Assembly: GCA_028281635.1 (NCBI GenBank)
Contig: JANQJM010000056.1
Location: 1-39,987, forward strand
Length of the DNA: 39,987 bases
Direction of reading: 5' to 3'
Source: Pseudomonadales bacterium
GTDB taxonomy: Bacteria; Pseudomonadota; Gammaproteobacteria; Pseudomonadales; Pseudohongiellaceae
Under the pieces are notes generated by a model. That model was given only the letters and a program-made list of their open reading frames with translations, ran no database searches and was not told where the DNA came from. Below are positions 1 to 39,987 of this stretch, piece after piece. Numbering within the stretch: the stretch's first letter is position 1; each line of letters begins with the position of its first letter. The position numbers were made by a program, and so were the translations under genes.

Positions 1-1
1 C

Positions 2-523
2 CATATTGATGGCGATATCAACTACGACGCCTGGAACAAACTCAATGGCATTGGATACCCGGAATCCATCTACCATCCTCCCTATGCGAACTATGGTCCC
101 CGTTGGCAGAGTGATCGCATTATCGATCAGCATCCCTCAGTTGCTGATCAACATTACACATCGTTGGTGCCAGCAATAGATGCTGACAACAACGATCTGG
201 CGGCCTCCACAATCCTACCGCCACTCACCAGGGTGCCATTAGCGACTTTCGTGTCCTGGAATTTGCGTGCACCCAGTGTCGGTGCGGAGAAAGCTATGGC
301 TTCTTTGGCTGGTGGTTACATACCGTTCGCCAAAGACCTCGATGCCGTCATTGCCAACAATGACACGCGCAGCTCAATCGCCGGTTTGTATGCCAGTTTC
401 GATGATTACCTGGAGAAGTATGAAGCGGCTACTGACGAGTTGATTGCGGGAGGCTATTTGCTGCCCGAGTTCAAAGGCGACTATATGGCGATTGCCAGGC
501 AAAACGAGAATCTGTTCCAGTAG
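2..523 (+). CDS. C-terminal part of an alpha/beta hydrolase domain protein (PF20091-like), cut by window start
   Basis: The reading frame is open from the first bases of the window to a TAG at 521-523, so only about 173 C-terminal residues are present. The segment VPLATFVSWNLRAP, followed by a GGYIPFAK motif and a closing helix ending in LLPEF, matches what I remember of the C-terminus of the Abhydrolase_10 family (PF20091). Those are mostly exported hydrolases of unknown substrate. The catalytic serine region lies upstream of the window and cannot be checked. The stop codon is only 6 nt before the proposed left edge of the integron cassette array, so this gene is probably the left chromosomal flank and not a cassette. 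No terminator is visible after it. Confidence 0.75.
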   Translation, partial: HIDGDINYDAWNKLNGIGYPESIYHPPYANYGPRWQSDRIIDQHPSVADQHYTSLVPAIDADNNDLAASTILPPLTRVPLATFVSWNLRAPSVGAEKAMASLAGGYIPFAKDLDAVIANNDTRSSIAGLYASFDDYLEKYEAATDELIAGGYLLPEFKGDYMAIARQNENLFQ

Positions 524-609
524 ATTTGATTATGTGTGCAGATAGGATTGGGATTATAGATCTGAAGAATGCACCAGGCCGATCTTTAGTCTCTCTCAGA
601 AGCCGTCTA

Positions 610-638
610 TTGACATAGTAATTCTACTTGCCTATTTC
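610..638 (+). promoter_or_regulatory. Candidate sigma70 promoter ahead of cassette 1 gene
   Basis: A perfect -35 hexamer TTGACA (610-615) is followed after exactly 17 bp by TATTTC (633-638), a poor -10 box matching only three consensus positions. It sits in the otherwise empty 234 bp before the lipoprotein gene. It would drive cassette 1, and possibly the array, with an untranslated leader of about 110 nt. Prediction from two hexamers only. Confidence 0.3.
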
Positions 639-757
639 GCGGCGTGGTGTGGTTGTGTAAGGCAAGTGGCCTTTAGAACGAGCGGCCTGCCATAGAATCA
701 AAAGTACCTCTAGATAACGTTGACGGCTCTATGTGTGCGCGTGAGGCTGAAAGTCAG

Positions 758-1117
758 GTGAAACACATCATTTACATACTTCTTGGCATTGGCATTGCTG
801 CGTGCACGAAGCAAGATGATGTGCTTGCGCCATACCAGAACGAAACAGTATCTACAATCGAATCTGCTGTAGAAGACATCCGAACGTTTGAGGATCTTGA
901 AGTCTATCTACGAAATCGATACGGGGAAATACAACCATTACCCGCCATTTGGGAAGCCACATCTTCAAACATCGACGAAAGCGGCAAAGGTCCATACAGA
1001 TTCAGACTTCGAGATGGTTCAGAAATCTCCATCGACGGTATCTATACACAAGAAACAGGGCCAATCATCGATCCGAATTTTGATTTCAGTACTTTACCTA
1101 AGCTGGAGGTAGAGTAA
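758..1117 (+). CDS. Small putative lipoprotein, cassette 1
   Basis: I choose the GTG at 758 over the ATG at 731 because it gives a normal lipoprotein signal peptide: a basic start (KH), a short hydrophobic stretch and a lipobox ending GIAAC at about residue 16. The mature part is about 104 residues, acidic, with no cysteine other than the lipidated one and no motif I recognise. The central part (GPYRFRLRDGSEISIDGIY) suggests a small beta-rich domain. The gene ends 21 nt before attC1, so it is the cargo of the first integron cassette. It was not recognised as any known family, and cassette genes often have few relatives. The lipid anchor is inferred from the lipobox alone. Confidence 0.65.
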   Translation: MKHIIYILLGIGIAACTKQDDVLAPYQNETVSTIESAVEDIRTFEDLEVYLRNRYGEIQPLPAIWEATSSNIDESGKGPYRFRLRDGSEISIDGIYTQETGPIIDPNFDFSTLPKLEVE

Positions 1118-1138
1118 GTGAATTTATGAACTCAATGG

Positions 1139-1203
1139 CACATAACAATCAAATCAATTTGGGCCGCAGCTTATGCTGCGCCCATTATTCAGGGCGTTAT
1201 GTG
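1139..1203 (+). repeat. attC site 1 (integron recombination site)
   Basis: The outer arms CACATAAC (1139-1146) and GTTATGTG (1196-1203) are perfectly complementary. Inside lies the stretch AATCAAATCAA shared with the other sites, a central hairpin with CGCAGC/GCTGCG arms, and the shared CATTATTCAGGGC before the right core. Cleavage by an integron integrase would fall between G1196 and T1197. The site ends cassette 1. Confidence 0.9.
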
Positions 1204-1241
1204 TTTCGAAGCATCAGACTATCAGCAGAAGGAAGACCAAA

Positions 1242-1970
1242 GTGTATAAATCGAAAAAGACAGTAATCGGAAGCGCTTTTTCACTGCTGGCTGTCGCCTT
1301 CTTGGCTTTTTCCCAAAGCCATGTCATTGCTAGCGTGGCAATTGGTGTTTCAGACTATATCGAAGTCGCTCCTAACTTATATGTTGATCCTCTATTCTCA
1401 TCTGATGAGCAGGTATCAATTGCCACTCTTGCTAGTGAAGCAAAAGAACGAGTTGAGTCTATATACGGTCAAATGGTCTCCACTCCAAATATTATAGTTT
1501 CTTCTACAGAAAAAAGATCGGCCAGATTTTTGCCCGGTCCGCTACCTCCAGGTGCAACATATAGCCTGCCTTGGGGCCAATACATTCCAATAGCTCCCAA
1601 TGGAAATGACATTAATGTCATGGCTCATGAGCTCGTTCATGCGGAGGTATATCATCGATTGGGATTCATCAAATCCCTACGAAGCTTACCTGTATGGTTC
1701 AACGAAGGCGTGGCCATGCAAGTGGACTACCGGCAAGAGAAAGCATGGACATACATAATGGAAGGGCATGAGCTACCATCAGTATCATCTCTTGAAACTA
1801 CCCAGCAATTCTTTTCCGGAGATAGAGCGCTAAACTACGCGGCCGCTAAAGTAGAGGTCAGTGCATGGCTCTCCTCACCTAGTTACTCGAATCTTTATGA
1901 TTTTATTGCCGAAATCAGAAGTGGGAAGGATTTTTACGAATTATATGGGGATGTGGACACGCGGTACTGA
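1242..1970 (+). CDS. Secreted zinc-metalloprotease-like protein (HExxH, gluzincin type), cassette 2
   Basis: I choose the GTG at 1242. It has an AAGGAAG ribosome site about 6 nt upstream and starts a signal peptide (KSKK, then a hydrophobic run ending near ASVA). The longer frame would begin inside attC1. The 242-residue protein contains AHELVHAEVYHRLG (zinc-binding HELVH, residues 129-133) and, 22 residues after the second histidine, WFNEG, whose glutamate (about 155) would be the third zinc ligand. This is the HExxH-E arrangement of gluzincins (peptidase MA clan). It predicts an exported metallopeptidase-like protein; the substrate is unknown. It lies between attC1 and attC2 and is the cargo of cassette 2. 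Proteolytic activity is inferred from the motif only. Confidence 0.8.
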   Translation: MYKSKKTVIGSAFSLLAVAFLAFSQSHVIASVAIGVSDYIEVAPNLYVDPLFSSDEQVSIATLASEAKERVESIYGQMVSTPNIIVSSTEKRSARFLPGPLPPGATYSLPWGQYIPIAPNGNDINVMAHELVHAEVYHRLGFIKSLRSLPVWFNEGVAMQVDYRQEKAWTYIMEGHELPSVSSLETTQQFFSGDRALNYAAAKVEVSAWLSSPSYSNLYDFIAEIRSGKDFYELYGDVDTRY

Positions 1971-2001
1971 GGGTATACAGTATTGTTTGAAAACCGACCA
2001 A

Positions 2002-2066
2002 CACATAACAATCAAATCAACCAAGGACTGCGCTAACGCGCAGCCCATTGTTCAGGGCGTTACGTG
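2002..2066 (+). repeat. attC site 2
   Basis: The left core CACATAAC (2002-2009, extended to AACACATAAC from 2000) matches the start of cassette 2 (1196-1205) over ten complementary bases. The right core GTTACGTG starts at 2059. The centre is a hairpin with CTGCGC/GCGCAG arms and a TAAC loop. It shares AATCAAATCAA and TTCAGGGC with attC1. The cleavage point is between 2059 and 2060. Confidence 0.9.
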
Positions 2067-2102
2067 CACCTACCTTTATCAATATCCTTAAGTTATAAGC
2101 CA

Positions 2103-2774
2103 ATGAGATTATTGACAGTGCCAAAGGTCGGGTTCGCATGTTTCATCATGTGGAATTCTCATTCTGTATTAGCTCAAGATCCTCCAGACGACTACAATCC
2201 CTTTTCAGTCGTGGACGATGGTAATTATCTTCGCAGAGGCTTACCCTCCAATTCAGGCGCTCAGCGATCTATCCCAGAAGAGAGAGGCTGCGGAGCAGAC
2301 ACGCTTGCTTGGGGTAACAATGAATATGAAGAAGTGCCTGGGATTCAATGGGCTTACATCAAAAATTATTGCGACAACGGTTTAGAAATATCTATCTGGA
2401 CAGACTTCACAACCACTCTATTTGGTTCCAATAGCGAAGCTCGAAGCCAAGGTCGCGAAATAACTAGTAATGATGGGATTCAACATTCCGATTTCAATGG
2501 AGATCGAGTAGTAAGCGGTTATATAGAAGCAAATGCGAGGGTGGAGTACAGTTTTTCAATTGATACCGATGGCACAGGTATAGGTACGATCAATGGTATC
2601 GAATACGATTTACAAGAAGGGACATTGTTCCTTGTGGCTACCCATGGAAGCACTTTAGAAATACGTCAGGTTAACTATAATCTGGCGAGCATTAGCGCAA
2701 GAGATATCACATTATTAGCAACCAGGCACTCCGAAATCACTAAATTTTTCGGTGAGTTTCATGCCAGTTATTAG
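2103..2774 (+). CDS. Exported protein of unknown function, cassette 3
   Basis: The ATG at 2103 starts a plausible signal peptide (MRLLTVPK, then a hydrophobic stretch ending at VLAQ, with mature DPPDDYNP). The frame is open further upstream to a GTG inside attC2, which is less likely as a start because it would destroy the signal peptide. The mature protein of about 197 residues has two cysteines (GCGAD and NYCDNG) that could form a periplasmic disulfide, and a beta-rich middle (SIDTDGTGIGTINGIEY). I do not recognise the family. The ribosome site is weak. It is followed by attC3 and is therefore the cargo of cassette 3. Three consecutive cassettes in this array encode exported proteins. Confidence 0.7.
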   Translation: MRLLTVPKVGFACFIMWNSHSVLAQDPPDDYNPFSVVDDGNYLRRGLPSNSGAQRSIPEERGCGADTLAWGNNEYEEVPGIQWAYIKNYCDNGLEISIWTDFTTTLFGSNSEARSQGREITSNDGIQHSDFNGDRVVSGYIEANARVEYSFSIDTDGTGIGTINGIEYDLQEGTLFLVATHGSTLEIRQVNYNLASISARDITLLATRHSEITKFFGEFHASY

Positions 2775-2800
2775 TAAGTGGCAATCGTCAGACATATGGC

Positions 2801-2863
2801 ACGTAACAAACAAATCAATCAAGGACAGGGCTAACACCCTGTCCATTATTCAGGGCGTTACGC
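2801..2863 (+). repeat. attC site 3
   Basis: The left core GCACGTAAC (2799-2807) pairs with the start of cassette 3 (GTTACGTGC at 2059). The right core GTTACGC is at 2857-2863. The central hairpin has arms GGACAGGG/CCCTGTCC around CTAACA. It shares CAAATCAA and CATTATTCAGGGC with sites 1 and 2. The cleavage point is between 2857 and 2858. Confidence 0.9.
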
Positions 2864-2878
2864 ATACGAGTGCCTTCG

Positions 2879-3397
2879 ATGAACGACTACATTATTTTTC
2901 TTAAGGGGATTAACGTTGGAGGGAACAATATCCTTCCCATGAAAAATCTCAAGGCGCTGCTTTCTAATCACGGTTTTGAAAATGTTCGAACGTATATTCA
3001 ATCGGGCAATATCTTGGCGAAGGGTGCCAGAGTGACTTCGAAAGAAATTAGCTCGCTTATTGAAGCCGAATACGGCTTTTCTCCTGAGACTCTGGTTTTG
3101 GATAAGAAGGAATTTCTGGAAGCGATTGATAACAACCCATTCAATTCTTCAGATGGAAAAATTGTTCACTTTTATTTCTGCGCGACTTCTCCTAGCCCTG
3201 ATAAAGAGAAGATCGATAAGTTTAAAGCCGATTCAGAAGAGTATGTTATCCGAGGAAATGTATTCTATTTGCACGCGCCAGACGGAATAGGAAAATCCAA
3301 GTTGGTATCAAACATAGAATCGTGCCTAAACACTACGGCTACAGGCAGGAATTTAAATACTGTTCGAAAAATGCAAGGATTGGCAAATGATGCATAA
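2879..3397 (+). CDS. DUF1697 family protein, cassette 4
   Basis: The N-terminus FLKGINVGGNNILPM, the motif FENVRTYIQSGNIL (residues 34-47) and the overall length of about 172 residues are characteristic of DUF1697 (PF08002), a small cytoplasmic family of unknown function with a ferredoxin-like fold. The ATG at 2879 is preferred to a GTG at 2870 because family members begin almost directly with the YIIFLKGIN strand. No signal peptide is present. The TAA stop (3395-3397) lies inside the left core of attC4, so the gene fills its cassette completely. DUF1697 genes are normally single chromosomal genes; here one is carried as integron cargo. Confidence 0.88.
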   Translation: MNDYIIFLKGINVGGNNILPMKNLKALLSNHGFENVRTYIQSGNILAKGARVTSKEISSLIEAEYGFSPETLVLDKKEFLEAIDNNPFNSSDGKIVHFYFCATSPSPDKEKIDKFKADSEEYVIRGNVFYLHAPDGIGKSKLVSNIESCLNTTATGRNLNTVRKMQGLANDA

Positions 3398-3458
3398 CCA
3401 ACAAATCAATAATGGGCTCAGCACTGCGTGCTGAGCCCATTATTAATAAGCGTTAACC
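3392..3458 (+). repeat. attC site 4
   Basis: The left core GCATAAC (3392-3398) nearly matches the complement of the cassette 4 start (GTTACGC, one mismatch). The right core GTTAACC is at 3452-3458. The central hairpin is the longest of the five: arms AATGGGCTCAGCA/TGCTGAGCCCATT, 13 bp around CTGCG. The L' segment (ATTATTAATAAGC) diverges from CATTATTCAGGGC of the others. Confidence 0.88.
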
Positions 3459-3463
3459 ACACA

Positions 3464-3880
3464 GTGAATAGCAAGTTCAGTGTAAAAAGAAGAGTTCGAT
3501 TTGGGGACTGTGACCCTGGCGGTGTGATCTATACTCCAAACATAAGCTTCTATGTGGTGGAGGCTATTCGAAGCTTTATGGATAAATTGCTGGAAGCCCC
3601 AATGGAGCGAACCATTCTTGATATGGGCATACTACCCCCGGCAAAGGCTTTTTCAGTTGAATTTGTTTCTTTTTTGAAATGGGACGATGAAATCGAAATT
3701 GCTGTTAGTGTTAAGAATATTGGAACCAGCTCGTTTACGTTTTCTTTGGTCGGATATTGTGGAGATGATCATGTCTTCTCATCAGAATTTACTCAAGTAT
3801 GCGTAGATCCTGAAACTAAACGACCAACTCCAATTCCCAATATTCTTAGAGGTAAACTCGCCGGGCATTTAGATGGTTAA
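3464..3880 (+). CDS. Hotdog-fold acyl-CoA thioesterase (4HBT family), cassette 5
   Basis: The N-terminal motif RRVRFGDCDPGGVIYTPN (residues 9-26 from the GTG at 3464) is the 4-hydroxybenzoyl-CoA thioesterase signature. The second Asp of DCD is the usual catalytic residue, and the next motif FYVVEAIRSFMDK fits the long hotdog helix. The later strands (SVEFVSFLKWDDEIEIAVSV) also fit. At about 138 residues the length is normal. It probably hydrolyses an acyl-CoA in the cytoplasm; the substrate is unknown. The GTG at 3464 lies only 12 nt after the cassette start, without a clear ribosome site, so initiation may depend on read-through from upstream cassettes. The TAA stop (3878-3880) overlaps the left core of attC5. 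Confidence 0.85.
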   Translation: MNSKFSVKRRVRFGDCDPGGVIYTPNISFYVVEAIRSFMDKLLEAPMERTILDMGILPPAKAFSVEFVSFLKWDDEIEIAVSVKNIGTSSFTFSLVGYCGDDHVFSSEFTQVCVDPETKRPTPIPNILRGKLAGHLDG

Positions 3881-3939
3881 CAAACAAATCAACCAGGGAC
3901 AGGGACGCAGCTAACGCTGCTCTCATTATTCACAGCTTT
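3875..3939 (+). repeat. attC site 5, degenerate right end (array terminus)
   Basis: The left core GGTTAAC (3875-3881) pairs exactly with the start of cassette 5 (GTTAACC at 3452). CAAATCAACCA and a hairpin with GCAGC/GCTGC arms follow, then CATTATTCACAGC. Where the other sites have GTT, this one has CTTTCT, so the right core has lost its conserved G. The site should be a poor recombination target. It borders the stop codon of the convergent gene to the right. Confidence 0.78.
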
Positions 3940-4860
3940 CTATTGCTGTGGCGGTGCGTAGTGATAAAGCGACGCACGATCGTCTTCAGGTACGAAGTAA
4001 AAGCTGCCTCGTTCATTGTCTGAATAATGAAAGTAGAAAGGATTGCGCGCCAGAAACTCGTAGCTCGGCGCTGTTCCCGTAACGCGGATTTTGTGCAGGA
4101 TTTCCAGGCTTTCTAAATCCACCAACTCGATGCCTCCGATAGTCAGTAGATGGGTATTGTCGATTGGCCGACTTCGAATACCACTGCAGGCCATTGTCGT
4201 AGAAGTAATTAGCTGACAATCCTGATAGTCGACGTCGGAACCAGACTTGAGTTTGCTATCCACATTCTCTGCCTGATATTTGCCCTCTACCTCCTGCCAA
4301 CGATAGAGCGTGCGCGAAGCCCAGCTCATTCCATAGAGGTTGCCATCTGCAGGATTGCGTAGGAGACTGCCAAGATGATCGTCGAATCGAAACAAGCCTT
4401 CGGCATCCAGTGTCTCCGGATCGATTCTGTATACAATAGAATGGCTGTTAGGGCGATACTCTGCCACGGAAATCCAAAGATGTTCTCCGTCGTAGTCCAT
4501 GCCCCCGGGATGATACATGCTGCCTTCACCCAGGGTGGTGCTGGCCAATAACTCGCCATTTATGTCGAATTTGAACAGATGACCCACACCGCTGCCAGTG
4601 GCTCGGTCATAAGCTGCATCGTCGTCATCGATTCGCTCGGGCCTGGATTGGGTTTCCACCGAGGTCATATAAAAGACATCACCAACACGTGTCATGCCTT
4701 GCGGATGGTGGACGGCAAACTGCAGAGGAGTGGCTTGCAGCAAACTCCAATTAGTATCGGAATTGAGGCTGAGCAAAAAGTTGAGTGCAGGATCGTCTGC
4801 TTCCTGCGCAAACAGCGCAGAAGTGAATAGAGCAACAAGCGGGGCATACGAAAATCGCAT
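3940..4860 (-). CDS. Exported propeller-like protein, DUF6454-like
   Basis: The 306-residue protein has an N-terminal signal peptide (MRFSYAPLVALFTSALFAQ). Its body contains HHPQGMTRVGDVFYMTSVE, YDRATGSGVGHLFKFD, YHPGGMDYDGEHLWISVAEY and VDYQDCQ, which agree with my memory of the DUF6454 family, a secreted or periplasmic beta-propeller-like family of unknown function. No catalytic motif is visible. The stop codon (3940-3942) sits at the terminal attC of the cassette array and the last residues (PPQQ) are close to the junction, so the array inserted at or just beyond the 3' end of this gene. The ribosome site is weak (GGGGC before the ATG). The next upstream gene on this strand (start 5351) ends 35 nt before it. 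Confidence 0.72.
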   Translation of the reverse strand: MRFSYAPLVALFTSALFAQEADDPALNFLLSLNSDTNWSLLQATPLQFAVHHPQGMTRVGDVFYMTSVETQSRPERIDDDDAAYDRATGSGVGHLFKFDINGELLASTTLGEGSMYHPGGMDYDGEHLWISVAEYRPNSHSIVYRIDPETLDAEGLFRFDDHLGSLLRNPADGNLYGMSWASRTLYRWQEVEGKYQAENVDSKLKSGSDVDYQDCQLITSTTMACSGIRSRPIDNTHLLTIGGIELVDLESLEILHKIRVTGTAPSYEFLARNPFYFHYSDNERGSFYFVPEDDRASLYHYAPPQQ

Positions 4861-4895
4861 GCCCCATTGTCACGCAGAAGATGGCTGACTAAAAG

Positions 4896-5351
4896 TTATT
4901 TGCGCAAGTCGATGCCGTATTCCAGATAAGCTTTGAGGCAGAGCAGAAAATCCTGCCAGCCACCGCAATTGTCGTGTGAACCTTTGTAGCCTTCCTCATC
5001 ATGGCGCCAGCCGGATTCGCTGATGCTGACCATGGTGCTGCGCTCATCCAATGCTTCGAATTCGATGGACACCACCACCTCGTATGAGTCGTAGTTGGTT
5101 TTTTGCCAGTTCTCAGAATCCAGCCCCAACTGGATCAGCTCATTGGCTACCACCTTTTTTACCAACACTTCATTGGTGCCGTATTCGTCCCAGGTCCAGG
5201 CGACCTTTTCACCTTCTACCATGTCGCCACTGGTCTTGTTCACGAAATACTTGGTGGATGATTCTGCCGCGATAACAGCATCGAAGACTTCGGCCACCGG
5301 TTTGTTGATCTTGGTTCTAACGGTGTAGTTACGTTCACTGGTTTCAGACAT
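4896..5351 (-). CDS. SRPBCC (START/AHSA1-type) small ligand-binding domain protein
   Basis: This 151-residue protein is a single SRPBCC domain: YTVRTKINKPVAEVFDAV (first strand and helix), DEYGTNEVLVKKVV, IEFEALDERSTMVSISESGW and a long C-terminal helix (WQDFLLCLKAYLEYGIDLR). The family (AHSA1/polyketide-cyclase-like) binds hydrophobic ligands; no specific ligand can be read here. A strong GGAGG ribosome site precedes the ATG. It is divergent from an ArsR-like regulator gene (5447), the classic ArsR-SRPBCC pairing, with an inverted repeat in the shared promoter. A paralogue of the same subtype, with the same C-terminal helix pattern, is at 17265-17711. Confidence 0.85.
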   Translation of the reverse strand: MSETSERNYTVRTKINKPVAEVFDAVIAAESSTKYFVNKTSGDMVEGEKVAWTWDEYGTNEVLVKKVVANELIQLGLDSENWQKTNYDSYEVVVSIEFEALDERSTMVSISESGWRHDEEGYKGSHDNCGGWQDFLLCLKAYLEYGIDLRK

Positions 5352-5392
5352 TGCTTGTCCCTCCTATTTGGGTTGTTAGTCACCTCTTGAGA

Positions 5393-5418
5393 AATATGTT
5401 ATAAAAATATAACATATT
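5393..5418. promoter_or_regulatory. Inverted-repeat operator candidate for ArsR-like regulator
   Basis: Perfect 11-bp arms AATATGTTATA (5393-5403) and TATAACATATT (5408-5418) flank an AAAA spacer. They lie between the divergent SRPBCC (start 5351) and ArsR-like (start 5447) genes. An AT-rich palindrome of this size is typical for a dimeric winged-helix repressor, so autoregulation together with control of both neighbouring transcripts is inferred. Confidence 0.7.
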
Positions 5419-5446
5419 AAAGCAAGCCTTTAGTGAACAAATATTC

Positions 5447-5797
5447 ATGGTCAATAGACCCTTCGAAAATCCGGAAGATCTGCAGGACGAGCGAGTGATA
5501 AAGGCGATCGCCAGCGCCGATCGGCGACAAATCCTGGATCTGCTGCGGGAAGAGCCACGAACCACGGGGAGTCTGTGCAATGAACTACCCTGGCTGAATC
5601 GCTGCACGGTGATGCAACATCTGGGTGTCCTGGAAAAAGCTGAACTGGTGATCAGCAAAAAAGAAGGGCGCCAGCGCTGGAATTATCTGGATGTCAGCCC
5701 TATCCAGCGCTTCCATGAGCGCTGGATTCAAGCCTATGCTGAACCGTCTGCCAGCATGCTTAGCCGCCTGAAGAGAGATCTCGAAGCCAGAGACTAA
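5447..5797 (+). CDS. ArsR-family winged-helix transcriptional regulator
   Basis: The 116-residue protein has the ArsR winged-helix layout: VIKAIASADRRQILDLLREEP (first helices), SLCNELPWLNRCTVMQHLGVLEKAELV (recognition helix), then wing KKEGRQRWNYLDVSP. No N-terminal metal-binding cysteine pair (the ELCVCDL type) is present, so it is probably not a metal sensor but of the subgroup paired with SRPBCC proteins. It is followed after 35 nt by a second SRPBCC gene (5833) in the same direction and is divergent from another (4896). The AT-rich inverted repeat 29 nt upstream is its likely operator. Confidence 0.87.
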   Translation: MVNRPFENPEDLQDERVIKAIASADRRQILDLLREEPRTTGSLCNELPWLNRCTVMQHLGVLEKAELVISKKEGRQRWNYLDVSPIQRFHERWIQAYAEPSASMLSRLKRDLEARD

Positions 5798-5832
5798 GCC
5801 CAAGCCATTACAAACAGAATGGGAGATCCGTC

Positions 5833-6345
5833 ATGGTAAACAATGAGAGGCTGACGCAGATCAGAGGCACCGGACCGGTTCGTCGACTCGAGATCGATAT
5901 TTTGCTGTCGGCTTCAATTCAGGCTGTCTGGAACGCGATCACCCTCGACGAGCTGATGCAGCAGTGGTGGACAGGTGGCGAGGTGGAGGTGAAGGACGAA
6001 GGCCGAATCGTACTGGAGGATGGCGCCGCAGTGAACGGAACGGTCAAGTGCTGCCGGCCACCCTATGTTTTCGAATTCACCTGGAATGACAATCCTGATT
6101 CCGCTGCGCATCCCCATCTTATAGATGTACACACTAACAGCTTGTTGCGATTCGATTTAATAGAAGAAGATGATGGTACGGCGCTAACCTTCACCCAATA
6201 CTTACCACCCCGCGAAATAGCTGCCGCTGCAGCCGGATGGCATCAGATCATTGGCGAGCGGCTAAAGAGTTTTGTCGAGACCGGACAGGTGCCGGATAAT
6301 CACGAAGCCCGTTTCAACGAACTAATGAAGCTATACAAAACCTGA
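5833..6345 (+). CDS. SRPBCC (AHSA1-type) domain protein, co-transcribed with ArsR-like regulator
   Basis: A 170-residue single-domain protein. RRLEIDILLSASIQAVWNAIT, followed by DELMQQWWTGG, is the N-terminal strand-helix with the tryptophan-rich loop of AHSA1-like proteins. FEFTWNDNPDS and ALTFTQYLPP are later strands, and AAGWHQIIGERLKSFVETG is the C-terminal helix. The start is supported by GGGAG 8 nt before the ATG. It lies 35 nt downstream of the ArsR-like regulator and is probably in its transcript. It belongs to a different subtype from the divergent SRPBCC protein, so the regulator is flanked by two distinct ligand-binding proteins. The ligand is unknown. The gene converges on the beta-helix lipoprotein gene. 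Confidence 0.83.
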   Translation: MVNNERLTQIRGTGPVRRLEIDILLSASIQAVWNAITLDELMQQWWTGGEVEVKDEGRIVLEDGAAVNGTVKCCRPPYVFEFTWNDNPDSAAHPHLIDVHTNSLLRFDLIEEDDGTALTFTQYLPPREIAAAAAGWHQIIGERLKSFVETGQVPDNHEARFNELMKLYKT

Positions 6346-6406
6346 ATTCTGAAACTGCTGTGCAGCAATGCGCATCCGCTGGCTCGTCTCGCTTGTAATC
6401 GGTTGC

Positions 6407-7621
6407 CTAATCGTCGCCCGGCACGTCCAATTCAATCGCACCGAGCCTGGGAAGTGTGCAGGCATGATCTGAGGTGTCGTAAGAGACGTCGTCGACCTCA
6501 CCAGTCCCGCCCAGATTCATAAAAGTCTGGGTCGGGTTGTCACCAAGGCAGATTAAGTTCTCGATCGTTCCACCTTCCCTGATCAATCCACCCCAGACGA
6601 TGTCGGTTGAGTTTTCGCCCGTTTCGGCATGCCATTTCTTGAGCAGTGTATGGCCAGGTTCGGTGCCACCACCGCTATAAGAATTGTCGTGAATATAAAT
6701 CTGTTCGGGGTAGGGATCGTAGTTAGGATCATCGATGCTGCGACCACCCAGCACGAAGCTGTACACCATGATGTTGACGCTCTTGTTATCACCGAAATCG
6801 TTCCCGAATACTTCGATGTTGTCATTTGCCAACACCAGCAAACCAGTGCCAGGTGGCACATTACCAACGATATTGCCAGGCGGGGCAAAATTGTCTGTGT
6901 TGTTTTCAAAAATCTCGTTGTTAAACACCCGGGTCGACTGACCTCCCTGTACTTCCAGGTTCGGTAAATCGAAAACCAGAATACCACCGGTGTTATTGAT
7001 CGCGATATTGTCATAAACATCGGCATAGGTAGAGTTTTCAATTTCGATGCCGGCCACATTGTATTCAGCGCGGGAGTTACGAACGATGATCTGACTGGAT
7101 TGTCCAACGTAGATACCAGCATCCGATGCGCCAATGGCGACTGAACCATCGATCAATACATTGGTGGATTGCACGGGATAAATACCGTATGCGCCATTGC
7201 CTGAATCGGGCCCGTTGGTCCACTCGGTGCGCACGTTGCGAATGGTGACGTTGGTGCTTTCGTTCACTTTTAGTGCATCGCCGATAGTGTCTTCAATGGC
7301 AAGATCCTCAATCACGAAATCATCGGCCGTAACCAGCAGGCCCTCAGCGCCTTGCGCCTGATTTGCGAAAGAGAGAATGGACTCATCCATACCGGCGCCG
7401 CGAATGGTGACACCAGGTACGGTGAGTGAAAGGCTGCGCGTTAACTGATGGGTGCCCGCGGGGATTTCAATTACGTCCCCAGGCCGCGCTTCGATCAGTT
7501 GCAGCTGCAGGGATTCTTCAAAGCTGAGTTCAGGAGCAGGGGGCTCAGATTCACTGCAACTCAGGAGCAGGGCAGAGACTAGTAACAGGGTAACTGATTG
7601 CACGCGTGTTGTTTTTGTCAT
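6407..7621 (-). CDS. Parallel beta-helix repeat lipoprotein
   Basis: I start at 7621, where GGGAGG lies 8 nt upstream; a longer frame would overlap the preceding gene's stop. The 404-residue product has a signal peptide with a lipobox (ALLLSC), so it is a probable outer-membrane or periplasmic lipoprotein. Beta-helix rungs follow: VTIRGAGMDESIL, FVIEDLAIEDTIGDALKV, VTIRNVRTEW, IIVRNSRAEYNVAGIEIEN, ADVYDNIAINNTGGILVF. These have the spacing and GI-x-V/I signatures of right-handed parallel beta-helices, like the TIGR03805-type family. The APGTH-like start (RPGDVIEIPAGTHQL) is common in such proteins. Polysaccharide binding or cleavage would be usual, but no lyase residues can be assigned. It follows the asparaginase gene by 25 nt. 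Confidence 0.8.
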   Translation of the reverse strand: MTKTTRVQSVTLLLVSALLLSCSESEPPAPELSFEESLQLQLIEARPGDVIEIPAGTHQLTRSLSLTVPGVTIRGAGMDESILSFANQAQGAEGLLVTADDFVIEDLAIEDTIGDALKVNESTNVTIRNVRTEWTNGPDSGNGAYGIYPVQSTNVLIDGSVAIGASDAGIYVGQSSQIIVRNSRAEYNVAGIEIENSTYADVYDNIAINNTGGILVFDLPNLEVQGGQSTRVFNNEIFENNTDNFAPPGNIVGNVPPGTGLLVLANDNIEVFGNDFGDNKSVNIMVYSFVLGGRSIDDPNYDPYPEQIYIHDNSYSGGGTEPGHTLLKKWHAETGENSTDIVWGGLIREGGTIENLICLGDNPTQTFMNLGGTGEVDDVSYDTSDHACTLPRLGAIELDVPGDD

Positions 7622-7646
7622 AGCGATTGCCTCCCAATAGTGCCGA

Positions 7647-8132
7647 CTATAATGACACGAATCGGTTCTTTTCGACATCTTTCACCACCTTGTCATGGTC
7701 GAAGACCTCGCCATTCATGGTGATGTAGACACCCGGTGCTTTAGTTTGAACTGCGGTGATGGCAGCGCCTATATTGAACATGGCGTCCGAGGTTTTAAAT
7801 CGCGCCGGTTCCAGAGCTCCAGTCAGTACAATGGTCTTGTCCGGGACGACGCTGAGCACAGCAGCCGTTTTGACCATGGTATCAGTGCCATGGGTAATGA
7901 TGATCCTGACCGCGTCAGCAGCTTGCACGGCATCGAGTACTTGCTGTCGGTCTTCGTCAGTCATTTCCAGACTGTCTTTCTGCATCAGAGACGTGACTTC
8001 AAATTCCGGGTTCAGACATAAGCCTTGCAGAATCTCACCGATATTGGGCGGCCCCACTTCATAGGTGCTTTTGGCACCGAAGTAGATCTTGTCGATGGTC
8101 CCGCCCACCGTGAAAATTTGGATTTCCTGCAT
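7647..8132 (-). CDS. Short asparaginase-domain protein
   Basis: The 161-residue protein covers only the N-terminal asparaginase domain: IQIFTVGGTIDKIYF (nucleophile threonine in GGTID, residue 12), then HGTDTMVKTAAVL (HGTDTM, the second catalytic segment) and IVLTGALEPAR. Full-length L-asparaginases have about 330 residues with a second domain. A short family of about 160 residues is known in proteobacteria, so this is probably a complete gene and not a truncation. It may hydrolyse asparagine or a related amide in the cytoplasm; activity of the short form is not assured. The ribosome site is weak. The downstream beta-helix lipoprotein gene starts after 25 nt and is probably co-transcribed. 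Confidence 0.82.
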   Translation of the reverse strand: MQEIQIFTVGGTIDKIYFGAKSTYEVGPPNIGEILQGLCLNPEFEVTSLMQKDSLEMTDEDRQQVLDAVQAADAVRIIITHGTDTMVKTAAVLSVVPDKTIVLTGALEPARFKTSDAMFNIGAAITAVQTKAPGVYITMNGEVFDHDKVVKDVEKNRFVSL

Positions 8133-8419
8133 ACTGAACTGGGCTCAAAGCCAGGATTTATCTTAGGGAGACGGATTGTAGCAAAGGTAGTGATCCAGAC
8201 CTGGAATCAGGTCGTTATTAAAGTCAGGATCGCGCTCCATCCGACTTCATTGTCCTTGGGGCATCCAAGCCATCCTTCGATGGGTCACTGCATACCCGTC
8301 TCTCTCTTGGGTCGATTTGCCCGATTGAGCCGAATGTTCTCCCTCTTCTGTGGAAGTTTGTAGTCGCGAAGCGGTGGGGGCATTCTGCTCTCTTATCCCA
8401 CTCTCAATCTACCTCCGAC
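8133..8419. other. 287-bp non-coding gap, nothing recognised
   Basis: This lies between two minus-strand genes, MarR (ending 8420) and the short asparaginase (starting 8132). I see no convincing gene, no strong inverted repeat and no tRNA-like cloverleaf. It presumably contains the asparaginase promoter, but no clear -35/-10 pair was identified. Confidence 0.5.
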
Positions 8420-8887
8420 TTACTGCCGATAGCGGTACTCATCCAGGTATTTTCGTATCTTCTGCAGCTGCTGAGTTTGTCTCTCAATCATGGATGCCGA
8501 AAAAGCCTCGGCAAATTCGGCCAGTAGGGGTGCAGCTGAGGCTATCGCCTGCTGCCTCATAGCGCTGCCCTTATCGGTTATGGTCACTCGCTTCTGGCGC
8601 CCACTGTTGGCATCGGGTTCTACTTTTATCAAACCTTTGGCCTCGAGCTTCTTGAGCGTATTGGTCATGGCGCCGCCGGTAACCTGAAACGCTGTGGCCA
8701 ATCGAGAGGGTGTTGCCTCGCTATCGACTCGATGGAACCAGTTCAGCACACTGAACTGGGAATTAGTGAGTCCCTCTGGCAATTGGCGTTCAAACATGTT
8801 GCCCGCCAGCTGCGAGATGATGCCTATCTCATTAAAGAAGCTAAACAGGATCAGAGATTCATCCTGCCCGGATTTGCGCTTGTTCAT
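8420..8887 (-). CDS. MarR-family transcriptional regulator
   Basis: The 155-residue protein has the MarR layout: an N-terminal dimerisation helix, LTNSQFSVLNWFHRV, then the helix-turn-helix TPSRLATAFQVTGGAMTNTLKKLEAKGLIKVEP, the wing DANSGRQKRVTITDKG and C-terminal helices. The conserved wing arginine (SGRQKRV) is present. It is divergent from the small membrane-anchored protein at 8998, and the 110-bp gap contains a 12-bp direct repeat of near-palindromic units. It is therefore the probable regulator of that gene and of itself. The effector ligand cannot be read from the sequence. Confidence 0.9.
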   Translation of the reverse strand: MNKRKSGQDESLILFSFFNEIGIISQLAGNMFERQLPEGLTNSQFSVLNWFHRVDSEATPSRLATAFQVTGGAMTNTLKKLEAKGLIKVEPDANSGRQKRVTITDKGSAMRQQAIASAAPLLAEFAEAFSASMIERQTQQLQKIRKYLDEYRYRQ

Positions 8888-8936
8888 GGGTAACTATTTA
8901 TTGTGTTTTTACGTCAGAGATTCTAGCAATAAATGC

Positions 8937-8963
8937 TTTAATGTTAAATAGTTTAATGTTAAA
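8937..8963. promoter_or_regulatory. Tandem operator candidate (TTTAATGTTAAA x2)
   Basis: Two identical 12-mers TTTAATGTTAAA (8937-8948 and 8952-8963) are separated by TAG, a 15-bp period. Each is a palindrome apart from the two central bases (TTTAA-TG-TTAAA). They lie in the divergent gap between the MarR gene (start 8887) and the gene at 8998 and are the best candidates for MarR binding sites. Confidence 0.65.
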
Positions 8964-8997
8964 GTATTTTTCGTAAACAAGTTGTGGAGGTATCAGC

Positions 8998-9402
8998 ATG
9001 AAATATGTGTATTGGACCGTGGGGGTTTTGCTTGGCCTGGTGATATTGCTATTGGGTGTTGAGCGGCTCGCTGCAGAACGGGTGGAAGTGGTCGAGCTAC
9101 ACACCGTGGATGAAACCGGAGAGAGTGTAATCACTCGTCTTTGGATCGTTGATGATGAGGGCTATCAGTACTTACGCGTCGGGGCCGATGGGTCTGGCTG
9201 GTTTAGCCGGCTTGAAGCTAATGAGCAGATTCAGGTTACCCGCAATGGCGAGACAGCAACGTACACAACTGCTTTAAGGCCCGAAAAAAGCGATCGAATA
9301 AACGAACTCATGCAGGCAAAGTACACGTGGGGAGATAGTGTTATCGGTACCCTGGTAGGTAATCGTGAGAACTCGATCCCAATCGAGTTGCGTCCACTGT
9401 GA
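8998..9402 (+). CDS. Membrane-anchored small protein, possible split-barrel (PNPOx-like) domain
   Basis: The 134-residue protein has one N-terminal membrane segment (YWTVGVLLGLVILLLGV) and then a soluble domain: TRLWIVDDEGYQYLRVG, GWFSRLEANEQIQVTRNGE, then a helix INELMQAKYTW. This strand order resembles FMN- or F420-binding split-barrel proteins of the deazaflavin-dependent nitroreductase type, but I cannot confirm a cofactor site. A strong GGAGG ribosome site precedes the ATG. It is divergent from a MarR gene with repeat operators between them, so expression is probably ligand-controlled. The protein at 21559-22101 has a similar anchor-plus-domain plan. Confidence 0.6.
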   Translation: MKYVYWTVGVLLGLVILLLGVERLAAERVEVVELHTVDETGESVITRLWIVDDEGYQYLRVGADGSGWFSRLEANEQIQVTRNGETATYTTALRPEKSDRINELMQAKYTWGDSVIGTLVGNRENSIPIELRPL

Positions 9403-9416
9403 GCTGGAGGCAGCGA

Positions 9417-9680
9417 TCAGATTCCAATTCGGCTAAGTGTATTGATTAGCTCACGAATCGCTTTTTCTGCAACCGGATGACTGGCAGCAAAGCTGGCTTC
9501 CAGGGCAATGGCATCATCGAGGATCGTATTCTCCGACGTATCCACTTCCGGATCGACGAGGTCCCCTATATCGTCTTGCAAGCGTTTCGCACGCAATAAC
9601 GTGTCTGCTTCGACACCGTGGGTGTCCTGCAGCTCTGCAACCAACTCATTCATCAATTCCTTGAGTCGTTCCTCGCTCAT
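9417..9680 (-). CDS. DUF4404 family protein
   Basis: The start at 9680 is supported by GAGAGG before the ATG and by the family-typical N-terminus MSEERLKELMNELVAELQ. The 87-residue product is predicted almost wholly helical, acidic and cytoplasmic, with a second conserved part near the end (FAASHPVAEKAIRELINTLSRIGI). This matches DUF4404 (PF14357), a small family of unknown function. It starts 10 nt after the DUF6265 gene stops and is probably in the same transcript. It converges with the plus-strand gene ending at 9402. Confidence 0.85.
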   Translation of the reverse strand: MSEERLKELMNELVAELQDTHGVEADTLLRAKRLQDDIGDLVDPEVDTSENTILDDAIALEASFAASHPVAEKAIRELINTLSRIGI

Positions 9681-9690
9681 ACTGCCTCTC

Positions 9691-10194
9691 TCAGATTTCA
9701 ACCCGGTTAAAGTGAAAGTACTCGGTGGTCAGGCTCCCGTCACTCTGCCGCATAAGCAAAGAAACTGTCAGCTTATTACCGTCAGTCACTTCATAACTCA
9801 GTCCACCGAAGACCGCTTTATTATCTGACACGCTATCGAATTTAAAATTGACGTAGTCGGCCTTTTCTTCCCATCCCGAGAAATCGGGATTGAAATGTTT
9901 GAGTCTTACCGCCCAGCCACTCTCCTGTTGACTGATCTCCATGTATTCGCTGAAGACCAGTTCACCATCGTTGGTTTGAGTGAAGATACCGAACATACGA
10001 CCATTGGAGGGTGGCATCCACATCTCTTCGGATTGACCACCAAAGCCCTCTCCCTGCCAGTAGCCGGTTAGAAAGGCGAAGTCATCAATAGTAACTTCCT
10101 CGGCAGAGGCGATTGGCGCTGCAGCTAACAGGAAGGGCGCTGCAGCCAACAGGAAGAAAGTGCAGCTTGCGAATGTTGCAATTGATCGGGCCAT
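9691..10194 (-). CDS. Exported DUF6265 family protein
   Basis: The 167-residue protein starts with a signal peptide and continues with DFAFLTGYWQGEGFGG, EEMWMPPSNGRMFGIF, VRLKHFNPDFSGWEEK and VFGGLSYE. This is the characteristic strand pattern of DUF6265 (PF19780), a lipocalin-like or THAP4-like barrel of unknown ligand. AGGTGA precedes the ATG. The hydrophobic core of the signal peptide contains a tandem duplication of seven residues (FLLAAAP twice), caused by a 21-bp DNA repeat. It is probably periplasmic and probably co-transcribed with the DUF4404 gene 10 nt downstream. Confidence 0.85.
   Translation of the reverse strand: MARSIATFASCTFFLLAAAPFLLAAAPIASAEEVTIDDFAFLTGYWQGEGFGGQSEEMWMPPSNGRMFGIFTQTNDGELVFSEYMEISQQESGWAVRLKHFNPDFSGWEEKADYVNFKFDSVSDNKAVFGGLSYEVTDGNKLTVSLLMRQSDGSLTTEYFHFNRVEI
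10115..10156. repeat. 21-bp tandem duplication inside a signal-peptide coding segment
   Basis: Two adjacent 21-bp units (10115-10135 and 10136-10156) differ at one position only (GCAGCT versus GCAGCC). The unit length keeps the frame and doubles a hydrophobic heptapeptide in the signal peptide of the DUF6265 protein. The near identity suggests recent replication slippage. Confidence 0.9.
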
Positions 10195-10414
10195 AGTCTG
10201 TCACCTGAAACATGCGTTATAGGCTCTAGCATTGTGGCCCAATCCCGGGACTAAACCAAGGGATTCAACCCTTGCTTGTGCTGCTTCTGCGGGAGAGTTC
10301 GCCCGCGCACCAGGGCGCAGACCCACAATCCACGAAGCAGGCGTAACTCGAACAGCCTGCCGAGATGCCTGGAATCAGCAGACATCCGGAACAAAGCTGT
10401 TGCGGACTTGCTGT

Positions 10415-11347
10415 TCACTGCAGGGTCTCCAATGCTGCGCCAATGCGTGCCATCTGCTGCTCGTTGACCAGACCCGTAAGAATATCCATAAAACGCGGAA
10501 TCTCAACGCCGGAGAAGATGTATTGCCAACGATAGGCGGATAACACATGGGCATGCAGTTGTTCCTTCTGTTCTTCTGAGAAGCCTTGCTGACTGTGCGT
10601 CACGAAATAACTCACGTCGGCTTTTGCCTGCATCTGTAGGATGCCGTCCACCGCTGCCGCCAGGGCAATCAAGTCATCAACGGCGGCATCCCGTTCATGT
10701 TCAGACAGCTTGGCGTCTTCACGTTGCCACTCCAACTCGTCGAGGATTGCGTGCTGGCTTTCCTCCATCCAATGAAACTTGAATACGTCCTTGTACAAGG
10801 GAGATAAGTTTTCGTTTTCTTCAATGCTTTCGCGATAGTGCGCCTGGGTGAACAGCTCGATAAGGCACGTTAACCCCAACACCGACCAGGTGCTTTTTGT
10901 TAACACCACACCCGCAACGTCATCGGGCTGTGGCTTAAACTCATAGCCGTCGGGCATTTCTGCGCCGATCATCCCTTCCAGACGACGAAACAGTTCCTGG
11001 TGCTTGAGTTCTTCATCACTGAAGCGCACTAGCGCTTCCAGTTTCGTTTGATTGCCTAACCAGTGGTCGCGGCTAACTTCCAGTATCTTGGCGTTGATGA
11101 ATCGTTCAACCAGGCCAAACATATTGGCATAAGTGCGGCCCTGGATTTGATTCAAGAAGCGCGCATCGGCTTCATTGAGGAAACCAATACTGGAAATCTT
11201 AGAGATACCATCGGGCAGAAAGGTCATGGAAAAATCGAACTCTCTGCCGCGGATGACGTCTGCGTCGATGTCCCAGCGAATTCGTTTGGAGTTTTCTATA
11301 CATTTGCCATAGCGCTCTATGACCTCGAGATCGACAGGTGCATTCAT
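10415..11347 (-). CDS. AurF-like diiron protein (putative N-oxygenase/ferritin-like)
   Basis: A 310-residue, mostly helical protein with a full candidate set of seven diiron ligands: E81 (LVERF), E113 and H116 (DEELKH), E164 (LIELF), H192, E196 and H199 (HWMEESQH). The spacing closely follows the known ligands of the p-aminobenzoate N-oxygenase AurF (E101, E136/H139, E196, H223/E227/H230). A member of or near PF11583 is therefore likely: oxygen-activating, cytoplasmic, substrate unknown. An AAGGAG ribosome site precedes the ATG. It is divergent from the hydrolase-LuxR fusion gene, and the shared 174-bp gap carries two copies of a palindromic motif. A general ferritin-like role cannot be excluded. 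Confidence 0.7.
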   Translation of the reverse strand: MNAPVDLEVIERYGKCIENSKRIRWDIDADVIRGREFDFSMTFLPDGISKISSIGFLNEADARFLNQIQGRTYANMFGLVERFINAKILEVSRDHWLGNQTKLEALVRFSDEELKHQELFRRLEGMIGAEMPDGYEFKPQPDDVAGVVLTKSTWSVLGLTCLIELFTQAHYRESIEENENLSPLYKDVFKFHWMEESQHAILDELEWQREDAKLSEHERDAAVDDLIALAAAVDGILQMQAKADVSYFVTHSQQGFSEEQKEQLHAHVLSAYRWQYIFSGVEIPRFMDILTGLVNEQQMARIGAALETLQ

Positions 11348-11426
11348 TGTGCTCTCCTTGTTTTTCAGGGTGCTTGATTACTCGATTGATGAGGAGAAGT
11401 ATGGAGTCAGCCGTTTACGATTGCTT

Positions 11427-11484
11427 GAGACATATGTCCTTTTTTGCTGGCTGATTTTGTCCCGGCTATCGGGACAAACGTCCC
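11427..11484. promoter_or_regulatory. Operator cluster: two GAC-N4-GTC palindromes plus overlapping inverted repeat
   Basis: GAGACATATGTCCT (11427-11440) and GGGACAAACGTCCC (11471-11484) share the pattern GRGACAWAYGTCCY, with centres 44 bp apart, about four helical turns. Arms TTTGTCCCG (11456-11464) and CGGGACAAA (11470-11478) form a further 9-bp inverted repeat overlapping the second copy. The cluster lies between the diiron gene (start 11347) and the LuxR-domain hydrolase (start 11522). It is probably bound by the LuxR-type domain of the latter. Confidence 0.65.
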
Positions 11485-11521
11485 TATCTGCCTGGCCCGG
11501 TCTTCAACCAATGGAGAATTG

Positions 11522-12601
11522 GTGATAGTTTTCCGCCCCATGCACCGACAGACCATACAATTCGTGAAAGCCCCGGATAACGTACGTTTGGCCTACGCCA
11601 TGTCAGGCTCTGGACCGATCTTGGTGAAGTGCGCTAATTGGCTAAATCATCTGGAGTACGACTGGGAAAGTCCCGTCTGGAAACACTGGTTCAACTTCCT
11701 CAGTGACAATTTCACTCTGCTGCGCTACGACGAACGAGGCTGCGGTCTCTCTGACTGGAACTTCGAGGAAAGCAGCTTTGACCGTTGGGTGGAAGACCTC
11801 AACGTAATTGTAGAAGCCAATGAACTGGAGAAGTTTCCCCTGCTGGGGATTTCTAGGGGTGCGGCAGTGGCTATCGAATATGCCCGCCGCTATCCCGAAA
11901 AAGTCACTAAGCTGGTGCTCTATGGTGGTTTTCTCAAAGGCCGCGCTAAAGGCAATGAGCAGGAAGTACGCAGACAGGAACTGTTGATGTCGGCGATTGA
12001 GACAGGTTGGGAGAAACAGAACCCAGCGTTTCGTCAGCTCTTTGCGGCGCTCTTCGTGCCAGAAGGGAATCGTGAGCAACACGACTGGTTTTCTGAATTG
12101 TGCCGCAAAACCGCGAGCACAGAAAATGCCATGCGCATTCAGAACATCGCATCGAGTATTGATGTCAAGAGTCGTGCCAATGAGATCGATATTCCTACTC
12201 TGGTCATGCATGCGAAAGACGATGCGGTGGTTCCGCTGGAAGCCGGGCAGGCCATGGCCACAGAAATTCCAGGCGCACAGTTTGTGCAATTGGAAAGTCA
12301 GAATCATCTGTTGTTAGGAGATGAACCAGCCTGGGAGCAATTTTGCGATGAGGTCATGCACTTCCTGAAACAAGAGACAGTATCCGCAGCTGCATCTGAT
12401 GAAAAACTCTTTGACAGCTTAACTGAGAAGGAACAAACCATACTAAGTTTGTTAGGAGAAGGTTTAAGCAATAATGCGATCGCCGAAAAAGTCTTTCTCA
12501 GTGAAAAGACAATCAGGAATCATCTTACCCATATCTATGACAAGCTTGGTGTGACGTCTCGGGCTGAAGCAATTGTGTTACGACGTTCTGTTGCTAACTG
12601 A
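11522..12601 (+). CDS. Alpha/beta hydrolase fused to a C-terminal LuxR-type DNA-binding domain
   Basis: I choose the GTG at 11522 (GGAG 5 nt upstream), giving 359 residues. Residues 15-285 are an alpha/beta hydrolase with RYDERGCGLSD, nucleophile S111 in LLGISRGAA, D234 in AKDDAVVP and H262 in ESQNHLLLG, so the catalytic triad looks complete. Residues about 298-355 are a LuxR/GerE helix-turn-helix: LTEKEQTILSLLGEGLSNNA, then KTIRNHLTHIYDKLGVTSR. The hydrolase domain may sense or cleave a small-molecule signal and so control DNA binding. No receiver domain is present. It is divergent from the AurF-like gene, with palindromes between them that are likely targets. Confidence 0.88.
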   Translation: MIVFRPMHRQTIQFVKAPDNVRLAYAMSGSGPILVKCANWLNHLEYDWESPVWKHWFNFLSDNFTLLRYDERGCGLSDWNFEESSFDRWVEDLNVIVEANELEKFPLLGISRGAAVAIEYARRYPEKVTKLVLYGGFLKGRAKGNEQEVRRQELLMSAIETGWEKQNPAFRQLFAALFVPEGNREQHDWFSELCRKTASTENAMRIQNIASSIDVKSRANEIDIPTLVMHAKDDAVVPLEAGQAMATEIPGAQFVQLESQNHLLLGDEPAWEQFCDEVMHFLKQETVSAAASDEKLFDSLTEKEQTILSLLGEGLSNNAIAEKVFLSEKTIRNHLTHIYDKLGVTSRAEAIVLRRSVAN

Positions 12602-12638
12602 ATGTTCCTTATCATGACCATCAGCCAAAAGTGATTGC

Positions 12639-12917
12639 ATGAACTTTCAGGGCGTGTTGCGAAGGTTTTGGGCATTTGGTCTTTTGGCAGGGCTACTTAC
12701 TTCTGTAGTCATTACAGCGGTGTTTACAACACTGGACTGGATACGCAACTACGGTGAGCTATTTCGTGATGAGACTGGCACGCATTGGAATATCGTGTTT
12801 GAGACTGCAACAAGCTGGGCCTTGCCTACGTTTCTCTACGTTACCGTGATCGCGGCTGTGTTTCACCTGGTATTCAATTTATTGCGACGTCTGCTTGGTA
12901 GATCTGAATCAAACTAA
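12639..12917 (+). CDS. Small two-helix membrane protein of unknown function
   Basis: A 92-residue protein with two membrane segments (about residues 12-30 and 60-82), a short acidic extramembrane stretch between them (NYGELFRDETGTHWN) and an arginine-rich C-terminus (LLRRLLGRSE), which suggests a cytoplasmic tail. No family recognised. It lies 37 nt after the hydrolase-LuxR gene on the same strand and could share its transcript. The ribosome site is weak (GTG ATTGC before the ATG). Its stop codon is within an 18-bp perfect palindrome that also contains the stop of the convergent AAA ATPase gene. Confidence 0.6.
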   Translation: MNFQGVLRRFWAFGLLAGLLTSVVITAVFTTLDWIRNYGELFRDETGTHWNIVFETATSWALPTFLYVTVIAAVFHLVFNLLRRLLGRSESN

Positions 12918-12927
12918 ATTTAGTTTG
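12910..12927. terminator. 18-bp perfect palindrome covering two convergent stop codons
   Basis: CAAACTAAA/TTTAGTTTG is perfectly self-complementary. It contains the TAA of the plus-strand gene (12915-12917) and, symmetrically, the TAA of the minus-strand AAA ATPase gene (12920-12922). Position suggests a shared transcription end for both genes. It is AT-rich, has no loop and no long T-run, so a classical rho-independent terminator is not certain. Confidence 0.45.
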
Positions 12928-14431
12928 CAGGTACCGTTCTATCTCTGGCCCAGGCTTGCAACTGTGCGATGTTCTCAGCCATTACTACTGATAGCGGGCG
13001 TGTAGTTTTGATGGCGTCCAACAACATCTGCTGAGTCAGATCGCTCTTCTGGGCAAGCGCATGATATAGCCCGGATACCACCACCTGTTCGATTTCGGCA
13101 CCGGAGAAGCCTTCGGTTTGCCTGGCTAATTCTGATAGATCCAAATGCGCCGATGGCATTTCCCGTTTGCCAAGGTGAATTTCGAAAATCTCAGCGCGGG
13201 CGTCGGTGTTCGGCAGATCAACGAAAAAGATCTCATCGAGTCGGCCTTTACGAATGAGTTCGGGTGGCAGGGCTTCTATGTTATTGGCGGTGGCTACGAT
13301 AAACACGGCTTTGCTGTTTTCTGCCATCCAGGTAAGCAAGGTGGCGAGCACCCGTTGCGAAGTACCACTGTCATAGTCACCGGTGGAGATACCCTTCTCG
13401 ATTTCATCCACCCACAGCACACAGGGCGACATCACTTCAGCCAATTCCAGCGCATGACGAATATTCTTCTCTGTTTCACCGAAAAATTTGTTGTAGAGTG
13501 TGCCGAAATCCAGCCGTAGCAGAGGTGCCTGCCATACGCCAGCCACTGCCTTGGCAGCAAGACTCTTGCCACTACCTTGTATACCCACCAATAGAATGCC
13601 TTTGGGGCGATCGAGTAACTTCTCTTTCTCGCCAGCAAGAAAGGCTGCCTTTCTCAACTTTAACCAGTCTTTTAATGCAGTAAAGCCACCGACCTCATCG
13701 AAACTAGCCGTTTCATATTCAAATCCGAGTACACCTTCCTGACCTAATAGTTCGTACTTGGCTTTCTGCACCCGGTCGATATCGCTATGGGAGATCGCAT
13801 CATCATCATAGATGGCGTTGCGAATGAGTCGTTGGGCTTCGGTGACAGTGAGTCCGGTTAGATTGTTGAGCAGCAGATCGATGGATCTACGATCTGCCTC
13901 CAGCTTTTCGTTTGCGTTGCGCAGTTTCCACACCTTGAGTTCGGCAATAATCAGTTTACGCAATGCGGCACGGTCGGGAAGTGACATCGAAAACGATGCA
14001 GTAAAGCGTGACAGTTCATCGGGCAAACTCAATTCATGACTAATGAAAACCAAATGGTGCCCCTTGTCATGATAGTCCTGGGCGATTTCCTTGATCATAC
14101 GAACGCAGTACGCATCATCCAGGTGATGATGAAAATCCAGCAGTACGAACAGGCTTGGTGTGCGATTACTGCTGATGTCCACCAGAATCTGTTTCGGATC
14201 TTTTTCCTTGCTCTGATTCTGGGTGACATGTTTGCCTGCTAAAGACAGCGCAGGTTTGCCTGTACCCGCATCGACCAGGCCTTTGGTTACTGTCCACATC
14301 AGTACTGGTTTATTGATAGAAACCGAACAACGGCGCAACAAATCCACTGCTCGTTGTTCTTCATGAGTTTGAATGCTGATGATTGGTTGTGCCGAGCGCA
14401 GCAGCAACAACAAGTCGTTGAGTTCGAACAA
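12920..14431 (-). CDS. AAA+ ATPase, Ycf46-like
   Basis: A 503-residue protein. The N-terminal half (to about 235) resembles a degenerate AAA domain ([18 protein letters not shown] at the start, [12 protein letters not shown]). The C-terminal half is a classical AAA module: [14 protein letters not shown] (Walker A, about 282-295), [11 protein letters not shown] (Walker B, 337-347), FIVATANN (sensor 1), [14 protein letters not shown] (arginine finger region) and [12 protein letters not shown] (sensor 2). This two-part plan is that of the Ycf46/ycf46-like proteins of cyanobacteria, plastids and some gammaproteobacteria. The start is TTG with AAGGAA upstream. It begins 14 nt after the NHL protein gene and is probably co-transcribed. 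Confidence 0.85.
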
Positions 14432-14445
14432 AGTGTCTTCCTTGT

Positions 14446-15570
14446 TTATCCAAACAGACCGGTGAGGGCGCGAATACGATGGCTCTCACTATCGGTCACG
14501 TAAACCACACTGCGATGAACGCAGACGCCGTGGGGTCGATTCATGGCACAAGCCAGTGGATCTCCGTCGGGTCCATCACCACGCTCACCGTTTCCAAGCA
14601 CAGTATCGATGATTCCAGTATTGAGTGACATGCGGCGTATCACATGATTCTCGGTGTCGACTATGTACAAGCTGTTATCTACTCGTGAATAGGCGATACC
14701 CTTCGGCCCATTAAAGCTTGCCTGCAGCGCGTCAGCGCCATCCCCGCTGTATCCCCGCTCACCGGTGCCAGCGATGCGACGCAGGCGTCCGGCACGGAGG
14801 TTCAATTGGTAAACCGAATTGCCCTCCCGCAGCACTAAATACGCATTGCCATCGGGATCGGTATCTATGGAGCGCGGGCCCAGCAAGGGTGTTCCTTCCA
14901 GCGGTGCCTCGTCTGGCGTAGCCGTGCGTTCACCCGTGCCTGAGAGGGTGGTAATGATGCCAGTTTCCCGACTGACTCTGCGCAACCGACTATTCCCGAT
15001 ATCACAGATCAGGAGATTGCCCTGGGAATCGAAAGCGATGCTGTGGGGAGCCCGCAATTGGGATAATACGGCGGGGCGTCCATCGCCTTCGAATCCAGCT
15101 TCGCCGTTACCCGCCAGCGTGGTCACAAGCCCCGTTTGCCCCGCGATGCGCCGCACTGTGTGGTTATCCCGCTCCACCACATAAAGATTCCCTTCATCCC
15201 AGCGGATTTCATGGGGCGCGGCGAAGGGAGTTTCCAGTGGACGGCGGGATTCTGGGCGGAAACCTGGCTCTCCGGTACCCGCAATGGTGGTGACCCGAAG
15301 ATTACTGAGATTGAGCCGACGAATGCGACCGGTGTCGACTTCACACCAGTATAAGGCACCATCGGGGCCGGGTACGACGCCGTAAGGATTGTCAGCGTAG
15401 GTTTCCAGAGCCGGTAGACCATTGCGCGGTTCCTGCTGATAACCGGGTTCGCCAATGCCAGCCACAGTGGCTACCTGTACGTTTTGAGCACTGGCGATGA
15501 ACGGAAAGCTGGTCGCGACGGTGCTACCGGCGAGGCCTTTCAGGAAGGAGCGTCTTTTTAAGGAAGTCAT
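14446..15570 (-). CDS. Tat-exported NHL-repeat beta-propeller protein
   Basis: The 374-residue protein starts with a twin-arginine signal (KRRSFLKGLAG, then a cleavage region ending ASAQ). Six NHL-type blades follow, each marked by a related segment: VATVAGIGEPGY, VTTIAGTGEPGF, VTTLAGNGEAGF, ITTLSGTGERTA, LRRIAGTGERGY and IDTVLGNGERGD, with intervening P-H-G/S-I and D-N/S-x-x-I/L-R-R motifs. A six-bladed propeller is predicted in the periplasm. Tat export implies folding, perhaps with a cofactor, before transport. No catalytic residues are evident. AGGAG precedes the ATG. It lies 51 nt downstream of the FMN reductase gene and 14 nt upstream of the AAA ATPase gene. Confidence 0.88.
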   Translation of the reverse strand: MTSLKRRSFLKGLAGSTVATSFPFIASAQNVQVATVAGIGEPGYQQEPRNGLPALETYADNPYGVVPGPDGALYWCEVDTGRIRRLNLSNLRVTTIAGTGEPGFRPESRRPLETPFAAPHEIRWDEGNLYVVERDNHTVRRIAGQTGLVTTLAGNGEAGFEGDGRPAVLSQLRAPHSIAFDSQGNLLICDIGNSRLRRVSRETGIITTLSGTGERTATPDEAPLEGTPLLGPRSIDTDPDGNAYLVLREGNSVYQLNLRAGRLRRIAGTGERGYSGDGADALQASFNGPKGIAYSRVDNSLYIVDTENHVIRRMSLNTGIIDTVLGNGERGDGPDGDPLACAMNRPHGVCVHRSVVYVTDSESHRIRALTGLFG

Positions 15571-15621
15571 GGTCGACTCCTGTGTACGGTGCTTTTTATT
15601 GTCTTTGTTGTTGTCTTTATT

Positions 15622-16146
15622 CTACTTAAGAGAAGCTACCACTTCTTTGAGCCGAGTATCCAATTCCGGATTGCTCACCACGCCGGCGTCTGTATCAAAA
15701 TTGTCATTAAAGGAAGGTATGGACAGAGAACCTTTTATCTCCGCCCCAAATCTCGATGCTGATTTGAGGGCGGCTTCTAATGCATTGGCACCGCCGCGAC
15801 CACCTGGGGAGGTGGACAAAAGGACGGCTGGCTTGCCTTGATAGACTCTGGTTTCTATTCGCGAACACCAATCGTAGAGGTTTTTCCAGGCCGCGGTGAA
15901 AGACATATTGTGCTCAGCAAAGCTGATAAGCAGGGCGTCGGCATCGGCAATCTTCTGCAGGAATTGTTTTGCCAGCTCGGGCTGGCCCAGCTCCCGTTCA
16001 CGGTCCACGCTGAACAAGGGCAGCTCGTAATCATTCAGGTCCAATATCTCAACCTCGACCCCGTCCAGTAGCGAAGTCGCATATATGACTAACTGTTTAT
16101 TGATGGATGAGCGGCTATTGCTGGCAGCAAAAGCGAGTAACTTCAT
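15622..16146 (-). CDS. NAD(P)H-dependent FMN reductase family protein
   Basis: A 174-residue flavodoxin-like protein: LLAFAASNSRSSINKQLV (phosphate-binding loop for FMN), LNDYELPLFSVDRE, the DALLISFAEHNMSFTAAWKNLYDW segment with the usual N-x-S/T-x-x-A-x-KN-x-x-D/W pattern, and LLSTSPGGRGG. This fits the NADPH-dependent FMN reductase family (PF03358), which covers flavin, quinone or azo reductases; the substrate cannot be assigned. GAGG before the ATG supports the start. It heads a probable minus-strand transcript with the NHL and AAA ATPase genes, and is divergent from the dienelactone hydrolase gene across a 156-bp gap with an inverted repeat. Confidence 0.87.
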   Translation of the reverse strand: MKLLAFAASNSRSSINKQLVIYATSLLDGVEVEILDLNDYELPLFSVDRERELGQPELAKQFLQKIADADALLISFAEHNMSFTAAWKNLYDWCSRIETRVYQGKPAVLLSTSPGGRGGANALEAALKSASRFGAEIKGSLSIPSFNDNFDTDAGVVSNPELDTRLKEVVASLK

Positions 16147-16229
16147 GGTGACCTCGGAACACAGGATTTTCGCGCTTAATGGTGTTGTGTTTTAGGCTGG
16201 GCCCAAATACTCTCGTAGTCTTGAAACAG

Positions 16230-16260
16230 ACCGTTTCCCCGTACTCCAAACGGTAACGGT
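16230..16260. promoter_or_regulatory. Inverted repeat in a divergent promoter region
   Basis: Arms ACCGTTT (16230-16236) and AAACGGT (16248-16254) are separated by 11 bp, and a further ACGGTT follows at 16256. They lie between the FMN reductase gene (start 16146) and the dienelactone hydrolase gene (start 16303). A dimeric repressor site is possible; no regulator gene is adjacent. Confidence 0.4.
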
Positions 16261-16302
16261 TGCTAGCAATAATACTAAGACGCAGTAAGTGAGGACACAG
16301 CC

Positions 16303-17190
16303 ATGTGCGATTTAGAGACCCAGAAAGACGCAGACGCCTACACAGAAAAAATGGGGCAGAGTTCCGATCTCAGCCGACGAGACTTCAACAAGCTCGCGGC
16401 CGGAGCAGGGGTTGGCATGATGCTGCCCGGCGTAGCTAGCGCCCAATCAATCTCCGAGCGTGACATTGATATTCGCACTCCAGATGGCGTTGCCGACTGT
16501 CATTTTGCCTACCCCTCGACCGGTACCCATGCCGCCGTTCTGGTTTGGCCCGATATTCTTGCCTTGCGTCCAGCATTCCGGGAAATGGGCCGCCGCCTGG
16601 CCCGTGAAGGCTATGCCGTATTGACAGTAAACCCGTTCTATCGCGATGCGCGATCACCGGTAGTGAGTTTTGGAGCCAGTTTTGGTAACCCGGAAGTGCG
16701 CAACCACGTGCTGCCCATGGCACGTAATCTGAACGAAGACACTCATTTCTCAGATGCCAGAACCTTCGCAGCCTGGCTGGATGAACAGCCAGAAGTGGAT
16801 ACATCCAAGGGCATCGGTACCACTGGTTATTGCATGGGTGGTCCTATGGTGATGCGCACCGTAGCGGCGGTGCCCGATCGATTTGCCGCCGGCGCCACTT
16901 TCCATGGTGGTGGTCTGGCTACTGCTCAGCCCAATAGCCCTCATCTGCTGATTCCCGATACCAAGGCTGCGATGCTGCATTGTGTCGCTGACAATGATGA
17001 TGAGAACGATCCGCAGGCCAAGGTCACCTTGCGCGAGGCCTACGATGCAGCCGGAATTTCTGCTGAGATCGAAGTCTATGAAGGTGCGCTGCACGGCTGG
17101 TGTGCCATAGACTCGCAGGTGTATCACCAGGCGCAGGCGGAACGGGCATGGAGTCGCTTGCTCAATCTGTTTGCCAATAACCTGGCATAG
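16303..17190 (+). CDS. Tat-exported dienelactone hydrolase family protein
   Basis: The 295-residue protein has a Tat signal (LSRRDFNKLAAGAGVGMML, cleavage near ASAQ). The body is a dienelactone-hydrolase-type alpha/beta hydrolase with cysteine nucleophile C177 in TTGYCMGG, an aspartate around 230-232 (VADNDDEND) and H264 in ALHGW, so the triad of PF01738 proteins is intact. It is unusual in being exported before folding by Sec is possible; most dienelactone hydrolases are cytoplasmic. GAGG lies 8 nt before the ATG. The substrate is probably an ester or lactone in the periplasm. A hairpin follows the stop codon. Confidence 0.9.
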   Translation: MCDLETQKDADAYTEKMGQSSDLSRRDFNKLAAGAGVGMMLPGVASAQSISERDIDIRTPDGVADCHFAYPSTGTHAAVLVWPDILALRPAFREMGRRLAREGYAVLTVNPFYRDARSPVVSFGASFGNPEVRNHVLPMARNLNEDTHFSDARTFAAWLDEQPEVDTSKGIGTTGYCMGGPMVMRTVAAVPDRFAAGATFHGGGLATAQPNSPHLLIPDTKAAMLHCVADNDDENDPQAKVTLREAYDAAGISAEIEVYEGALHGWCAIDSQVYHQAQAERAWSRLLNLFANNLA

Positions 17191-17212
17191 TAGAGGTAAG
17201 ACGCTAGATTCG

Positions 17213-17246
17213 GAGGCAGGATATCTGCTCTGCCTCAGCTGCGTTT
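17213..17246. terminator. Hairpin between convergent genes, terminator candidate
   Basis: GAGGCAG (17213-17219) and CTGCCTC (17230-17236) form a perfect 7-bp stem with a 10-nt loop, followed on the plus strand by TTTT at 17243-17246. It lies between the ends of the dienelactone hydrolase gene (17190) and the convergent SRPBCC gene (17265). Confidence 0.45.
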
Positions 17247-17264
17247 TACCGACAAGCTGTCGAA

Positions 17265-17711
17265 CTAGGCGTGGTCTGAAACCACATTAATTGCCACGCC
17301 ATGTTCCAGCCACGCCTTCGCTGCAACAATGACTTGATTGAATCCCTTGGTTGAGTCGACAACTTGATTGATTATTTCTTCTTCGTTTCCTGAGAAGCCA
17401 GACTCCTCGATCGTCAAGATCGTGTCGCCATTTTCAGTTGCTTCGAGTAGCCATAGAACTTCGGTCCAACTATCCTCATCACCCCATTTCACATGGAGGC
17501 GAGAAGCGGGTACCAGGTCCAAAACATGAACCGTAAATCCGTAGGCATTGCTGTCGCTGCCAAGATAGAAAGTTACTGATTGATCAGGCTCGAGTCCCTG
17601 ATCGTTTCGATGAAACCAAAACTTGCTCATCTGTTCTGGTTCAGTGAAAGCCCGCAGAACGTCTTCTGCCGGGCTATGAACTATCGATTTCGCACGAGCT
17701 ATATGTTCCAT
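17265..17711 (-). CDS. SRPBCC (AHSA1-type) domain protein, paralogue of the one at 4896
   Basis: A 148-residue single SRPBCC domain: ARAKSIVHSPAEDVLRAFTEPEQMSKF at the N-terminus, LHVKWGDEDSWTEVLWLLE, ILTIEESGFSGNEEE and the helix QVIVAAKAWLEHGVAINV. The last helix and the EESGF segment correspond to AYLEYGIDLR and SESGW of the protein at 4896-5351, so the two are the same subtype. The ligand is unknown. AGGA precedes the ATG. Here no ArsR gene is adjacent; instead it is the last gene in the minus-strand run that starts near 24202, 67 nt after the metallo-beta-lactamase-like gene. Confidence 0.82.
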   Translation of the reverse strand: MEHIARAKSIVHSPAEDVLRAFTEPEQMSKFWFHRNDQGLEPDQSVTFYLGSDSNAYGFTVHVLDLVPASRLHVKWGDEDSWTEVLWLLEATENGDTILTIEESGFSGNEEEIINQVVDSTKGFNQVIVAAKAWLEHGVAINVVSDHA

Positions 17712-17778
17712 AGTAAGGGTCCTGAAAGATTTTCCGGAGTTCGAAAGCTGGGTCCAACCTCTTTTCGTTCCCCGGAAT

Positions 17779-18480
17779 CTATTTCAGTTCATTCAGGATG
17801 GCCACCATTCGTTTTCCGCAATCAGGATCATCATAGATTTCTCGATGGCAAGGCAACAACACATGGCGCTGGTTATTGTTGAAGAGTGGAAGTGCCCACT
17901 GTTTGAATCCAGATTTATCCTTGAGCCCGCGCAGGAACAGCTTGTGAAGGTTCAGGCCTTCTCTTATGCCATATACACTCAGAAGGAACTTCATTAGAAA
18001 ATTGGCTTCCAGAGTCTCGAAATTCAGAATCGCATCTCCGAACAACCAATAGGTCGTGTTGTCCAAATCGATACTGATCCAAACCTCGTGAAAACCGTTT
18101 TCCGGTAAGACATAGAGTTGCACATGGTCAGGTAGCTTATGCATAAGTTCTTCAATCGAGCGTAACGAAGAAATTTCTCTTTTCTTTTTGCGTAGTCTCT
18201 CCTGCACGCCTTCTGGCGCAAAAGCTTTCGCCCCAGGATGAGCTCCCAGCCAGGGCTCCAGTCCAAGATTATGGCCTGTGCAAGGTGCCAGGAGTAACAG
18301 TTCGATATCAGGCCGTGTGCCTGCAGGCAGTTCCAGTTCCAGTCCTGGTCCCGGGCTGTAAATCAATAGCTGGTCGTCAGCTAAACGAATAGCAGTGGAA
18401 TAGGGAGTCGTTCCGGGCACCTCATAAAGTGCCCGAAACAGTGTACGGGCTTCATCAACAGGCTCCCACTGAACCTGCAT
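17779..18480 (-). CDS. DUF4336-like / metallo-beta-lactamase-fold-like protein
   Basis: A 233-residue protein without signal peptide. LLIYSPGPGLELELP, ELLLLAPCTGHNLGLEPWLG, HPGAKAFAPEGVQERL, YWLFGDAILNF and VLLPCHREIYDDPD follow the order of DUF4336 proteins, which have a metallo-beta-lactamase fold. The classical HxHxDH zinc motif is absent, as in that family; remaining histidines (TGHN, PCHRE) could bind metal, but this is speculative. The ATG directly follows the TAA of the CocE/NonD gene with no bases between, so translation is probably coupled. A link to the hydrolysis products of the CocE-type enzyme is possible but not shown. Confidence 0.58.
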   Translation of the reverse strand: MQVQWEPVDEARTLFRALYEVPGTTPYSTAIRLADDQLLIYSPGPGLELELPAGTRPDIELLLLAPCTGHNLGLEPWLGAHPGAKAFAPEGVQERLRKKKREISSLRSIEELMHKLPDHVQLYVLPENGFHEVWISIDLDNTTYWLFGDAILNFETLEANFLMKFLLSVYGIREGLNLHKLFLRGLKDKSGFKQWALPLFNNNQRHVLLPCHREIYDDPDCGKRMVAILNELK

Positions 18481-20568
18481 TTAATGGATACCTCTGGGTA
18501 ATGTCTCTTGCCAGTTTTTCTGCCGCAAAATCTGAGTTCCTTCATAAAGTGTTCGCGTAACGCTTAAATCGAAAATTTCAGTGTCAGAATTAAGATCGAT
18601 CTCAGTGATATAGCGAATCTCATCTTCGGCATCAGACATTGGTAACAAACGGTACTCCGCTCTTGCCCGATACTCCGTTTTTGCCGGATCGTCCCTATGG
18701 GTCTTGTGTTCGGTTGAGCGCAGGGTATGAATTCGAATGGAGTTATTGACGCCATGCGGATTGCTCACGCGATAACCGACAGCACTCTCGCGAATGATAC
18801 TCACACTGCCATCCAGTTTGTTTTCGAACACTTCATTCCGCGTATTGGCATCAGGCACAGCTTCGAAACCGGCTAGTTGAGGATCCAGGGAAGCTGAGGC
18901 GAGCGCAGGCGGCATATTGATGACATCGCTTACTGTCCCATGCTCCCACAGCGGCAGTTCCAGCCGACTCGCTGCGGAATTGATCACCAGAGTACTGTTG
19001 ATGTGCTCTGGTGAAGGCCAGACCATGGGAAACAACCCGTTCGAAATCGCCAGCCTGATCCGATGACCAGCCTGGAACGTCCAGGTAGAAAAATGCAACG
19101 GCGTTTCAAGGGTTATCTGTTCACCCACCGGCAGAGGTTCAGGATTCAGCGTGGAAGATCTGAGTTGTCCATTGAGGCTTGCACCGGTGATCGCGGTTAC
19201 CTTCCCATCGGGAGCAACATCTTCCAACCTGATCAACCAATTAGTTTTGTCGCTGCTGGTGGTTACCCGCAGACTCACCTCTGGCTTGCCAACGAGTTGC
19301 AGTACTGCAGTCAGTGGCTCACTGTCGTAGACCAGACTGCTAGCGTCGACGCGGCGCATATCCGGAAGCAGCTCGCCCCACCATTCGCCGAGTTCATGAC
19401 CCACCGCGTTATTAAGTTCGAGTGAATCAGTTTGCACCTGGCCGGTAACAGTCGTGGTCAGTGATTGATTGTGGTTCGGGTAGAGCAACAGACTGTTTGA
19501 TTCGGCTATTGGTAATGGCCAGGAGGACTCATGCCAACTACCCGGTATATTTTCCAGTGAAGTAATGGGCGGATTACCCGAACGCAGAAAGAAGCGGAAA
19601 CTTTGACCGTTAAATGAGTCGTTGTTGTGAGAATCCGTCAACCAGTGTTGCCACCAGCGGGTTGCTTCTTCGCGCCATTCCCAGCTTGGGCCAGGAACTG
19701 CACTATTGGGCCAGGCATGAGGCCAGGGGCCAATAACTGCGCGAATCGGTGTATGCAAAGATTCCAAAGAGTTCACGGCCGTATCTCGATAGCCATCCAA
19801 CAGACCGTTGATAAGGAACATCGGAATCCGGACTCTATCTAACTGGTATTTTAAAGAACCCGCTTGCCAGAACTCACCATCCTGATTGTGCCGCAGGTAA
19901 TCGAATAGCCAGGGTTCCCGGTCGAAGCGGTTGGTGAAGTAGGAGTCATCGATCGTGTACTCCGGTGATTGCATAAAACCCATCATATGGTTGATGCTAA
20001 GCACATATTCATCCAGGCCGAGGACGCCGTCGGTGTAGTGCACATCATTCATGTACAGATCGTCGGAAGCATGGGCAGCAATGATGGCTTTAAGCTGAGG
20101 AGGGTTGCGCAGCGCTACCTGAATGGCATTGAAACCGCCCCAGGAGATGCCCCACATTCCGACATTGCCATTGGACCATGGCAGTTCTGCCAGGGCTGCA
20201 ATTACATCGATGGCATCGTTTATTTCAGTTTCAGAGTATTCGCGGGTAGGTGCAATTCCTTCCGAACTTCCGGTGCCTCGAATATCGACTTTGGCCAGAG
20301 CCAGTCCCTGGCGTGCAAAGTAGTCGTAGTAGGGGTGGGCCCAGGTTCTGGAGATATCGTCTTTGCGGTAGGGCAGCATCTCCAGCAAAACAGGAAATGT
20401 TTCGCCAGTTTGTTTCGCTTCTGGCTTGTAATAGCTTACCGAGAGACGGACCCCATCGGGTAAGGCGATCCAGTCGTTTTCGATAACATAGCTGTAGTCG
20501 CTACTTTGGGCAGCGCTAGCTTGCGTTGCCCAAAGTAGTATCAGAAGAAGATACCAATACCTCAACAC
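18481..20568 (-). CDS. Exported CocE/NonD family hydrolase (peptidase S15-type)
   Basis: The 695-residue protein has a signal peptide ending ASAAQ, then an X-Pro-dipeptidyl-peptidase/CocE catalytic domain: LPDGVRLSVSYYKP, VDIRGTGSSEG, nucleophile S142 in GMWGISWGGF, acid D in LINGLLDGYRD and histidine in GPWPHAWPN. A C-terminal jelly-roll domain (FSTWTFQAGHRIRLAISNGLFP) is typical. An extra segment of about 130 residues follows (ENKLDGSVSIIRESAVGYRV onward). It should cleave an ester or acyl bond in the periplasm; substrate unknown. The start is GTG with no good ribosome site and lies 9 nt after the PD40 gene stop. The next gene starts directly at its stop codon, so this is part of an operon. 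Confidence 0.9.
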   Translation of the reverse strand: MLRYWYLLLILLWATQASAAQSSDYSYVIENDWIALPDGVRLSVSYYKPEAKQTGETFPVLLEMLPYRKDDISRTWAHPYYDYFARQGLALAKVDIRGTGSSEGIAPTREYSETEINDAIDVIAALAELPWSNGNVGMWGISWGGFNAIQVALRNPPQLKAIIAAHASDDLYMNDVHYTDGVLGLDEYVLSINHMMGFMQSPEYTIDDSYFTNRFDREPWLFDYLRHNQDGEFWQAGSLKYQLDRVRIPMFLINGLLDGYRDTAVNSLESLHTPIRAVIGPWPHAWPNSAVPGPSWEWREEATRWWQHWLTDSHNNDSFNGQSFRFFLRSGNPPITSLENIPGSWHESSWPLPIAESNSLLLYPNHNQSLTTTVTGQVQTDSLELNNAVGHELGEWWGELLPDMRRVDASSLVYDSEPLTAVLQLVGKPEVSLRVTTSSDKTNWLIRLEDVAPDGKVTAITGASLNGQLRSSTLNPEPLPVGEQITLETPLHFSTWTFQAGHRIRLAISNGLFPMVWPSPEHINSTLVINSAASRLELPLWEHGTVSDVINMPPALASASLDPQLAGFEAVPDANTRNEVFENKLDGSVSIIRESAVGYRVSNPHGVNNSIRIHTLRSTEHKTHRDDPAKTEYRARAEYRLLPMSDAEDEIRYITEIDLNSDTEIFDLSVTRTLYEGTQILRQKNWQETLPRGIH

Positions 20569-20577
20569 CGAGGAGGA

Positions 20578-21522
20578 CTACTCTGTGTTGAGTTTACTGG
20601 TCCAGAAGATGTCGGCGTTACCGAAGCTGTTGTCCTGACGGGAAGAGAACCACGCGATGGTGTCACCACCTGGAGGCAGTGCTGGACACATGTCTGCGCC
20701 CGCAGTGTTCACCTGTGGACCAAGATTCTGTGCGGACGCCCAATCGTTTGGTGCAATGGGCATGGCGCTGTAGATATCCATTCCGCCATATCCGCCAGGG
20801 CGGTTGGAGGTGAAGTAGATGCGGCCATCTGTGTCCTGAGTGAAATGGAATTCTTCTGCTGCTGTGTTGATGTTTGGCCCCTGATTTACCGCATCACCCC
20901 AACCACCATTGCCATCGGGTTTCACACAATAGATATCAGAGCCGCCATAGCCACCGGCGCGACGGGAAGCGAAGCAAAGCGTCTCACCGTCCTGCAGAAT
21001 GGCCGGACAGTGCTCATCACCCTCGGTTGTGCTAACGGGAAAGCCCACCAATTCCGGTTCGGTCCAGGTGCCATTCACTTTGCGGGTAACAAAGATGTCG
21101 TGATTGTTCTGAGGAGTGGAAGTAGCCAGTCGGTCTGAACGGAAATAGATAGTATTGCCATCCGCTGTAATCCACGGTTCGCGGTCGTCCCCTTTGCGCA
21201 AGGGATCGACGTCGGTACGCGGTGGCTGGTTCACTGGCATACCCATATTGACTGGATCATCCCAGGTGCCAGTCTCTTCATTGAAGTAAGCGATGTAGAG
21301 ATCTTTGGGATCACCATCGGCAACAGCCATGTCTTGTCGTGCGCTGCAGTACACCATGGTGCCATCATCAGCGAAAGACAATTCGCCTTCTGCCCACATG
21401 GTATTAATAGGTGCGCCGAAATTATGAACTGCTTTTTCGACCCAGCTTTGGGATTGAGCAACAGCTGCAGTGCTGACCAAGGCTGATAGAAAACCTAAAG
21501 TTAGAACTCTTTTTGCAATCAT
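20578..21522 (-). CDS. Exported PD40 (TolB-like) beta-propeller protein
   Basis: The 314-residue protein starts with a signal peptide (KRVLTLGFLSALVSTAAVAQ). Repeats of the PD40/WD40-like type follow: GELSFADDGTMVYCSARQD, EPWITADGNTIYFRSDR, CPAILQDGETLCFASRRAGGYGG, FHFTQDTDGRIYFTSNRPGG and CPALPPGGDTIAWFSSRQDN, each followed by a D-I/L-Y/F-x strand. A five- to six-bladed propeller is predicted in the periplasm, perhaps for protein or glycan binding. No peptidoglycan-binding OmpA domain is attached. GAGAGG supports the ATG. It is 36 nt after the anchored protein gene and 9 nt before the CocE/NonD gene. Confidence 0.88.
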   Translation of the reverse strand: MIAKRVLTLGFLSALVSTAAVAQSQSWVEKAVHNFGAPINTMWAEGELSFADDGTMVYCSARQDMAVADGDPKDLYIAYFNEETGTWDDPVNMGMPVNQPPRTDVDPLRKGDDREPWITADGNTIYFRSDRLATSTPQNNHDIFVTRKVNGTWTEPELVGFPVSTTEGDEHCPAILQDGETLCFASRRAGGYGGSDIYCVKPDGNGGWGDAVNQGPNINTAAEEFHFTQDTDGRIYFTSNRPGGYGGMDIYSAMPIAPNDWASAQNLGPQVNTAGADMCPALPPGGDTIAWFSSRQDNSFGNADIFWTSKLNTE

Positions 21523-21558
21523 TATTGTTGACCTCTCTTTTGACTACCCGACTACTAG

Positions 21559-22101
21559 CTAGCTTCTGGATTCGACTCTAAACGTCCACCAATGATCGGG
21601 CCTTTGTGCATTGGGGTCCGGCCTTGGGTTGTTGGGGCCACCACCAAAACTCTGTAGTTTCGTCACCCGCGCGCGCCAGGCGCGGTCCATGGTGCCGGGA
21701 TCCTGCACCCGATTCAGTTTAACCGGATAGGTCACTCCATCCAGACGCATTACACCGGGTTCGTCAGTTTCGACTCGCGCGGCCCAGTATTTTCGATCAC
21801 ACACCGAACAGCTCAGAAACAGCTCGCCTTGTGGCGTAGACATGCAATTCAGGTTGATGGAGTGAGGGCGTATGCCAGCATAGATTTGCAACTGACACAG
21901 AGGCACGTCGTTAGCGAATGTCCAGTCGGCAACAGGGCCGTCGGCTGATTCGCCAAACAAGAATCCGCCCGGCGTTCGCTCACAGGGACATACGGATGAG
22001 TAAATAAAAAATCCAACGATTGCGACGGCAAGCAGTCCGCCTAGAGATCCGCCGATAATCCACTTGAGTTTGGAGTTGCCGCTGGCTGCGACTTCAGTCA
22101 T
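21559..22101 (-). CDS. Membrane-anchored protein with cysteine-rich soluble domain, unknown
   Basis: A 180-residue protein with one membrane segment (about residues 14-35), then a periplasmic domain with six cysteines: VCPCER, PLCQLQ, NLNCMS and the LSCSVCDRK segment. The part GELFLSCSVCDRKYWAARV, LDGVTYPVKLNRVQDPGTMD and RAWRARVTKLQ resembles in plan the split-barrel-like domain of the protein at 8998-9402, but this is only by eye. Paired cysteines (CPC, CSVC) could bind metal or form disulfides. AGGAG precedes the ATG. It lies between the lipoprotein gene (189-nt gap) and the PD40 gene (36-nt gap). No family recognised. Confidence 0.55.
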   Translation of the reverse strand: MTEVAASGNSKLKWIIGGSLGGLLAVAIVGFFIYSSVCPCERTPGGFLFGESADGPVADWTFANDVPLCQLQIYAGIRPHSINLNCMSTPQGELFLSCSVCDRKYWAARVETDEPGVMRLDGVTYPVKLNRVQDPGTMDRAWRARVTKLQSFGGGPNNPRPDPNAQRPDHWWTFRVESRS

Positions 22102-22290
22102 GTGCTGTCTCCTTTATTATTGTCATTGCAGATGGATGTACTGCGTCAGCCACCGAGACTAACCCATTTCCAGCCGAATCAAAATTGTTTTGCGAGTTCG
22201 AACTCCCCAGAAACGCCGAAACGTTTTGAAAGAAGTTGAAGGCCCGTCAGAATGGGCTGCAAACAGCGCAGTGACACTAAGACAGCGTGT

Positions 22291-23451
22291 CTAGACTTCT
22301 CCAATTTCCAGTGTGAATAGTTGCCTGAGAATTCGACGCCACTGGATGTATTGTTCTTCCATGGTGCCACTTAAGCCGTGGACGTTCTTGTTTAACTCGA
22401 GAATAGCTGGCGCAAGTTCCTGGTTGAATCCAGCAGCCAATTCCAAAAATTCCTGTTCGTAGATTTTGCTCCATCGGTAGCGGTTGTAGCGTTGAATAAT
22501 GGTGAGCGTGCTGTTGGTACTACTAAACAGACCCTGATCAACAGTTTGTTCTTCCGGTGCATCAAACTCTTCAATCTGATCGTAGGAATAACGCCGCCAA
22601 ACCAGATAGGAGGCTTCCATCTCGTCGTAGAGTGCCTGGTAGTACTCATCGACTGTATCTATAAACAGATGATGCCTGCGTCGCATCTCCGCGACCCGTT
22701 CCGCCATCGGGTCATCGTCAGCAGGCAGGCTCACCACTTGCCAGTGCCCTAGTTCATCTTTCGCCAAAGTATGCCCAAAGGTTTCCGGAGAGAGATCGTT
22801 GGCATAAACTAGATTCGACACGCGGCGAATATTTACTAACTGCTCTTCACTCATGACGTTTCGAGCAGCCAGGAGGTCATTACTGATCTGCTGGTAGATG
22901 TCTTCGAAAGGTTCGCTGATGGCGTCAGGGTCTAACTGACTTGCTGAACGCAGTCGTGTTGAGTCTGGGTAATCTGCTTCCAGACTGTTGTCGACATAAA
23001 TGTCATCGAACCAGACTTTACCGGTGCTATCTGTTGCCCGAATTTCCAGTACTAAACGCGTACCATCGGATTGGTGAATGGTGCCCTCGATGGAAAGATC
23101 AACTGAGGGATCATTCATCGGTAAAACCCGTATCGCTCCCCATTGATTAGATTCCTGCAGGGTCTGTCTTAACAGGTAAGGCAGAAAGTGACGTTCATTG
23201 TCTCTTATTTCGGAGAACACCCAATCACCGTAGGTGGCCGAATCTCTGTCGCTGTATTGATTAGTGAATGCGGTGATTCCGATGTCCAGCTGTTGATGCT
23301 GCAAAGGAGGAGAGGCTGCAGTGGTGAGTTCAACATCGCCAACACGCGGAGATTCGGCGAATACCGGTTCTGGGGCAGGTGCGGTGGTGCTGCCACAAGC
23401 AGCCAATAATGCAGCGACAAAACCAAAACAGAAGATTCTTCCGTGCAACAT
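22291..23451 (-). CDS. Large lipoprotein of unknown function
   Basis: The 386-residue protein has a lipoprotein signal (IFCFGFVAALLAAC, lipobox LAAC at about 16-19) and a proline-rich linker. The N-terminal domain of the mature part (LDIGITAFTNQY, DLSIEGTIHQSDGTRLVLEIRATDS) looks like a CsgG/LpoB-type or TolB-N-like alpha/beta domain, but no firm assignment is possible. The C-terminal half (from about 230) is helical, rich in aromatic and arginine residues (MRRRHHLFIDTVDEYYQALY, YLVWRRYSYDQ, YNRYRWSKIYEQ), with coiled-coil character. It follows the exported protein gene at 23462 by only 10 nt. No known relative recognised. Confidence 0.6.
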   Translation of the reverse strand: MLHGRIFCFGFVAALLAACGSTTAPAPEPVFAESPRVGDVELTTAASPPLQHQQLDIGITAFTNQYSDRDSATYGDWVFSEIRDNERHFLPYLLRQTLQESNQWGAIRVLPMNDPSVDLSIEGTIHQSDGTRLVLEIRATDSTGKVWFDDIYVDNSLEADYPDSTRLRSASQLDPDAISEPFEDIYQQISNDLLAARNVMSEEQLVNIRRVSNLVYANDLSPETFGHTLAKDELGHWQVVSLPADDDPMAERVAEMRRRHHLFIDTVDEYYQALYDEMEASYLVWRRYSYDQIEEFDAPEEQTVDQGLFSSTNSTLTIIQRYNRYRWSKIYEQEFLELAAGFNQELAPAILELNKNVHGLSGTMEEQYIQWRRILRQLFTLEIGEV

Positions 23452-23461
23452 CAGGGTTTGC

Positions 23462-24202
23462 TCAATCCAGTGGAGTAATCTGGCTGCATACCCGACCTCT
23501 ACTCACAGTGAGCACGCAATTAAGATTATCGGGTCCGGCGTCGAAGCGATTGAATGCCGAAATCAGGTTGAACGGTGTTGATCCTTTACTACTGACACTG
23601 GTGACCATACGCAGCTCATCGCCATCGGAGGCAACGGAAAAACGATGTTGTATGACCAGATCTTCCGGCAGAGTAATCTGAAACACGAGTTGTTGCAGAT
23701 CCCAGCCGCAGATTTCATTGCCGTGGGCGCTGCTGAAAGTCGACATAGGTCCCATTTCCAGACTGCACACCAGCGGCGCTTCGCCGCGCCGTTCGATGCG
23801 AATCTCATTACGGTCTTGGGTGATTTCCATGGTGCTTGGACGATTGATGTACTCGGCAAGCTGTGCAAGTTCAAACAGGTTGGCAGCCCGGCGATTGGAC
23901 CCTCCAAGATTGAGGTTTCCCAGGGAGACCCGAGGTCCTGTGCCACCGCTCACTCCCGCACGTTGCAGCGCTGCCTGTTCCTGGCGCATTTGCAGCACCC
24001 GATTCAGCTCATCTTCCCATTTGTCACTGCGCGCGAAGTCTTTTTCCCAGGAGCCGGCAAAATTAAGGCGTAAAGGCGTGTCCAGGTCCAGCAGCGGAAG
24101 CTCATCCTCGGAGCGGGGCGCCTGTGCGGCGAGTTGCTGCGAGACCAGCAACAGCGCCACTAAACCTAGCCTTATTCTCATGAGTGTATGCTGAAAATTC
24201 AT
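23462..24202 (-). CDS. Exported protein of unknown function heading the minus-strand run
   Basis: I choose the ATG at 24202 (GGAG 9 nt upstream) over an open frame that begins 111 nt earlier, because it gives a normal signal peptide (RIRLGLVALLLVSQQLAAQ). The 246-residue product has a segment NFAGSWEKDFARSDKWEDELNR, a helical linker and then LFELAQLAEYINRP, MEITQDRNEIRIERRGEAP and strands to a cysteine pair near the end. The pattern is similar to uncharacterised exported proteins of marine gammaproteobacteria, as far as I remember, but no named family is assigned. It is 10 nt upstream of the lipoprotein gene and divergent from the esterase gene at 24399. Confidence 0.6.
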   Translation of the reverse strand: MNFQHTLMRIRLGLVALLLVSQQLAAQAPRSEDELPLLDLDTPLRLNFAGSWEKDFARSDKWEDELNRVLQMRQEQAALQRAGVSGGTGPRVSLGNLNLGGSNRRAANLFELAQLAEYINRPSTMEITQDRNEIRIERRGEAPLVCSLEMGPMSTFSSAHGNEICGWDLQQLVFQITLPEDLVIQHRFSVASDGDELRMVTSVSSKGSTPFNLISAFNRFDAGPDNLNCVLTVSRGRVCSQITPLD

Positions 24203-24398
24203 AGATTGCTGCTCCGTCTGCAGCATCGAGTCATTTCCTAGTTGTACGGAGGAGAAGGAGATTTCCTGCCGCCGCCTCATCTGCCCAAGAGGGCTTACTT
24301 TAAACCAAAACACGACGAAATACCCGGTGTCGCGTAGACATAACAGCCGTTCACTCTTATGCTCTGGGGCAGGAAAATCACAACCAAGGAGACTTCCA

Positions 24399-25691
24399 AT
24401 GTCCCTGCTCCTTAAGTCTCCATTTTCTCAGATCTGCAGCAAACCAGGCGCTCGATGGCTGTCCTTATCCTCACTAGTTTTTGTCGGCGCGGCTTTCGTG
24501 TCCACCAGGCTGGTAGCGGCGGACAACGGAGATTTGGTATCTCAGTTTTGGCAGGCGCGATCAGCTACCGAGATCGAATCCACCAGCAGTGAATTGTTGA
24601 CGAATAGTGCTGATACTAAACAACTCTATCGTTGGTTAAAGCAAGGCCCTGATTACTCCAGCGAGGTTGATGTAGGAGAACAAGTCTATTTCAGAATCGC
24701 AGCCGATGGCACAGAGTTTCCGTTCATGGTGTACATCCCTGAGTCCTATGATCCGGAACAATCCTACGCGGTAGAATTCGTTCTCCACGGCGGTGTGAGT
24801 CGGCCCAAACCGGAACCCGACGATAGTTTTTGGCAACGCAGTTACGATCGAGTGGCCAAGAGTGATCGCATTATCGTCGTTCCCTCATCGTGGGGGGAAG
24901 CAATCTGGTGGCAAGACAATCAGGCTGAAAATTTGCCTGCGATCCTGCGCATGTTAAAGCAGCGTTACAACATCGATGAAAACCGTGTGACGATGACTGG
25001 AATCTCCGATGGCGGGACGGGTGCCTACTTCTTCGCATTTAAACAACCGACAGAGTGGGCAGCCTTTCTTCCTTATATAGGACATCCTGGGGTCTTACGA
25101 AATCCGCAAAGCGGTGGTGGCTATCGATTGTATTTTGAAAACCTGATGGGCAAGCCACTCTATATTGTGAACGGTGAGAACGACCGACTCTATCCTGCTG
25201 CTTCTTTGCAATCGTTTATCGCAATTCTTGAAGAGGAAGGAGTCACTCATACCTGGCGTGTTATTGAAGAGGGTGGGCACAACACGCGCTGGTTGCCAGA
25301 TGAATCGGAAGCCATTGAACGTTTTAAGCTGGATAATCCGAGAGACCCTTTCCCGGAATCGTTGCAATGGGTTGTGGACAGAACAGATCGCTATAACCGC
25401 AATCATTGGATTCGAGTGGATTCCACTGATTCTGCAGACAACCCAAGTCTGTTAAAAGTGGACAGGCTCGGCAACAAGTTCATTGTTGTCGCACGAGGTG
25501 TGAATCAGTTCACGCTGCTGCTTAATCCGGAAGAAGTAGACTTCACGCAAAACATTGAAGTGCAAGTTAACGGAGTATCCCACTTTGATGGTCCAGTTTC
25601 CGAAAGCAAAGAAACACTCTTGAATTGGGCACAGCAAGATCTGGATCGCAGTATGCTGATCACCGCTGAACTTCCGATCGCCGTCCAATAG
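24399..25691 (+). CDS. Exported alpha/beta hydrolase (PHB-depolymerase/esterase-like)
   Basis: The ATG at 24399 has AAGGAG 7 nt upstream; a longer open frame is rejected. The 430-residue protein has a hydrophobic signal (LSLSSLVFVGAAFVSTRLVAA). The hydrolase core shows FVLHGGVSRPKPE (oxyanion region), nucleophile S203 in MTGISDGGTGA, acid in VNGENDRLYPA and H in EEGGHNTRW. The GISDGG motif, with Asp after Ser, is seen in tannase/prolyl-oligopeptidase-like and PHB-depolymerase-like esterases. A C-terminal beta-rich extension (about 330-430) follows, ending in TAELPIAVQ. The substrate is unknown. Divergent from the exported protein gene at 24202. Confidence 0.82.
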   Translation: MSLLLKSPFSQICSKPGARWLSLSSLVFVGAAFVSTRLVAADNGDLVSQFWQARSATEIESTSSELLTNSADTKQLYRWLKQGPDYSSEVDVGEQVYFRIAADGTEFPFMVYIPESYDPEQSYAVEFVLHGGVSRPKPEPDDSFWQRSYDRVAKSDRIIVVPSSWGEAIWWQDNQAENLPAILRMLKQRYNIDENRVTMTGISDGGTGAYFFAFKQPTEWAAFLPYIGHPGVLRNPQSGGGYRLYFENLMGKPLYIVNGENDRLYPAASLQSFIAILEEEGVTHTWRVIEEGGHNTRWLPDESEAIERFKLDNPRDPFPESLQWVVDRTDRYNRNHWIRVDSTDSADNPSLLKVDRLGNKFIVVARGVNQFTLLLNPEEVDFTQNIEVQVNGVSHFDGPVSESKETLLNWAQQDLDRSMLITAELPIAVQ

Positions 25692-25743
25692 CCGTCGAAT
25701 AGACGCTACCCGAGGAGTAAGCTTCAGCTTGTTAGCGATAGCA

Positions 25744-25799
25744 GTTTGGCTGTACATACCCCCGATCAACCGTTAGCATCTGCCAAACCTCTGGGGGTA
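25744..25799 (+). promoter_or_regulatory. Possible H-type RNA pseudoknot in a leader region
   Basis: Two interleaved 7-bp pairings: GTTTGGC (25744-25750) with GCCAAAC (25782-25788), and TACCCCC (25757-25763) with GGGGGTA (25793-25799). The order 1-2-1'-2' is that of a pseudoknot. It ends 26 nt before the TTG start at 25826, so it could act on translation of that gene. It may also be chance. Confidence 0.4.
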
Positions 25800-25825
25800 G
25801 AGGTTGCACTGAAGAGAATAAAGCC

Positions 25826-26230
25826 TTGAAGCGAAACATAAGACGCCAAATTGATATAGGTTTAACCGGCCTCGGTATAGCCGTCATCTTCTCTGTAGTA
25901 ATTCTGGGAGGCTCCCTGGAGGTTCAGGCCCAGTTACCGTTGGCCTTATTGGGCGTGCTGTTAATGGAAGCTGGGGTATGGGGCCTTTCTACCAAACTGT
26001 TTCCTAATGAGCGTCGCTACAGCCAACTGCGTGAAGAGGGCGATCAGATGATCGCTTTGATTCGAGAACTCAATCACGCTGCCATTGCTAAATCCAGAGG
26101 TAAGGAAGATGCCAAGCGTTTTCAGGCGACTCTGGAGAAGATGCACGAGTCGGTGGTGAAGATGGCGGAACTGGCAGCCAAAGAAGACGGGATACCGAAT
26201 CCGATGGCGCCTCCCTCCCAGGATTCCTGA
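25826..26230 (+). CDS. Small membrane protein with C-terminal helical tail, unknown
   Basis: A 134-residue protein from a TTG start (GAAGAG about 9 nt upstream). Two membrane segments (about 10-28 and 36-56) are followed by a cytoplasmic helical part rich in charged residues ([36 protein letters not shown]), probably a coiled coil. No family recognised. It is alone between the esterase gene and the malate synthase gene. The rare start codon and the stable structures in the leader suggest low or regulated translation. Confidence 0.65.
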
Positions 26231-26312
26231 CGCAGCAACTTCGCTTTCCCAAAACGCTAAACCCACGCTTTCCTTGCGTGCGAATTTTTCCACATCGCAG
26301 TACACTGCGGGC

Positions 26313-28496
26313 ATGACTCGATCATCGGTTAACAAGCTGCAAATAGATTCCGAGCTGCGACAATTCATTGAAAGTGAGTTACTCGCGCGCCTGGCATTGG
26401 ATCCGGAAATATTCTGGCAGGATTTTTCGAAACTACTGGATGAGTTCACTCCGCGTAATCAGGCACTGCTGCAGCGTCGAGACGAATTGCAACATCAAAT
26501 TGATGACTGGCATCGATCGGCACGAAAACAGAAGCAAACACACGACATTGCAGCCTATAAAGATTTTCTCAAGGAAATTGGCTATCTAGGTTCTCACTGT
26601 CCTGATTTCACAATTAGCACTACCAATGTAGATGCTGAGATTGCTTTGCAAGCCGGACCCCAACTAGTTGTACCGGTAAAGAACGCGCGCTTTGCACTCA
26701 ATGCAACGAACGCGCGTTGGGGTAGTTTATACGATGCTTTGTATGGCACCGATGCAATTGCGGAATCAGACGATGCAGAGAGAGTTGGCGACTACAACCC
26801 GCTACGTGGTCGGCAAGTAATTGCGAAGTCTCGTGAGTTTCTGGACTCAAGTTGTACTCTCGCACAAGGCAGTCACAGTGCAGTAACTGCATATATGGTA
26901 AGAGATAGTCGCCTGGTGTGTAAGATCGAAGACGGTGAAACTTCTCTGGCGGACGAGGCGCAGTTCAAAGGATATTGCGGTGAGCAAGAGAGTCCCTCTG
27001 TCATACTACTGGAAAACAACAGACTCCATATCGAAATCCAAATTGATCGAAGTACTGAGGTTGGAGCAAGCGATACCGCTGGTGTGAATGATGTCGTGCT
27101 GGAAGCGGCCATTACCACTATTCAGGACTGTGAGGATTCGGTTGCCGCTGTCGATGCAGAAGACAAGCTCGAGGTTTACAGCAACTGGTTCGGACTGATT
27201 ACAGGAGAATTGGAAGAGCAGCTTGTCAAGGGCGGCAAACAAATCACACGGCGTTTACGTGATGATCGCAACTACCTGGCTCCTGATGGCAGCGAGTTTA
27301 GTTTACCTGGGCGCAGTCTGATGTTGGTGAGGAACGTGGGTCATCTGATGCGCAATCCGGCAATTCTAGACTCAGATGGTGAAGAGATATTCGAAGGCAT
27401 CATGGACGCTGTCGTTACCGGAGCGATTGGTGCACTCGATGTGCTTGACAAAACCAGGCTCAGTAACTCTCGTGCTGGCAGCGTATACATCGTGAAACCG
27501 AAAATGCATGGTCCGGATGAAGTCAGATTTACCTGCGATTTGTTCAGTGCCGTAGAAAAAATGTTAGGACTAGATGCCTGCACTTTGAAAGTTGGCATCA
27601 TGGATGAAGAAAGAAGGACCAGCCTCTCTTTGAAGGCCTGCATTCATGAAGCGAAAGACAGAGTGGTCTTCATCAATACTGGCTTTCTTGATCGCACTGG
27701 TGATGAGATTCATACCAGCATGGAGGCCGGTGCAGTCGTTCTCAAGGCGCAGATGAAATCCACTGCCTGGATCAGCGCCTATGAAGATAATAATGTGGAT
27801 GTCGGTTTGGCCACAGGGTTTAAAGGAAGGGCTCAGATCGGTAAAGGTATGTGGGCAATGCCTGATCGCATGGCAGATATGCTGGAGCAGAAGATTGGCC
27901 ATCCCAATGCTGGCGCTAACACAGCCTGGGTACCGTCACCAACAGCCGCTGTTCTCCACGCCATGCACTATCATCAAGTTGCTGTGCCGGCAGTACAGGA
28001 TTCACTGCGGCAACGACCGGCGGCCAGTATCGACCAGATTCTGCAGATTCCACTAATGGACGATCCGGCAGCCTTGTCTGTGGAACAAATAGAAAGAGAG
28101 CTGGACAATAATGCCCAGGGCATCCTGGGTTACGTAGTACGCTGGGTGGATCAAGGCATCGGCTGCTCCAAGGTTCCCGACATCCATAATGTCGGATTGA
28201 TGGAGGACCGAGCGACCTTGCGAATTTCCTCTCAGCATATTGCCAACTGGCTTCACCATGGCATCTGCAGCGAATCTCAGGTACAAGCCAGCCTGCTGAA
28301 GATGGCAGCGGTGGTGGATGAACAAAATGTCAACGATCCACATTATCAACCCATGGCCACTGACCCAGATGGATCCATAGCCTTTGCCGCTGCTACTGAG
28401 CTTGTATTCGCCGGCAGGGAGCAACCCAACGGCTATACAGAGCCAGTCTTACACCGGGCCCGGCAGGCTAGGAAGAGGGAATTAGCAGACGGATAG
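26313..28496 (+). CDS. glcB: Malate synthase G
   Basis: The ATG at 26313 gives 727 residues, the usual length for malate synthase G (about 720-725). It condenses glyoxylate and acetyl-CoA to malate in the cytoplasm. Diagnostic segments are present: [19 protein letters not shown] near the N-terminus, FTGFLDRT-type [55 protein letters not shown], and [14 protein letters not shown], whose aspartate is the expected catalytic base (D631 in E. coli GlcB). No isocitrate lyase or glycolate oxidase genes are adjacent, so here it stands alone. A weak ribosome site precedes the start. The glc symbol follows family identity, not operon context. Confidence 0.97.
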
Positions 28497-28591
28497 GGCA
28501 GGATTCGGCGCGTTCAAAGGTGTACCCTCGCAACGTAATTTGTCATGATGGTCGGCCAATTTGCGGCCAAATAGCTGTTATTTATAGGAAA

Positions 28592-28606
28592 TGTTACTAA
28601 GTAACA
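28592..28606. promoter_or_regulatory. 15-bp palindrome upstream of propeller gene
   Basis: TGTTACTAAGTAACA has perfect 7-bp arms around one base. It lies 59 nt before the ATG at 28665 and after the malate synthase gene, so it is a candidate operator for the propeller/aldolase pair. No regulator gene is adjacent. Confidence 0.4.
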
Positions 28607-28664
28607 GTTGAAGCCAATCAGCCAAAATAAGAACAAGTATGCAATTCCAGCAGAGGTATCCACT

Positions 28665-29789
28665 ATGGGAACAGCAGTCCGGCTCCTTCTTTTATTCATT
28701 GGTTTAAGCTTGAGTGGTGGCGCCTGGTCACAGCAGGGTAATGCCCGTGGGCCAATCGGTGAGAGTCCTTACAACATCATCTCCGGCTGGCATGATCCAT
28801 TTCAGGAAGAAGGCTTTGGCTTTGGCGGAAACTCCGGTGTCTGGGCTGAGTCAGAAGACAGAATCATCGTAGCGCAGCGTGGTGAGACAGTGTTGCCCTA
28901 CCCTGTACCGGATTATTTTGCCGGTTTCGCTGGTCAACTGGGCATTAATGTCCTGTTCGAGACTACTCGTCGGACCTGGCAGAACTGTTTGTACACTATG
29001 GACGCCAACGGCACGGTAACCGAAGTATGGGATCACCTGGATTATCTGTGTGAAGACTCGATTGGACCAGGGCCGCATCGGATTCGTATCAGCCCCTACG
29101 ACCCGGAAAGCCGAATCTGGTTAGTTAACGAGACCTTTCACCAGATCTATGTCATAGCCAATGATGGCAGTGAAGTACTTGCCACTTATGGTGAGAAAGG
29201 GGTTTCTGGCAACGATGAAACCCATTTCGGTCGTCCGCAAGATGTGGCTTTCATGCCAGATGGCCGTATTCTGGTCGCCGATGGTTTGGACAATCACCGG
29301 GTTATCATTTTCGACAACGACATGAATTATCTGGGCGAATTTGGTGGCCAGGGTGACGGGCCGGGCCAGTTCAATACCATTCATGCACTGGCGATAGGCC
29401 CCGAGGGTCGGGTATTTGTGCTCGATCGATCAGGGGGTGAAGTTAATTTGTTCCGTGCCACCGATAACCCGGCGGTTTTCGAGTTTGAACGTTCGATAGG
29501 CTCACCGCTCACCTTGCCATTGGATATCATTGTCAATGAGAACGATTTCTGGATAACCGATCTCGGTCCACTGCGCTTTATCAACTTCGACTTCGAAGGC
29601 AACATCAAATACACTTGGCTGGTCCCAAGGCCTCTGCCCGACGGTTACATCGAAGTGCATACCTTCTCAGTCGATCCTGCAGGCAACTTGATCGGTGGTG
29701 ACAACCAATATGGTCGCTCGCAAAAATTCGTACCCAAACCAGGAGCCGATCCTGAGCTGTTAATCGAACCTCCCTGGAGTTTAAGATAA
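28665..29789 (+). CDS. Exported NHL-type six-bladed beta-propeller protein
   Basis: The ATG at 28665 has GAGGT 7 nt upstream and begins a signal peptide (GTAVRLLLLFIGLSLSGGAWSQ); an open frame 57 nt longer is rejected. The 374-residue product contains propeller blades with NHL-type motifs: PHRIRISPYDPESRIWLVNE, GRPQDVAFMPDGRILVADGLDNHRVIIFD, FNTIHALAIGPEGRVFVLDRSGG and PLDIIVNENDFWITDLG. The order resembles peptidyl-alpha-hydroxyglycine lyase-like secreted propellers, but metal ligands cannot be confirmed. It is followed after 39 nt by a secreted aldolase-like gene in the same direction, so co-transcription is likely. Confidence 0.87.
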   Translation: MGTAVRLLLLFIGLSLSGGAWSQQGNARGPIGESPYNIISGWHDPFQEEGFGFGGNSGVWAESEDRIIVAQRGETVLPYPVPDYFAGFAGQLGINVLFETTRRTWQNCLYTMDANGTVTEVWDHLDYLCEDSIGPGPHRIRISPYDPESRIWLVNETFHQIYVIANDGSEVLATYGEKGVSGNDETHFGRPQDVAFMPDGRILVADGLDNHRVIIFDNDMNYLGEFGGQGDGPGQFNTIHALAIGPEGRVFVLDRSGGEVNLFRATDNPAVFEFERSIGSPLTLPLDIIVNENDFWITDLGPLRFINFDFEGNIKYTWLVPRPLPDGYIEVHTFSVDPAGNLIGGDNQYGRSQKFVPKPGADPELLIEPPWSLR

Positions 29790-29828
29790 AGAAAAACAAG
29801 CGCCCTGGAGCTATTCACTAAATCGGCG

Positions 29829-30770
29829 ATGAGAAAGCTATATAAATTCTGTTGTGTCTTACTTTCGGTATTCTTGTTACTGAGCGGGAGTGCGGTCTCT
29901 GCGCAGTCTGACAATGTGCGCCTCAATAAACTGATTCAGTTGTTTGAGAGTGAACAGCCTGCATTCGGTGTTCTGTCTTTCGATTATTCTCTGAATAACG
30001 CACGTTCTATGGCTACTTCCGGCCTGGATTTTCTGTTTATCGACATGGAACACGCGCCGTTCGATATCGAACGCTTGCGTTCATTCCTGTTGGGCATGAC
30101 GAACAAACGCAGCATTCAGCAGAAAGGTAACCTGCAGCCGGACGTTGTGCCCCTGGTGCGCATACCCGCTGGGGCTGGTTCCGAAGAATTGGTGGCGCAG
30201 GTCAAACAGGTGCTGGATGTGGGCGTGTACGGTGTCTTCTTTCCTTCTATAGAGAATCGGGAACAGGCTGAGCTGGCAATCAGAGCAACCCGCTATCCGC
30301 AGCTTAACGGCGCTGATGACTACGAACCGGCTGGTTTACGTGGCCGCAATCCGTCTAATGCTGCCTGGTATTGGGGAATTTCCGACTATCATGCACGCGC
30401 CGATGTATGGCCTCTCGATCCTCAAGGGGAATTACTGGCAATGATGTTCATTGAGTCGCCGGAAGGCGTCGCCAATATAGAAGAGATTATTACCGTCCCC
30501 GGACTGGGAGGTATTTTCATCGGACCATCTGATCTCAGCACCTCTATGGGCTATAGCAGTCCGGCTGCGCCAGAGGTTGAGGCGGCCATTCAGACCGTTC
30601 TCGCTGCCTGCCTGGAACATGATGTGCCCTGCGCTATCACCACCAATGCAAGGACCGTTGAGGAGCGCATCAACCAGGGCTTTCGATTTGTGACGGTAGG
30701 GACCGATGGTGGCCTGTCTGCGGGCGCGCGCAATGCTTTGCAGTTAGGCCGTGAGGCAGCAGAACGCTAG
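29829..30770 (+). CDS. HpcH/HpaI-family aldolase with signal peptide
   Basis: The 313-residue protein begins with a clear Sec signal peptide (MRKLYKFCCVLLSVFLLLSG, cleavage near VSAQ). The body is a class II HpcH/HpaI aldolase with all expected active-site residues: H75 (IDMEHAP), R111 (PLVRIP), metal ligands E209 (FIESPEG) and D235 (IGPSDLSTSMGY). In E. coli HpaI the same roles are held by H45, R70, E149 and D175. The family normally cleaves or forms 4-hydroxy-2-oxo acids in the cytoplasm; export is unusual. It overlaps the convergent gene at 30767 by 4 nt. The substrate is unknown. Confidence 0.88.
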   Translation: MRKLYKFCCVLLSVFLLLSGSAVSAQSDNVRLNKLIQLFESEQPAFGVLSFDYSLNNARSMATSGLDFLFIDMEHAPFDIERLRSFLLGMTNKRSIQQKGNLQPDVVPLVRIPAGAGSEELVAQVKQVLDVGVYGVFFPSIENREQAELAIRATRYPQLNGADDYEPAGLRGRNPSNAAWYWGISDYHARADVWPLDPQGELLAMMFIESPEGVANIEEIITVPGLGGIFIGPSDLSTSMGYSSPAAPEVEAAIQTVLAACLEHDVPCAITTNARTVEERINQGFRFVTVGTDGGLSAGARNALQLGREAAER

Positions 30771-31876
30771 TTGAGAACCAACCGTCTTCCCAGTTCGGCC
30801 AGGAACGGCAAGCCCAATTCCTCATACTCATATTGATTATCGTTGAATGTCTGATTGGCATTCACATGAATCGTTGCCGTGATCAAGACTTCTTTGCCGG
30901 TCTCATGATTAACTATGTAGGCAGTGTCGGTGAGATAGCCGTAAGCAAATCCAATTTTATTGTAAATCTCAATATGCTCCGGTATTCGTCCCTTGTTATC
31001 ACCAAATACAAGGTACTTGTAGGCGCCGTCAGGCAACTCTGTTTCATCAAAGCCAGCTTCTCGAGGCAGAGTGCTCATGGCACGCAACACGAATTCACGA
31101 TGATCAGTGCTGAGATGGAATCGCTCTTCCACTGGAAAATACTCTGGGAACATTAATCGCTTCATAATCTCGTGCAGAGAACGCAGAGGAAGATAGTTCT
31201 TTTCAGAGAAATCGAAGGGTTCCGGTACGAGTCGACCACTTTCCATATAGGCGACGCCTTTAACGAGATTTTCCAGGGGCAAAATCTCAATGGCGGTGTT
31301 ATTGATCGGTCCAATCTCAAGTGTAGCGCCTGATGCTTGCGAAAACCTCACAATCTGTGTCGGTAGCACATCGGAATCAGGGATAGACAGCCGGTGGGAG
31401 ATGCGGGCATCGATGCCTTTGCTTTGTAAACGCTGATTGATCTCATCCTTGCCAAGAAATTCGAAGAGTCGATTGAAGGCTGCATCATCGCTGACCACGA
31501 ATAGTTTGATCAGGTCATTGGTAAGGCTACTGCCCGTCGTCGATTCACCGACGGTGTAGCGGTTGTAGCGATCGATGCCGTCAAATTCCTGCAGTTTCTC
31601 AAGGGCCAGGAGCGCTACGGGTAACTTGACTGTACTGGCGGGATAAAAATACAGCCTATCGTCTACACCGTAACTGTGGTCGATGAATTGGATCGAATCG
31701 TCCTCACCTCGAATGATTTCCGAGTAGAGTATTTGTAATTCGTGGGACTCGTGATTACTCATCACCGTGCGAATAGCAGGGTGATCGGAGGTAAGAACAT
31801 ATTCCACCGGGTTGTCATTGGAGCAAGCACCCAACAGCAAACAGACCAGTGGTAAAAAACAAAATCGACCAGGCAC
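30767..31876 (-). CDS. Serine hydrolase lipoprotein, class A beta-lactamase-like fold
   Basis: The GTG at 31876 has GGAGAG 8 nt upstream. The 369-residue protein has a lipobox (LLLGAC, C18), then a penicillin-recognising-type domain: nucleophile motif STVK (S81-xx-K84 in YPASTVKLP), an SDD triad at 129-131 (VVSDDAAFN, where class A enzymes have SDN) and NKIGFAYG near the C-terminus in place of KTG. This matches the PF13354-type family. The altered motifs make antibiotic hydrolysis unlikely; a DD-peptidase or another esterase-like role is possible. It is lipid-anchored, probably in the outer or inner membrane. Its end overlaps the convergent aldolase gene by 4 nt. Confidence 0.85.
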   Translation of the reverse strand: MPGRFCFLPLVCLLLGACSNDNPVEYVLTSDHPAIRTVMSNHESHELQILYSEIIRGEDDSIQFIDHSYGVDDRLYFYPASTVKLPVALLALEKLQEFDGIDRYNRYTVGESTTGSSLTNDLIKLFVVSDDAAFNRLFEFLGKDEINQRLQSKGIDARISHRLSIPDSDVLPTQIVRFSQASGATLEIGPINNTAIEILPLENLVKGVAYMESGRLVPEPFDFSEKNYLPLRSLHEIMKRLMFPEYFPVEERFHLSTDHREFVLRAMSTLPREAGFDETELPDGAYKYLVFGDNKGRIPEHIEIYNKIGFAYGYLTDTAYIVNHETGKEVLITATIHVNANQTFNDNQYEYEELGLPFLAELGRRLVLN

Positions 31877-31941
31877 TTTTCAAACTCTCCAGGGTCCACA
31901 GGCAGGACAGCTCATAGCTGGCTTGTTAGTATGGAGCAGTC

Positions 31942-32730
31942 ATGATTCGCTTGCAAAACGTCAGCAAGACCTATGACAACGGCGCCAACTTCGCTGTTGC
32001 CGACACCAGCTTCTCTGTAGAGAAAGGTCAGTTAATGGGCCTGATTGGTGAATCGGGTTGTGGCAAAACCACCACGCTCAAATTGATCAACCGCCTGGAA
32101 GAGCCGAGTTCTGGTGCTGTGTTTGTTGGCGAAAAGGACATCATGGACAGCCAACCGGAAGCGCTGCGTCGCAATATCGGTTACGTTTTCCAGGGTATCG
32201 GCTTGTTTCCACACTACACGGTGGCCGAAAACGTGGCAGCCGTCCCCAATCTTTTGCAATGGGACGAAAACCGGGTTCAGGCTCGTGTGCAAACAACGCT
32301 GGCGATGGTTGGTTTGCCTTATGAAGACTACGGAGATCGTTATCCGGCACAACTTTCTGGCGGACAACAGCAGCGTATCGGCGTGGCTAGAGCTCTGGCT
32401 GCTGAGCCAGAAGTGATTCTGATGGATGAACCCTTCGGCGCGCTGGATCCGATTACCCGCGCTGAGCTGCAGGAAGAATTCAAACGCATACAGGCCGAAT
32501 TAGAACTCACTGTCATCATGGTCACTCATGACATGACGGAGGCCTTATTGATGGCGGATCGTATCGCCGTAATGAAGCAGGGTGAGATCCTGCAGATTGG
32601 GCCACCTGCCGAGCTAATCAATAGCCCGCAACATGAATATGTGCAGGAGATTGTCGAGATGCCGAAGCGACGGGCAGATCGTCTTGATCAAGTTCTGCGT
32701 GGTAATGGGGCAGGAGTTACTGCTTCGTGA
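31942..32730 (+). CDS. ABC transporter ATP-binding protein, osmoprotectant (glycine betaine/choline) type
   Basis: A 262-residue ATPase with Walker A GESGCGKTTT, Q-loop VFQGIGLFPH, signature LSGGQQQR, Walker B VILMDEPFGALD and H-loop VTHDM. The adjacent NRLEEPSSG and IGYVFQGIGLFP features are typical of the OpuCA/OsmV/YehX branch. No C-terminal CBS domains are present, unlike OpuCA of Bacillus. GGAG precedes the ATG. The stop overlaps the start of the permease gene by 4 nt (GTGA), so the pair is translationally coupled. It should energise import of a quaternary amine through the fused permease downstream. Confidence 0.93.
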   Translation: MIRLQNVSKTYDNGANFAVADTSFSVEKGQLMGLIGESGCGKTTTLKLINRLEEPSSGAVFVGEKDIMDSQPEALRRNIGYVFQGIGLFPHYTVAENVAAVPNLLQWDENRVQARVQTTLAMVGLPYEDYGDRYPAQLSGGQQQRIGVARALAAEPEVILMDEPFGALDPITRAELQEEFKRIQAELELTVIMVTHDMTEALLMADRIAVMKQGEILQIGPPAELINSPQHEYVQEIVEMPKRRADRLDQVLRGNGAGVTAS

Positions 32731-34244
32731 ACGATAATCTGCGCGAACAACTATTGGTTCTTCCAGCATACTTTCAGGGACACCTGGTACTTACGCTGAT
32801 TGCCATGACCCTGGGTATTGTCATTTCCATCCCGTTGGGAATATGGGCCGCTCAATCAGAACGCGTCAAGCGACCGCTATTAACCTTGGTAAGCATTATT
32901 CAAACCTTTCCCAGTGTTGCAATTCTGGCGTTGGTAGTGGCACTGCTCGGTGGGCGGATCGGTCTTGTGCCTGCTATAACCGCGTTGGTGCTCTACAGTA
33001 TGTTGCCCATAGTGCGTAACACGGTTACCGGACTGGAAACGATTTCTGCGGATGTTGTCGAGGCGGCGCGCGGTATCGGGATGTCCTCTCAACAAATTCT
33101 GGTTAAGGTGCGTATCCCATTAGCCTTGCCAGTCATAATTGCGGGTATTCGCACTGCGGCTGTATGGACGGTTGGTCTTGCGACATTGTCTACTCTGGTT
33201 GGTGCCACCAGTTTTGGCAACTACATCTTCACCGGCCTTCAAACACGCAATCTGGTTGCGGTTACGGTCGGTAGTTTAGCAGCGGCCACCATGGCGGTGC
33301 TGCTGGATAGCTTGATTGGTGGCATTCAATGGTTAATGGAACATCGCAATGAACGATCGAGCAGTGTTTACGCTCGGGCAAAAACTGCAGTGCTGGCTGC
33401 TGTAAGTCTCAGTGTCGCTGTGGTCGCTTACTCATTAATGCCGGAAGAAGAAGTGGATTTCGTGGTTGGCGGGAAAGGTTTTACTGAGCAATACATCATC
33501 GCCGGATTGGTGGCTGCAGAATTGGAGCAGGCCGGTTTCACGGTAGAACAACGTCTCGGCATGGGAACCGAAGTAGTGTACGAAGCCACTGCTAATAGCT
33601 CAGTCGATGTGTATCTCGAATACTCCGGTACTGTGTGGGCAAACATCATGGGCCGGGACGATAATCCAGGCCGCCAGCAAGTACTCAGTGAGGTGACTGA
33701 GTTTATTGCTGCGAACGACTCAATGCGTAATGCAGCAAATCTCGGCTTCCAGAATCTCTATGCGCTGGCAATGCGCAAGGACCGTGCAGCTGAGCTAGGC
33801 GTTAATGCCATCGATGATCTACTACCCGTTGCCGATGATCTGGTTGCTGCGGGGGACCTGGAATTTTTTGGACGACCGGAGTGGCTGAAGCTGCGCGAGA
33901 TTTATGGGATCGATTTCGGTGAGAAACTTACCTTCGACACAACTCTGATGTATACCGCAGTGTATGAGCGTCAAGTGGATTTGATTTCGGCTTACACGAC
34001 CGATGGCCGGGTTGCTTCCTTTGATTTGCTATTACTGGAAGATCCATTGAATGCCTTACCCCCCTATGATGGATTTCTGGCTGCTTCAGAAAGTGCGATG
34101 GCTAATCCACGCTTTGTGGAAGTTCTGGCGTCGCTGCAGAATAAGATTACCGATGAAGCAATGCGTGAGGCGAATAAGATTGTGGATGTAGACGGAGGCT
34201 CCATCTCGGAAGCAGTGACTTATTTACAGTCACTGATTGACTAG
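32727..34244 (+). CDS. Fused permease and substrate-binding protein of osmoprotectant ABC importer
   Basis: The 505-residue protein has an N-terminal permease domain (about 1-210) with the EAA loop EAARGIGMSSQQILVKVRIPLALP and about six membrane segments. A further membrane segment (AVLAAVSLSVAVVAYSL) connects to a C-terminal substrate-binding domain (about 245-505) with VGGKGFTEQYIIAGLVAAELEQAG and MGTEVVYEATANSSVDVYLEYSGT, as in the OsmF/OpuCC family. In the OpuC and Osm systems these are separate proteins; fusions of this type are known, for example in lactic acid bacteria and some proteobacteria. It tethers the binding protein to the pore. The GTG start overlaps the ATPase stop. Confidence 0.92.
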   Translation: MNDNLREQLLVLPAYFQGHLVLTLIAMTLGIVISIPLGIWAAQSERVKRPLLTLVSIIQTFPSVAILALVVALLGGRIGLVPAITALVLYSMLPIVRNTVTGLETISADVVEAARGIGMSSQQILVKVRIPLALPVIIAGIRTAAVWTVGLATLSTLVGATSFGNYIFTGLQTRNLVAVTVGSLAAATMAVLLDSLIGGIQWLMEHRNERSSSVYARAKTAVLAAVSLSVAVVAYSLMPEEEVDFVVGGKGFTEQYIIAGLVAAELEQAGFTVEQRLGMGTEVVYEATANSSVDVYLEYSGTVWANIMGRDDNPGRQQVLSEVTEFIAANDSMRNAANLGFQNLYALAMRKDRAAELGVNAIDDLLPVADDLVAAGDLEFFGRPEWLKLREIYGIDFGEKLTFDTTLMYTAVYERQVDLISAYTTDGRVASFDLLLLEDPLNALPPYDGFLAASESAMANPRFVEVLASLQNKITDEAMREANKIVDVDGGSISEAVTYLQSLID

Positions 34245-34263
34245 TTCAGGTCTGACACTGAAC
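34244..34263. terminator. Short hairpin between convergent genes
   Basis: GTTCAG (34244-34249) and CTGAAC (34258-34263) form a 6-bp stem with an 8-nt loop, starting at the last base of the transporter stop codon and ending 4 nt before the end of the convergent esterase gene. There is no T-run, so terminator function is uncertain. Confidence 0.3.
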
Positions 34264-34267
34264 ATTA

Positions 34268-35095
34268 CTACTTGCTTTGGTTGTCGAAAAATTCGAAGAC
34301 CTTGTCCAGGTTCTCCCTACCAGAGGAGCTATGAGTACCGCCCGCGATTTCCAGGTATTCATAGTCCATGTCCAACTCAGCCATTTTTTTCACCCAACGT
34401 CGGGTGACTTCTATTTCGACTTCGATATCTCTATCACCGGCGATGAGTAAAACAGGTATTTCTGGGCAATTCGCCAGTATCTCCGGTTCCTCCCCGGTTA
34501 CTGGCGACAGCGGTGCAATAGCCGCCCACAAATCAGGATGCTCGCTGGCCAGATACCAGGTGCCGCTGCCACCCATTGACTGACCAGTCAGATAGATGCG
34601 TTGACTATCGATCACAAAGTCGTTTCTAACTTCTGCTACCACATTCATTACGTCTAACTCGCTGAGTCTACGCACCTCCGAAGAGGAGAGACTGATGTCT
34701 TCTGCACCCGCCTGAAAGCCGTTGGGCGGTCTGGACCCAAACCACCCGCGTTCGCTAAATCCTACCGGAGTGACAACAATGAAACCGTAGTTCTCCGCCA
34801 ACTCAAGCAGGTTGTTGTATTCCATCATGTACATGGCACCTGAGCCATGTCCATGAAGTGCAACCAGAAGCGGCGCGGGATCAGACCCCTGATAAGTAGT
34901 CGGTACGTACAGCCCGTACTCAGAATCAATGCCACCCGCTTCTGCAAAGCGATAGGATTTTATCTGGACGCGCTTAAGTGCCTCGATGTTTTCTGCAGAC
35001 CGCGGTGGTTGAATCCAGATATCTGCACATTGGGTCAGGTAGAGTACTGGTATCAACACCGCTAACCCGATCACCACCTTGAATAAATGACGCAT
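34268..35095 (-). CDS. Exported PHB-depolymerase-like esterase (LpqC type)
   Basis: The ATG at 35095 gives a signal/anchor peptide (RHLFKVVIGLAVLIPVLYLTQC) in which C at about 23 might be lipidated. An open frame starting earlier would overlap the upstream permease gene. The 275-residue protein has VALHGHGSGAMYMMEY (oxyanion loop), VTPVGFSERGWFGSRPP, nucleophile S in LTGQSMGGSGTW, acid in IAGDRDIEVEIE and H in GGTHSS. This fits the esterase PHB/LpqC-like alpha/beta hydrolases, acting on esters outside the cytoplasm. The stop of the upstream permease gene is 10 nt before it. It could share that transcript. Confidence 0.83.
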   Translation of the reverse strand: MRHLFKVVIGLAVLIPVLYLTQCADIWIQPPRSAENIEALKRVQIKSYRFAEAGGIDSEYGLYVPTTYQGSDPAPLLVALHGHGSGAMYMMEYNNLLELAENYGFIVVTPVGFSERGWFGSRPPNGFQAGAEDISLSSSEVRRLSELDVMNVVAEVRNDFVIDSQRIYLTGQSMGGSGTWYLASEHPDLWAAIAPLSPVTGEEPEILANCPEIPVLLIAGDRDIEVEIEVTRRWVKKMAELDMDYEYLEIAGGTHSSSGRENLDKVFEFFDNQSK

Positions 35096-35105
35096 GAATT
35101 GAATT

Positions 35106-37577
35106 CTATTCGTAGTGCAATGCTGCGGCCGGTTCCATGGCCACAATTCTTCTTACAGGCGCAACGGATGCCAGAAACACAAGACAAGCCAGTCCCACCA
35201 GCACACCGGTTGCCACTGGCAACACAACATCCAGCAATCCTGCCGACTGAATTTGCTCTACGATGATGGAGAGCGCCAGGACTGCTCCAACTCCACCAAC
35301 GATAAAACTGGCTAATAGATAGCGGGTCGCTTGCTTAAGGAACAAATTCACAATCATTCTATTGGTTGAACCTAAGGCTCTTCGAATGCTCAGTTCTTTG
35401 GTACGAAGGATCACCGAACGTGAGACAACGCCATAGATACCAGCAATTGCCAACAGGGCAGTGACAATAGAAATCCAGGTCATGAGATCGGCAAACAGGT
35501 TGAATGGTGCTCCGGACAACAGTGTCATATCGATTAGGGGAAGAACATTCAGGATGGCTACGTCACGATCCACCCTTGCACTTGCCTGTTTGATGACATC
35601 TTCATAAAAGCTGATGGGCTGACTGCTGGCAGTCAGGCCGGGTGCTGTTGTGGTGGCAAATAATGTATCCACTGAGGATTGGATATCACCTCCGGCCATA
35701 GGCAACTGTGACAGAGGGCGGTACAAAGTTGATTCTGATAGTGGCGAGCCGATTGGATTTCCCTGCAAGAGAAATCGCACTACTCCTACAACGGTGAGTA
35801 TCTCCGCGCTTCGGTCTGCATCATAGACAATCTGTTTTCCAAGGGCTGTATCATCTGGCCAGAATTGCTGCGCGAATAACTCGTCAATTATCACTACAGG
35901 CAGGTTTTCACCGTTGTCACCAACATCAAAGAACCTCCCTTCTACTAACTCAATACCAAGCTGTTCCAGGTAGTCGTCACTCGTCCAAACGTGTTTGATC
36001 GAAGGATACTGACCGTCATTGCGCAGATCTCGATCCTGCAGCTGATAGTTGACTGACGGAGCATGGACTCGTGGTGGCGCTGTTGTAAACTCTGTGGTTC
36101 CGAAATTTTCCTGACTACCAACTTCCATATCGAATTGTTGAAGGAAATTAAGTTTTTCCTCCGCGTTCTGATAATTGTCTGCCGCGAGACTTAGTCGGGA
36201 CGCGAGTATATCGTCGGTCTGAATGCCGAGATCATTTTGGTAAGCTCTGTAGATGCTGATTGCCAATGCCAGCGAAACGATTAACAAAAAACAGGAAACG
36301 ATAAGTTCCATGGCGACCAGGAAGCGGGTAAAGCTTCCTGCACCAGCGATGCTTTGGTGTTCTCTGTTTAGTACTTCCCCTAAATTGGATCGACTTGCCT
36401 GCCACGCGGGATAGAGGCTGGAAAACAACCATACTGCAATCGCGCAGAGCGTCACCAGAATCAAGTCTTCAAGTCCCAGATTGGTGGAAAACCAGAAGGG
36501 GAAACCTGCAAAGTACTCTGGGTAGGCAACTGACAGATAGCTAAGGCCACTTTGACCCAATAGTAGTCCGATACAGATTGCTACTCCCGCAATCAACAAT
36601 GACTCAAGTAATACCTGGCTTATGACGCGAGCACGGGTTCCACCCACAGCACTGCGAACGGCGAGTTCGGCAATTCGTTCGTTGCTTCTGATAATAAGTA
36701 AGTTGCCCACATTAAATGCTACCAGCAGTAGTATTGTTGCAGTCAAACCAGAAAGCAGCACACCGGTAAAAGGTACAACGCTGGAGTTGAAAATCTTGGT
36801 GTAGTGCAGTGCGATGCCGGTCTTGTCACCATAGCTTTCTGGGTATTCTTCACTGAGTGGTGTGAGTATGGCTTTTACTTCTGCATCAGCCTGAGTGAGG
36901 CTGGTTCCCTCATTGAGCATACCCACAACCAGGAGCGTTTGATTACCGCCAGGCTCAGGATTGGCAGGTAGCTGCAGTGGCAACCAGATGTCATTGAGGT
37001 AGGGGTAGGCGAATCCTTCTGGCATCACTCCGACAATGGTGCGTGTTTGTCCATCGACACGTGATAGCCTGCCAATGATGTTTTCATCACGGTTATAGTA
37101 GCTGTCCCATAAAGAGTAGCTGATTACTGCAACAGGAGCGGCCTCCGCCTGATTGTCATCGGCGACAAGACTTCTACCCAACATCGGAGATGTGTTGGCA
37201 ATATCCAATAGATTAGAAGTGATGACAGCAGAAGAAATGACTTCCGCCGTCTCGCCATCGCTGATTGTTGACGTTGAGTTTTGATAAGCACCGAGCATTT
37301 CAAAGCTGCTCAACCTCTCTGTAAGTAGTTGATAAACATAAGGATCTAGCGACTGGGAGGTTGGCACGATACTGCTTATCTGTGTGTCCTCCATAATGAT
37401 GGAGAGACGATCACTGTTTGGGATCGGTAGATTTGCAGTGCCGGTGAACTTGGTTAGTACAAGTAGCGGAACAGCCATCGCCAGACCTACGGCGATAACG
37501 AAGACACAAAGAAAAGTGAATCCTGCTTTTCTTCGGAGCAATCGCAGAGTGTAAGCAAACTCAAACCAGATATTCAT
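35106..37577 (-). CDS. MacB/FtsX-like ABC permease (ADOP type)
   Basis: An 823-residue protein with an N-terminal membrane segment (FTFLCVFVIAVGLAMAVPLLVL), a MacB-type periplasmic domain (VAVISYSLWDSYYN, TIVGVMPEGFAYPYLNDIWLPLQL), three membrane segments with an FtsX motif (RSNERIAELAVRSAVGGTRARV), a second periplasmic domain (VVIIDELFAQQFWPDDTALGKQI) and a final FtsX unit (RTKELSIRRALGSTNRMIVN, ending MEPAAALHYE). This duplicated layout is that of acidobacterial-type duplicated orphan permeases. No ATPase gene is adjacent in the window. It is 28 nt downstream of a paralogue, so the two probably form a transcript. Role unknown; export of a peptide or lipid substrate is usual for MacB. Confidence 0.9.
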   Translation of the reverse strand: MNIWFEFAYTLRLLRRKAGFTFLCVFVIAVGLAMAVPLLVLTKFTGTANLPIPNSDRLSIIMEDTQISSIVPTSQSLDPYVYQLLTERLSSFEMLGAYQNSTSTISDGETAEVISSAVITSNLLDIANTSPMLGRSLVADDNQAEAAPVAVISYSLWDSYYNRDENIIGRLSRVDGQTRTIVGVMPEGFAYPYLNDIWLPLQLPANPEPGGNQTLLVVGMLNEGTSLTQADAEVKAILTPLSEEYPESYGDKTGIALHYTKIFNSSVVPFTGVLLSGLTATILLLVAFNVGNLLIIRSNERIAELAVRSAVGGTRARVISQVLLESLLIAGVAICIGLLLGQSGLSYLSVAYPEYFAGFPFWFSTNLGLEDLILVTLCAIAVWLFSSLYPAWQASRSNLGEVLNREHQSIAGAGSFTRFLVAMELIVSCFLLIVSLALAISIYRAYQNDLGIQTDDILASRLSLAADNYQNAEEKLNFLQQFDMEVGSQENFGTTEFTTAPPRVHAPSVNYQLQDRDLRNDGQYPSIKHVWTSDDYLEQLGIELVEGRFFDVGDNGENLPVVIIDELFAQQFWPDDTALGKQIVYDADRSAEILTVVGVVRFLLQGNPIGSPLSESTLYRPLSQLPMAGGDIQSSVDTLFATTTAPGLTASSQPISFYEDVIKQASARVDRDVAILNVLPLIDMTLLSGAPFNLFADLMTWISIVTALLAIAGIYGVVSRSVILRTKELSIRRALGSTNRMIVNLFLKQATRYLLASFIVGGVGAVLALSIIVEQIQSAGLLDVVLPVATGVLVGLACLVFLASVAPVRRIVAMEPAAALHYE

Positions 37578-37605
37578 TGCTATTTCCTCGATCTATAGGC
37601 TTAAC

Positions 37606-39987
37606 TTATTCGTCACGCAGAGTGTCTCCTGGCTCCATCGCGACCAGCAGACGCGCAGGTGTATAGGTCGATAGGAAGATCAACAATCCGAGACCTAATG
37701 CCACTGAAATAAATATGGAAGGTAGCCAGATGATGCTTCCAGGAATTATGCTGTCGATTACATTGGTTAAGAGAGCAGCGCTTCCTCCGCCAAGTAGTAA
37801 GCCGAGACCAAGATATTTGAATCCGGGTCGCATAAACACCCAGAGGATTCCCTCGTTGCTGGAACCAACGGCGCGTCGGATGCCAGACTCCTTGCTCCTT
37901 TGAAACACCGATCTTGATACCAGGGCATAGATTCCGGTTGCTGCTAGGACTAGTGTAACCAATGCCAAAGTGAGGAACATATTGGCACTGAAAACCATCG
38001 GCGCATTGGCTTGTTCGATCAATTCCGTCAGTAACCGAATATTGGTTATGGGTATGTCGCGATCCACTTGATTCGCGGTCTCGCGTACAGTCTGAGTGAA
38101 GGCTGCCGGGTCGCCGTTAGTGTTAACCGCGATAGAAAACGCTCTGCCTGTGCTTTGGGTTAATGGACGATACAGGCTGCGCCGGTCTAGCCCGCCGTCC
38201 ATTGCCATGCTTTGAATTATGTGCGGCACCACTCCCACGACTGTCAGCCATTCCGACTCGGGCGTACCCGGTAGAATCTCAATACGTTTGCCTAGTGGAG
38301 ATTCGTTCGGCCACATCTGTTCCGCCAACAGTTGTTCGATAATCGCAACCGGAAGAGAGTTGGCTGTATCGCCGGTGTCGAAATTCCTGCCGGCCGTAAG
38401 AGCCAAATCCATAGTCTGAAAATAGTCGGGTGCTACATAGATGAGGTATTGAAAAGGATACTGATCATTAACGAACAGGTCCTGGTCCTCAAGGTTGTAA
38501 GGAACCCTGGCACCATATTCACTGGTCAAGGCAGTCGAAAAACTCACTCTTTCGATGCCCGGTTGCTGCAGTAATTCCAGCTTGAGATTTTCTCTGTAAG
38601 CCTCTCTAGCTTCGGTGTCGGCGTAGTTTTCCGTTGCCAGATTGATGCGTCCAGCCAGATAGCCCTCGGTAGTGGTGCCATAATCCAGCTCTGCTACATC
38701 CTTGGCCACACCGACGAGAACGCCTCCGAGCACTAGTAAAAAACAAGAAAATACCATCTCAGTGCTTACAAGGACCGAAGTACCGAGGGGATTCTTGGAG
38801 CCGGTAGATCCGGTTTTCCCGGCGGCGAGCACCTCGGCTAGATCGAGACGAGAGACCTGCCAGTAGGCCAGTGCGACAGAGGACAGCCAGATAACGAGCA
38901 TCGCAAAAAAAGCTGTCACGGCAATGGGGAGCTTCCAGTCAAACGCCATCCAGAAGGGGAGTTCGCCCCTGCTCATGTCTTGAAAACTGGCATCAACGAT
39001 CGCCATTCCAACGTCTGCTAATAAAACTCCCAAAAGCGATCCCAGCAAGCAAACAAGAAAAGAATCCATGAGAATCGACTTAATCAGTCGCCAGCGCGAA
39101 GCACCTAATGAACTGCAGATGGCGAATTCTTGAATGCGCTCATTGGTGCGAACCAATATCAAATTGGCTACGTTTAGAGACACCAGCAGCACTAAAGCAA
39201 ACGTCAACAATAATGGCACTACTTCAATGACAAACTCTACTGTCGGTGAGTCCGCGGAGAACATGGTGGCAAACGGTTGCAGTCGGCCACTGTAGCCTGC
39301 GTATGTATCAGGGAATGCCTCCCCTATTCGTGTGAGAAGCGCATTGATTTCCGTTGATGCCGAATCCATCGTGGCGCTTTGAGATAACACACCTCCGACC
39401 GAGAGTGATGGCCCGTCGCCGGGCTGTAGATTGGTAGGTAATTGCAGAGGCATCCACAAATCATGTCGAAACGGGTAGGCAAAACCTTCCGGCATGACTC
39501 CAACAACTGTATAAAGTTCGCCATTGATTCGGCTATGAGTTCCGATGATGTTGTCGTCGGCAATATAGTAGTTTTGCCATACGTCATAGGAGATGACGGC
39601 GACGGGATCGGCATCAGGAATACCATCTTGGGGTAGTAAACCACGTCCCAATAGAGGTGTAACATCCAATGCTTGGACTAATTCTGGGCTGATCCTGGAA
39701 CCGTTGAACTGTTCAGCGACATCACCATCGCTAAGGGTTGCCAACACATCACGACGCGCTCCAAAAGCACTGTAGCTTTGTACTGAAGATTGCAATGTCT
39801 GGAAAGTGTACCCATCGATCGTCATGCGTTGATTGTTCGTATTATTAAACCCGACTACCGAAACATGTCTGTCACCATCAGGGAAAGGCATGACCTGCGG
39901 TTTGAAGTTTTCCAGAATTGAATAACCAGTGATAGACAACCCCATGCCCATGCCGATTACCAAAATACAAATGATGACATGGCCGGG
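37606..39987 (-). CDS. MacB/FtsX-like ABC permease (ADOP type), N-terminus beyond window
   Basis: The frame is open to the window edge (first visible residues PGHVIICIL), so the TTG or other codons near 39963 are not the start and about 20-30 residues are missing. The visible 793 residues have the same layout as the neighbouring permease: AVISYDVWQNYYIADDNIIG, VVGVMPEGFAYPFRHDLWMP, RTNERIQEFAICSSLGASRWR, VAIIEQLLAEQMWPNESPLG, a last FtsX unit with RSKESGIRRAVGSSNEG, and the end VAMEPGDTLRDE. The two are clear paralogues but not close copies. It precedes the other permease by 28 nt. The ATPase partner, if any, is not in view. Confidence 0.92.
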   Translation of the reverse strand, partial: PGHVIICILVIGMGMGLSITGYSILENFKPQVMPFPDGDRHVSVVGFNNTNNQRMTIDGYTFQTLQSSVQSYSAFGARRDVLATLSDGDVAEQFNGSRISPELVQALDVTPLLGRGLLPQDGIPDADPVAVISYDVWQNYYIADDNIIGTHSRINGELYTVVGVMPEGFAYPFRHDLWMPLQLPTNLQPGDGPSLSVGGVLSQSATMDSASTEINALLTRIGEAFPDTYAGYSGRLQPFATMFSADSPTVEFVIEVVPLLLTFALVLLVSLNVANLILVRTNERIQEFAICSSLGASRWRLIKSILMDSFLVCLLGSLLGVLLADVGMAIVDASFQDMSRGELPFWMAFDWKLPIAVTAFFAMLVIWLSSVALAYWQVSRLDLAEVLAAGKTGSTGSKNPLGTSVLVSTEMVFSCFLLVLGGVLVGVAKDVAELDYGTTTEGYLAGRINLATENYADTEAREAYRENLKLELLQQPGIERVSFSTALTSEYGARVPYNLEDQDLFVNDQYPFQYLIYVAPDYFQTMDLALTAGRNFDTGDTANSLPVAIIEQLLAEQMWPNESPLGKRIEILPGTPESEWLTVVGVVPHIIQSMAMDGGLDRRSLYRPLTQSTGRAFSIAVNTNGDPAAFTQTVRETANQVDRDIPITNIRLLTELIEQANAPMVFSANMFLTLALVTLVLAATGIYALVSRSVFQRSKESGIRRAVGSSNEGILWVFMRPGFKYLGLGLLLGGGSAALLTNVIDSIIPGSIIWLPSIFISVALGLGLLIFLSTYTPARLLVAMEPGDTLRDE

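What the first reader, a model, noticed from the sequence alone, without database searches (positions are those of the whole stretch)
530..3936. Five-cassette integron array without an integrase, inserted between two convergent genes
Five attC sites with shared inner segments (CAAATCAA near the left, CATTATTCAGGGC near the right in most) separate five plus-strand genes. The matching of each cassette's start with its own attC left end is exact or nearly so for cassettes 2-5. No IntI-like gene flanks the array. Its left end is 6 nt after the hydrolase stop and its right end meets the stop of the convergent gene, which suggests insertion of cassettes at a secondary site in the gap between two 3' ends. 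Such CALIN arrays are known; insertion at a convergent 3'-end gap is the notable part.
Basis: partly seen in the sequence, partly recalled or inferred. Interest (0 to 1): 0.75.

Follow-up and report, generated by a model that had tools for sequence, protein, structure and literature searches.

The report
Integrase-less cassette array between facing genes
In a bacterium related to Pseudohongiella, five gene cassettes sit, with no integrase gene found, between two facing genes that are direct neighbours in four related species; the array is likely the remnant of a satellite integron that an integrase encoded elsewhere would have filled.

Summary
The array is real. A covariance model built without any window sequence finds exactly five attC sites in 40 kb: four at E<=1.5e-6 and a degenerate fifth at 0.028. 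In four congeners the flanking Abhydrolase_10 and DUF6454 genes are convergent neighbours, stops 1-32 nt apart, against 3416 nt here. No integron integrase was found in the assembly (86% complete).

Two corrections. Cassette 1 starts near 729, not 530: its homologue in L121 begins exactly at an attI-like crossover. The 205-nt leader 524-728 shows no significant attC, attI or intI. And the array is not alone: dispersed arrays of this attC type recur in the genus. At 21 of 31 attI-like sites an array starts with no room for an integrase and no IntI match in the fetched stretch; this genome's other array is one. Convergent gaps hold 17 of 37 resolved arrays, against 18% of 217 ordinary gene pairs.

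Most likely it is a decayed satellite platform, filled by an integrase now lost or encoded elsewhere. It is a new member of a known kind (CALIN); the genus-wide satellite system is the more novel part and is only inferred for this window.

The parts
2..523 (+). 3' part of an Abhydrolase_10 (PF20091) gene, left flank; cut by the contig start
   Evidence: Pfam E 2.4e-10; convergent neighbour of DUF6454 in L002, L003, L004, L006
524..728 (.).
   Evidence: no significant attC, no significant attI module, no intI relic, only 16-41-nt matches in 84 genus genomes
729..1196 (+). cassette 1; gene 731-1117 of unknown function with a lipoprotein-like start
   Evidence: homologues inside other arrays: L099 46%, L121 38%; start placed by alignment to the L121 junction
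1139..1203 (+). attC1
   Evidence: E 2.7e-11 with the independent model
1197..2059 (+). cassette 2; gene 1242-1970, exported peptidase-like protein with HELVH motif
   Evidence: weak NCBIfam match to the flagellinolysin HExxH region, E 5e-4, far below cut-off; 63% homologue in the array of L067
2002..2065 (+). attC2
   Evidence: E 1.9e-8
2060..2857 (+). cassette 3; gene about 2103-2774, exported-looking protein of unknown function
   Evidence: no family match
2800..2864 (+). attC3
   Evidence: E 6.3e-8
2858..3452 (+). cassette 4; gene 2879-3397, DUF1697
   Evidence: Pfam E 2e-34; 43% homologue in the stretch L079, about 4 kb from its nearest detected attC
3391..3459 (+). attC4
   Evidence: E 1.5e-6; near-perfect hairpin, z -7.2
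3453..3936 (+). cassette 5; gene about 3464-3880, 4HBT_2 thioesterase
   Evidence: Pfam E 2e-12
3873..3937 (+). attC5, degenerate: left half and stem kept, R' box lost
   Evidence: E 0.028, 0.0012 with R1
3940..4860 (-). DUF6454 gene, convergent right flank
   Evidence: Pfam E 2.3e-68

Best explanation
This is an integrase-less array of five gene cassettes in the gap between two convergent genes, and it is likely the decayed remnant of a satellite integron platform that an integrase lost or encoded elsewhere would have filled. Shown: the attC sites, the cassettes, the empty gap in four congeners, no integrase found in the assembly, and other arrays of the same attC type, in this genome and genus, that start at an attI-like motif with no integrase beside it. 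Inferred: that an IntI integrase inserted the cassettes through folded bottom-strand attC sites; that the motif is a working attI with a promoter; that such a module once stood in or near the 205-nt leader and decayed; and that a convergent gap keeps such insertions because it breaks neither gene nor promoter.
For: Five attC sites found by a model without window sequences. Stop-to-stop gaps of 32, 32, 1 and 18 nt in four congeners against 3416 nt. Same attC type next to intact intI in congeners. G000's second array (contig C248 = L055) has the attI-like motif and a stretch before it that aligns in register with L114 (72.5% over 80 nt, E 1.5e-6), no IntI match, and a convergent gap. 21 of 31 attI-like sites lie 171-655 nt from the upstream called gene, with no IntI match in their stretch. 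IntI relics remain left of the arrays of L061, L098, L116 and L120, and a broken intI in L093. In G012, whose one integrase match is elsewhere, the first cassette behind the attI-like site of L064 is 97.8% identical over 321 nt to an internal cassette of the intI-bearing array L063; the sequences part at G|TT. Cassettes 1 and 2 have relatives inside other arrays. Array GC is 0.432 against 0.508 for the contig to its right.
Against: No significant attI module in the window: nhmmer at maximum sensitivity gives no hit at E<=10; attI PWM no better than resampled sequence, 1608 of 2000 at least as high; summed module alignments 113 of 330 background windows at least as high, best single score 55 of 330. 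One module alone (L102) scored at 1 of 330, the best of about 30 tried. No IntI relic. Weak attC-model matches at 690-734 (E 4.4 and 9.3) end where an attC before cassette 1 should end, which favours the rival of a gene-less first cassette; an ungapped test there is not significant (589 of 4986 positions as high). The assembly is 86% complete, so an intI could be missing from it.
Confidence: 0.5

Rival explanations
1. The cassettes entered the convergent gap directly at a non-attI secondary (attG-type) site through an integrase acting in trans; the leader 530-728 would be a gene-less first cassette whose attC has decayed.
For: TTATGTG at 530-536 matches the expected R' end of a cassette and lies 6 nt after the hydrolase stop. 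No significant attI module in the window. The weak attC-model matches at 690-734 end at the start of cassette 1. attG insertion was shown in E. coli, according to a passage citing Loot et al. 2024; that paper itself is not held.
Against: Cassette 1 begins near 729 by homology, so 530 is at best the start of a gene-less cassette. The attC-like match at 690-734 is far from significant (E 4.4 and 9.3; 589 of 4986). The base before TTATGTG is A, where an IntI junction should leave G (G|TTRRRY, passage); L099 also has A there.
Confidence: 0.33
2. A complete integron with its own integrase stood at this site, and intI plus attI were deleted.
For: Broken or relic intI beside five other arrays; [quoted passage not shown]
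Against: No intI or significant attI trace in the 205 nt; four congeners show an empty gap, not an integron.
Confidence: 0.12
3. Assembly artefact or an ordinary operon, not cassettes.
For: The genome is a draft of 257 contigs.
Against: Both flanks are neighbours in four congeners; cassette starts pair with their own attC; homologues of cassettes 1 and 2 lie in other arrays.
Confidence: 0.03

Closest known systems
[quoted passage not shown] IntegronFinder 2.0, PMC9024848, passages read)
   Same: several same-strand attC sites, each with a small gene, and no intI nearby
   Different: lies between two convergent stops; many sister arrays in the genus carry an attI-like module
Dispersed CALINs of Xanthomonas (PMC12444791, passages read)
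   Same: about half the genomes have CALINs away from the intI locus, at seven recurrent loci
   Different: the passages I saw do not mention an attI beside them or a convergent-gap bias; attI was not among the terms I searched there
CALIN with its own attI in Shewanella prophage M16-3 (PMC9892861, passages read)
   Same: an array without intI that begins at an attI; its printed attI resembles the motif here outside the searched core (14 of 18 nt at the best site; 0 of 2000 shuffles reach that)
   Different: one prophage there; here several loci per genome in a genus, and the window array itself has no significant attI
attG secondary sites (Loot et al. 2024, seen only as cited in other papers)
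   Same: cassette entry outside attI
   Different: many arrays here start at an attI-like motif; no attG consensus was tested

Membership tests
CALIN | at least two attC sites clustered on one strand | tested here: met
   five sites
CALIN | no integron integrase next to the array | tested here: met
   no TIGR02249 match in the assembly, no IntI tblastn match in the window; the left side could be checked for 523 nt only
CALIN | attC sites recombine as folded bottom strands | not testable with these tools
   bottom strands fold better than shuffles (z -2.4 to -7.2), but activity needs an assay
Complete integron | intI gene | tested here: not met
Complete integron | attI with cassette promoter | tested here: not met
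   the attI-like motif is present at the genome's second array, L055
Satellite attI platform (proposed here) | attI-like module directly before cassette 1 without intI | tested here: not met
   absent or decayed in the window; 21 of 31 attI-like sites in the fetched genus stretches fit
attG insertion | junction at an attG consensus | not tested

The most novel reading that the evidence does not exclude
Pseudohongiella genomes run a multi-site integron: one integrase serves, in trans, a set of satellite platforms that consist only of a cassette promoter and an attI, scattered through the chromosome with a bias for convergent gaps; the window array is one such platform after decay of its attI.
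Probability: 0.33. Interest if true: 0.68.

Novelty: new member of a known kind. Interest (0 to 1): 0.45.

Why it matters
In one survey CALINs are as common as complete integrons (2961 against 2760; [quoted passage not shown] This genus shows what look like successive stages side by side: full integrons, broken integrases, attI-like modules without integrase, a module relic with no cassettes (L166), arrays whose cassettes differ between species, and empty sites. That makes two rival origins testable: decay of complete integrons, and filling of satellite attI sites in trans. The convergent-gap bias suggests where a genome tolerates cassette arrays.

Tried and rejected
A degenerate attI at window 684-706, seen by eye (CATAGAATCAAAAG against CATAGAATACAAATG of L063/L064), was tested by PWM, local alignment and nhmmer and not supported. 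An attC ending at cassette 1 was tested: weak model matches at 690-734, E 4.4 and 9.3, end at the right place, but an ungapped test is not significant. Rfam had no match in the window. The leader has no informative homologue. The right-flank gene of L055 belongs to a large paralogous family, and the left-flank gene was not found beside its relatives, so no empty-site test was possible there. The 948-nt antisense genes in L058, L092 and L100, at first taken for possible integrases, are IS110-family transposases. Cassettes 3 and 5 found no relative in the stretches held. Literature: three papers hold both 'Pseudohongiella' and 'integron', seen as listings only; by title and start of abstract none is about integrons of that genus. 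I saw no paper on attI-bearing satellite arrays across a genus; most subscription papers are not held.

Limits of the count: gene calls come from my own codon-based script. Loci were picked by hand from the listings, the first of which was cut; several listed arrays (for example on contigs of G059, G081 and G075) were not fetched. Of 81 array rows, 39 were unresolved, many at contig ends; some rows are parts of one array split over two stretches. From the 42 resolved I removed five by hand: L087 and L093 (integrase or broken integrase beside the array), L119 and L120 (same locus as L097 and L116) and one of L106/L124 (same downstream flank). Unreduced, it is 18 of 42, p 1.6e-4; without the window, 16 of 36, p 2.2e-4. 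An unseen last cassette would be read as a tandem host gene, which works against the convergent claim; an unseen first cassette would be read as a codirectional upstream gene, which works for it. With a module in the locus and no integrase, 8 of 19 rows resolved are convergent, p 0.013. The 8 of 18 counted L101, unresolved, and left out L061 and L068.

Full report
What is there. The window is one whole contig (C143) of G000, a draft of 4.24 Mb in 257 contigs, 86% complete. The search tool puts G000 in the same genus as G025, whose 6,586,598-base chromosome has the same length as a record titled uncultured Pseudohongiella sp.; the genus name rests on that. Between the stop of an Abhydrolase_10 gene (523) and the stop of a convergent DUF6454 gene (3940) lie five + strand genes separated by five attC-like sites. 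Model R1 had three window sites in its training set, so its E-values for those three are inflated. R3 had none and gives 2.7e-11, 1.9e-8, 6.3e-8, 1.5e-6 and 0.028, with no other match up to E 10 in 40 kb. The two single-contig genomes G103 and G104 give no R1 match at E<=0.1. Bottom strands of all five sites fold better than shuffles, z -2.4 to -7.2.

Boundaries. Starts of cassettes 2-5 are complementary to the left end of their own attC over 8-10 nt, with one mismatch in cassette 4. The cassette-1 protein has relatives in other stretches (L099 46%, L121 38%, L073 32%, L010/L063 28%); those of L099 and L121 lie inside arrays. In L121 that cassette starts exactly at an attI-like crossover, with the gene's ATG inside the R' box; the equivalent window base is about 729. 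So 524-728 is a 205-nt leader. It has no significant attC or attI module, no integrase relic, and only 16-41-nt matches in 84 genus genomes. Two results lean the other way: one module alone, L102, aligns to it at a level reached by 1 of 330 background windows, though the best of all modules is reached by 55 of 330; and weak attC-model matches at 690-734 (E 4.4 and 9.3) end where an attC before cassette 1 should end. attC5 keeps its left half and stem but not its R' box; the 3' ends of several sister arrays are likewise 5'-half attC sites.

Empty site. Of 58 genomes searched, five other than G000 have a near-full-length DUF6454 relative; four of these have the hydrolase gene convergent beside it. 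Stops there are 32, 32, 1 and 18 nt apart, against 3416 nt here. This also argues against a chimeric contig.

The genus. Integrase family TIGR02249 is found at E<=1e-20 in 21 of 84 genus genomes, in 11 above the curated cut-off, and not in G000. attC of this type occur in 11 of 13 chosen genomes at E<=0.1 and in 21 of 70 others at E<=0.001, in many at several loci. I fetched 80 stretches, typed attC sites and called genes with a codon-based script. At the left end of many arrays stands the motif CATATACAAATG|TTATG or a close variant, beside intact integrases (L060, L063, L080, L087, L090) and far from any. I read it as the attI. Outside the searched core it resembles the attI printed for a Shewanella prophage integron, 14 of 18 nt at the best site, while 0 of 2000 shuffles reach that (the sequence is from passages of PMC9892861). 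Pairs of sites share up to 325 nt of sequence before the crossover, which could hold the cassette promoter; that reading is by eye. A profile trained on all 31 sites gives 37 hits in 81 sequences: 30 are training sites, seven are in stretches outside the training set, and none is in the window. Of the seven, those of L061, L089 and L123 end at the cassette-1 start inferred separately; that of L082 lies away from its array and may be false.

Integrase-less attI arrays. Of 31 motif sites, 21 lie only 171-655 nt from the upstream called gene, which leaves no room for the ~960-nt integrase gene, and no IntI match occurs in those stretches. G000's second array, on contig C248, is one of them. Relics of intI remain at L061, L098, L116 and L120, and a broken copy at L093, so decay of complete integrons accounts for some arrays. 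Trans filling is suggested by G012 (97% complete, four contigs, one integrase match): the cassette directly behind the attI-like site of L064 is 97.8% identical over 321 nt to an internal cassette of the integrase-bearing array L063, where it follows an attC; the two sequences part at G|TT. In G025 a 523-nt stretch is shared at 92.5% between a satellite array and the main array. At the L095 locus, relatives show no cassettes (L167, L168), a module relic without intact attI or cassettes (L166), and a different gene with an attC-like end (L175).

Convergent gaps. For 42 of 81 array rows both flanking host genes could be assigned: 18 convergent, 17 tandem, 4 tandem with the array inverted, 3 divergent. 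After removing by hand two arrays with an integrase or its remains beside them and three repeats of a flank, 17 of 37 are convergent. Among 217 ordinary adjacent gene pairs with a gap, in the same stretches, 18% are convergent; binomial p is 9e-5. Among rows with a module and no integrase it is 8 of 19, p 0.013. Whether this is targeting or survival is open; survival is enough, since a convergent gap normally holds no promoter.

Reading. The window array is a CALIN. Given its sister array, the leader and the genus pattern, I think it a decayed satellite platform (0.5), with secondary-site entry behind a gene-less first cassette as the main rival (0.33). CALINs at several loci are known in Xanthomonas (PMC12444791, passages), and a CALIN with its own attI in a Shewanella prophage (PMC9892861, passages), so neither is new in kind. 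Many attI-like platforms per genome and the convergent bias are not in the passages and listings I saw.

Noticed in passing
L055 (G000 contig C248) 897-5203: Second integrase-less array of the same genome: attI-like motif, four attC or half attC sites, convergent gap. One cassette encodes an AAA_15 ATPase with weak similarity to MADS3 and retron Eco8 effector ATPases, well below family cut-offs.
   Followed up: partly
L058 3646-4593, L092 1520-2467, L100 716-1663: IS110-family transposase genes lie antisense inside or beside arrays in three genomes. That IS1111-type relatives target attC is recalled from memory.
   Followed up: partly
L084 4173-4249 and L114 7806-7882: Two genomes have an array beside the 3' end of a tRNA-Pro(cgg) gene, in opposite orientations relative to it.
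   Followed up: no
L075 2250-2334: An attC site whose left spacer is expanded into a run of AACA repeats.
   Followed up: no
3' ends of L055, L082, L084, L089, L093, L095, L123 and others: Arrays often end in a 5'-half attC. In about a dozen cases, counted by hand, the last attC or half starts some 37-77 nt from the end of the facing gene, where its terminator might lie.
   Followed up: partly
window 1242-1970: Cassette 2 encodes an exported-looking protein with HELVH, with a 63% relative in the array of L067.
   Followed up: partly
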